The translations under genes were made by a program, and so were the position numbers. 28,709 bases of DNA from a virus: positions 1-28,709 of the IMG/VR virus record IMGVR_UViG_3300042484_002769; one strand, written 5' to 3'. Below, piece after piece: positions 1 through 28,709 of this stretch. The notes under the pieces are model-generated. The model worked only from the letters and a program-made list of their open reading frames with translations. It was not told the origin of the DNA and did no database searches. Numbering within the stretch: the stretch's first letter is position 1; every line of letters begins with the position of its first letter.

Positions 1-95
1 GGGGTGATTGCAGCAATTGCAGAAGCAAGAGCTATAACAGCAGCGACAACACCATACCATGGTTGAGTTTGAATGAAGTTAATTAGTATTTCCAT
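1..95 (-). CDS. Small membrane protein, 5' part only (cut by window edge)
   Basis: The minus strand reads MEILINFIQTQPWYGVVAAV and then an Ala/Ile-rich hydrophobic run to the window edge, so this is the N-terminus of a short membrane protein. The start at 95 is chosen because a late-type TAAATA box (109-104) lies 8 nt upstream. It is divergent from the lysozyme gene, with only 34 bp between the two start codons. A role in lysis is possible from its position, but the family is not recognised. Confidence 0.6.
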   Translation of the reverse strand, partial: MEILINFIQTQPWYGVVAAVIALASAIAAIT

Positions 96-103
96 AACAT
101 ATA

Positions 104-109
104 TATTTA
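104..109 (-). promoter_or_regulatory. Late promoter (TAAATA) for the leftward membrane-protein gene
   Basis: TAAATA on the minus strand lies 8 nt before the ATG at 95. It is one of 12 such boxes 5-8 nt from a start codon in this window, resembling the 3' part of the T4 late promoter TATAAATA. Confidence 0.55.
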
Positions 110-118
110 GTCTTGAGC

Positions 119-124
119 TAAATA
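119..124 (+). promoter_or_regulatory. Late promoter (TAAATA) for the lysozyme gene
   Basis: TAAATA lies 5 nt before the ATG at 130. This box decides the start, because an upstream in-frame ATG at 73 would lie before the promoter. Confidence 0.6.
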
Positions 125-129
125 ATATT

Positions 130-897
130 ATGGAATTCAATGGAAAAGCAGAATTGGTAAAAAAAGTCCAGACCGCATTAAAATTAAAAGTTGATGGAAA
201 TGATGGCTCAATAACATGGAATGCAATTGTAGATTATATTTTAGGTATTGAAGAAACACGCCCGGTTCCAGCTACTCCCGATGTCGAAAGCTCTCCATTA
301 TCTGACAAAGCATATAACTTAATTTTAAAATATGAAGTGGGAGGAGGGTCTGCTTACTATAATAAAGCTTTAAAAAATCCATGTTATCCCGGCGGGGCTT
401 CAGGTGTGACTATCGGGATAGGTTATGATCTTGGCTATAATACAAAAGCTCAATTCACTAATGATTGGAAATCTGTTATATCAGATAAAACATTCAGTCG
501 TTTAGAAGCTTGCTTAGGAGCTAAGAGCGCACTTGCTAAACAACTAGTTCGTAATGTTAAAGACATTGAAATTGATTGGGAAAGTGCATCTGTTGTATTC
601 AAAAAGGAAACTCTTCCTAGATTCATAAAAGAAACACTGAAGGCGTTCCCTAATGCTGACTCATTACACCCTGATGCATTCGGAGCGCTTGTATCAATTG
701 TATTCAATAGAGGAGCGTCTGTATCTGGTAGTAGTAGAGTAGAGATGGCTAATATACGAGCGCTGATTCCAAGTAAGAACTATAAGAAAATTGCTCAAGA
801 AATACGTGACATGAAGCGTTTGTGGGTTGGAAAAGGCTTAGATGGATTATTAAAAAGACGCGACGAAGAAGCTAATCTTGTTGACTCTTGTGCTTGA
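130..897 (+). CDS. Phage endolysin, lysozyme (GH24-like) with N-terminal peptidoglycan-binding-like region
   Basis: This 255-residue protein likely hydrolyses peptidoglycan at the end of infection. Residues 6-38 (KAELVKKVQTALKLKVDG, then a TW pair) resemble a PG_binding_1 helical domain. A Pro-rich linker follows at about 43-57, then a lysozyme fold. The likely catalytic glutamate is E69 in KYEVGGG, followed by a GVTIGIGYDLG segment (92-102), which corresponds to the Glu/Asp/Thr region of T4-type lysozymes. No signal peptide is visible, so export would need a holin; a candidate lies at 1449. The start at 130 is set by the late box at 119-124. Exact family placement (T4 lysozyme or pesticin-like) is uncertain. 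Confidence 0.85.
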   Translation: MEFNGKAELVKKVQTALKLKVDGNDGSITWNAIVDYILGIEETRPVPATPDVESSPLSDKAYNLILKYEVGGGSAYYNKALKNPCYPGGASGVTIGIGYDLGYNTKAQFTNDWKSVISDKTFSRLEACLGAKSALAKQLVRNVKDIEIDWESASVVFKKETLPRFIKETLKAFPNADSLHPDAFGALVSIVFNRGASVSGSSRVEMANIRALIPSKNYKKIAQEIRDMKRLWVGKGLDGLLKRRDEEANLVDSCA

Positions 898-902
898 GCT
901 GT

Positions 903-908
903 TAAATA
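903..908 (+). promoter_or_regulatory. Late promoter (TAAATA)
   Basis: TAAATA lies 8 nt before the ATG at 917 and just after the lysozyme stop codon. Confidence 0.55.
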
Positions 909-916
909 TTCACGCT

Positions 917-1114
917 ATGATTAAGAGAATCAATGACAACACTGTAAAGCTTTGCTGCAATGGCAAAGGATGCCCAACCGTAACTGATCTTGGAAATGGA
1001 CTGGTTGAAATCGTCGATGATGATGGAAACAAGATCACCGTTAAGAAAGAAGAAGCTGCTTTGATTTCAGATGGTGTGAAGACCTTGAATGAAGAAATGT
1101 TAATCCTTGGATGA
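917..1114 (+). CDS. Small Cys-containing phage protein, unknown function
   Basis: This 65-residue protein starts MIKRINDNTVKLCCNGKGCP and continues with a beta-rich acidic segment (VEIVDDDGNKITVKKEEAAL). The cysteines in CCNGKGCP could bind a metal, but the pattern is too short to call. The start at 917 is preferred over one at 878, because 878 lies inside the lysozyme gene and before the late box at 903-908. Its stop overlaps the next ATG (ATGA, 1111-1114), so the two genes are probably translationally coupled. Confidence 0.75.
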   Translation: MIKRINDNTVKLCCNGKGCPTVTDLGNGLVEIVDDDGNKITVKKEEAALISDGVKTLNEEMLILG

Positions 1115-1380
1115 CGCTGGTATATGATACTATAGTAATGTTGGGGATATGCTTCATATTAAAATATGGAGCTATCCTTAATTTTATTAGAAATCCTCTG
1201 AAGCGTATAAAATTCTTTAATGAATTATTCTCATGTGCATTGTGTATGGGATTTTGGATAGGTCTGTCATACAGTGTTATAACACCCTATGATATAACCT
1301 TTTCATTCTACACGGCTGCGATTTGTTGGATAGCAGATTACGGTGTGCAAATTATTCAAAAACATTTATATCCTGATTGA
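1111..1380 (+). CDS. Small integral membrane protein (DUF1360-like)
   Basis: This 89-residue protein has three hydrophobic segments (about 5-25, 40-60 and 65-82). The motif LFSCALCMGFWIGL with its CxxC-x-GFW pattern resembles the DUF1360-type membrane proteins that recur in phages and bacilli. It is coupled to the upstream gene by an ATGA overlap. Its position between endolysin and holin-like genes suggests late expression, but a lysis role is only inferred. Confidence 0.75.
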   Translation: MTLVYDTIVMLGICFILKYGAILNFIRNPLKRIKFFNELFSCALCMGFWIGLSYSVITPYDITFSFYTAAICWIADYGVQIIQKHLYPD

Positions 1381-1434
1381 TTTTTGGATAAATTTTTTTA
1401 AATAGTGTTTTCTTTTTTTATAGTATTCTAACAT

Positions 1435-1440
1435 TAAATA
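1435..1440 (+). promoter_or_regulatory. Late promoter (TAAATA) for the holin-like gene
   Basis: ATTAAATA lies 8 nt before the ATG at 1449. A second TAAATA at 1399-1404 is too far from a start codon to fit the pattern. Confidence 0.6.
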
Positions 1441-1448
1441 ATACTATA

Positions 1449-1766
1449 ATGGAACCGGATAAAAACTTAATCAAAGACTTCTTAGAGGGGGGTTGGATCA
1501 TCATGATGATCGGGGGGTCTGCGATGTTAGCGAGACTTCTGGCATCCAATACTGCAATAACGATTCTTGAGCATTTTAAGAAGATAATAAGCGCAGCCAT
1601 CGCATCAGGAATAGCGTGGTTTATTTTGAAAGATGTACAAGGCTGGGAGCTTTATAAAGCGATTGCCTACGGTATTGTGGGCGTAATCTCCCCGGAGATC
1701 ATAGACGGTATCATAAAGCTTGGTAAGAAGTTTGCCAAGAATCCAGAGAAGATGCTTAAAAAATAA
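1449..1766 (+). CDS. Holin-like membrane protein (LydA / holin superfamily III type)
   Basis: This 105-residue protein resembles LydA-type holins. A short polar N-terminus is followed by GGWIIMMIGGSAMLARLLAS (transmembrane 1), then two further hydrophobic segments (about 46-60 and 66-86). The latter includes GIVGVISPEIIDGI, a GP/SP-x-x-(I/L)D pattern seen in this family, and the tail is Lys-rich (KKFAKNPEKMLKK). Such proteins form the membrane lesion that releases endolysin. It lies two genes downstream of the lysozyme, which fits. It converges with the minus-strand gene at 1769 with almost no gap. Confidence 0.65.
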   Translation: MEPDKNLIKDFLEGGWIIMMIGGSAMLARLLASNTAITILEHFKKIISAAIASGIAWFILKDVQGWELYKAIAYGIVGVISPEIIDGIIKLGKKFAKNPEKMLKK

Positions 1767-1768
1767 TA

Positions 1769-2626
1769 TCAGTCTTCTCCATAGTAATCAACAGCATCCT
1801 GCACAGTCTCTAGTATTGCGCTTTCTTCGGATGGTTCTAATCTTGAATATATTACATCAGGGGAATCGTGTCGTTTGATTCTAAACATACCTACAATTTT
1901 GGGATTTCCTGAAAACCCTATTGTCTTTTTAATTCTACCACTATCTAATTCCAATCCAGATGGTGTATTTTTAGATTTAGATTTAAATCTTAGATTACTG
2001 ATAGAATCGAAAAATTCTCTGAACCAAGATTCGGTATCATTTTTTCCGTAATGTTCTAGAAAACGACGCACCATTTCAGGATCTGCATTTTTATTTTTGT
2101 CTATACCTCTGAATAATACGATGGGTGCGTTTTTTATTAACCGAATTTGGAATTGTTTTCTTTGGTAATCATTGAGTGTGAATCTTTTCTTTATATTCTT
2201 TAAAAATTCAACCAGTACAAGCCCAAGAGCTTTTGAATTTTGGAAATCACTATCGACAAAATCTGCAAACTCCGACACGATTTTATCAGGGTCAAAAGAA
2301 GGGATCGCGTCTACAAGACTATCTTCATCCATGAAGATTTGATTGTATCCTCTGGACTCCACAACAACAAGACCGAAGTTGTTCAACTTGATGATATCCC
2401 AGTCAATAACAGTCATTGCGAGTTCTCTTAAATCTCTTCCAACATATATCCCATCGTACGATCTTTTGGATTGTGCTATATCTGAAGAAACATCTTCAAA
2501 ATTTGATAATTTATTAGGAATCAATCCTTGTGATAATATACTTTTTAGATTGTTTCCATCTGTTATATGGTAAACTAATTCTCTAGGCTTCGCAGCCTCT
2601 TCAAAATACTGTAAGAATGTTATCAC
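1769..2626 (-). CDS. Putative capsid-packaged protein with ADP-ribosyltransferase-like N-terminal region
   Basis: This 285-residue protein starts at GTG (2626), 6 nt after a TAAATA box. Residues 1-10 (MITFLQYFEE) match the leader shared by seven proteins here and resemble the T4 internal-protein capsid-targeting sequence, with probable cleavage after E10. Residues 18-34 (LVYHITDGNNLKSILSQG) followed by GLIP and GIYVGRD resemble the His and Tyr strands of ADP-ribosyltransferase-fold enzymes. The rest is not recognised. A packaged transferase injected with DNA would parallel T4 Alt, but that function is inferred and the catalytic glutamate is not identified. Confidence 0.6.
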   Translation of the reverse strand: MITFLQYFEEAAKPRELVYHITDGNNLKSILSQGLIPNKLSNFEDVSSDIAQSKRSYDGIYVGRDLRELAMTVIDWDIIKLNNFGLVVVESRGYNQIFMDEDSLVDAIPSFDPDKIVSEFADFVDSDFQNSKALGLVLVEFLKNIKKRFTLNDYQRKQFQIRLIKNAPIVLFRGIDKNKNADPEMVRRFLEHYGKNDTESWFREFFDSISNLRFKSKSKNTPSGLELDSGRIKKTIGFSGNPKIVGMFRIKRHDSPDVIYSRLEPSEESAILETVQDAVDYYGED

Positions 2627-2632
2627 TTTATA

Positions 2633-2638
2633 TATTTA
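2633..2638 (-). promoter_or_regulatory. Late promoter (TAAATA)
   Basis: ATTAAATA on the minus strand lies 6 nt before the GTG at 2626. It supports that non-ATG start. Confidence 0.55.
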
Positions 2639-2659
2639 ATTTTCTATATCACCAAGGTG

Positions 2660-3931
2660 TTATTTATACATGAGTTGTATGATTTTCTGTCTGTGATATC
2701 TCGGCAGCTTTAGAAAGTCTTCCACGCCAGTGGCCCATAGTTCATCATCATTGCTCATACCGTAGCTATCAGACCATTTCACAAGATCTTTTGCCACATC
2801 TCTAATATATTGCTTGCTCTTACCAGAGAAGTTTTTGTAACTGTCAGCTTCGTCTCTCTTTGTCATTTTTAACACATGATGAATCAGATTCAATAATAAC
2901 GCAACGACATCGGGGGATACAAATACATCAAACACCAAATCGTATCTCTTTCGGTATGACTCTATTTTTTGGCCATTAGCCTGATACCTATCTCTATCCC
3001 CCATATACGCAACATCATACAAACTCATTTCAGGATGTTCCTCGATATCCCATTTGATATCGCTATTATCATAACTGATTTTTTTATCGACATGTGGTAA
3101 CAGAAGAGGAGCATAATGAACAGCTACTTTGTTAATGAATTTCTTGTATTTATACATTTCATTTTTCAAAGATGAATCTATGATGACGCTTCCCTCAGTG
3201 ATGATCTCTTCCAATGTTTTCACCAAATAAGATTCTCTTTCAGCGTATCGCTTTTCTGAACTCTCTCTCCAATATCCATCTGGGTCAAAATCGGGATCTG
3301 GGTAACTCATGGTGTATAGGGAATGATACACATTAGAAATATATCGCCAGATGTTATCTACAATGTATGTGAATGCATCGTCTTCTAATTTGTCACTATA
3401 CTCATCTCGATCTATAAAAGGATAATCCGCATTTAAATAATCATATGCATCTGGAGGGGTTGTGTAAGACTCAATCGAATAATCCCGTATCAAATCGTAA
3501 TACTCTTTAACTGCTTTTTTAAATGCTTTGGAGTTATTAAACATCCAAAGGTGCGCCCATTCGTGAACAATGAGTTTGATTAGATAATCAGCGTTTTTGA
3601 TCATGTTAGCACCGATTGCCATATATTTTCCTGTGGGTTGCGCATATCCCCCAACACCACCCCCCGTGTTTTGATTTACACGTTGAGATAAATCGCGTAT
3701 CACTATATTGGAATGCATGGAAGAAAACCCCATCTTGGCTATGCTATTCCTAGCTTCTTTGCACGCTTCCTGCAAACTGTTTTTATATGAGTCTATCTGA
3801 TCCGCGTTTGTTTGCGCTAGTTGTTTGTCTATGAAAATAGAAAACATGGGAACATCCATTAAATGAATGTGGTCTTTCCTATCTCTGAACCTAGATTCGT
3901 TGAGACGGTAAAATTGTTTAAATGACAGCAT
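2660..3931 (-). CDS. Putative capsid-packaged zinc metallopeptidase (HEXXH)
   Basis: This 423-residue protein carries HEWAHLW at 123-129, an HEXXH zinc-metallopeptidase signature in a helix, preceded by a Gly-rich segment (NTGGGVGGYAQPTGKYMAIG). The start at 3931 (MLSFKQFYRLNE) is preferred over an upstream GTG/ATG frame at 3964 because a TAAATA box lies 5 nt before it. The new N-terminus also matches the shared capsid-targeting-like leader, with an L-N-E cleavage site at 10-12. It is likely carried in the virion and may cut a host or head protein. No third zinc ligand is assigned and the substrate is unknown. Confidence 0.7.
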   Translation of the reverse strand: MLSFKQFYRLNESRFRDRKDHIHLMDVPMFSIFIDKQLAQTNADQIDSYKNSLQEACKEARNSIAKMGFSSMHSNIVIRDLSQRVNQNTGGGVGGYAQPTGKYMAIGANMIKNADYLIKLIVHEWAHLWMFNNSKAFKKAVKEYYDLIRDYSIESYTTPPDAYDYLNADYPFIDRDEYSDKLEDDAFTYIVDNIWRYISNVYHSLYTMSYPDPDFDPDGYWRESSEKRYAERESYLVKTLEEIITEGSVIIDSSLKNEMYKYKKFINKVAVHYAPLLLPHVDKKISYDNSDIKWDIEEHPEMSLYDVAYMGDRDRYQANGQKIESYRKRYDLVFDVFVSPDVVALLLNLIHHVLKMTKRDEADSYKNFSGKSKQYIRDVAKDLVKWSDSYGMSNDDELWATGVEDFLKLPRYHRQKIIQLMYK

Positions 3932-3936
3932 ATTTG

Positions 3937-3942
3937 TATTTA
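3937..3942 (-). promoter_or_regulatory. Late promoter (TAAATA) for the metallopeptidase gene
   Basis: AATTAAATA lies 5 nt before the ATG at 3931. It excludes the upstream start at 3964. Confidence 0.6.
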
Positions 3943-3957
3943 ATTTATAAGGTCCAC

Positions 3958-4344
3958 TCACCATTTTCTGCTCAATATAAATTGGCTTTCCCCTTCACCC
4001 ATATCCTTGAACAGATCATCTAACTCGAAGTTTTGAATCATCGGAACCAATCTCTTTTTATAAAGCTTTGTTCTATTCGCTCCCTTGGATGTGAATGTCA
4101 GTAATCGGATTTCGTTGTTATCATCAAACTCTATGAATTGATTTATGATTTCAATCACGGTGGCCAACACTCTAAACGCATCACCTCCCTTTGTCAATTC
4201 AATATCCAGCTTTGTCTCGCCTCTGATATCCTGTCCAGATTCAACACCAAAGGCTATTTCCCAAACACTGTCGTCGTATCTGCTTTGCCTAGCATACCAC
4301 AGATACGGCACTCCTGCATCCGTTTTGAATCGTATAATTTGCAC
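3958..4344 (-). CDS. Second half of a frameshifted phage gene (128 aa from GTG)
   Basis: This frame reads MQIIRFKTDAGVPYLWYARQ and later GGDAFRVLATVIEIINQFIE and NRTKLYKKRLV. I recall these patterns in a phage protein family whose members usually begin with an xFKxFLxESFDNPYPYK-like N-terminus. That N-terminus is found here in the overlapping frame that starts at 4487. The two frames overlap over 4254-4344 and need a -1 shift to join. No promoter precedes the GTG at 4344, so it is either reached by frameshifting, by re-initiation, or not at all. Confidence 0.6.
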   Translation of the reverse strand: MQIIRFKTDAGVPYLWYARQSRYDDSVWEIAFGVESGQDIRGETKLDIELTKGGDAFRVLATVIEIINQFIEFDDNNEIRLLTFTSKGANRTKLYKKRLVPMIQNFELDDLFKDMGEGESQFILSRKW

Positions 4345-4487
4345 AGGAGTGGAGTCAACACCTCATCCATGTAGGTTTCTCCTGTATCATCGTCTTCCTT
4401 CTCAATGGCTTCGGTGGTAAAGGTGTTTTTATATCTATAGGGATTGTCAAAACTCTCCGATAAAAAATAAGTTTTAAAAGGTAACAT
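4254..4487 (-). CDS. First half of the frameshifted gene, with capsid-targeting-like leader
   Basis: This 77-residue frame starts MLPFKTYFLSESFDNPYRYK. The first 11 residues match the shared leader, with an L-S-E cleavage site, and SFDNPYxYK continues the known family start. After about residue 46 the frame drifts into unlikely sequence, while the family sequence resumes in the -1 frame. The joining shift must lie roughly at 4330-4358, after the TGA that closes the -1 frame upstream. No obvious slippery heptamer is visible, so a frameshift mutation or sequence error is as likely as programmed frameshifting. Confidence 0.55.
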   Translation of the reverse strand: MLPFKTYFLSESFDNPYRYKNTFTTEAIEKEDDDTGETYMDEVLTPLLCKLYDSKRMQECRICGMLGKADTTTVFGK

Positions 4488-4495
4488 GTATCCTT

Positions 4496-4501
4496 TATTT
4501 A
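4496..4501 (-). promoter_or_regulatory. Late promoter (TAAATA), leftward member of a divergent pair
   Basis: CTAAATA lies 8 nt before the ATG at 4487; AAGGA in between could act as a weak Shine-Dalgarno sequence. Confidence 0.55.
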
Positions 4502-4514
4502 GAGTATTTTAAAT

Positions 4515-4520
4515 TAAATA
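4515..4520 (+). promoter_or_regulatory. Late promoter (TAAATA), rightward member of a divergent pair
   Basis: AATTAAATA lies 7 nt before the ATG at 4528. It sits only 13 bp from the opposite-strand late box at 4496-4501. Confidence 0.6.
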
Positions 4521-4527
4521 CCTCCAT

Positions 4528-6582
4528 ATGGTGACTTTCAAAACTTTTTTTAATCTGATACTAGAGGATCTGAAATCTTCTATAAATCAAGCTAATAAAA
4601 TTTTAACAAGCAATGAATTTTCTCCAGAAGAAGCGTCTCAAGCTGTTGATAAAATCAAAGGCATAATGGATGAGGTTGGAAGAGGGGTGTCAAACCAACA
4701 GAAGCGTTTCAACACAGACTCGAATATTCCTATATTGTCTTACATATTACTAGCACTTAAAGATGCGGGGGGAGATCCTTATGCGAAACTAAAAAGAGAA
4801 TATCAAACTTATCTGGCTTCAGAAGAAGCCACTAATAAAAAAATACTCACAATCGCGTTTGATAAATTAAGAAACGAAATACAAGGAAAAAAACTGTTTA
4901 AACCATCTCCTGAAAAAACACAAATCATTGTTTCGTGGGGAACTAATTTAATAGAAGAAATTCACAAGTACATCAAGGCAGATAAAACAGAGTCTCCTGT
5001 TGTCAGAAGCAACGAAGATGTTGTCTATGAAAACAATGACATCGTTGTATATAGAGCGGATTCCAAAAATAAATGTATTGCTTATGGCGCTGGTTCAAAC
5101 TTGTGCATATCTGTAAAAGGAGGAGGAAATTACTACTGGGCTTATCGCATGGGAGAAATGCGCCAACGCCAAGGACTGGATGATTATGGTATGACAACTT
5201 ATTTTGTGTTTTGGAAAGACACAAATGAAAGAATCCTAATTGATGCACTCGGAGACGAAGATGGACCTGCCAACAAGTATTCTTGGAACAACATCGAAAA
5301 AGACGGAACATATGACAATGTCGATGCAGACATAACTCCAGAAGAACTGATCAAAATGCATCCAGAGCTGCAAGAACCATTTTCCAACAACGTATTCCAA
5401 TTCGTGCCTTATGGAGAGGATGAGAAGCGATTCAAATATATTCAAGATCATATATCTGACATCAGTAACAGTGAATTGAAAACCTTGAAAGACTATGAAA
5501 TGTTTTTAGAAGGTGCAGATCCAGATGATTATGTCAATAATATATTCATTAGGTTTAGAACTTGGAGTCATTTAATCGAAAGTAATAAGTTGAGCGAAGA
5601 AGAAGCCAGAACTCTTGTGAAGAAATATGCTGGGTTGAATTTTAATCTAGATATAGAAACCCAACAAGAGCTTCTTTCTCCATCCGATAGAAATTGGTAT
5701 TTGAATACTGTTATACCAAAAAGAGAAGATGCGGAAGATATTTTAGGTTATATGCGCAGCGTACGTTGGGAGAACATACCCGATAAGTTATATGAAATAT
5801 TATCGGTTATGGATGGCGGGGATGAAATCTATACTGTATTAGGAGATGTTTTAAATACCGACGATTTTTATCTGAATAATAAGTTTTCTCCAAACGAAGC
5901 ATATAATATAATAATTGGAAATATCAATGATGAGTTATTTGCTAAACTGCAAAAACTTATTGAAATGTTAGATGATCCCGGAGCTTTATTACAAAGTGCG
6001 ATAGATTATTATAAAAGATCCAATAAAAAAATTCCAAAGCAGTTTTATAAATTGATAGTTCAATATCCAGATGCTTCTTATAAAGCGGCACTGTATTGGA
6101 AAAAAATAAGAAATAATGACATACCAAACATTCTTATAAAAAGCGCTATAAAAGATCCAGTATATGCTTTGAAAGTTGCAGAAACATTATTTGAGTTCGA
6201 CAACAGGGGATACAAAAATATACCAGATTACATAAAGCGTGCAGTGTTTAAAGATCCCAAAACAAAATATCAATTTATAGACCGTGGTGTGGATAGTTCA
6301 GGATTTGAGAATTATCCAAGTTCTGAAATTGTGGATCTCTTTTCAAAACTAGATAATGGATATAGGTACGCGCAAGACAAGGAAGGATTTGGGGTGTTCA
6401 ATAGAAAAAATAATAGCGGAGATCAAAGGGTGCGACGAGCGATATATAAAAACATAATGAACAATTCTAAAAAAGCGTATGATCATTTTTTTAATTATCG
6501 AAGTGAATTAAACAAAAACGGTGATTTTTATAAGATGTTAAGAAGATCATCTGATAAATTTATAGCTGAACGCGGCTGGTGA
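4528..6582 (+). CDS. Large putative capsid-packaged protein, unknown function
   Basis: This 684-residue protein starts MVTFKTFFNLILE, matching the shared leader with an I-L-E cleavage site at 11-13. Residues of about 165-275 (ENNDIVVYRADSKNKCIAYG, then SNLCIS, GGNYYWAYR and TTYFVFWKD) resemble a phage domain I recall in which a KYGxGTxWC-like motif precedes a Tyr-rich strand and YFVF. Its activity is unknown to me. The C-terminal half is a string of short helical units with repeated acidic and DDY-type motifs, possibly a helical repeat scaffold. It has a late promoter and lies in the packaged-protein cluster. No enzymatic motif was identified. Confidence 0.75.
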   Translation: MVTFKTFFNLILEDLKSSINQANKILTSNEFSPEEASQAVDKIKGIMDEVGRGVSNQQKRFNTDSNIPILSYILLALKDAGGDPYAKLKREYQTYLASEEATNKKILTIAFDKLRNEIQGKKLFKPSPEKTQIIVSWGTNLIEEIHKYIKADKTESPVVRSNEDVVYENNDIVVYRADSKNKCIAYGAGSNLCISVKGGGNYYWAYRMGEMRQRQGLDDYGMTTYFVFWKDTNERILIDALGDEDGPANKYSWNNIEKDGTYDNVDADITPEELIKMHPELQEPFSNNVFQFVPYGEDEKRFKYIQDHISDISNSELKTLKDYEMFLEGADPDDYVNNIFIRFRTWSHLIESNKLSEEEARTLVKKYAGLNFNLDIETQQELLSPSDRNWYLNTVIPKREDAEDILGYMRSVRWENIPDKLYEILSVMDGGDEIYTVLGDVLNTDDFYLNNKFSPNEAYNIIIGNINDELFAKLQKLIEMLDDPGALLQSAIDYYKRSNKKIPKQFYKLIVQYPDASYKAALYWKKIRNNDIPNILIKSAIKDPVYALKVAETLFEFDNRGYKNIPDYIKRAVFKDPKTKYQFIDRGVDSSGFENYPSSEIVDLFSKLDNGYRYAQDKEGFGVFNRKNNSGDQRVRRAIYKNIMNNSKKAYDHFFNYRSELNKNGDFYKMLRRSSDKFIAERGW

Positions 6583-6604
6583 TATCAAGGAATACTAAAC
6601 ATAT

Positions 6605-6610
6605 TAAATA
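6605..6610 (+). promoter_or_regulatory. Late promoter (TAAATA)
   Basis: ATTAAATA lies 6 nt before the ATG at 6617, with no Shine-Dalgarno sequence in between. Confidence 0.6.
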
Positions 6611-6616
6611 AAGACA

Positions 6617-7447
6617 ATGCGATCCTTTTCAGAATTTTATAAAATACAAGAAGCCAGAGTCATAAATGCCAATGACCAAAAGGTTCCATTAAAAGACAAT
6701 GAAACTATCAGAGTGTATCATGCGTTTAATAATCCACAGGATCTTTATGACATATTGAAATACGGAACATCTGGAAAGCTAAGAGCAAAAAGAATATATT
6801 CATACGAAGCCAACAACAACCCGAAGGGATTCTTCGTGTCCATAGATTTCAAAACAGTGAAAGGCTTCGGGCAATACATCATGGAGTTACACACACGGGT
6901 TTCGGATTTAGAAGCGCCAGTGTGGCCCTCTGGATCTTATACAGTGCAGGGAGAATATTCGAAGTATTGGGATGAAGAAAACCCAAGAGAAAAGGGTACA
7001 GAAGCAGCGCGGGAAAAAGCGAAACAATCAAAAGAAGATTATATACGAAACAGTGACAGACCTGAACTAGCAGACAGCTTGTACAACAACTATGAAAAAC
7101 AGGCATTGTTTGTGGGGGAGTTAGATGCAAATTCCATCAGAGCAATTTGGGTGAACAAAGACATGAACAAAGATGGCAGGTATTCTACTTACGATAGAAT
7201 GTCAGTGAAAGAATTTTTAAAAACACATCCATCCAAACCATCATCCGAACACCGATTTAAAATATTCACACCAAGAGAAGAGTTTGATGTGGATGTAATG
7301 TTGAAGCGATTCAACCAGAGATTCGATAGAATGTCAACGGATGATATATTAAGCGGATTAAAATACGTGGATGATCAAGGATTAGCGGTGCATTTTTGGC
7401 CAAAGCAAATGGCAGCGGTGAAAAAGTTTATAAAAACTATAAAGTGA
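6617..7447 (+). CDS. Putative capsid-packaged ADP-ribosyltransferase-like protein
   Basis: This 276-residue protein starts MRSFSEFYKIQE, the shared leader with an I-Q-E cleavage site at 10-12. Next come IRVYHAFNNPQDLYDILKYG, then PKGFFVSIDFKTVKGFGQYI, then YEKQALFVGELDANSIRAIW. This order (an R/H strand, a [FY]-x-S strand, and an E/Q-containing strand before a substrate loop) resembles ADP-ribosyltransferase-fold phage proteins. No catalytic residue can be proven. It is the last plus-strand gene of the late block. Its target would be a host protein if it is injected like T4 Alt. Confidence 0.6.
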   Translation: MRSFSEFYKIQEARVINANDQKVPLKDNETIRVYHAFNNPQDLYDILKYGTSGKLRAKRIYSYEANNNPKGFFVSIDFKTVKGFGQYIMELHTRVSDLEAPVWPSGSYTVQGEYSKYWDEENPREKGTEAAREKAKQSKEDYIRNSDRPELADSLYNNYEKQALFVGELDANSIRAIWVNKDMNKDGRYSTYDRMSVKEFLKTHPSKPSSEHRFKIFTPREEFDVDVMLKRFNQRFDRMSTDDILSGLKYVDDQGLAVHFWPKQMAAVKKFIKTIK

Positions 7448-7784
7448 TCCAAATTCTCTTTAGGTAAAACCGTAAAAATATTAAAAAAATATTTTTTGAT
7501 AAGGGGCATTAGGGGGAAACAACAAAAAATACGAAAAATATTTTTAATGCGGGCATTAGGAAAAAAGGTTGAAAAATACTAAAAATATTTTTCCATGGCC
7601 CCCCCGACATATGTCGAAGTTATGTCATACATAACCAAATGATAACATGAAGTTATGGCATATCTCATCACATATGTCAAAGATATGCCATGACTCATGA
7701 CATGACTACGACACAACTCACCCTACCCCGCACAGACATGCACAGGATAGGGTGAGAGATAGATCAGAGATGAGTCAGGAGATA
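7448..7784 (+). other. Gene-free strand-switch region rich in dyads and AT palindromes
   Basis: No convincing gene is seen. The region holds three AAAAATATTTTT-type palindromes (7474-7497, 7534-7545, 7581-7592), two GGGCATTAGG copies beside them, a 12-bp palindrome CGACATATGTCG (7605-7616), and an inverted repeat GTTATGT/ACATAAC (7619-7635). Further GGCATATC/GATATGCC arms follow. It separates rightward late genes from leftward genes, so it must hold terminators for both and may hold other control sites. Confidence 0.6.
7717..7756 (-). terminator. Possible terminator after the 7785 gene
   Basis: Arms CTCACCCTA (7717-7725) and TAGGGTGAG (7748-7756) pair perfectly over 9 bp with a 22-nt loop. 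Only a weak T-rich run follows on the minus strand. Confidence 0.4.
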
Positions 7785-8000
7785 TCAGTCAGATGATGGC
7801 ATCAGCATGGCGAACCTATCTCGAAGATAGATACCGCTACGGCTGCCGATCATGACTTTGACATATCTGCTCATGACAGATACACCCGTGACTTGATATG
7901 TCTGACCCAAGATGAGGCGAGGGTTCTTCGAGTTATCTTTGCAGATAACTTCGGAGCCGATGGACATGGTGAACTTGTCGTGACGAATGGCGGATGACAT
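7785..8000 (-). CDS. Small SH3-like phage protein, unknown function
   Basis: This 71-residue protein (MSSAIRHDKFTMSIGSEVIC, then LILGQTYQVTGVSV, then YVKVMIGSRSGIYLRDRF) has the look of short phage proteins with an SH3-like beta barrel: GSxVxC, LxxGxxYxV and a closing RF. Function is unknown. It follows a 28-aa peptide gene at 8015 and probably shares its transcript. Confidence 0.7.
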   Translation of the reverse strand: MSSAIRHDKFTMSIGSEVICKDNSKNPRLILGQTYQVTGVSVMSRYVKVMIGSRSGIYLRDRFAMLMPSSD

Positions 8001-8014
8001 ATGTGGAAGTTGAG

Positions 8015-8101
8015 TCAGAAGTTGAACGGGAGATAGATCGGGTGGTTGTCCAAGTAGATAGCAAGCGCAACAAGCGCGAGATATGCGGAAACAATTTTCA
8101 T
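8015..8101 (-). CDS. 28-aa membrane peptide
   Basis: The minus strand reads MKIVSAYLALVALAIYLDNH followed by eight more residues to TGA. It has one hydrophobic helix (about 3-17), and could be a single-pass membrane peptide. It lies between a terminator hairpin (8118-8150) and the 7785 gene. Support is only the clean hydrophobic frame and the position. Confidence 0.5.
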   Translation of the reverse strand: MKIVSAYLALVALAIYLDNHPIYLPFNF

Positions 8102-8117
8102 GATATCAGAAAAGATA

Positions 8118-8150
8118 GGGCGGGGAGATAGAAATAATATCTCCCCGCCC
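8118..8150 (-). terminator. Strong rho-independent terminator after the 8162 gene
   Basis: A 13-bp perfect stem GGGCGGGGAGATA / TATCTCCCCGCCC has a 7-nt loop and is followed on the minus strand by a T-rich run. It starts 11 nt after the stop of the 113-aa gene. Confidence 0.8.
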
Positions 8151-8161
8151 CTGATGGTCAT

Positions 8162-8503
8162 TTATTGTCCAGCCAATTTCTTGAGTTCGGCAATCTGCCG
8201 TTCCAGAGCGGCGAGCTTGCTTTCACGCTTGCGCCCCTCCCGTCCCTCTTCAATGGCCTTGGAAACCGCTTCAAAGCGGTCAGAACCATCTTCCGCAAAG
8301 CGGTGATCAGTCGCGACCGTCAGAAGCACCTTGAATGCTTCCATGTCATTCTTAAGGCCGAATTCCGCTTTCAGGTCTTGAACGAATTCCTTGTCAGAGG
8401 GGAATACGACAAGCGGGAATTGCTTCACTTTCGTGGCACCAGTGACGGCATCGGAAGTCACTTCGTTCTCATTGTTGGCGGCGGATTCGGTGTTGTCTTG
8501 CAT
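8162..8503 (-). CDS. Acidic coiled-coil protein under a host-type early promoter
   Basis: This 113-residue protein has a low-complexity acidic N-terminus (MQDNTESAANNENEVTSDAV), a middle KQFPLVVFPSDKEFVQDLKAEFG, and a C-terminal Lys/Glu heptad region (about 85-112, AIEEGREGRKRESKLAALER) likely to form a coiled coil. It is the only gene here preceded by a consensus sigma70 promoter and a normal leader of about 65 nt, so it is a candidate for high early expression. Its GC content and codon use are higher than those of the late block. The family is not recognised; a host-takeover or DNA-binding role is speculative. Confidence 0.75.
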   Translation of the reverse strand: MQDNTESAANNENEVTSDAVTGATKVKQFPLVVFPSDKEFVQDLKAEFGLKNDMEAFKVLLTVATDHRFAEDGSDRFEAVSKAIEEGREGRKRESKLAALERQIAELKKLAGQ

Positions 8504-8574
8504 AGTCTTGTCTTTCTAAAACCCAGTGAACCGCTGGGGGCGGGCTGCGAACCGTAGTGGCTTGCTGCGGGGCC

Positions 8575-8604
8575 AATATAGGCTGGAAAGGGAATGAATG
8601 TCAA
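8575..8604 (-). promoter_or_regulatory. Sigma70-type early promoter
   Basis: On the minus strand, TTGACA (8604-8599), an 18-bp spacer and TATATT (8580-8575) form a near-consensus promoter. Transcription would start near 8568 and read the 113-aa gene. No other equally good host-type promoter was found in the window. Confidence 0.75.
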
Positions 8605-8640
8605 GCTAGGAAGGGAAGAATTCCGAAAGTTTTTTCCACG

Positions 8641-8868
8641 AATAAAACGTTAAGCGCACCCGCAGGGCCGAGTGGACCCTAACGTTTTATTATTCCCCTC
8701 CCGTGCCTAACGTTTTACTATTGGATTTTGAATCAATAAAACGTTAGACATCATGCCCCCGCTAACGTTTTATTGATCTCCCCCTAACGTTTTACTATTG
8801 TTCGAGCCTAACGTTTTATTGATCTTTGAGCCTAACGTTTTATCAATGCGCAGCCCTAACGTTTTATG
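8641..8868. repeat. Array of nine AATAAAACGTTAG boxes without -10 elements
   Basis: Copies of the box occur at 8641 and 8735 (plus-strand sense) and near 8679, 8707, 8762, 8784, 8808, 8832 and 8857 (minus-strand sense). The last five lie 22-25 bp apart. The same box precedes 20 genes elsewhere, but there a TANNNT always follows two bases later; none of the array copies has it. The array sits just upstream of the sigma70 promoter. An iteron-like origin, a regulator-titration site or an upstream control region are all possible. Confidence 0.8.
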
Positions 8869-8889
8869 ATCAGGATATCCATGTGTAAA

Positions 8890-8925
8890 CCGCTGGGAGA
8901 GATCAGTTATAATCTCTCCCAGCGG
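8890..8925 (-). terminator. Terminator after the 23-aa gene
   Basis: A perfect 14-bp stem CCGCTGGGAGAGAT / ATCTCTCCCAGCGG with an 8-nt loop lies 16 nt after the stop of the peptide gene at 8942. Confidence 0.7.
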
Positions 8926-8941
8926 AGTTATGTTGAAAAAC

Positions 8942-9013
8942 TTACTTACCGAACTCCCTCGCAAGAGCATCAATGACTTCCTCGGGACCGTCTGTAGGGA
9001 TTGTGATTTGCAT
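8942..9013 (-). CDS. 23-aa peptide gene with its own middle promoter and terminator
   Basis: The frame reads MQITIPTDGPEEVIDALARE then FGK and stop. It has a full middle promoter (9021-9041) 7 nt upstream and a strong hairpin terminator just downstream, so it forms a complete one-gene unit despite its size. Function is unknown. Confidence 0.65.
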   Translation of the reverse strand: MQITIPTDGPEEVIDALAREFGK

Positions 9014-9020
9014 CGACTGT

Positions 9021-9041
9021 ATTGTATCCTAACGTTTTATT
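9021..9041 (-). promoter_or_regulatory. Middle promoter (box + TACAAT)
   Basis: AATAAAACGTTAG, GA, TACAAT; the ATG at 9013 is 7 nt after the hexamer. Confidence 0.7.
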
Positions 9042-9052
9042 ACTAGAAAAGG

Positions 9053-9127
9053 TGGTGGGATCAGAGGGACTCGAACCCTCAGCTTACTCATTAAAAGTGA
9101 GTTATTCTACCATTGAATTATGATCCC
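9053..9127 (-). tRNA. tRNA-Lys (UUU)
   Basis: A complete cloverleaf: acceptor GGGATCA/TGATCCC, anticodon stem ACTCA/TGAGT with loop CTTTTAA (anticodon TTT), T-loop GTTCGAGTC, discriminator A and encoded CCA (9055-9053). It lies 22 nt downstream of tRNA-Arg and is probably cotranscribed with it. Confidence 0.93.
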
Positions 9128-9148
9128 GTTTTATTGTTAACTGAAAGC

Positions 9149-9223
9149 TGGTGGGTCGTGCAAGAATCGAACTTGCATTGGAGGAATAGAAATCCTCAGT
9201 CCTATCCGTTGAACGAACGACCC
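9149..9223 (-). tRNA. tRNA-Arg (UCU)
   Basis: A complete cloverleaf: acceptor GGGTCGT/ACGACCC, anticodon stem GAGGA/TCCTC with loop TTTCTAT (anticodon TCT), T-loop GTTCGATTC, discriminator A and encoded CCA. A degenerate AATAAAACGT box with a nearby TATAGT lies upstream (about 9240-9267), but not at the normal spacing. Confidence 0.93.
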
Positions 9224-9340
9224 GTTGATGAATTACCTATACAAAGCCACTATAGCTGCTATACGTTTTATTAGATTTATTATAGTTTGTTAAAACAATA
9301 AGTTTGTGATCTCAACAAAGAAATAATAATCTCGCGAAGT

Positions 9341-9367
9341 CGGCGGGATGAACATCGCATCCCGCCG
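9341..9367 (-). terminator. Hairpin terminator upstream of the tRNA pair
   Basis: A 10-bp perfect stem CGGCGGGATG / CATCCCGCCG with a 7-nt loop lies downstream of the 59-aa gene and its 3' repeat. An AT-rich run follows on the minus strand. Confidence 0.6.
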
Positions 9368-9390
9368 AATATAATGTTTCAGAGAAGCAA

Positions 9391-9416
9391 GGGCAGTTTA
9401 ATGAGATGCCCAGCTC
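9391..9416 (-). repeat. 3' repeat element, copy 1
   Basis: On the minus strand, GAGCTGGGCATCTCATTAAA then CTGCCC, 8 nt after the stop of the 59-aa gene. It can form a GGGCA/TGCCC hairpin. Similar copies follow three other genes (12170, 13063, 13651). Confidence 0.65.
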
Positions 9417-9423
9417 TCCCCGA

Positions 9424-9603
9424 TCACCCGATGAGTTTATTAATAGCTTCGAGGCAAGCTTCGCGGGTCTTCTTCCCGGTGATTTGCTTGGCAGCAAGGA
9501 AGACCTGATTGCGAGAGCTTCGCAGACCTGCGATCTCAAGCTTGAGGCCAGCGGCGATGACTTTGAGGCGGAACATATCGATGTCAGCTGGATTGGTGAG
9601 CAT
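9424..9603 (-). CDS. 59-aa phage protein, unknown function
   Basis: The frame reads MLTNPADIDMFRLKVIAAGL and continues KLEIAGLRSSRNQVFLAAKQ. The RLKxxxxxLKLEIxGLxxSR pattern resembles a short helical protein family seen in many large phages, function unknown. The start at 9603 is 6 nt after the middle promoter's TAAGAT. The opposite-strand frame over the same bases has no promoter. Confidence 0.75.
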   Translation of the reverse strand: MLTNPADIDMFRLKVIAAGLKLEIAGLRSSRNQVFLAAKQITGKKTREACLEAINKLIG

Positions 9604-9609
9604 GGCAGT

Positions 9610-9630
9610 ATCTTAGTCTAACGTTTTATT
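9610..9630 (-). promoter_or_regulatory. Middle promoter (box + TAAGAT)
   Basis: AATAAAACGTTAG, AC, TAAGAT; the ATG at 9603 is exactly 6 nt after the hexamer. Confidence 0.75.
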
Positions 9631-9636
9631 CTTGGA

Positions 9637-9870
9637 TCAGTCGTTCTCTTCCTCCCCATCAGGTTCATTATCATTCTCTGCATAAATCCCCATAACCTCA
9701 CAACATCTATGAATTGCATCAATGATGGTGCTGTCATCCAGTTTAGCAATGATTTCATCAAAACTAATGCCGAATTCATCAATAGCCTGAGCAACAAGAG
9801 AACAACGGCAACCGGGATAGATATCAAACCCAAGTTTAGAGAGTTCCTGTTTATTTTCGTAATTATTCAT
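9637..9870 (-). CDS. Acidic 77-aa protein, unknown function
   Basis: It begins MNNYENKQELSKLGFDIYPG and has a cysteine group (CRCS, RCCE) and a strongly acidic tail (ENDNEPDGEEEND). The start at 9870 is chosen because the ATG overlaps the stop of the preceding 46-aa gene, giving translational coupling; a longer frame to 9960 would run through that gene. Third gene of a three-gene unit driven from 10089. Confidence 0.65.
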   Translation of the reverse strand: MNNYENKQELSKLGFDIYPGCRCSLVAQAIDEFGISFDEIIAKLDDSTIIDAIHRCCEVMGIYAENDNEPDGEEEND

Positions 9871-10003
9871 CTTCTTCTTTTTCTGTAATAGGTGGTAGGG
9901 TAACACTGTTAAAGCTATCGTGGATTTCATTGACAACAAGATCAATATCTTTCCATCCACTATATACAGCTTGTAGTAATTCTTTAATTTTCTCCTTCGT
10001 CAT
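9863..10003 (-). CDS. 46-aa protein, unknown function
   Basis: The frame reads MTKEKIKELLQAVYSGWKDI and ends in EKEEDE. It is helical and charged. Its start overlaps the end of the 32-aa gene and its stop overlaps the start of the 77-aa gene, so the three genes read as a coupled unit. There is no Shine-Dalgarno sequence before it. Confidence 0.6.
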   Translation of the reverse strand: MTKEKIKELLQAVYSGWKDIDLVVNEIHDSFNSVTLPPITEKEEDE

Positions 10004-10082
10004 AAAGTTCATTCATCGCCAGTTCGTGCATGGCGAGCAACTCTAGTGTATCAAGCAAGGCGAGGTTGTCAAGGTCGGGCAT
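9984..10082 (-). CDS. 32-aa peptide, first gene of a middle unit
   Basis: The frame reads MPDLDNLALLDTLELLAMHE and ends LAMNELYDEGEN, an acidic amphipathic helix. The start at 10082 lies exactly 6 nt after TAGGAT of the middle promoter. The next gene starts inside its last codons. Confidence 0.6.
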   Translation of the reverse strand: MPDLDNLALLDTLELLAMHELAMNELYDEGEN

Positions 10083-10088
10083 GGCACA

Positions 10089-10109
10089 ATCCTAGCCTAA
10101 CGTTTTATT
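10089..10109 (-). promoter_or_regulatory. Middle promoter (box + TAGGAT)
   Basis: AATAAAACGTTAG, GC, TAGGAT; the ATG at 10082 is exactly 6 nt after the hexamer. Confidence 0.75.
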
Positions 10110-10110
10110 A

Positions 10111-10257
10111 TTACAATCGACGGGTGGTGGGGGGAAATCCCCGCCGATGGGTCGGAGCGAATCTCCGTTTCTTGCCCCCTAGCATCGACGTGAAGCGACG
10201 ATTGAAAGCTCCCGGTATGACAGTGCCATAAAGCACCTGCCTCAGTTCTAGGGGCAT
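10111..10257 (-). CDS. Possible 48-aa very basic peptide (or structured RNA)
   Basis: An open frame reads MPLELRQVLYGTVIPGAFNR and ends Arg-rich (HRRGFPPTTRRL). It has no promoter at the standard spacing; the box at 10283-10295 upstream lacks TANNNT. The same DNA contains short hairpins (CGGAG/CTCCG, GGGGA/TCCCC), so a noncoding RNA or leader is an equally good reading. Weak support either way. Confidence 0.3.
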   Translation of the reverse strand: MPLELRQVLYGTVIPGAFNRRFTSMLGGKKRRFAPTHRRGFPPTTRRL

Positions 10258-10282
10258 CCTAGAGCCTCGGTGAAAACGGGGG

Positions 10283-10295
10283 TTAACGTTTTATT
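10283..10295 (-). promoter_or_regulatory. Solitary AATAAAACGTTAA box lacking a -10
   Basis: Matches the box but is followed by CCCCCG, with no TANNNT. It resembles the array copies at 8641-8868, so it is a binding site rather than a promoter. Confidence 0.5.
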
Positions 10296-10321
10296 ATTAA
10301 AATCGAAATGGGAAAAAATAA

Positions 10322-10348
10322 GGGCGGGGGACTTGATATCCCCCGCCC
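10322..10348 (-). terminator. Rho-independent terminator after the helicase gene
   Basis: A 10-bp stem GGGCGGGGGA / TCCCCCGCCC is followed on the minus strand by TTATTTTTTCCC. It starts 16 nt after the helicase stop. Confidence 0.85.
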
Positions 10349-10364
10349 GTGGTGTAGTTATACT

Positions 10365-11885
10365 TTACTCTTCCACCGTGTTAGCCCGCTTTGTAGGAAC
10401 ATCGGTGATATGAACAAGAGCATCCTTAGCACGGGTGATTGCTACGTATGCAAGGTTATCCTCTTGGACTTTCATCCAATCTTGAGTGGCATACTTACTA
10501 GGTTGGAACTGAGCCATGCCAAGGATAAATGTCCTTGAAAATTCCAATCCTTTTGACTTATGAATAGAACTGAGGGTGACGACATTGGGAAGATTGTAAT
10601 CATCATTGTCGCTGAACATATCAGAGATAAGCTTGCGAAGGCTGTTGAGATCATGCTTGCCAAGACTCTGGCAACGCTCAATAAGAATCAGCATGGTTTC
10701 ATACTTATCTTCAAGGTTGGCAAGCTTAGCACCCTTGGCCTTTTCCATCTCCCGATTGAAATGATTCTGGAGACGCAGGGTGAAAGTAGCAAGATCGTTC
10801 ACACGCCACTTATTAGTAAGAGTGACAAGGTTTTTGCCGATGTCCTTGCCTTCGATACGGCAACCGATACCCTGACGAATAAGAGCAAAGGCAAGGCTAA
10901 CAAGAGGCGCATTATTACGGCAGATAACACCGTCCGCTTTGCTAAGATTCAAGCTCTCAGCGGTCTTAATGAAATCCTCATGACGCATATCACTGATGGT
11001 GCCTTCGCCATTACCTTCGAAGGCAACAATATCGGGAACATACTTTTGAGCGGCAGCGATGATATTATGTCCACAACGGTAGCAGACACTAAGAGGAAGC
11101 TCGACAGCTTTAAACATATCCCTGATGAGGTTCATGCTGTCATTTTCAGCCCCGGTGAAACCATAGATAGCTTGTCCCGGATCTCCAATAGCAAGCAGCC
11201 GACCGTTATCACCAAGAAGCTTTTCCATCATAAGCTTGCGAACGACATTAGTATCCTGAGCTTCATCCACAATGATCCAATCATACTTGGTGAAGTTATG
11301 ATTGAACAGGAGGGGAAGATAGATCATATCGTCGAAGTCGATATTCTTAACATCGCGGTTATTAAGAATCAGCACCTGCTTGCAGACTTCGATGAGATCA
11401 AGGATATCAATATCCATGTCAATATCAATGTCCTGATGACGGATGATATTAACCCACGCTTCGGTGTCATCAATAGCAGGGCAACCATCAATACCAAAGC
11501 CGCTGTTCTTAGCAAAAGAGACAAGCTTCATGATAGTGCTACGGCACTTCATAAGAGGTCCGCTCTCGGTGAAAAGCTGCACGATATTATAAACCTTACC
11601 AGTGAAAACCTTGGCACCGGGCTTATTCTTGAGAAAAACCTTCATGCCTTCGCTGTGGAAAGTAGCAGCAGATGCATGGGGGCAACCCATAGTGGAAAGG
11701 CGAGATTGAAGCTCAACAACGATCTTCTTATTGAAGGCGAGCATAAGAACGCTGCCAGCCATTCTAGTAATACCCTGAATAGCGGTGGTAGTTTTACCAG
11801 AACCAGCCTTGGCATTAACAATGGCGTTACCAATGCCGTTCTCGATCCAGTTGAAAATGTCGATCTGATAATTGCTAGGAGTCAT
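10365..11885 (-). CDS. UvrD/Rep-like superfamily 1 DNA helicase
   Basis: This 506-residue protein has the SF1 helicase motifs in order: Walker A AKAGSGKTTT (25-34), motif II IIVDEAQDTN, motif III AIGDPGQAIYGFTGA, motif IV LSVCYRCG, motif V LSSIHKSKGLEFSRTFI and motif VI YVAITRAKDALV. It unwinds DNA using ATP, probably in phage replication, recombination or repair. The start at 11885 (MTPSNYQIDIFNWIENGIGN) fits the family's usual beginning. The longer frame to 11939 starts inside the promoter's -10 hexamer. This leaves a leader of about 45 nt, unlike the other units. Confidence 0.9.
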   Translation of the reverse strand: MTPSNYQIDIFNWIENGIGNAIVNAKAGSGKTTTAIQGITRMAGSVLMLAFNKKIVVELQSRLSTMGCPHASAATFHSEGMKVFLKNKPGAKVFTGKVYNIVQLFTESGPLMKCRSTIMKLVSFAKNSGFGIDGCPAIDDTEAWVNIIRHQDIDIDMDIDILDLIEVCKQVLILNNRDVKNIDFDDMIYLPLLFNHNFTKYDWIIVDEAQDTNVVRKLMMEKLLGDNGRLLAIGDPGQAIYGFTGAENDSMNLIRDMFKAVELPLSVCYRCGHNIIAAAQKYVPDIVAFEGNGEGTISDMRHEDFIKTAESLNLSKADGVICRNNAPLVSLAFALIRQGIGCRIEGKDIGKNLVTLTNKWRVNDLATFTLRLQNHFNREMEKAKGAKLANLEDKYETMLILIERCQSLGKHDLNSLRKLISDMFSDNDDYNLPNVVTLSSIHKSKGLEFSRTFILGMAQFQPSKYATQDWMKVQEDNLAYVAITRAKDALVHITDVPTKRANTVEE

Positions 11886-11907
11886 GATAATTGGGTGGTG
11901 GTGGTTA

Positions 11908-11931
11908 TTAGCAAGCTCTCGTCGCTTGCAT
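11908..11931 (-). other. Possible 7-codon leaderless upstream ORF
   Basis: The frame MQATRAC then TAA begins exactly 6 nt after TAGGAT, the position normally held by the main start codon. The helicase ATG follows 22 nt after its stop. It may be a leader peptide that sets helicase expression, or a by-product of a conserved promoter end. Confidence 0.35.
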
Positions 11932-11937
11932 GGCATC

Positions 11938-11958
11938 ATCCTAGTCTAACGTTTTATC
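11938..11958 (-). promoter_or_regulatory. Middle promoter of the helicase unit (box + TAGGAT)
   Basis: A box variant GATAAAACGTTAG, AC, TAGGAT. Predicted transcription start falls at the ATG at 11931. Confidence 0.65.
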
Positions 11959-11980
11959 CCTAGAACCCAGCGGGATTTTA

Positions 11981-12066
11981 ATAATAAAACGCAGATCGGG
12001 TCTGGTTCTTATTCTTGCGTAACGTTTTATTATTAGATCTCTGGCGTTTTTCAATAATAAAACGTT
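11981..12066. repeat. Second cluster of box copies without -10
   Basis: A partial plus-sense copy (AATAAAACGCAG, about 11981), a minus-sense copy at 12019-12031 and a plus-sense copy ending in GTTG (about 12051-12065) lie between the helicase promoter and the GP88 gene's 3' end. None has TANNNT at the promoter spacing. Confidence 0.5.
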
Positions 12067-12169
12067 GCTGTTCATGGTATGATTAAAACCGACTCTCCCT
12101 CTAGGGAGAAATCGACTTCAATCGTTGGTATATCAAGGTTTCTAAAAAATCTCTAACAGAAAAAATAAT
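12067..12169. other. Short gene-free spacer
   Basis: No supported gene. It contains a small CTCCCT/AGGGAG hairpin and, on the minus strand, the T-run that follows the 3' repeat at 12170. A 44-codon minus-strand frame that runs through the box copies is treated as chance. Confidence 0.4.
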
Positions 12170-12200
12170 GGGCAGTTTATTGAGATGCCCAGCTCGATTT
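12170..12200 (-). repeat. 3' repeat element, copy 2, with terminator-like T-run
   Basis: On the minus strand AAATCGAGCTGGGCATCTCA then ATAAACTGCCC and ATTATTTTTTC. Here the GGGCA/TGCCC stem plus T-run make a plausible rho-independent terminator for the GP88 gene. Confidence 0.65.
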
Positions 12201-12203
12201 CAT

Positions 12204-12902
12204 TTATGCCGGTTCCACCACAAAACCGCTGGCGTCTTTCTTAGCAAGACCCTTCTCAACAAGACCCACAATAACACCCTTGGGATCAAGAAAGCGAAGA
12301 TCATTCTCATCTCCATCAATAACTTTCTTGCCCTGATAAGTAGCGGGAAGTTTACCACGGAAAACCATAGCAACAGACCCTCCGCAACTCATAACAATAT
12401 CGCAGTGGGTTTGATTATTCTCACTCCGGGAGAAAGTAAGATGGTAGTTCTTAGGGAATTTACCATTGAGGAAATTAAGCATACGACGCGGGATCTTCGT
12501 ATAATCATAGAAGTTCACCTCGGGAAACATTTCCATGATCGTCTGATTATTGATAAGAACATTCTCCCATGCAATATCACTTGTGAGATTAAGACGGAAG
12601 GCGGGGATCATATCAAGCTTTTTCGCCTTCTTAATCGCGCTTTGAATTTCCTTGATAAGAGTGGCAAGGAAGTTCTCACGATCTTCAAAGAACATTTTAG
12701 TCTTCTTGATACGGGCAGCTTGAACCGTCTTATAAATACCCATACCAGCGGTATTAAGACAAGAGAAGGCGCAACCCTTACTAGCAGCAATGCAGGTGTT
12801 ATAACCAGAAAGCTTATGAGGTGCGAGGTGAATACCAGCGGTCTTATAACCGGACTTTTCACCTTTGCGGATCTTCGTGTTTGATGTGGTAAGCAGGGGC
12901 AT
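12204..12902 (-). CDS. GP88-family phage protein
   Basis: This 232-residue protein has GYKTAGIHLAPHKLSGYNTC followed by AASKGCAFSCLNTAGMG, then QAARIKKTKMFFEDRENFLA and FRLNLTSDIAWE. This clustered Cys/Asn pattern and RLNxTSDIxWE match the GP88 family of phage and plasmid proteins, whose biochemical role I cannot state. The start is exactly 6 nt after the middle promoter's TAAGAT. A 3' repeat follows the stop. Confidence 0.75.
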   Translation of the reverse strand: MPLLTTSNTKIRKGEKSGYKTAGIHLAPHKLSGYNTCIAASKGCAFSCLNTAGMGIYKTVQAARIKKTKMFFEDRENFLATLIKEIQSAIKKAKKLDMIPAFRLNLTSDIAWENVLINNQTIMEMFPEVNFYDYTKIPRRMLNFLNGKFPKNYHLTFSRSENNQTHCDIVMSCGGSVAMVFRGKLPATYQGKKVIDGDENDLRFLDPKGVIVGLVEKGLAKKDASGFVVEPA

Positions 12903-12908
12903 GGCAGT

Positions 12909-12929
12909 ATCTTAGTCTAACGTTTTATT
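12909..12929 (-). promoter_or_regulatory. Middle promoter (box + TAAGAT)
   Basis: AATAAAACGTTAG, AC, TAAGAT; the ATG at 12902 is exactly 6 nt after the hexamer. Its downstream half is nearly identical to the promoter at 9610. Confidence 0.75.
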
Positions 12930-12938
12930 ACTGGATTC

Positions 12939-13052
12939 TCAGATCATTCCAAACATGAATTGGAAGAGTCCGCTGATAATGGCAAACGCTGCCATTGCAA
13001 TACAAATGATGCCAAACAAGGCAATGAGAACAATGATGGGTAGAAACTTCAT
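12939..13052 (-). CDS. 37-aa membrane peptide
   Basis: The frame reads MKFLPIIVLIALFGIICIAM, then AAFAIISGLFQFMFGMI, a nearly fully hydrophobic single-pass or hairpin membrane peptide. It follows the 169-aa gene and its 3' repeat within 46 nt. CCTCCTCC rather than a Shine-Dalgarno sequence precedes it. Function unknown. Confidence 0.6.
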   Translation of the reverse strand: MKFLPIIVLIALFGIICIAMAAFAIISGLFQFMFGMI

Positions 13053-13062
13053 AAGAGGAGGA

Positions 13063-13092
13063 GGCAGTTTAGTGAGATGCCCAGCTCGATTT
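13063..13092 (-). repeat. 3' repeat element, copy 3
   Basis: AAATCGAGCTGGGCATCTCA then CTAAACTGCC on the minus strand, directly after the stop of the 169-aa gene. One stem base differs, and there is no T-run, so here it is unlikely to terminate. Confidence 0.6.
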
Positions 13093-13097
13093 TATGA

Positions 13098-13607
13098 TTA
13101 ACCTTCGATCAGTTCGTTATAATCATCCGTGCCAAGGATGTTATCAGCGGAAACCGTGAAGCATTCAAGAGGCTTTTCCTCAGGATTAAGAAGCTTATTA
13201 GCTTCCGATGGAGTAAGATAACTTGCAAAGGTGGTCTTATCAACTTCGCCACCATTAACAAAATACTTCACCTTCGGGATATTACCAACTGATGGATAAA
13301 GACGAATATACTCTTTGTCTTTATGAGAGATGACATAAGGGAATTGCTTCCATTCACCCCATGGAAGAGATTGCACTTCGCCGCGTTCTCCGTTAGCAAT
13401 ACCCTCTTTAACACTAGAGAGATTGGCAAAGTCAATACCAGCACGAACAACGGCATTAGTAACCTTTTCGAGAACGATACCAACTTTCTTATGAGCGGCG
13501 GCAGGAGTAGGATTCGACTTCCAAAAAACCTTAACAAAGTTACCTTTGCAATTAAGAATCTTTTCGGTGATTTGAAGAGCGGTCAGGGATGGAGTGTTTG
13601 TTTGCAT
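13098..13607 (-). CDS. Conserved phage protein of 169 aa, unknown function
   Basis: Motifs FVKVFWKSNPTPAAAHKKVG, VVRAGIDFANLSSVKEGIAN, GEVQSLPWGEWKQFPYVISH and YIRLYP are strongly patterned and match a protein I recall from other phages and plasmids without a known role. The start at 13607 lies 10 nt after TACCAT of its middle promoter, a little longer than the usual 6. The protein is soluble, with no metal or nucleotide motif seen. Confidence 0.75.
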   Translation of the reverse strand: MQTNTPSLTALQITEKILNCKGNFVKVFWKSNPTPAAAHKKVGIVLEKVTNAVVRAGIDFANLSSVKEGIANGERGEVQSLPWGEWKQFPYVISHKDKEYIRLYPSVGNIPKVKYFVNGGEVDKTTFASYLTPSEANKLLNPEEKPLECFTVSADNILGTDDYNELIEG

Positions 13608-13617
13608 TACGATGATG

Positions 13618-13638
13618 ATGGTAGTCTAACGTTTTATT
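13618..13638 (-). promoter_or_regulatory. Middle promoter (box + TACCAT)
   Basis: AATAAAACGTTAG, AC, TACCAT; the ATG at 13607 is 10 nt after the hexamer (exceptional spacing). Confidence 0.65.
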
Positions 13639-13650
13639 GGGAAACTTCAA

Positions 13651-13683
13651 GGGCAGTTTAATGAGAATACCCAGCTCGATTTT
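13651..13683 (-). repeat. 3' repeat element, copy 4
   Basis: AAATCGAGCTGGGTATTCTC then ATTAAACTGCCC on the minus strand, 7 nt after the 66-aa gene's stop. It carries a one-base insertion and change compared with copies 1-3. Confidence 0.6.
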
Positions 13684-13689
13684 TATTCT

Positions 13690-13890
13690 TTAAATTCTTG
13701 GTGAAATATAACCTCTGGCGATATTAAGAAAACAATCGTCTCTCATAGTAAGCTCGATATACTCTTTAGCTTTCTGTAGAGCTTCAACGAACTCTTTAAG
13801 AATATCTTTAGGCGTGATACGCATAAGAGAATAGATATCTTCGTAATCAATACACTCTGCGAGTTTCTTTTTGAATGCTTGCGTTGTCAT
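13690..13890 (-). CDS. 66-aa helical protein, unknown function
   Basis: The frame from 13890 reads MTTQAFKKKLAECIDYEDIY and is charged and helical. The start at 13890 is 7 nt after TAGGAT; upstream in-frame ATGs lie within or right at the -10 and would not be transcribed. No family recognised. Confidence 0.65.
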   Translation of the reverse strand: MTTQAFKKKLAECIDYEDIYSLMRITPKDILKEFVEALQKAKEYIELTMRDDCFLNIARGYISPRI

Positions 13891-13897
13891 CGACATC

Positions 13898-13918
13898 ATC
13901 CTACCCTAACGTTTTATT
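13898..13918 (-). promoter_or_regulatory. Middle promoter (box + TAGGAT)
   Basis: AATAAAACGTTAG, GG, TAGGAT; the ATG at 13890 is 7 nt after the hexamer. Confidence 0.7.
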
Positions 13919-14224
13919 ATTCTTCTACCCTCGGATTCCATTCATAGAGGGTTTATTATTGGATTTTGTATTATGTTTTTTTGTATAATCCGTTGTCTAT
14001 TAATAACTTTGTATTCAGAATATAACTAGCTGGTTATATAACTGATTGGTTATATTTACAACTGGTTACAGCTTAATACTATGTGTGTTTCATATGATTT
14101 TAATGTGTATTAGTGTGCTTTTGAGTGTATTATTGTGTATTTTTCGCGTGTTTATCCCGCCTTTTTTACATGATACCTGCGTTCTGCGTGTGTGTATGAG
14201 GGTGTTTGTGTGTATATATGCGCG
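13919..14224. other. Gene-free AT- and GT-rich region with a 16-bp repeat
   Basis: No convincing gene is seen on either strand. It holds an ACCCTC/GAGGGT hairpin (13927-13952), TGGTTA repeated exactly every 16 bp (14031, 14047, 14063), and then about 150 bp in which GTGT/TGTAT words recur on the plus strand (ACACA/ATACAC on the minus strand). Confidence 0.5.
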
Positions 14225-14413
14225 TTACTGGGTGGGAGCTGGTGTGGTCAGACTTGCAATGTAATCCTGTAATTCGTTTTTGCATCGCTGAATCTCCTTT
14301 TTAATATCTTCAATGCGCTCTGTGTTGTCTGGATCATTCAGGATCAAATATCTTAGATTGCTTTCTGCGTGGGAGATCTTGAACTCCAGCTTCTGTTTAT
14401 ATGCGTTGTTCAT
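14225..14413 (-). CDS. 62-aa coiled-coil protein, unknown function
   Basis: The frame from 14413 reads MNNAYKQKLEFKISHAESNL and continues with charged heptads (ERIEDIKKEIQRCKNELQDY), a likely coiled coil. A longer frame to 14524 exists but starts at TTG with an unlikely N-terminus. TATATATAAAGG directly precedes 14413 and could be a promoter or weak ribosome site. Confidence 0.55.
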   Translation of the reverse strand: MNNAYKQKLEFKISHAESNLRYLILNDPDNTERIEDIKKEIQRCKNELQDYIASLTTPAPTQ

Positions 14414-14574
14414 ACCTTTATATATATGGAGGGTTGTAGTGCGACAGATGTTGTTATAGCCATTATACGATTTGTGATGAATGATCGAATCTATTGGATT
14501 TACTTTTTTGTCATGGAGAGACAAAAATAATAATTTAACTTTTCTGGGTTATAGCTTTACTATACGAAATGGTG

Positions 14575-15189
14575 TTATGCTGTCACCAGCTTTGGATTCC
14601 TTGTGTTTGATGGAGACGGGATTGGTGTGGGTTTGTCCTTCTTTCTTTTGTCTTTGCCATCAATGATTTCTTTCACTCTGGTTGCGAGAGTCATCATGTT
14701 GCCGTCTCTTATCAGGAACTGTTGGTAGTTCTCTCCATCATACGGCAACTCTAATGATCCAAGACTACGCTCGTCTTCTTCCACACTCTTGACACTTCCC
14801 GTTGCAGTGAACACAGAATCCGTATTGATAGGTTTCTTTTCAAGGTAGCTGTTCTTCAGGTCTATACCCTTTGCATTTTTGTTGAAGTCTTCAAAGGTAG
14901 GCATTCGATCCCACTCAATGATTTTCGCATCAACAATGTAAGTCTTGGCTTTGTATGTTAATGGGAAGTAAACAGAGATCGCGTTGTTTGCGTCTTGTGG
15001 GCATCTGTAATCGTAATCGATATTATAGCCTCGCAAGCCCATTGTTTTAGACAGAGGATTGTGCAGGGAATCCTTGTTGATATCCTCTGAATCGAGGTCA
15101 AACACGATTCTAAAGGCTCCCAAGATATTCTTTTTAAACGCTTCCAACGATTGAATGGACTCTAAAAACACTGCGAATGATTGATGCAT
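14575..15189 (-). CDS. Putative capsid-packaged protein, unknown function
   Basis: This 204-residue protein starts MHQSFAVFLESIQSLEAFKK, a variant of the shared leader with a probable F-L-E cleavage site at 8-10. It has a TAAATA late box 8 nt upstream. The middle is beta-rich (GYNIDYDYRC, AISVYFPLTYKAKTYIVDAK) and the C-terminus is basic and Pro-rich (KRKKDKPTPIPSPS). It is separated from the main packaged cluster by about 7 kb. No family recognised. Confidence 0.65.
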   Translation of the reverse strand: MHQSFAVFLESIQSLEAFKKNILGAFRIVFDLDSEDINKDSLHNPLSKTMGLRGYNIDYDYRCPQDANNAISVYFPLTYKAKTYIVDAKIIEWDRMPTFEDFNKNAKGIDLKNSYLEKKPINTDSVFTATGSVKSVEEDERSLGSLELPYDGENYQQFLIRDGNMMTLATRVKEIIDGKDKRKKDKPTPIPSPSNTRNPKLVTA

Positions 15190-15197
15190 GATGCGTA

Positions 15198-15203
15198 TAT
15201 TTA
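15198..15203 (-). promoter_or_regulatory. Late promoter (TAAATA)
   Basis: GATAAATA on the minus strand lies 8 nt before the ATG at 15189, within a region otherwise of middle units. Confidence 0.55.
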
Positions 15204-15244
15204 TCGAGCGGTTTGAACTTTATAACCCCACAACACTTACATTT

Positions 15245-15658
15245 TTACACCTTGATATTTACAGGGCGGATCTCAAACTCGCCATTTTTAAACAAGGCTC
15301 CCACATCTTTACCATGGTAGTTGTCGGGGGAGTTGTGATCGTCCCCGCAATAAACACTCACATCAGTTGCTTCATAGCGAATGAGGGAGCCGTGTTTATT
15401 GTGGGCATTGTTCCAAATCTGGATGATTTTGGCTGCTGATTTTGGCATCTTAGAGGTGTCCCACACAACAAAGATTTGTTCCCCCATTTTTGTATAAACA
15501 TCCTCTGTGAGATCGCTTGAGTCGGTCCATCCCCACACATCACAATAAATACAGGAGCGTCTGAAGTCAACATAAAACTCTCGCTCAATTTCCGACTCAT
15601 AGATCTCTTCTGATTTTTTTTCCATATCTTTCAAAAATTCTTCGATTTCATCATCCAT
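15245..15658 (-). CDS. Acidic 137-aa protein, unknown function
   Basis: It starts MDDEIEEFLKDMEKKSEEIY (acidic helix), then CIYCDVWGWTDSSDL and MGEQIFVVWDTSKMPKSAAK. It follows the 150-aa gene by 12 nt and probably shares its transcript from 16131. No recognised family; the CxxC pair alone is not diagnostic. Confidence 0.7.
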   Translation of the reverse strand: MDDEIEEFLKDMEKKSEEIYESEIEREFYVDFRRSCIYCDVWGWTDSSDLTEDVYTKMGEQIFVVWDTSKMPKSAAKIIQIWNNAHNKHGSLIRYEATDVSVYCGDDHNSPDNYHGKDVGALFKNGEFEIRPVNIKV

Positions 15659-15670
15659 AAATTATTGTGT

Positions 15671-16123
15671 TTATCGAATCTTGAAGCTTTGCTTGACCTT
15701 GCTTGGATGCACAAAGGTATTCATCACAAGCTCAGAGATTTGCTTATGACTAAGACCCTTCTCCACAATCTTTTTGTCTTTAATAGAAGCGGAGCCAGCA
15801 TAATCTGTTCCATCATTCAGTACTGATGCGGCATTGTGTTTAATCTCTCCATTAACCACAACAGTTAGGGATGGATTATCAGAATCCCAGCCAAAGAACT
15901 CAACTACATCATCGGCTGGCAAACTATCATAATCTTCGAAGTCAACCTCCACTCCACAAGAAATAGCAACATCTTGTGCAACTGCTAGGCAACAACGACC
16001 CCCTTTGTCACCATACATTTCTCCACGGGCTTTGCGCTTATTCTTCAGGAGAGCTTCAGCCCAAAGACGGTTGCGATGTTTAACTTGGGCAGGAGTTGGA
16101 TTGAGTAGATCTTTCTTTTTCAT
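15671..16123 (-). CDS. Conserved phage protein (LxPAQVKHRNxWxxAL...CCLAVA family)
   Basis: This 150-residue protein has NPTPAQVKHRNRLWAEALLK, then GGRCCLAVAQDVAISCGVEV, LPADDVVEFFGWDSDNP and ASVLNDGTDYAGSASIKD. This matches a widespread phage and prophage family that usually reads W..AL.SGKY.Q....YCCLGV.C; its function is unknown. The start is 7 nt after TATACT of the middle promoter. Confidence 0.8.
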   Translation of the reverse strand: MKKKDLLNPTPAQVKHRNRLWAEALLKNKRKARGEMYGDKGGRCCLAVAQDVAISCGVEVDFEDYDSLPADDVVEFFGWDSDNPSLTVVVNGEIKHNAASVLNDGTDYAGSASIKDKKIVEKGLSHKQISELVMNTFVHPSKVKQSFKIR

Positions 16124-16130
16124 ATTGATT

Positions 16131-16151
16131 AGTATAGTCTAACGTTTTATT
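16131..16151 (-). promoter_or_regulatory. Middle promoter (box + TATACT)
   Basis: AATAAAACGTTAG, AC, TATACT; the ATG at 16123 is 7 nt after the hexamer. Confidence 0.75.
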
Positions 16152-16168
16152 GATTTTATCGGTGTTCT

Positions 16169-16354
16169 TTACTTTGTATCCTTGAGCGTGTTTTTGATAG
16201 TACCTTCCCGATCCATTTCAAGCAAGCCAAGATCCAGCGCGGCATCAAGAATCCGTTCCCTTGATTTATAAGAGGACTCAACATAGTAATCCTCTAGAAT
16301 GTTGAGAACCGCAATTGTAAATGAATTGGAGTTTTTATGAATAGAAGGTTGCAT
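16169..16354 (-). CDS. 61-aa protein, unknown function
   Basis: It reads MQPSIHKNSNSFTIAVLNIL and continues with charged helical segments (RERILDAALDLGLLEMDREG). It lies 7 nt downstream of the 79-aa gene and is probably its second cistron. No family recognised. Confidence 0.6.
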   Translation of the reverse strand: MQPSIHKNSNSFTIAVLNILEDYYVESSYKSRERILDAALDLGLLEMDREGTIKNTLKDTK

Positions 16355-16361
16355 AATTATC

Positions 16362-16601
16362 TTACGGTGTGTCGGTTGAATGAATCAAGATGCCGTTTCG
16401 CAGGGCGAGTGGGTCGCGCTCTTTGTCGGTGTCCACGATCCCAAGACCACGGCAAAGCATCCACGGGAAGGGGTCGATTTCGGATCGGTAGAGCGTCCCA
16501 GCGTAGCTTCCATCCTGCTTTGTGAGGCGGTAGAAGCGACCATCTCCGACAGCCAGCAATGCGTGCTTGGCGATCACCTCTGCGATTTCTTGGCGGGTCA
16601 T
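16362..16601 (-). CDS. 79-aa protein, unknown function
   Basis: It reads MTRQEIAEVIAKHALLAVGD and then GRFYRLTKQDGSYAGTLYRS. Its start is exactly 6 nt after TACACT of the middle promoter. The sequence is more GC-rich than its neighbours. No recognised family. Confidence 0.7.
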   Translation of the reverse strand: MTRQEIAEVIAKHALLAVGDGRFYRLTKQDGSYAGTLYRSEIDPFPWMLCRGLGIVDTDKERDPLALRNGILIHSTDTP

Positions 16602-16607
16602 GTGCTT

Positions 16608-16628
16608 AGTGTAGTTTAACGTTTTATT
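16608..16628 (-). promoter_or_regulatory. Middle promoter (box + TACACT)
   Basis: AATAAAACGTTAA (G to A at the last box base), AC, TACACT; the ATG at 16601 is exactly 6 nt after the hexamer. Confidence 0.75.
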
Positions 16629-16675
16629 ACTAGAATGATCTGCCAGAATATTTCATCCAGAGACTTAGATCAAGA

Positions 16676-17557
16676 TTAATCGAGAGCTTTGAAAATATGA
16701 GCAATTACATTCACAGTCCATCCATTACCAAGACACTTCTTAGCCTTTGGAGAACTGATAACAGAGGTATAACCATCTGGAACAGTTTGCAATCGCTCGC
16801 ATTCAGTTCTGGTTAGATTTCTGTATCTGTTATTGAATCTCACCCACATGTTTCCATTGTTAGGATTTGTCCTGAGCGTGTTGGATTTGAGTCCTTTAAT
16901 TTCTGACTTGTTATATGGATCACAAAAATCAGGAAGATCATCGGGAGCATACTTTTCCCATCCTTCTGGAAGATCAAACTTTACATTCAGAGAACTTGCA
17001 TCATATCCATCACCCGGTGGCAACTCCAAGATATCCGATAGAACAATGTTATTATCCTCTGGTTGTGTGATGTTGGGAATGTTTGTCCAATAGTATCTGA
17101 CGCGGTTTTGTGCAGAAACAGAGGATGAGTTAATCATGATTGGCTCAACTCCAAGATACTTGGAAATGACATCCAGATATTCTTTCTTCATGCGGACATT
17201 TTCCAGCAAGAATTTAACATCAGGATTCACCAACCTAACTTCATTAAGAATCCTGACATACTCAAAGAATAACTTACTACGGGGATCTTCAAAGTTAAGT
17301 TGTTTACCTGCAAAGCTGAATCCCTGACAAGGGGAGCCTCCAATTAGAAGATGGATCTCAGGTAGATCTTCAGCTTTTACATCAGTAACATCTCCCAACT
17401 GAACTGTATTAGGATAGTTGTGCTGTGTAATCATGATGGCATGCCTGTCAACTTCACTTGCGAAGTAAGTATCCACACTGATACCTGCTCGTTCAAGAGC
17501 AATCTGCCCGCAACCGATTCCATCAAACAGACTTAATACATTGATTCTCTTAGACAT
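16676..17557 (-). CDS. C5-cytosine DNA methyltransferase
   Basis: This 293-residue protein has the conserved C5-methyltransferase motifs in order: I (LSLFDGIGCGQIAL, 8-21), IV with catalytic C77 (GGSPCQGFSFAG), VI (LLENV, 117-121), VIII (QNRVRYYW, 150-157), IX (RNLTRTECERLQTVPDGY) and X (CLGNGWTVNVIAHIF). It transfers a methyl group from S-adenosylmethionine to cytosine. No restriction enzyme is adjacent, so protection of phage DNA from host restriction is the likely role. The target-recognition segment between VIII and IX is short. Second cistron behind the 70-aa gene. Confidence 0.93.
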   Translation of the reverse strand: MSKRINVLSLFDGIGCGQIALERAGISVDTYFASEVDRHAIMITQHNYPNTVQLGDVTDVKAEDLPEIHLLIGGSPCQGFSFAGKQLNFEDPRSKLFFEYVRILNEVRLVNPDVKFLLENVRMKKEYLDVISKYLGVEPIMINSSSVSAQNRVRYYWTNIPNITQPEDNNIVLSDILELPPGDGYDASSLNVKFDLPEGWEKYAPDDLPDFCDPYNKSEIKGLKSNTLRTNPNNGNMWVRFNNRYRNLTRTECERLQTVPDGYTSVISSPKAKKCLGNGWTVNVIAHIFKALD

Positions 17558-17566
17558 ACTTTCTAA

Positions 17567-17779
17567 TTAGTCTTGATTGTAAAACCTTTTAGCGTTGCTC
17601 CGCTTCCTGAATGCTTGGTATCCCCCACCGACCCGCACAAAGAACTTATATCCCTGATAGCTTTTAGGATTATCAAGTTCTGTGATTCCATTATAGGTGG
17701 ACTTGTCAATGTCTTGGAGTTGCCAATCGTTGATAAAGTGTCCAGCGTCTGTTGGATCGGTGGGGTAGTCTCGCATCAT
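17567..17779 (-). CDS. 70-aa protein, unknown function
   Basis: It reads MMRDYPTDPTDAGHFINDWQ and ends GGGYQAFRKRSNAKRFYNQD. The start at 17779 is exactly 6 nt after TAGAAT. It lies 9 nt before the methyltransferase gene. The C-terminal FxVRxGGGYxAFRxR pattern is basic, possibly nucleic-acid binding. Family not recognised. Confidence 0.7.
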   Translation of the reverse strand: MMRDYPTDPTDAGHFINDWQLQDIDKSTYNGITELDNPKSYQGYKFFVRVGGGYQAFRKRSNAKRFYNQD

Positions 17780-17785
17780 GCCATC

Positions 17786-17806
17786 ATTCTACTCTAACGT
17801 TTTATT
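17786..17806 (-). promoter_or_regulatory. Middle promoter (box + TAGAAT)
   Basis: AATAAAACGTTAG, AG, TAGAAT; the ATG at 17779 is exactly 6 nt after the hexamer. The upstream gene's TAA stop lies inside the box. Confidence 0.75.
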
Positions 17807-18092
17807 CTTGCCCTTCTTCGAAGCTTTGGATATGTCGAATGTCTTCAGAGATGTCATCGAAGATCTCATGGTAATCGTAGATCACCAGCGCATGTTCTTC
17901 ATCAATGGAGATCTTGATTGTGTATAGTTGATCCTCGATATCAAACGAGATATCCACACTTTCATTACTAAGAATCTTCTCAAGAAGAGTCTCAATAGTT
18001 CCTGTAAACTCTTCATTATCAACGAGTTTGATTTTAAGATCATACTCATCAACCTTTGTTAGAAAGAGGGCGGCTGCTTCTTTTGTGTTCAT
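17802..18092 (-). CDS. Acidic 96-aa protein, unknown function
   Basis: It reads MNTKEAAALFLTKVDEYDLK and is rich in Asp/Glu and Ile with alternating beta strands (VDISFDIEDQLYTIKISIDE). Its TAA stop is provided by the AATAAAA of the next promoter box. It follows a 28-aa peptide gene by 3 nt. Family not recognised. Confidence 0.65.
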   Translation of the reverse strand: MNTKEAAALFLTKVDEYDLKIKLVDNEEFTGTIETLLEKILSNESVDISFDIEDQLYTIKISIDEEHALVIYDYHEIFDDISEDIRHIQSFEEGQE

Positions 18093-18095
18093 ATG

Positions 18096-18182
18096 TTAAA
18101 TTGTGTCAATCACGAATACGATGATTGCAATGATTGCAATTACAGCGCATACAATGGTGTGTGCTTTCAGTTGTGTTCCCAT
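18096..18182 (-). CDS. 28-aa membrane peptide
   Basis: It reads MGTQLKAHTIVCAVIAIIAI then IVFVIDTI: one hydrophobic helix. Tight spacing to both neighbours (12 nt upstream, 3 nt downstream) supports it as a real cistron. Function unknown. Confidence 0.5.
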   Translation of the reverse strand: MGTQLKAHTIVCAVIAIIAIIVFVIDTI

Positions 18183-18194
18183 GTTGTTTGTTGT

Positions 18195-18335
18195 TTATAG
18201 TTCGGAGATCGCTTTCAGTCCCCACAGCATCATAGCACCTCCAAGGAAAGATTCAACCCTTTCTTTGTGATACATAGAGTAAACCCAGCCGATCACATAC
18301 AGTACGAAAGTGGTGTAAATGTATGCGTCTTTCAT
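18195..18335 (-). CDS. 46-aa membrane protein
   Basis: It reads MKDAYIYTTFVLYVIGWVYS, then MYHKERVESFLGGAMMLWGL. Two hydrophobic segments flank a charged turn. Its ATG overlaps the TGA of the Api92-like gene (ATGA), so translation is coupled. Confidence 0.55.
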   Translation of the reverse strand: MKDAYIYTTFVLYVIGWVYSMYHKERVESFLGGAMMLWGLKAISEL

Positions 18336-18826
18336 GGTTCGTCTTCCTCTTCGTCTTCATCAAGGCCGAAGATTTCAACTTCTTCTTCCTCTTCACTTGC
18401 TTCATAATTAAAGACATCACTTGCAAATAGAAGAAGATCTGAGCCTTCATGTTCTTCATCGAGTTCAACATCGCCGTTTTTCATAGCGACTTCACCACCA
18501 AACATCATACCTCCTTCAAAGTAATCAAGCTTGAAAGACATGGTGGGAAACTTCTCACTGAGCTTCAGAATAACAGCAGCAGGAGGACTCCATGCAGTAT
18601 TGAAGAATTCAGTATCGTCTTCAGCGAAGTTGACATTATCATCTTCGTTCAAGTCCGACTTGGTTCCCCAGTTATCAACACACCAATCCCGCCACTTGTC
18701 ACCGTCTTCAGGACTCTTAAATGGGCATTCGATGATCTTATCAAATGAAAGCCCGTCTGCAACAAACTCCTTAAACTCTGGAGTAGGATCAGTGATCGTC
18801 AGTTTATTTTGGCAGTAATTCGGCAT
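18332..18826 (-). CDS. Api92-like ferredoxin-fold domain protein
   Basis: This 164-residue protein starts MPNYCQNKLTITDPTPEFKE and contains DNWGTKSDLNED, FFNTAWSPPAAVILKLSEKF and KLDYFEGGMMFGGEV. The order N-x-L-x-I, WGTK and TAWSPP matches the ferredoxin-like domain of Api92-like proteins, common in phages and prophages, role unknown. The C-terminus is highly acidic (EEEEEVEIFGLDEDEEEDEP). Confidence 0.8.
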   Translation of the reverse strand: MPNYCQNKLTITDPTPEFKEFVADGLSFDKIIECPFKSPEDGDKWRDWCVDNWGTKSDLNEDDNVNFAEDDTEFFNTAWSPPAAVILKLSEKFPTMSFKLDYFEGGMMFGGEVAMKNGDVELDEEHEGSDLLLFASDVFNYEASEEEEEVEIFGLDEDEEEDEP

Positions 18827-18843
18827 AGTATTATTTGTTTGTG

Positions 18844-19074
18844 TTATCGGTTGTTGTAGTATACTTCAAGAGGATGATTTTTAGAAGATGCAAACGATGG
18901 ACGCTTGCGATGCCATCCCCTGATTTGCTCTCCTTGATAGTTATAGAAGTGACCAAGGTTTCCATCACTGCTTTCGTGGATGGTGTTCATCATACGACAA
19001 GCATCATTGATGCGCTTGTTGTATTGATCCTTGAACTTCCAACGGTAATATGCTTTCCAGAACAGCGTCTTCAT
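18844..19074 (-). CDS. 76-aa basic protein, unknown function
   Basis: From 19074 it reads MKTLFWKAYYRWKFKDQYNK and is rich in aromatic and basic residues. The start at 19074 lies exactly 6 nt after TACACT; the frame continues upstream into the box only because AAAACGTTAGAC encodes KTLD. First gene of a five-gene unit (to 17802). Confidence 0.7.
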   Translation of the reverse strand: MKTLFWKAYYRWKFKDQYNKRINDACRMMNTIHESSDGNLGHFYNYQGEQIRGWHRKRPSFASSKNHPLEVYYNNR

Positions 19075-19080
19075 GTGTGT

Positions 19081-19101
19081 AGTGTAGTCTAACGTTTTAT
19101 C
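19081..19101 (-). promoter_or_regulatory. Middle promoter (box + TACACT)
   Basis: Box variant GATAAAACGTTAG, AC, TACACT; the ATG at 19074 is exactly 6 nt after the hexamer. Confidence 0.75.
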
Positions 19102-19103
19102 CT

Positions 19104-19454
19104 TCAATCGAAGTCAACTCCATAGATGATATAGAAGTCTCCGACTTTGGTTTCCAGCAACCCACCCCTGAAATTATTTTCAACATCAGTTCCATAAAGA
19201 AAGTCGAAGTTCTCGCGGTTCTCTGAAATTCCGATGATAATTCTCGACTCGTAATTATATGTGCTGTGACACTTGTCAACTGCTTGTTTGCAGATTTCAA
19301 AGTTGGGATGTGCAAGTGCATCCGTCTGCATAGCATTTGCGATGAAAGCGGAGCGTGTATTTTGTTCTTCCGCCATGCCGTTATATTCCAAAGGCCAAGT
19401 GCCTTCCTGATCTTTATATTTCTTTACCCACTGTGGAAACTCGATGATTAGCAT
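19104..19454 (-). CDS. 116-aa protein, unknown function
   Basis: It reads MLIIEFPQWVKKYKDQEGTW and later FDFLYGTDVENNFRGGLLET and VGDFYIIYGVDFD. A single cistron between two middle promoters; its start is 20 nt after TATACT, the only unit with a clear short leader (A-rich AACAAAAGAAAACA). Family not recognised. Confidence 0.7.
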   Translation of the reverse strand: MLIIEFPQWVKKYKDQEGTWPLEYNGMAEEQNTRSAFIANAMQTDALAHPNFEICKQAVDKCHSTYNYESRIIIGISENRENFDFLYGTDVENNFRGGLLETKVGDFYIIYGVDFD

Positions 19455-19474
19455 TGTTTTCTTTTGTTGAGATT

Positions 19475-19495
19475 AGTATAGTCTAACGTTTTATC
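19475..19495 (-). promoter_or_regulatory. Middle promoter (box + TATACT)
   Basis: GATAAAACGTTAG, AC, TATACT; the ATG at 19454 is 20 nt after the hexamer, so this transcript has a short leader. The SprT gene's TAA stop lies inside the box. Confidence 0.7.
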
Positions 19496-20030
19496 CTTGA
19501 ACTCGGATGAGAGTATTGGTGCTGACGAATCGGGTGTAGTTAATAACATTGCCGCAACTCCTACAAGTATAACGCTTCTTACCAGCTTGGATGCGATTGT
19601 GTGCAAAAGAGGAAATCTTATGAACAGTACAGCCGCAGGAATAATCAAACTGCTTGCGGGTTCTGGTAGTGGTCACGCTGGTGTCATAGGTGTGGCAGCG
19701 ATCAGCAACGAGATTATAAACCCGGCGCATGATGAACTTCCACTCTTTACCGTGTGGTTTCACAACACCATAACCATACACTGCACGCTGAACATAATGA
19801 GCAACTTCGTGCGGCACAACTTGTTTAATGAAGTTTTCTGGATTATGATCTGCGAAGTCCAGTTGGAACATAAGCTCCCGCAGACTGTAACAACTTGTTC
19901 CAGCGGTTGTGCCATTGCGCTTGAACTTGATATTACGAGGGCGTTCGAAGTTCTTACCAAAGAACTTTTCAGCGATCATGAAGCATTCTTCGACTTTTGC
20001 GAGGATCTCTTGTTGCATGTTTCGTTGCAT
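19491..20030 (-). CDS. SprT-like metalloprotease with C-terminal zinc ribbon
   Basis: This 179-residue protein has HEVAHYVQ at 74-81 (HEXXH zinc site) and a later H (PHGKEWK, 92-98), which fits the SprT order HEXXH...H. The C-terminal zinc ribbon has C132-x-C134 and CRSC (156-159). SprT/Spartan family members cut proteins crosslinked to DNA. A phage copy might clear DNA-protein crosslinks during replication, which is inference. The start is exactly 6 nt after TACACT and the stop falls inside the next promoter box. Confidence 0.88.
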   Translation of the reverse strand: MQRNMQQEILAKVEECFMIAEKFFGKNFERPRNIKFKRNGTTAGTSCYSLRELMFQLDFADHNPENFIKQVVPHEVAHYVQRAVYGYGVVKPHGKEWKFIMRRVYNLVADRCHTYDTSVTTTRTRKQFDYSCGCTVHKISSFAHNRIQAGKKRYTCRSCGNVINYTRFVSTNTLIRVQG

Positions 20031-20036
20031 GTGCCT

Positions 20037-20057
20037 AGTGTAGCCTAACGTTTTATT
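20037..20057 (-). promoter_or_regulatory. Middle promoter (box + TACACT)
   Basis: AATAAAACGTTAG, GC, TACACT; the ATG at 20030 is exactly 6 nt after the hexamer. Confidence 0.75.
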
Positions 20058-20073
20058 ACTGAATTGCGTTCGC

Positions 20074-20304
20074 TTAGTCTTCTACAATAATTTTGATAGT
20101 CTTACCTCTCAAAGATTCACACAATGCATTGGTGTCTTCGAAATTTTTCTTTGCATCCCCACCGTTACATTCAAATGAAACACTGAAGTCTTCCCAATGT
20201 GGGAAACTTTTACCATTGTCTGCACAAACATTAACTTGCAAAGATGTAAATGGACCTTCGCATGTCGCCTCAAAAATCTTACCTGTTTTTAGAATAGTTT
20301 GCAT
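20074..20304 (-). CDS. 76-aa protein, unknown function
   Basis: It reads MQTILKTGKIFEATCEGPFT then SLQVNVCADNGKSFPHWEDF. Beta-rich with three or four cysteines. Second cistron after the 60-aa gene, separated by 24 nt. No family recognised. Confidence 0.65.
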   Translation of the reverse strand: MQTILKTGKIFEATCEGPFTSLQVNVCADNGKSFPHWEDFSVSFECNGGDAKKNFEDTNALCESLRGKTIKIIVED

Positions 20305-20328
20305 TTTAGTTTTCGATTAGATCAAGTA

Positions 20329-20511
20329 TTAATGTTCTTTTGTGTTCTTGCTGAGCTTCTTCCAAGCTTTGTAATTGCGATTGTGAGCAAACATCGACTT
20401 AATCATAGAGCGTCGATTATTACGCAGTCCAGAGTTAGTAGAATGACGATGGGGAAAACATTCCAGCACAATCTTCAACCAGAACTCTTGTTGCGCATTG
20501 CTTCGTTGCAT
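20329..20511 (-). CDS. 60-aa basic protein, unknown function
   Basis: It reads MQRSNAQQEFWLKIVLECFP and is Arg/Asn/Lys-rich (GLRNNRRSMIKSMFAHNRNY), suggesting nucleic-acid binding. The start is exactly 6 nt after TAAAGT. Its first residues (MQRSNAQQE) are like those of the SprT gene (MQRNMQQE), possibly from shared promoter-start DNA. Confidence 0.65.
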   Translation of the reverse strand: MQRSNAQQEFWLKIVLECFPHRHSTNSGLRNNRRSMIKSMFAHNRNYKAWKKLSKNTKEH

Positions 20512-20517
20512 GGACCT

Positions 20518-20538
20518 ACTTTACCCTAACGTTTTATT
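20518..20538 (-). promoter_or_regulatory. Middle promoter (box + TAAAGT)
   Basis: AATAAAACGTTAG, GG, TAAAGT; the ATG at 20511 is exactly 6 nt after the hexamer. The whole box also encodes the C-terminus of the upstream gene. Confidence 0.75.
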
Positions 20539-20808
20539 ACTAACCTGTTTTCTTCCGCTGCGCATTCTGGAAGAGTGAGCATACTTAGAATAGTTACCAA
20601 GCTTATCTTCAAACCTCAGAAGATCCCGACAAGCTGCACCGATGTGTTGCTTACCAATACAGCGATTCTCTGCGTTAAGTTCACCGTTTGTATAAACCCG
20701 ACAGCCATACACACCCTTACCTAAGTAAGTAACTTTGACGGTGTGTTCAACATCACCCAGCATCATCTTGCGAGGACCAAACACTGACCAGAAGTTATAC
20801 TTGTTCAT
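20521..20808 (-). CDS. 95-aa protein whose C-terminus is encoded by a promoter
   Basis: It reads MNKYNFWSVFGPRKMMLGDV and then VTYLGKGVYGCRVYTNGELN. The last residues NKTLG are read through the AATAAAACGTTAGG promoter box, and the stop TAA is part of the TAAAGT hexamer. Last cistron of the unit from 22004. The C-terminus is basic (SSRMRSGRKQVS). Family not recognised. Confidence 0.65.
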   Translation of the reverse strand: MNKYNFWSVFGPRKMMLGDVEHTVKVTYLGKGVYGCRVYTNGELNAENRCIGKQHIGAACRDLLRFEDKLGNYSKYAHSSRMRSGRKQVSNKTLG

Positions 20809-20819
20809 ATCTAATTGTA

Positions 20820-21170
20820 TTAGAGTTCCATGTTATCAATCACAGCATGCATTTCCGATCTGAGTTCAGCAATGATCTGCTTCCTCATTTCAGAATTTTC
20901 TGCCTTTGACAATAGACGACCAGCTTCAAAAGCTTCTTGTAATGCACGCTCACTGTAGTATGCACGATCTTCCTTTTCACCAGAAATCTTAGAAGGTGAG
21001 ATATGCTTATGTCCCCGCTCTTCCATCAGACGGGAAACATAGTGGGTCATACGGATTCGATCACTGTTATACCAACAGTTATTCTTCTCTTTATTATTCG
21101 CAATCGGATCACCGAATTGCTTCCAGAGTTTGTCTGACAAATCATTCAACATTTTAAGAACATCACTCAT
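20820..21170 (-). CDS. 116-aa protein, unknown function
   Basis: It reads MSDVLKMLNDLSDKLWKQFG, then RIRMTHYVSRLMEERGHKHI, then a long helical segment (RALQEAFEAGRLLSKAENSE). It follows the 102-aa gene by 6 nt. AATTAATT rather than a Shine-Dalgarno sequence precedes the ATG. No family recognised. Confidence 0.7.
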   Translation of the reverse strand: MSDVLKMLNDLSDKLWKQFGDPIANNKEKNNCWYNSDRIRMTHYVSRLMEERGHKHISPSKISGEKEDRAYYSERALQEAFEAGRLLSKAENSEMRKQIIAELRSEMHAVIDNMEL

Positions 21171-21176
21171 AATTAA

Positions 21177-21485
21177 TTATTGTAAACTCCAGTCTTCTTC
21201 CATCATACACAGTTCAAAGATATCAACACCAACCATATCAGCGATAATTTCTTCGTGATCCATCATGGCATCAGTAGGATCACCTGCACCGATAGTCATG
21301 TCGATGTATTCATCAATCTGTTCCCATTTGTCCGCTTTCATACGAGCCACCTTATCCGAAAACTTGCGACTGTTTTCGCAGTAAGGACATCCCCCATGAG
21401 GTCGGCAGCTATGATCAAACGCTTGCGAACCATAGTACCCTTTGCGCTTTTCTTTACCGTGTTTAACTGCTTTTTCGAGGCTCAT
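21177..21485 (-). CDS. Conserved phage protein with CPYC motif
   Basis: This 102-residue protein reads MSLEKAVKHGKEKRKGYYGS, then QAFDHSCRPHGGCPYCENSR. HGKEKR..Y.GS.AFD.SCR.HG.CPYC is a recurring phage and prophage protein pattern. Two of the cysteines plus histidines could bind zinc. The C-terminal half is acidic. Function unknown. Confidence 0.75.
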   Translation of the reverse strand: MSLEKAVKHGKEKRKGYYGSQAFDHSCRPHGGCPYCENSRKFSDKVARMKADKWEQIDEYIDMTIGAGDPTDAMMDHEEIIADMVGVDIFELCMMEEDWSLQ

Positions 21486-21492
21486 GATTTTA

Positions 21493-21606
21493 TTAGTTAT
21501 TTAAAAATTCAACTAGTCTACCGTCAAACATGGCAACTACAGTGTTCAGAACACACGCAATGATGGCGATTTTTTTCAGAAGATCGAAGATTGATTCAGC
21601 GTTCAT
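21493..21606 (-). CDS. 37-aa membrane peptide
   Basis: It reads MNAESIFDLLKKIAIIACVL then NTVVAMFDGRLVEFLNN: one hydrophobic segment between charged ends. It lies 10 nt after the stop of the 126-aa gene and 7 nt before the 102-aa gene. Function unknown. Confidence 0.55.
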   Translation of the reverse strand: MNAESIFDLLKKIAIIACVLNTVVAMFDGRLVEFLNN

Positions 21607-21616
21607 CTTGATTATT

Positions 21617-21997
21617 TTATAGAGTAACTCCGAAATCATGCTTCACTCTGCGTTTACCATAATCTGTAATCCCAGATTCATCCCAGCATGGAGAAGTATC
21701 ATGTAACACTTGAAGCTCTTTCCAAAAACTCGGGGAAGCACCTTGATATTTTTCTTGAAGAAGGGAATCAATACCAACCTTCTCATTGATAACATTAACA
21801 TCAGATCCTCCATCAGCAGGAAATGTGTTGGTAATTTTAATACCTTCGTCGGTCATACAACGACCGACAGCACAACGGTTACGATTTGATCCTTCGTAAA
21901 CACAATTACCAGAGTCTTCATCATAACCACGATTTTTTGAGTTATAGAAGCTGACGGTTTCCAGTAGGATTTCTTTTTCTTTTTGGGTGATTGTCAT
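21617..21997 (-). CDS. Conserved phage protein (RCAVGRCM family)
   Basis: This 126-residue protein reads MTITQKEKEILLETVSFYNS, then CVYEGSNRNRCAVGRCMTDE, and ends KELQVLHDTSPCWDESG. It resembles a phage family with a core of C.Y......RCAVGR.., sometimes found with the CCLGV family (15671 here); function unknown. The start is exactly 6 nt after TACACT. First gene of a five-gene unit. Confidence 0.75.
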   Translation of the reverse strand: MTITQKEKEILLETVSFYNSKNRGYDEDSGNCVYEGSNRNRCAVGRCMTDEGIKITNTFPADGGSDVNVINEKVGIDSLLQEKYQGASPSFWKELQVLHDTSPCWDESGITDYGKRRVKHDFGVTL

Positions 21998-22003
21998 GTG
22001 TGT

Positions 22004-22024
22004 AGTGTAGCTTAACGTTTTATT
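22004..22024 (-). promoter_or_regulatory. Middle promoter (box + TACACT)
   Basis: AATAAAACGTTAA, GC, TACACT; the ATG at 21997 is exactly 6 nt after the hexamer. The upstream gene's stop touches the box. Confidence 0.75.
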
Positions 22025-22370
22025 ACCGGGGATTCACTGCGTAGATTCTGCGACCATAAACGAATGCAAAATCGGAATTGTCAATATACTTTTCTCCGTC
22101 GTGGAATCTTTCCAGCTTGTAGGGATTGTAGTTGATGGAGGTGTATTTATGAATCTTATCAGGACCGTCTACAAGCTCTCCAATGATGTAAGCATGTACA
22201 TTCTTTCGCTTGCTTTTAAGCACTCTCTGCCGTCCAGCTTGTGATACATAAAAGGTTGCGTTGTTTAGAAAGACTTGTTCAGCGTGTTGGGTCACTTTCC
22301 AAACACCATTCACTTTCGTTTGCACCGAAAGCATTTTCTTGTGAAGATTAAAGTAGCAGCGAACTTTCAT
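22023..22370 (-). CDS. 115-aa protein, unknown function
   Basis: From 22370 it reads MKVRCYFNLHKKMLSVQTKV, then AEQVFLNNATFYVSQAGRQR and VHAYIIGELVDG. The start is chosen because it lies 2 nt after the stop of the 110-aa gene; a longer frame overlaps that gene fully. A phage family with FxVxxAGRxRVLxxxxKNVHA is familiar to me but has no known function. Confidence 0.7.
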   Translation of the reverse strand: MKVRCYFNLHKKMLSVQTKVNGVWKVTQHAEQVFLNNATFYVSQAGRQRVLKSKRKNVHAYIIGELVDGPDKIHKYTSINYNPYKLERFHDGEKYIDNSDFAFVYGRRIYAVNPR

Positions 22371-22372
22371 AA

Positions 22373-22705
22373 TTACATTGCGAGAACTTGATTCCAAACA
22401 TCGGTCACTTTGTTTTTCAACCGAAGCTCCCAACCGGGAACCCTGTTGATACGATTGCTCTTGATAACTCCTCGATCTGTTTTGGTATTAACCGCACACA
22501 CCCGAATAGCATCTTTGCCGCAAGCACGACTGATACCATCGTTCTTGTGAATAGAACTGTAAACCTTCACAACAACATTTGGTTTGGTGAGAAGTCTCTT
22601 AACATAAACGACTTCCATAGCATGTCCACTGAATTCTTTCACCCAGTTTTTCTCTGGTAGGAAGATTTTGTCGAACTCGCTTTCGAGGATGGTGATGTAA
22701 GCCAT
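22373..22705 (-). CDS. Conserved 110-aa phage protein, unknown function
   Basis: From 22705 it reads MAYITILESEFDKIFLPEKN, then NVVVKVYSSIHKNDGISRAC and GKDAIRVCAV, then INRVPGWELRLKNKVTDVWN. VYSSI..N.G.SR.CGKDAIRV is a pattern found in many phage and plasmid proteins of unknown role. The start is exactly 6 nt after TACCAT; the frame upstream runs through the box and the tRNA gene. Confidence 0.75.
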   Translation of the reverse strand: MAYITILESEFDKIFLPEKNWVKEFSGHAMEVVYVKRLLTKPNVVVKVYSSIHKNDGISRACGKDAIRVCAVNTKTDRGVIKSNRINRVPGWELRLKNKVTDVWNQVLAM

Positions 22706-22711
22706 GCCATC

Positions 22712-22732
22712 ATGGTAGTCTAACGTTTTATT
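22712..22732 (-). promoter_or_regulatory. Middle promoter (box + TACCAT)
   Basis: AATAAAACGTTAG, AC, TACCAT; the ATG at 22705 is exactly 6 nt after the hexamer. The tRNA gene ends 7 bp upstream. Confidence 0.75.
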
Positions 22733-22738
22733 ACTGAA

Positions 22739-22811
22739 TAGCGGTGGTGGGATTTGAACCCACACTCTACTGATTTTGAGTCAGTTGCCTCTGCCGTTGG
22801 GCTACACCGCC
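22739..22811 (-). tRNA. tRNA with anticodon CAA (Leu codon UUG) but a short variable arm
   Basis: A cloverleaf on the minus strand: acceptor GGCGGTG/CACCGCT (first pair G-U), anticodon stem ACTGA/TCAGT with loop CTCAAAA (anticodon CAA), a 5-nt variable region AGAGT, T-stem GTGGG/CCCAC with TTCAAAT, and discriminator A. CCA is not encoded. The anticodon predicts leucine, yet leucine tRNAs are normally class II with a long variable arm. Confidence 0.8.
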
Positions 22812-22819
22812 GAAATATA

Positions 22820-23395
22820 TTAATTTGTTTTTTCGTAGACCAATACTTTGTTTTTGTTTGAATCATCCGCGCTCCAAATATCAGATTGAGGAGTTGCGGT
22901 GGTGATATTATCAGATCGTTTCATATTGTCAAGGTCCATTAGATAAACCTTGTATTCAGGATTTGTGGTTGCATTTTTAATGAAAGATTCCCACAGCTTT
23001 TTTCCGCCTTCAAGGTGTTCATTGTCAGACACAATGCCATTAAATTTATCAACATAAAGTTTGTACCATGTTGATGTAATGTTGGCATTTGCGTAAGCTT
23101 CTCGAATCCTGAGAAAGTATGCTTGCTTGTATTGCAATGGTGTATCCCTGAGAGAGACACGCATCACGGGAATCACGGTTTGCTTTCCTGCTTGTAGATC
23201 GTTGATTGAGAACACAAACCCCATAGTTTGTTGAGGATGAACAACATAAAGGAATTCATCCTGTTCTCCAAGAACAATATAATCTTCAATGTTGCGCACA
23301 CTAATGGGAGTGAACTTTGCGTCCTTTTGATAGATCACATCACCAGCGTAATATTTTGGCATTTCTTGAAGTAGAAATTGTTGAAAGGTTCTCAT
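22820..23395 (-). CDS. Putative capsid-packaged protein, unknown function
   Basis: This 191-residue protein starts MRTFQQFLLQEMPKYYAGDV. The first 11 residues match the shared leader, with an L-Q-E cleavage site at 9-11. A TAAATA late box lies 6 nt upstream. The mature part is beta-rich then helical (YFLRIREAYANANITSTWYK). It is a single late gene among middle-promoter units. Family not recognised. Confidence 0.7.
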   Translation of the reverse strand: MRTFQQFLLQEMPKYYAGDVIYQKDAKFTPISVRNIEDYIVLGEQDEFLYVVHPQQTMGFVFSINDLQAGKQTVIPVMRVSLRDTPLQYKQAYFLRIREAYANANITSTWYKLYVDKFNGIVSDNEHLEGGKKLWESFIKNATTNPEYKVYLMDLDNMKRSDNITTATPQSDIWSADDSNKNKVLVYEKTN

Positions 23396-23401
23396 AACTA
23401 T

Positions 23402-23407
23402 TATTTA
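23402..23407 (-). promoter_or_regulatory. Late promoter (TAAATA)
   Basis: GTTTAAATA on the minus strand lies 6 nt before the ATG at 23395. Confidence 0.6.
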
Positions 23408-23410
23408 AAC

Positions 23411-23599
23411 TTAAAGAAAATGTTTAAGTAATTCTGTCACAATAAACCAAACACCAGCTAGAATGGCAAACAATCCACAGAGAATACCAACTACCCAGAG
23501 TGCCAAGATGATTTGCAATCGCTTGAGAAGAGTCTTTTCAAATGGCGTGAGATCCGATTCATCAATCTGTTCGCCGTTTCTTTTATAATTCATCTTCAT
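23411..23599 (-). CDS. Small membrane protein
   Basis: From 23599 it reads MKMNYKRNGEQIDESDLTPF and then a C-terminal transmembrane pair (LQIILALWVVGILCGLFAIL, AGVWFIVTELL): 62 residues. A longer start at 23641 overlaps the preceding gene by 29 nt. The start at 23599 leaves 13 nt after that gene's stop and is slightly preferred. Function unknown. Confidence 0.6.
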   Translation of the reverse strand: MKMNYKRNGEQIDESDLTPFEKTLLKRLQIILALWVVGILCGLFAILAGVWFIVTELLKHFL

Positions 23600-23612
23600 A
23601 TCGTGTTGGTTG

Positions 23613-23897
23613 TTATCGAAGGTATGCCACACTGTATTCATGGCAAGCCGCTAGACCAGATTCATCATTGATGTTGCCTCTGATGTGTGCAGCAGGAGCC
23701 GACCACCCAGCAGGTTTAAAAAGATCACCTGTGTTCTTATCAACGAATGCGTATGCGCTGCTCGGTGTGATTCCGTCACGACTACGGCAAATCTTATAGA
23801 ATTTTTTGCCAGCAGTAAACACAAATGATTCTCTACTTGCGCTGGTTTTTGGGAACTTCAAGTTCAACTCTGACACGAACTCTTCGATTGCTTTCAT
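23613..23897 (-). CDS. Conserved phage protein (GDLFKPAGWSAPAAHIRGNI family)
   Basis: This 94-residue protein reads MKAIEEFVSELNLKFPKTSA, then AGKKFYKICRSRDGITPSSA and YAFVDKNTGDLFKPAGWSAP. The core VDKxTGDxxKPAxWxAPAxHxRGNI recurs in many large phages and plasmids; role unknown. Its start is exactly 6 nt after TAAATT. Confidence 0.78.
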   Translation of the reverse strand: MKAIEEFVSELNLKFPKTSASRESFVFTAGKKFYKICRSRDGITPSSAYAFVDKNTGDLFKPAGWSAPAAHIRGNINDESGLAACHEYSVAYLR

Positions 23898-23903
23898 GCT
23901 GTT

Positions 23904-23924
23904 AATTTACTCTAACGTTTTATT
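23904..23924 (-). promoter_or_regulatory. Middle promoter (box + TAAATT)
   Basis: AATAAAACGTTAG, AG, TAAATT; the ATG at 23897 is exactly 6 nt after the hexamer. Confidence 0.75.
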
Positions 23925-23934
23925 ACTGGATTAA

Positions 23935-24024
23935 TGGTGGTAGGTGTGGGATTCGAACCCACGGTGGAGATTGCTCTCGCGGGCTTATGAGGCCCGTCCT
24001 ATCGAACCGCTAAGGGAACCTACC
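23935..24024 (-). tRNA. Class II tRNA with anticodon CAU
   Basis: The acceptor GGTAGGT/ACCTACC, a short D-stem, the anticodon stem CGGGC/GCCCG with loop CTCATAA (anticodon CAT), and T-stem GTGGG/CCCAC with TTCGAAT are clear. CCA is encoded. Between the anticodon and T stems lie 17 nt with a GAGA/TCTC stem: a long variable arm. That arm is typical of Leu, Ser and Tyr tRNAs, not Met or Ile, so its amino acid is uncertain. Confidence 0.85.
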
Positions 24025-24042
24025 ATGTGATTTTAAATATAA

Positions 24043-24116
24043 TCCTCCCAATCGGACTTGAACCGATAACCAACGGCTTATGAGGCCGCTGCTCTGACCA
24101 ATTGAGCTACAGGAGG
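24043..24116 (-). tRNA. tRNA with anticodon CAU (Met, or Ile2 if modified)
   Basis: The acceptor CCTCCTG/TGGGAGG (two wobble pairs), anticodon stem GCGGC/GCCGT with loop CTCATAA (anticodon CAT), a normal short variable region, T-loop TTCAAGT and discriminator A are seen. CCA is not encoded. Elongator Met is the default reading. A lysidine-modified Ile2 tRNA for AUA cannot be excluded. Confidence 0.88.
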
Positions 24117-24162
24117 TTATGAAGATTGTATCTGTTAGATCATCTCTTGCTATATCTATATT

Positions 24163-24348
24163 TTAGTACAGATATCCGTTATTGCAAGTGGTCTTCTCAA
24201 CAAATGATCCCATGCTTTTCACAATAGGAGACTGCCGGGTACCAAGGCTTCGATTGACAATGGTTCCAGCCTTACCAGACTTCTTGAACACCTCACTACG
24301 CCATGAGGATTGAAGCTGTCGTTGCGGTGCTTTGAATTTCGTTTGCAT
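24163..24348 (-). CDS. 61-aa basic protein, unknown function
   Basis: It reads MQTKFKAPQRQLQSSWRSEV and continues FKKSGKAGTIVNRSLGTRQS. It is strongly basic, with a likely disordered middle. The start is exactly 6 nt after TAAAGT. It is followed by the two CAU tRNAs, probably cotranscribed. Family not recognised. Confidence 0.65.
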   Translation of the reverse strand: MQTKFKAPQRQLQSSWRSEVFKKSGKAGTIVNRSLGTRQSPIVKSMGSFVEKTTCNNGYLY

Positions 24349-24354
24349 GTCGTT

Positions 24355-24375
24355 ACTTTACTCTAACGTTTTATT
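24355..24375 (-). promoter_or_regulatory. Middle promoter (box + TAAAGT)
   Basis: AATAAAACGTTAG, AG, TAAAGT; the ATG at 24348 is exactly 6 nt after the hexamer. Confidence 0.75.
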
Positions 24376-24424
24376 ACTGAATCGTGATGCTCCAAGTATC
24401 ACCACCCGATCTGTAATTATTATA

Positions 24425-24691
24425 TCAGTGTTCCTTAGCAAGCCACTCTTCGTACTTGATAACCTCTTCCGATGTAATTCCTCGACCCATTACATAGGTA
24501 AAGGCTCCATGGAAATTCATAAACTTTTTAAGAAGACCGTCAAGTCTACCATCTCCGTTAGAATCTTCTGTAACATCCCATCCAGTAATATAAATAGGAG
24601 TTGTTGACTTTTGAAGCTGATCAATAATACCTTGACCTAATGGTTCTCCTGTGTTGGGGATGTGTTTAATAGTTCCTAGTTTGTATGTCAT
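24425..24691 (-). CDS. 88-aa protein, paralogue of the 63-aa gene at 25514
   Basis: From 24691 it reads MTYKLGTIKHIPNTGEPLGQ, then GWDVTEDSNGDGRLDGLLKK. The first 50 residues align with the 25514 protein (LGxIKxIPxTGxPLGxxIIxQL, GWxxTExSNGD). The start at 24691 is preferred over 24703 because it aligns with the paralogue. Last gene of the operon behind nadV. Function unknown. Confidence 0.68.
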   Translation of the reverse strand: MTYKLGTIKHIPNTGEPLGQGIIDQLQKSTTPIYITGWDVTEDSNGDGRLDGLLKKFMNFHGAFTYVMGRGITSEEVIKYEEWLAKEH

Positions 24692-24715
24692 ATTTTTATT
24701 CATATTTTTATTAAG

Positions 24716-24964
24716 TTAATATCTACGGGTGTATCCACAACGAGAACAACGAATGTTGTTGGTTCCGGGAATATCATCCATAAGGCAAACCTCTACTGTT
24801 TTAAACTCACTGTGCCAATCACCATCCCAATCCTTATAACCAGCATCAATGTCCTTAAATTTAGTATGAGAACATTCTGATTGTTCTTTCGTTGGTTTTG
24901 GAATTCGACAGGATAATCCATGAAGATCTCTACCTGCTAGTTTATCAGCTACAGTGTATTTCAT
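24716..24964 (-). CDS. 82-aa protein with C-terminal CxxC, unknown function
   Basis: It reads MKYTVADKLAGRDLHGLSCR, then KPTKEQSECSHTKFKDIDAG, and ends IRCSRCGYTRRY. Together with the C-x-H pair in ECSH, the CSRC could form a small zinc site. It lies 3 nt after the 110-aa gene. Family not recognised. Confidence 0.7.
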   Translation of the reverse strand: MKYTVADKLAGRDLHGLSCRIPKPTKEQSECSHTKFKDIDAGYKDWDGDWHSEFKTVEVCLMDDIPGTNNIRCSRCGYTRRY

Positions 24965-24967
24965 ATC

Positions 24968-25300
24968 TTAAACTGGGAAGTGACCGTATCCGTATGACTT
25001 AGCTTTAGGGAACAACACACCAATTATTTCAGCTGTGTCTTTACTAATTTCGATGATTTCAAAATTCTTTAAGAAGTTGCTAAAAGAATCATAGTCAATG
25101 TATTCATTAGTACCAAAGCAAACTTCAAAGTATTTATTAGTACCAGAGCAAACTTCAAAGTATTGATCGTCTTCTTCAATTTCTAGCTCGCTTTTAAATT
25201 CACTCAACGCTTTATTCCAAGCATCAAGATTGTCAAAAATCTTAAACCCGCTGACATCCATTTCGTCAGCCAAATTATCTTCAAATTTTACTAGTATCAT
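24968..25300 (-). CDS. 110-aa acidic protein with an internal tandem repeat
   Basis: It reads MILVKFEDNLADEMDVSGFK and contains two copies of a ten-residue unit (YFEVCSGTNK, YFEVCFGTNE) from a 30-bp duplication. Otherwise acidic alpha/beta sequence. It is a middle gene of the operon between 25705 and 24425. Function unknown. Confidence 0.7.
   Translation of the reverse strand: MILVKFEDNLADEMDVSGFKIFDNLDAWNKALSEFKSELEIEEDDQYFEVCSGTNKYFEVCFGTNEYIDYDSFSNFLKNFEIIEISKDTAEIIGVLFPKAKSYGYGHFPV
25101..25160. repeat. 30-bp tandem duplication inside a gene
   Basis: Two adjacent 30-bp units (25101-25130, 25131-25160) match at 28 of 30 positions. The frame is kept, adding ten residues. Confidence 0.85.
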
Positions 25301-25339
25301 ATTCTTTTCTAAAAAGTAATCGCGCTTATAATTGTTCGC

Positions 25340-25492
25340 TCAATCTTCTTCATCATCTTCGTTGAACTCTTTAAGAGCTTCACTATACCAATCCCAATTG
25401 TCAACGCCAGCGTTTTGTAGACATTGTAGTAGTCTTGAATCTTCAAGAAGATCGTTATATTCCTTTTTTGTAATTGTTACTGTTTCTTCCAT
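25340..25492 (-). CDS. 50-aa conserved phage protein
   Basis: It reads MEETVTITKKEYNDLLEDSR, then LLQCLQNAGVDNWDWYSEAL, with an acidic tail. ITKxEYxxLLExxxxLxxLxxAGVDNWxxY is a pattern I recall from many phages (a small helical protein of unknown role). It lies between the 63-aa and 110-aa genes of the operon. Confidence 0.75.
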   Translation of the reverse strand: MEETVTITKKEYNDLLEDSRLLQCLQNAGVDNWDWYSEALKEFNEDDEED

Positions 25493-25513
25493 ATTCTAAT
25501 TGTTTAGAAGTTC

Positions 25514-25705
25514 TTAGCTACAAAAGTTTTTTAGACTATTGTCTAGATCTGTATGGAGTAAACTATCTCCATTAGAAGATTCTGTAATGGTCCACCCAAA
25601 ATGAGAAATTGGAGTACCTAACTTTTCAAGCTGGTTGATAATATCCTCTCCCAAAGGATCTCCTGTGGGTGGAATGTCTTTGATATTTCCTAAATTATAA
25701 TTCAT
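25514..25705 (-). CDS. 63-aa shortened paralogue of the 24425 gene
   Basis: It reads MNYNLGNIKDIPPTGDPLGE, then GWTITESSNGDSLLHTDLDN. It aligns with the first two thirds of the 88-aa protein and then ends early, suggesting tandem duplication and truncation. It starts 9 nt after the stop of the NAMPT remnant. Function unknown. Confidence 0.6.
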   Translation of the reverse strand: MNYNLGNIKDIPPTGDPLGEDIINQLEKLGTPISHFGWTITESSNGDSLLHTDLDNSLKNFCS

Positions 25706-25714
25706 ATTGATCTA

Positions 25715-25813
25715 TTAGAAGTTCTTAGCAACATTAGCACGAACCTCTGCCAATGTCCAGTCCTTCTTGATAAATCCGTTACAGAAGACTTGAACAAAAG
25801 CACAGTTCTTAAC
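25715..25813 (-). pseudogene. Displaced remnant of a NAMPT C-terminus
   Basis: The minus strand reads VKNCAFVQVFCNGFIKKDWT then LAEVRANVAKNF and TAA: 32 codons with no start codon. It aligns end to end, without gaps, with the last 32 residues of the intact NAMPT (from V500), with 19 identities including VKNCA and KNF. Immediately upstream is the endonuclease's late promoter and an in-frame stop. It uses AAG and AAC like the body of nadV, not AAA/AAT like the present nadV tail. Confidence 0.85.
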
Positions 25814-25821
25814 ATATTAAC

Positions 25822-25827
25822 TAAATA
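25822..25827 (+). promoter_or_regulatory. Late-type promoter (TAAATA) for the homing endonuclease
   Basis: ACTAAATA lies 5 nt before the ATG at 25833 and 9 bp beyond the NAMPT remnant. Confidence 0.55.
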
Positions 25828-25832
25828 TAGTT

Positions 25833-26660
25833 ATGACAACATATTATACTGTTTATAAAATAACTAATTTAATTAATAATAAAGTTTACGTAGGAGTTCA
25901 TAAAACTGACAATCTGAACGATGGGTATATGGGGAGCGGGAAGATCATAAAATCATCAGTTGAAAAACATGGAATAGAAAATTTTAAAAAAGAAATTATT
26001 CACATATTTGATAATTCTGAAGAAGCATACGATATGGAATCTAAAATTGTCACTGAAGAGTTTATTTCAAGAGATGACACATACAATATACGGATCGGTG
26101 GGATAGGAGGATGGGATCATATAATCCCCGGTAAATATCAACTTTCAAAAGAAACTAGATCGCGTATTGGTAATAAGCTCAGGGGCAGAACATTCACATC
26201 CGAATCTAAAGATAAAATGTCAATATCTAGAAAACTATATATTGCAAGTGGTGTAGAACTACCGAAAGGTATGTTAGGAAAGGAGCATTCAGAAGAGACA
26301 AAAGAAAAAATAGCGAAAACTAAAGAAGGGAAACGAAATCCAAATTTCGGAAAAATTTGGATTACAGATGGCATCAAAAATAAACATATTCTCAAAAGTG
26401 AGGTGATTCCAGATGGATGGAATCGAGGAATGACGGTGAGTGATGAGACTAAACGAAAACAATCTGAATCAGCAAAAACTCGCGCAATTAGAGAAAAAAA
26501 TACCAACACTAGACACAATAACAATGCTAAAAAAGGAAAGTCACATGTCAATTTCGGAAAATTTTGGATAACGGATGGATGCAGTAATATTATGATTTTT
26601 AAGACTGAATGTATCCCTGCTGGGTGGAAGAAAGGGATGACTGTAGTTAAAACTGCTTAA
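25833..26660 (+). CDS. GIY-YIG homing endonuclease with NUMOD3-type motifs
   Basis: This 275-residue protein begins TTYYTVYKITNLINNKVYVG, a GIY-YIG core (VYK...YVG), followed by GYMGSGKIIKSSVEKHGIEN and the acidic SEEAYDMES helix. Three DNA-binding NUMOD3-like segments (SKETRSRIGNKLRG, SEETKEKIAKTKEGKRNPNF, SDETKRKQSESAKTRA) and two copies of a WITDG-x5-12-IPxGWxxGM unit follow. It is the only plus-strand gene after 7447 and is A-rich. It lies between intact nadV and the NAMPT remnant, so it probably invaded nadV. Confidence 0.9.
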   Translation: MTTYYTVYKITNLINNKVYVGVHKTDNLNDGYMGSGKIIKSSVEKHGIENFKKEIIHIFDNSEEAYDMESKIVTEEFISRDDTYNIRIGGIGGWDHIIPGKYQLSKETRSRIGNKLRGRTFTSESKDKMSISRKLYIASGVELPKGMLGKEHSEETKEKIAKTKEGKRNPNFGKIWITDGIKNKHILKSEVIPDGWNRGMTVSDETKRKQSESAKTRAIREKNTNTRHNNNAKKGKSHVNFGKFWITDGCSNIMIFKTECIPAGWKKGMTVVKTA

Positions 26661-26672
26661 CTACAGTCATCC
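26635..26672. terminator. Bidirectional terminator-like inverted repeat
   Basis: Perfect 16-bp arms GGATGACTGTAGTTAA and TTAACTACAGTCATCC flank a 6-nt loop. They cover the end of the endonuclease gene and lie 10 bp from the nadV stop, so the hairpin could end both convergent transcripts. Confidence 0.65.
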
Positions 26673-26681
26673 TATCTATTA

Positions 26682-28277
26682 TCAGAAATTTTTAGATACA
26701 ATGTTCCTAATTTCCGATAGTGTGTATTCCTTCATAATTTTACCGTTCTTGAAAACACATTTCAGTGCGCAATTTTTCACCTCATCCCAAGTGGCTTGAT
26801 CCTTGAGAATAAACTCACCATCTTGTTCATAGACAGCAGTTAGACCCTTGGCACTCTTCTTCATACCGCTATCAGTCTTAGGATCTTTGAAGATCTCAAC
26901 ACCAACACGCTGTCCATCCTTTAGAACTTCTCCATAGGTACTCTTAACAGCAAACATGTGAGTGTCCCGTGTGACAATGGCATCTCGGGTTACAGCACCT
27001 TGATAAGTGAAGCTACCAATACCGAAGACAACATTGGTGGAAGCAAACCCCTTATCAGCAAGACGCTGACAGATTTGTTCAGCACGCTCTAGTGTGATAC
27101 TATCCCCATAGATTGCTCCAATGTGACTATCAAGAAGCTTGTATCCAGTAGTGCTTTCGGTTCCTCCGAAGATTTCCCAAAGACATTGAACCATACCCTT
27201 GACTTCAAGTTCGGTTAGTTCATCACCCTTATATTGACATTGGGCTATATACTTGTCACCGATAGTCAACTTAATATAAATCTTACCATCCTTACGAATG
27301 ATTTCATCTTCAGTATAGCCTGTAACAATCTTAACTGGATCACCACTGTCAGGACGAATAACAACCTTACCATCACGGGCAAGAATCTTATCCTTGAGAG
27401 TAGCAACAATACCACCATCAGGATCAACAACATTCCAGAAGTCCCAAGTATCAGATACGATACTGACAATACCAGATGGATAAACATCTTCAATGAGACG
27501 ACGGAAGGTTTCAACTTCATCTTCCATACCACCGAGACACATAACGCTGTGTTCTGTAGCTGCCACGCTGCCACCAATCAATTCCTTCTCACAATCAGCA
27601 TTGTAATATTCTTCAAGGAAGTCAATTGCTGGTAGAGTATCAGTTCCAGTGAATGCTAGAAGGTGAGCAGCACCACTCATACAAGCAGCTTCAAACCCAA
27701 AGTGACCACGGAAAGAGAAATCATGCCCCTGCCACGGAACAAACCCAATAGCTTCAGGAGAAGTTTCCTTAGCCCACTTTTCAAAGATCTTACGATACAT
27801 AACAGCAGTGGTAGCACTGGTACACGGACCCCAGATAGTAGTGGATAGAATGGTTTCAATGGCATTGGTTAGCCAGAAGAAACGAGCATCAGTGTTCCAG
27901 ACAACAAAGGTAGGCACACGAAGATTAACATTAGAACCTTCAGGCAAAGCCCAAATCTCCAGAGGAAGATATCCAAGAGCGTGTAGATCACGGATGTGTT
28001 GATCTCCAACATTATTCACTCCAAGATAACCAAGGAGACGACGACCATAACGAGCAGTGACAGTATCGAGAGGTAGATTGAAGAAAGTACGATTCCATTC
28101 TTCAATGAGATACTTCTTCATAAAGTATTGAAGACCAAAGGTAATCACCTTATCCAAACCATTAACCCGTGTGCCACGGGGTGTAAGATTGGAGAAGACG
28201 AGAGCTGTATTTGAGGGATATTGCATAATATGCCCAACTTTATAACCGTCCACGAGTAGAGGTGCTAATGTATTCAT
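26682..28277 (-). CDS. nadV: Nicotinamide phosphoribosyltransferase (NAMPT)
   Basis: This 531-residue enzyme joins nicotinamide and PRPP to make NMN, the rate-limiting step of NAD+ salvage. Family residues are visible: the N-terminal DGYKVGHIMQYP, D186 in GHDFSFRG, H243 in AATEHSVM (phosphorylated His in NAMPT), and R308/D310 in VIRPDSGDP. Length fits phage and bacterial NadV. It has a middle promoter with a 10-nt gap. Phage NAMPTs are known to rebuild NAD+, including against NAD-depleting defences. The last 32 residues have A-rich codons unlike the body, see the remnant at 25715. No NMN adenylyltransferase is seen in this window. Confidence 0.95.
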   Translation of the reverse strand: MNTLAPLLVDGYKVGHIMQYPSNTALVFSNLTPRGTRVNGLDKVITFGLQYFMKKYLIEEWNRTFFNLPLDTVTARYGRRLLGYLGVNNVGDQHIRDLHALGYLPLEIWALPEGSNVNLRVPTFVVWNTDARFFWLTNAIETILSTTIWGPCTSATTAVMYRKIFEKWAKETSPEAIGFVPWQGHDFSFRGHFGFEAACMSGAAHLLAFTGTDTLPAIDFLEEYYNADCEKELIGGSVAATEHSVMCLGGMEDEVETFRRLIEDVYPSGIVSIVSDTWDFWNVVDPDGGIVATLKDKILARDGKVVIRPDSGDPVKIVTGYTEDEIIRKDGKIYIKLTIGDKYIAQCQYKGDELTELEVKGMVQCLWEIFGGTESTTGYKLLDSHIGAIYGDSITLERAEQICQRLADKGFASTNVVFGIGSFTYQGAVTRDAIVTRDTHMFAVKSTYGEVLKDGQRVGVEIFKDPKTDSGMKKSAKGLTAVYEQDGEFILKDQATWDEVKNCALKCVFKNGKIMKEYTLSEIRNIVSKNF

Positions 28278-28287
28278 ATGTGTGTTT

Positions 28288-28308
28288 ATTGTATTCTAAC
28301 GTTTTATT
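28288..28308 (-). promoter_or_regulatory. Middle promoter of nadV (box + TACAAT)
   Basis: AATAAAACGTTAG, AA, TACAAT; the ATG at 28277 is 10 nt after the hexamer. Nearly identical to the promoter at 28656. Confidence 0.7.
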
Positions 28309-28325
28309 AATTTTATCAGTGTTCC

Positions 28326-28649
28326 TTACTTAGCGATCTTCAACTTGCTTACATCGACGCCAAACTTGGCAGCAATCTCATCCATAGTCAAGATGATTTC
28401 CTTAGCAGTTTTAAGAAGGAATTCTCGTTCAGTGAGCTTTTCATCATTGAGATACCAAAATTTAGTGCCATCCGCTCCTTCATAAGCTGGACCATCTTCA
28501 CGATGACGCTTTCCATTAATTCTCCATTCTTTATAACCATCAACCCATTCAATAGCGGGTCCATCTTCACGATGAAGAATAGTCATGGCTTTGTCATTGT
28601 AGTAAAACTTGCTTCCGTATGAGTTGATTTCGATGTATTGTGGGGTCAT
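28326..28649 (-). CDS. HREDGPA-repeat phage protein
   Basis: This 107-residue protein has two HREDGPA units (TILHREDGPAIEWVDGYKEW, GKRHREDGPAYEGADGTKFW), followed by a helical C-terminus (LTEREFLLKTAKEIILTMDE). Such MORN-like YYND...HREDGPA repeats recur in large phages, often in several copies; function unknown. The start is exactly 6 nt after TACAAT. The next gene to the right ends with the same KIAK-stop. Confidence 0.8.
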   Translation of the reverse strand: MTPQYIEINSYGSKFYYNDKAMTILHREDGPAIEWVDGYKEWRINGKRHREDGPAYEGADGTKFWYLNDEKLTEREFLLKTAKEIILTMDEIAAKFGVDVSKLKIAK

Positions 28650-28655
28650 GTGTTT

Positions 28656-28676
28656 ATTGTATTCTAACGTTTTATT
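28656..28676 (-). promoter_or_regulatory. Middle promoter (box + TACAAT)
   Basis: AATAAAACGTTAG, AA, TACAAT; the ATG at 28649 is exactly 6 nt after the hexamer. Confidence 0.75.
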
Positions 28677-28693
28677 AATTTTAAGAGAGTTCC

Positions 28694-28709
28694 TTACTTA
28701 GCGATCTTG
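28694..28709 (-). CDS. 3' end of a further gene, probably a paralogue of the HREDGPA gene
   Basis: Only the codons KIAK and stop are visible. They and the following GGAAC match the end of the 28326 gene, suggesting a tandem paralogue continuing beyond the window. Confidence 0.5.

Follow-up and report, generated by a model that had tools for sequence, protein, structure and literature searches.

Why should the 3′ end of a gene occur twice, on either side of an endonuclease gene, with the gene itself whole? The question is raised by the nadV locus of the window, that is, the whole stretch of 28,709 nucleotides of virus DNA that was analysed. We consider it probable that a free-standing GIY-YIG homing endonuclease was inserted at nadV codon 500-502 together with a substitute 3′ end, by cutting and donor repair.

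The nadV gene, its two 3′ ends and the endonuclease

The nadV (NAMPT) gene occupies positions 26682-28277 of the minus strand as a single frame of 531 codons, and it is not left in two coding parts as in the split-gene type (nrdA/mobE). Its product gave 526 bits with NCBIfam PRK09198 (cut-off 405) and E 7e-186 with PHROG 448, covering positions 17-496 of 500. A domain search found the NAMPT/NAPRT domains at full length in NadV, the function being predicted from sequence. These matches bear out the sequence-only reading of this DNA, which had placed an intact NAMPT gene here. A structure prediction for NadV (pLDDT 49.9) was left unused.

Within the gene a body of codons 1-499 (26781-28277, minus), delimited by family matches and by comparison with a relative, L014, is distinguished from the present 3′ end of codons 500-531 plus stop (26682-26780, minus), marked as a foreign tail by comparison with L014 and with a second contig, L003. 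A further NAMPT C-terminus lies at 25715-25813 of the same strand and was recognised by its match to the L014 tail and by the stop upstream of it. It consists of 32 codons and a stop without a start codon; upstream, in frame, one open codon is followed by a stop, and the count is the same for the remnant of L003. Searching the window's own record with the NadV protein matched nadV and this startless remnant, the latter at E 2.3e-5, as had been claimed. The 19 of 32 identical residues on which remnant and present tail had been called diverged homologues were counted again and reproduced. At the DNA level 56 of 99 nt (57%) agree, and 20 of the 33 codons, stop counted, have the same meaning, 5 being written with the same letters.

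Codon choice gave a divided answer. The Lys codons AAG and AAA stand at 26:2 in the nadV body, 4:0 in the remnant, 2:4 in the present tail and 6:32 in the endonuclease gene (body against present tail, Fisher p 0.004), and here the proposal that the remnant is written like the body and the present tail like the endonuclease holds. For Asn it fails, the AAT:AAC counts being 14:1 in the body, 1:3 in the remnant and 2:2 in the present tail. GC3 did not separate the present tail from the body (0.39 in the tail; 89% of 33-codon body windows at or below 0.39).

Between the two ends, on the plus strand and convergent with nadV, lies the GIY-YIG gene that the sequence-only reading had reported (25833-26660, 275 aa). 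Its product matched PHROG 314 'homing endonuclease' at E 2.8e-52 and Pfam NUMOD3 at 43.3 bits (cut-off 20.4), and reached 21.3 with Pfam GIY-YIG, just below the cut-off of 22.6. T4 SegB is among its relatives with 35.6% identity, 21 columns are invariant over 18 endonuclease sequences, the window's own included, and the nearest relatives apart from that of L003 are at most 48% identical over most of their length. With a GIY-YIG domain, a NUMOD-type motif and the conserved residues present, the enzyme is, as judged from its sequence, a Seg-like GIY-YIG homing endonuclease. No intron family was found at positions 25200-28300 of the window, up to E 1, in the search bearing on a group I intron or intein, and the NCBIfam group I intron endonuclease model gave 46.8 bits, below its cut-off of 56.05. 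The gene is antisense to nadV and stands outside the intron/intein class.

A hairpin-forming inverted repeat (26635-26672), found by self-complementary match and by folding, covers the endonuclease stop between the convergent genes; the fold of 26625-26690 had z values of -6.7 and -6.9, and the 6-nt loop is inverted in L003 relative to the window. At the other side a 19-nt gap (25814-25832) separates the endonuclease start from the remnant and forms the right edge of the insert. The insert, taken as present tail, hairpin, endonuclease and gaps, comprises about 967 nt.

Comparison of the two ends with relatives

The identity of the native end was sought among 120 nadV loci, 40 being close NadV relatives from IMG/VR and 80 the best of 587 profile matches. 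They yielded 97 different 3′ ends, and for 93 the downstream sequence extends over 1000 nt or more. Among these 97, the best 80 of 587 profile matches included, a GIY-YIG gene with a clear second tail behind nadV was found in L003 only. Weak second matches to the own tail at ten nadV loci (E 0.002-0.043) were judged to be chance.

The comparison with relatives lacking the insertion, which had been proposed as a check, was possible with L014. There nadV is uninterrupted at the codon-500 site, another endonuclease lies elsewhere in the gene, and 586 nt of downstream sequence are available. Its tail resembles the remnant and not the present tail. Over codons 368-499 the window and L014 are identical at 378 of 396 nt, and over the last 100 codons before codon 500 at 287 of 300; the present tail agrees with that of L014 at 58 of 99 nt, with 30% identity at third positions, and the remnant at 87 of 99 (88%). 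The difference in identity to L014 between body and tail is significant (Fisher p 4e-19). The maximum-likelihood switch point lies at codon 501-502 (2 delta lnL 84.7), and the match of the remnant to L014 resumes in codons 500-501. Because L014 matches the body and the remnant and not the present tail, we identify the remnant as the native 3′ end and the present tail with the endonuclease as a foreign insert; nadV is therefore, at the level of sequence, a well-supported mosaic with an imported tail. Upstream of codon 368 the window and L014 diverge more, so that nadV is mosaic there too.

Three other pairs gave body and tail counts of 283/300 and 91/99 (L009/L011), 268/300 and 84/99 (L012/L029), and 251/300 (84%) and 72/99 (73%) (L007/L008). 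The tails of L008/L010 agree at 99/99 and those of L004/L005 at 88/99, pairs whose ungapped body counts are spoilt by insertions. In no other pair compared was the fall from body to tail as large as between the window and L014.

In some pairs, L007/L008 for example, the nadV tails have also moved apart a little more quickly than the bodies.

The conflict between trees that the sequence-only reading predicted was found in the distances and not in the topology. In the tree of the adjoining body the window, L003 and L014 stand together at 88/83 support, and in the tail tree (96 columns) the present tail joins L008/L010 at 81/91, where none of four groupings was rejected by AU tests (p 0.21-0.36). 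A clade of remnant and L014 is absent from the best tail tree (lnL 5.67 lower, p 0.21). The tree paths to L014 measure 1.95 from the window's present tail, 0.05 from its body and 0.17 from the remnant, and that of the remnant is its shortest after the path to the remnant of L003.

The tails nearest to the present tail among the loci compared are those of L006 (23/32 aa) and L008/L010 (65/96 nt), so that it probably came from a nadV within the same broad clade. The search of IMG/VR for the DNA pattern of the present tail returned one contig only, that of L003, and no donor; in phage records 377 were returned at E up to 10, the best at E 0.004 among the matches listed.

Origin of the insert

In the proposed mechanism a presumably active endonuclease would cut the native nadV 3′ end of phages without the element, and through repair from the donor nadV would receive a block in which a divergent version of the final 32 nadV codons is followed by the hairpin and by the oppositely oriented endonuclease gene. 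The substituted tail is joined to the resident body in frame, and NadV therefore stays full length; the last 32 codons of the resident would be stranded beyond the endonuclease, without a start. The substitute tail would preserve an intact host gene and, because its DNA differs, would probably escape cutting. The similarity of the L014 tail to the remnant, with the switch at codon 501-502, supports the earlier suggestion that the element carried the endonuclease together with a replacement C-terminus. This tail would travel within the mobile unit and would not have been imported once with the endonuclease.

Such a single import is the chief rival, and we consider it unlikely. In it an endonuclease standing in the intergenic space directly behind a diverged nadV of a donor phage would have entered through break repair, with a homologous left join within nadV and an illegitimate right join, the tail being a passenger. 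It gains from the T4 seg genes, which in the account of PMC2988022 are intergenic and cleave distant sites, the flanks being co-converted, and from the single acquisition seen at nadV codon 500, the window and L003 being close kin. However, the remnant resumes at the codons where the new tail begins, as fits insertion at one point; from a random join on the right one would expect some sequence to be missing or doubled.

Duplication of the nadV 3′ end in place is quite improbable; on this view the copy now attached to the body evolved rapidly, and the endonuclease inserted itself between the two. The nadV end is indeed repeated over a short stretch nearby, as an 18-nt third copy (25504-25521, minus) that matches at 17 of 18 positions, the best match among 200 base-shuffled windows being 15. 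Against duplication, the third positions of the present tail are only 30% identical to those of the L014 tail, yet the adjoining 132 codons keep 378 of 396 nt, and the Lys codons of the present tail match those of the endonuclease. The third copy is possibly the leftover of an older insertion; between it and the remnant lies an ORF of 63 aa (25514-25705, minus) that has no family match. An assembly chimera of two phage genomes is hardly credible. The window, L003 and L014 are indeed assembled virus contigs without reads, but the junctions of the window recur in L003, a contig of its own that differs from the window by scattered substitutions on both sides.

The second contig (L003, IMG/VR 3300034068_001472) has the arrangement and junctions of the window. 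The endonucleases are identical over residues 1-273 of 275, the present tails at 99/99 nt and the remnants at 97/99. The insert of 967 nt shows one substitution and the inversion of the 6-nt loop, compared with 96 differences in 5719 nt of flank blocks chosen by us (Fisher p 7e-6, loop left out). With the loop counted the differences in the insert number 7, as against only 3 in another tract of 967 nt in the same pair; the 63-aa ORF adjoining the remnant is also nearly identical in the two contigs. The low divergence of the insert is thus a weak hint at recent spread between the window and L003, on which we do not rely, the insert not being the least diverged tract of its length.

The nadV gene has been entered elsewhere as well. 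In L014 and L029 an antisense endonuclease VII-like gene at codon 249-254 splits it into two reading frames (L014 enzyme against PHROG 1035, E 1e-14), in L030 an 83-aa T5orf172/MUG113 ORF splits it near codon 430, and in L205 only codons 440-531 are visible. Inserts at codons 249-254, about 430 and 500 indicate that nadV was invaded at several sites. Among the inserts seen, that at codon 500 alone leaves a single full-length nadV frame. The enzymes of L014, L029, L226, L229 and L294 are called HNH by our own label; PHROGs names those of L014 and L294 endonuclease VII, and Pfam gave no HNH match for those of L014, L229 or L294.

Stranded ends beside other genes and known systems

A startless copy of the end of a neighbouring gene, on the far side of an endonuclease, was sought at 168 loci of relatives of the window's and L014's enzymes (some contigs twice), 156 of which have flanks of 150 nt or more on either side. 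A first, cruder screen matched 13 of 222 mispaired controls, and the strict criteria were fixed only after the loose list (11 of 336 controls) had been viewed. They selected six loci from five contigs, with one more locus in an in-frame variant, against 0 of 667 mispaired controls under either form. The nadV case was recovered as L043, the contig of L003.

In L108/L210 a tail-sheath gene (PHROG 23, E 5e-71) and a GIY-YIG enzyme are convergent, and the second copy of the gene end is identical at 47 of 48 nt and therefore not diverged. A terminase large subunit (PHROG 2) with an endonuclease on the same strand is found in L229 and L226/L227, the latter probably one virus and passing only at the E-value limit of 0.001; with the stop counted, 12 of 15 codons of the two copies have the same meaning and 3 the same letters in L229, and 11 and 5 of 15 in L226. 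In L294 the endonuclease gene, on the strand of the host ORF, ends in frame in the copy, and 19 of 22 codons have the same meaning and 3 the same letters; this host ORF (85 aa) had no match in phage records. A further 76 loci added no new contig; 1 of 227 controls matched there, between two terminase loci. Twelve loci of named phage isolates gave none under the strict criteria and five loose matches in three loci. Screen matches were dropped at L223, L272 and L282 as endonuclease-endonuclease tandems, at L107 for repeating its own start, and at L060, L061, L065, L083, L085, L088, L096, L106, L212 and L279 for a wrong position or the lack of a gene end.

The terminase genes that bear an endonuclease have bodies and tails that go together, and no remnant was found by motif at 15 of the 17 loci so searched; a longer stretch of the gene may therefore have been exchanged there, which favours the single import named above. 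The L226 remnant resembles the terminase end of cyanophage KBS-S-2A, behind which no endonuclease is annotated. Taken together, the nadV case may not be alone: stranded ends also accompany other phage genes and a second type of endonuclease.

The mobile endonuclease ORFs (mORFs) of fungal mitochondria, first reported for Allomyces atp6 and described in sections of PMC3630166 for four Glomus genes, atp6, atp9, cox2 and nad3, have the same architecture; the likeness drawn to Allomyces atp6 in the sequence-only reading was apt. In both, an endonuclease lies in the host gene, a foreign C-terminus is joined in frame and the native C-terminus is stranded beyond. The native tail of Glomus atp6 is 91.2% identical to that of a relative and its two tails 63.5% identical to each other, to which the nadV figures of 88% (87/99) and 57% (56/99) come close, and the enzyme of the Glomus atp9 mORF is also of the GIY-YIG type (PMC3630166). 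The nadV case differs in its phage genome, its NAD-salvage host gene and the hairpin between endonuclease and nadV. Moreover, its endonuclease lies on the strand opposite to the host gene, whereas the Glomus hybrids published in these sections have both on the same strand, as do L229 and L294 (PMC3630166).

With T4 Seg/Mob enzymes, as treated in part of PMC2988022, the nadV enzyme shares an intron-less gene, PHROG 314 and the 35.6% identity to SegB; free-standing Seg/Mob genes are, however, described there as intergenic with distant cutting sites, whereas the nadV 3′ end is present twice, flanking the endonuclease. The split genes Aeh1 nrdA/mobE and T4 topoisomerase/mobA likewise have an endonuclease inside the coding region but are cut into two working parts (same source), whereas nadV of the window is restored; nadV of the split type is found in L014, L029 and L030. 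In the HomeR drive an element in the 3′ coding end is accompanied by a re-coded 3′ end that restores the gene (outlined in PMC7968924); HomeR is man-made, Cas9-based and used in the fly, and the analogy is one of logic only. No phage precedent was found in the open-access literature by title and abstract opening, and a report elsewhere is possible; the same architecture is absent from the available portions of PMC10448857, PMC6715854 and PMC5587285. The architecture is thus known from fungal mitochondria, and the phage version, with signs of a wider class, appears to be new.

It is tempting to suggest, tentatively and with slightly more doubt than belief, that phages host recurrent natural home-and-rescue elements. 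In these, GIY-YIG and endonuclease VII-like enzymes (HNH by our label) would enter the 3′ coding ends of valuable genes, those for NAD salvage, tail sheath and terminase; a substitute end, in several cases of similar protein and different codons, would keep the gene working and hide it from the nuclease, and the end of the resident would remain as a mark of each invasion that could be read in any genome. If this is true, it would explain how a coding region can admit a selfish endonuclease with no intron, intein or split gene involved and no loss to the host gene; the ends of phage genes would be a further safe harbour for endonucleases, and gene ends could pass from lineage to lineage by this route. 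Since the stranded end records the native sequence, computation could detect such invasions and narrow the predicted cutting site to a few codons, and the mechanism would thereby be directly testable in the tube.

Interrupted and incomplete nadV genes in relatives

In two IMG/VR relatives, L014 (6001-8429) and L029 (6001-8424), nadV is split at codon ~249 by an antisense gene resembling endonuclease VII, and both parts of the gene retain their own frames in each locus. A further split, near codon 430, is found in the IMG/VR locus L030, where an 83-aa T5orf172/MUG113 ORF (7424-7672) lies on the same strand as nadV. At the codon-249 site, at ~6740, the loci L039 and L040 show an apparent nadV frame shift within a G run, which may be a sequencing error. 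Another IMG/VR locus, L205, holds nadV as codons 440-531 only (8378-8659), immediately preceded by ORFs of 673 and 331 aa, putative rIIA and rIIB.

Likely exchange tracts within nadV

Comparison of the window with L003, a closely related contig of the same arrangement, showed differences at 68 of the 500 positions of 27250-27749, against 7 in the preceding 500 and 1 in the following 250; divergence climbs again from 28000. The tract surrounds the codon-249 insertion site of L014 and was likely acquired by exchange. Codons ~324-355 are variable, and this stretch is identical or almost so in three IMG/VR loci (L027, L007 and L009) whose nadV genes otherwise differ, which points to the exchange of short segments inside nadV.

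Sequences bordering nadV

The region upstream of the window nadV (28281-28709) is a member of a repeat family of which L003 and L014 carry several copies. nadV and the endonuclease gene are convergent, with a hairpin (26635-26672) between them whose 6-nt loop is inverted in L003, so that the last endonuclease residues are altered. The window and L003 also have in common a 63-aa ORF (within 25504-25705 of the window), which had no match in phage records, followed by an 18-nt third copy of the nadV end (17/18 identical). ORF and copy together may mark an older insertion that likewise re-supplied the nadV end.
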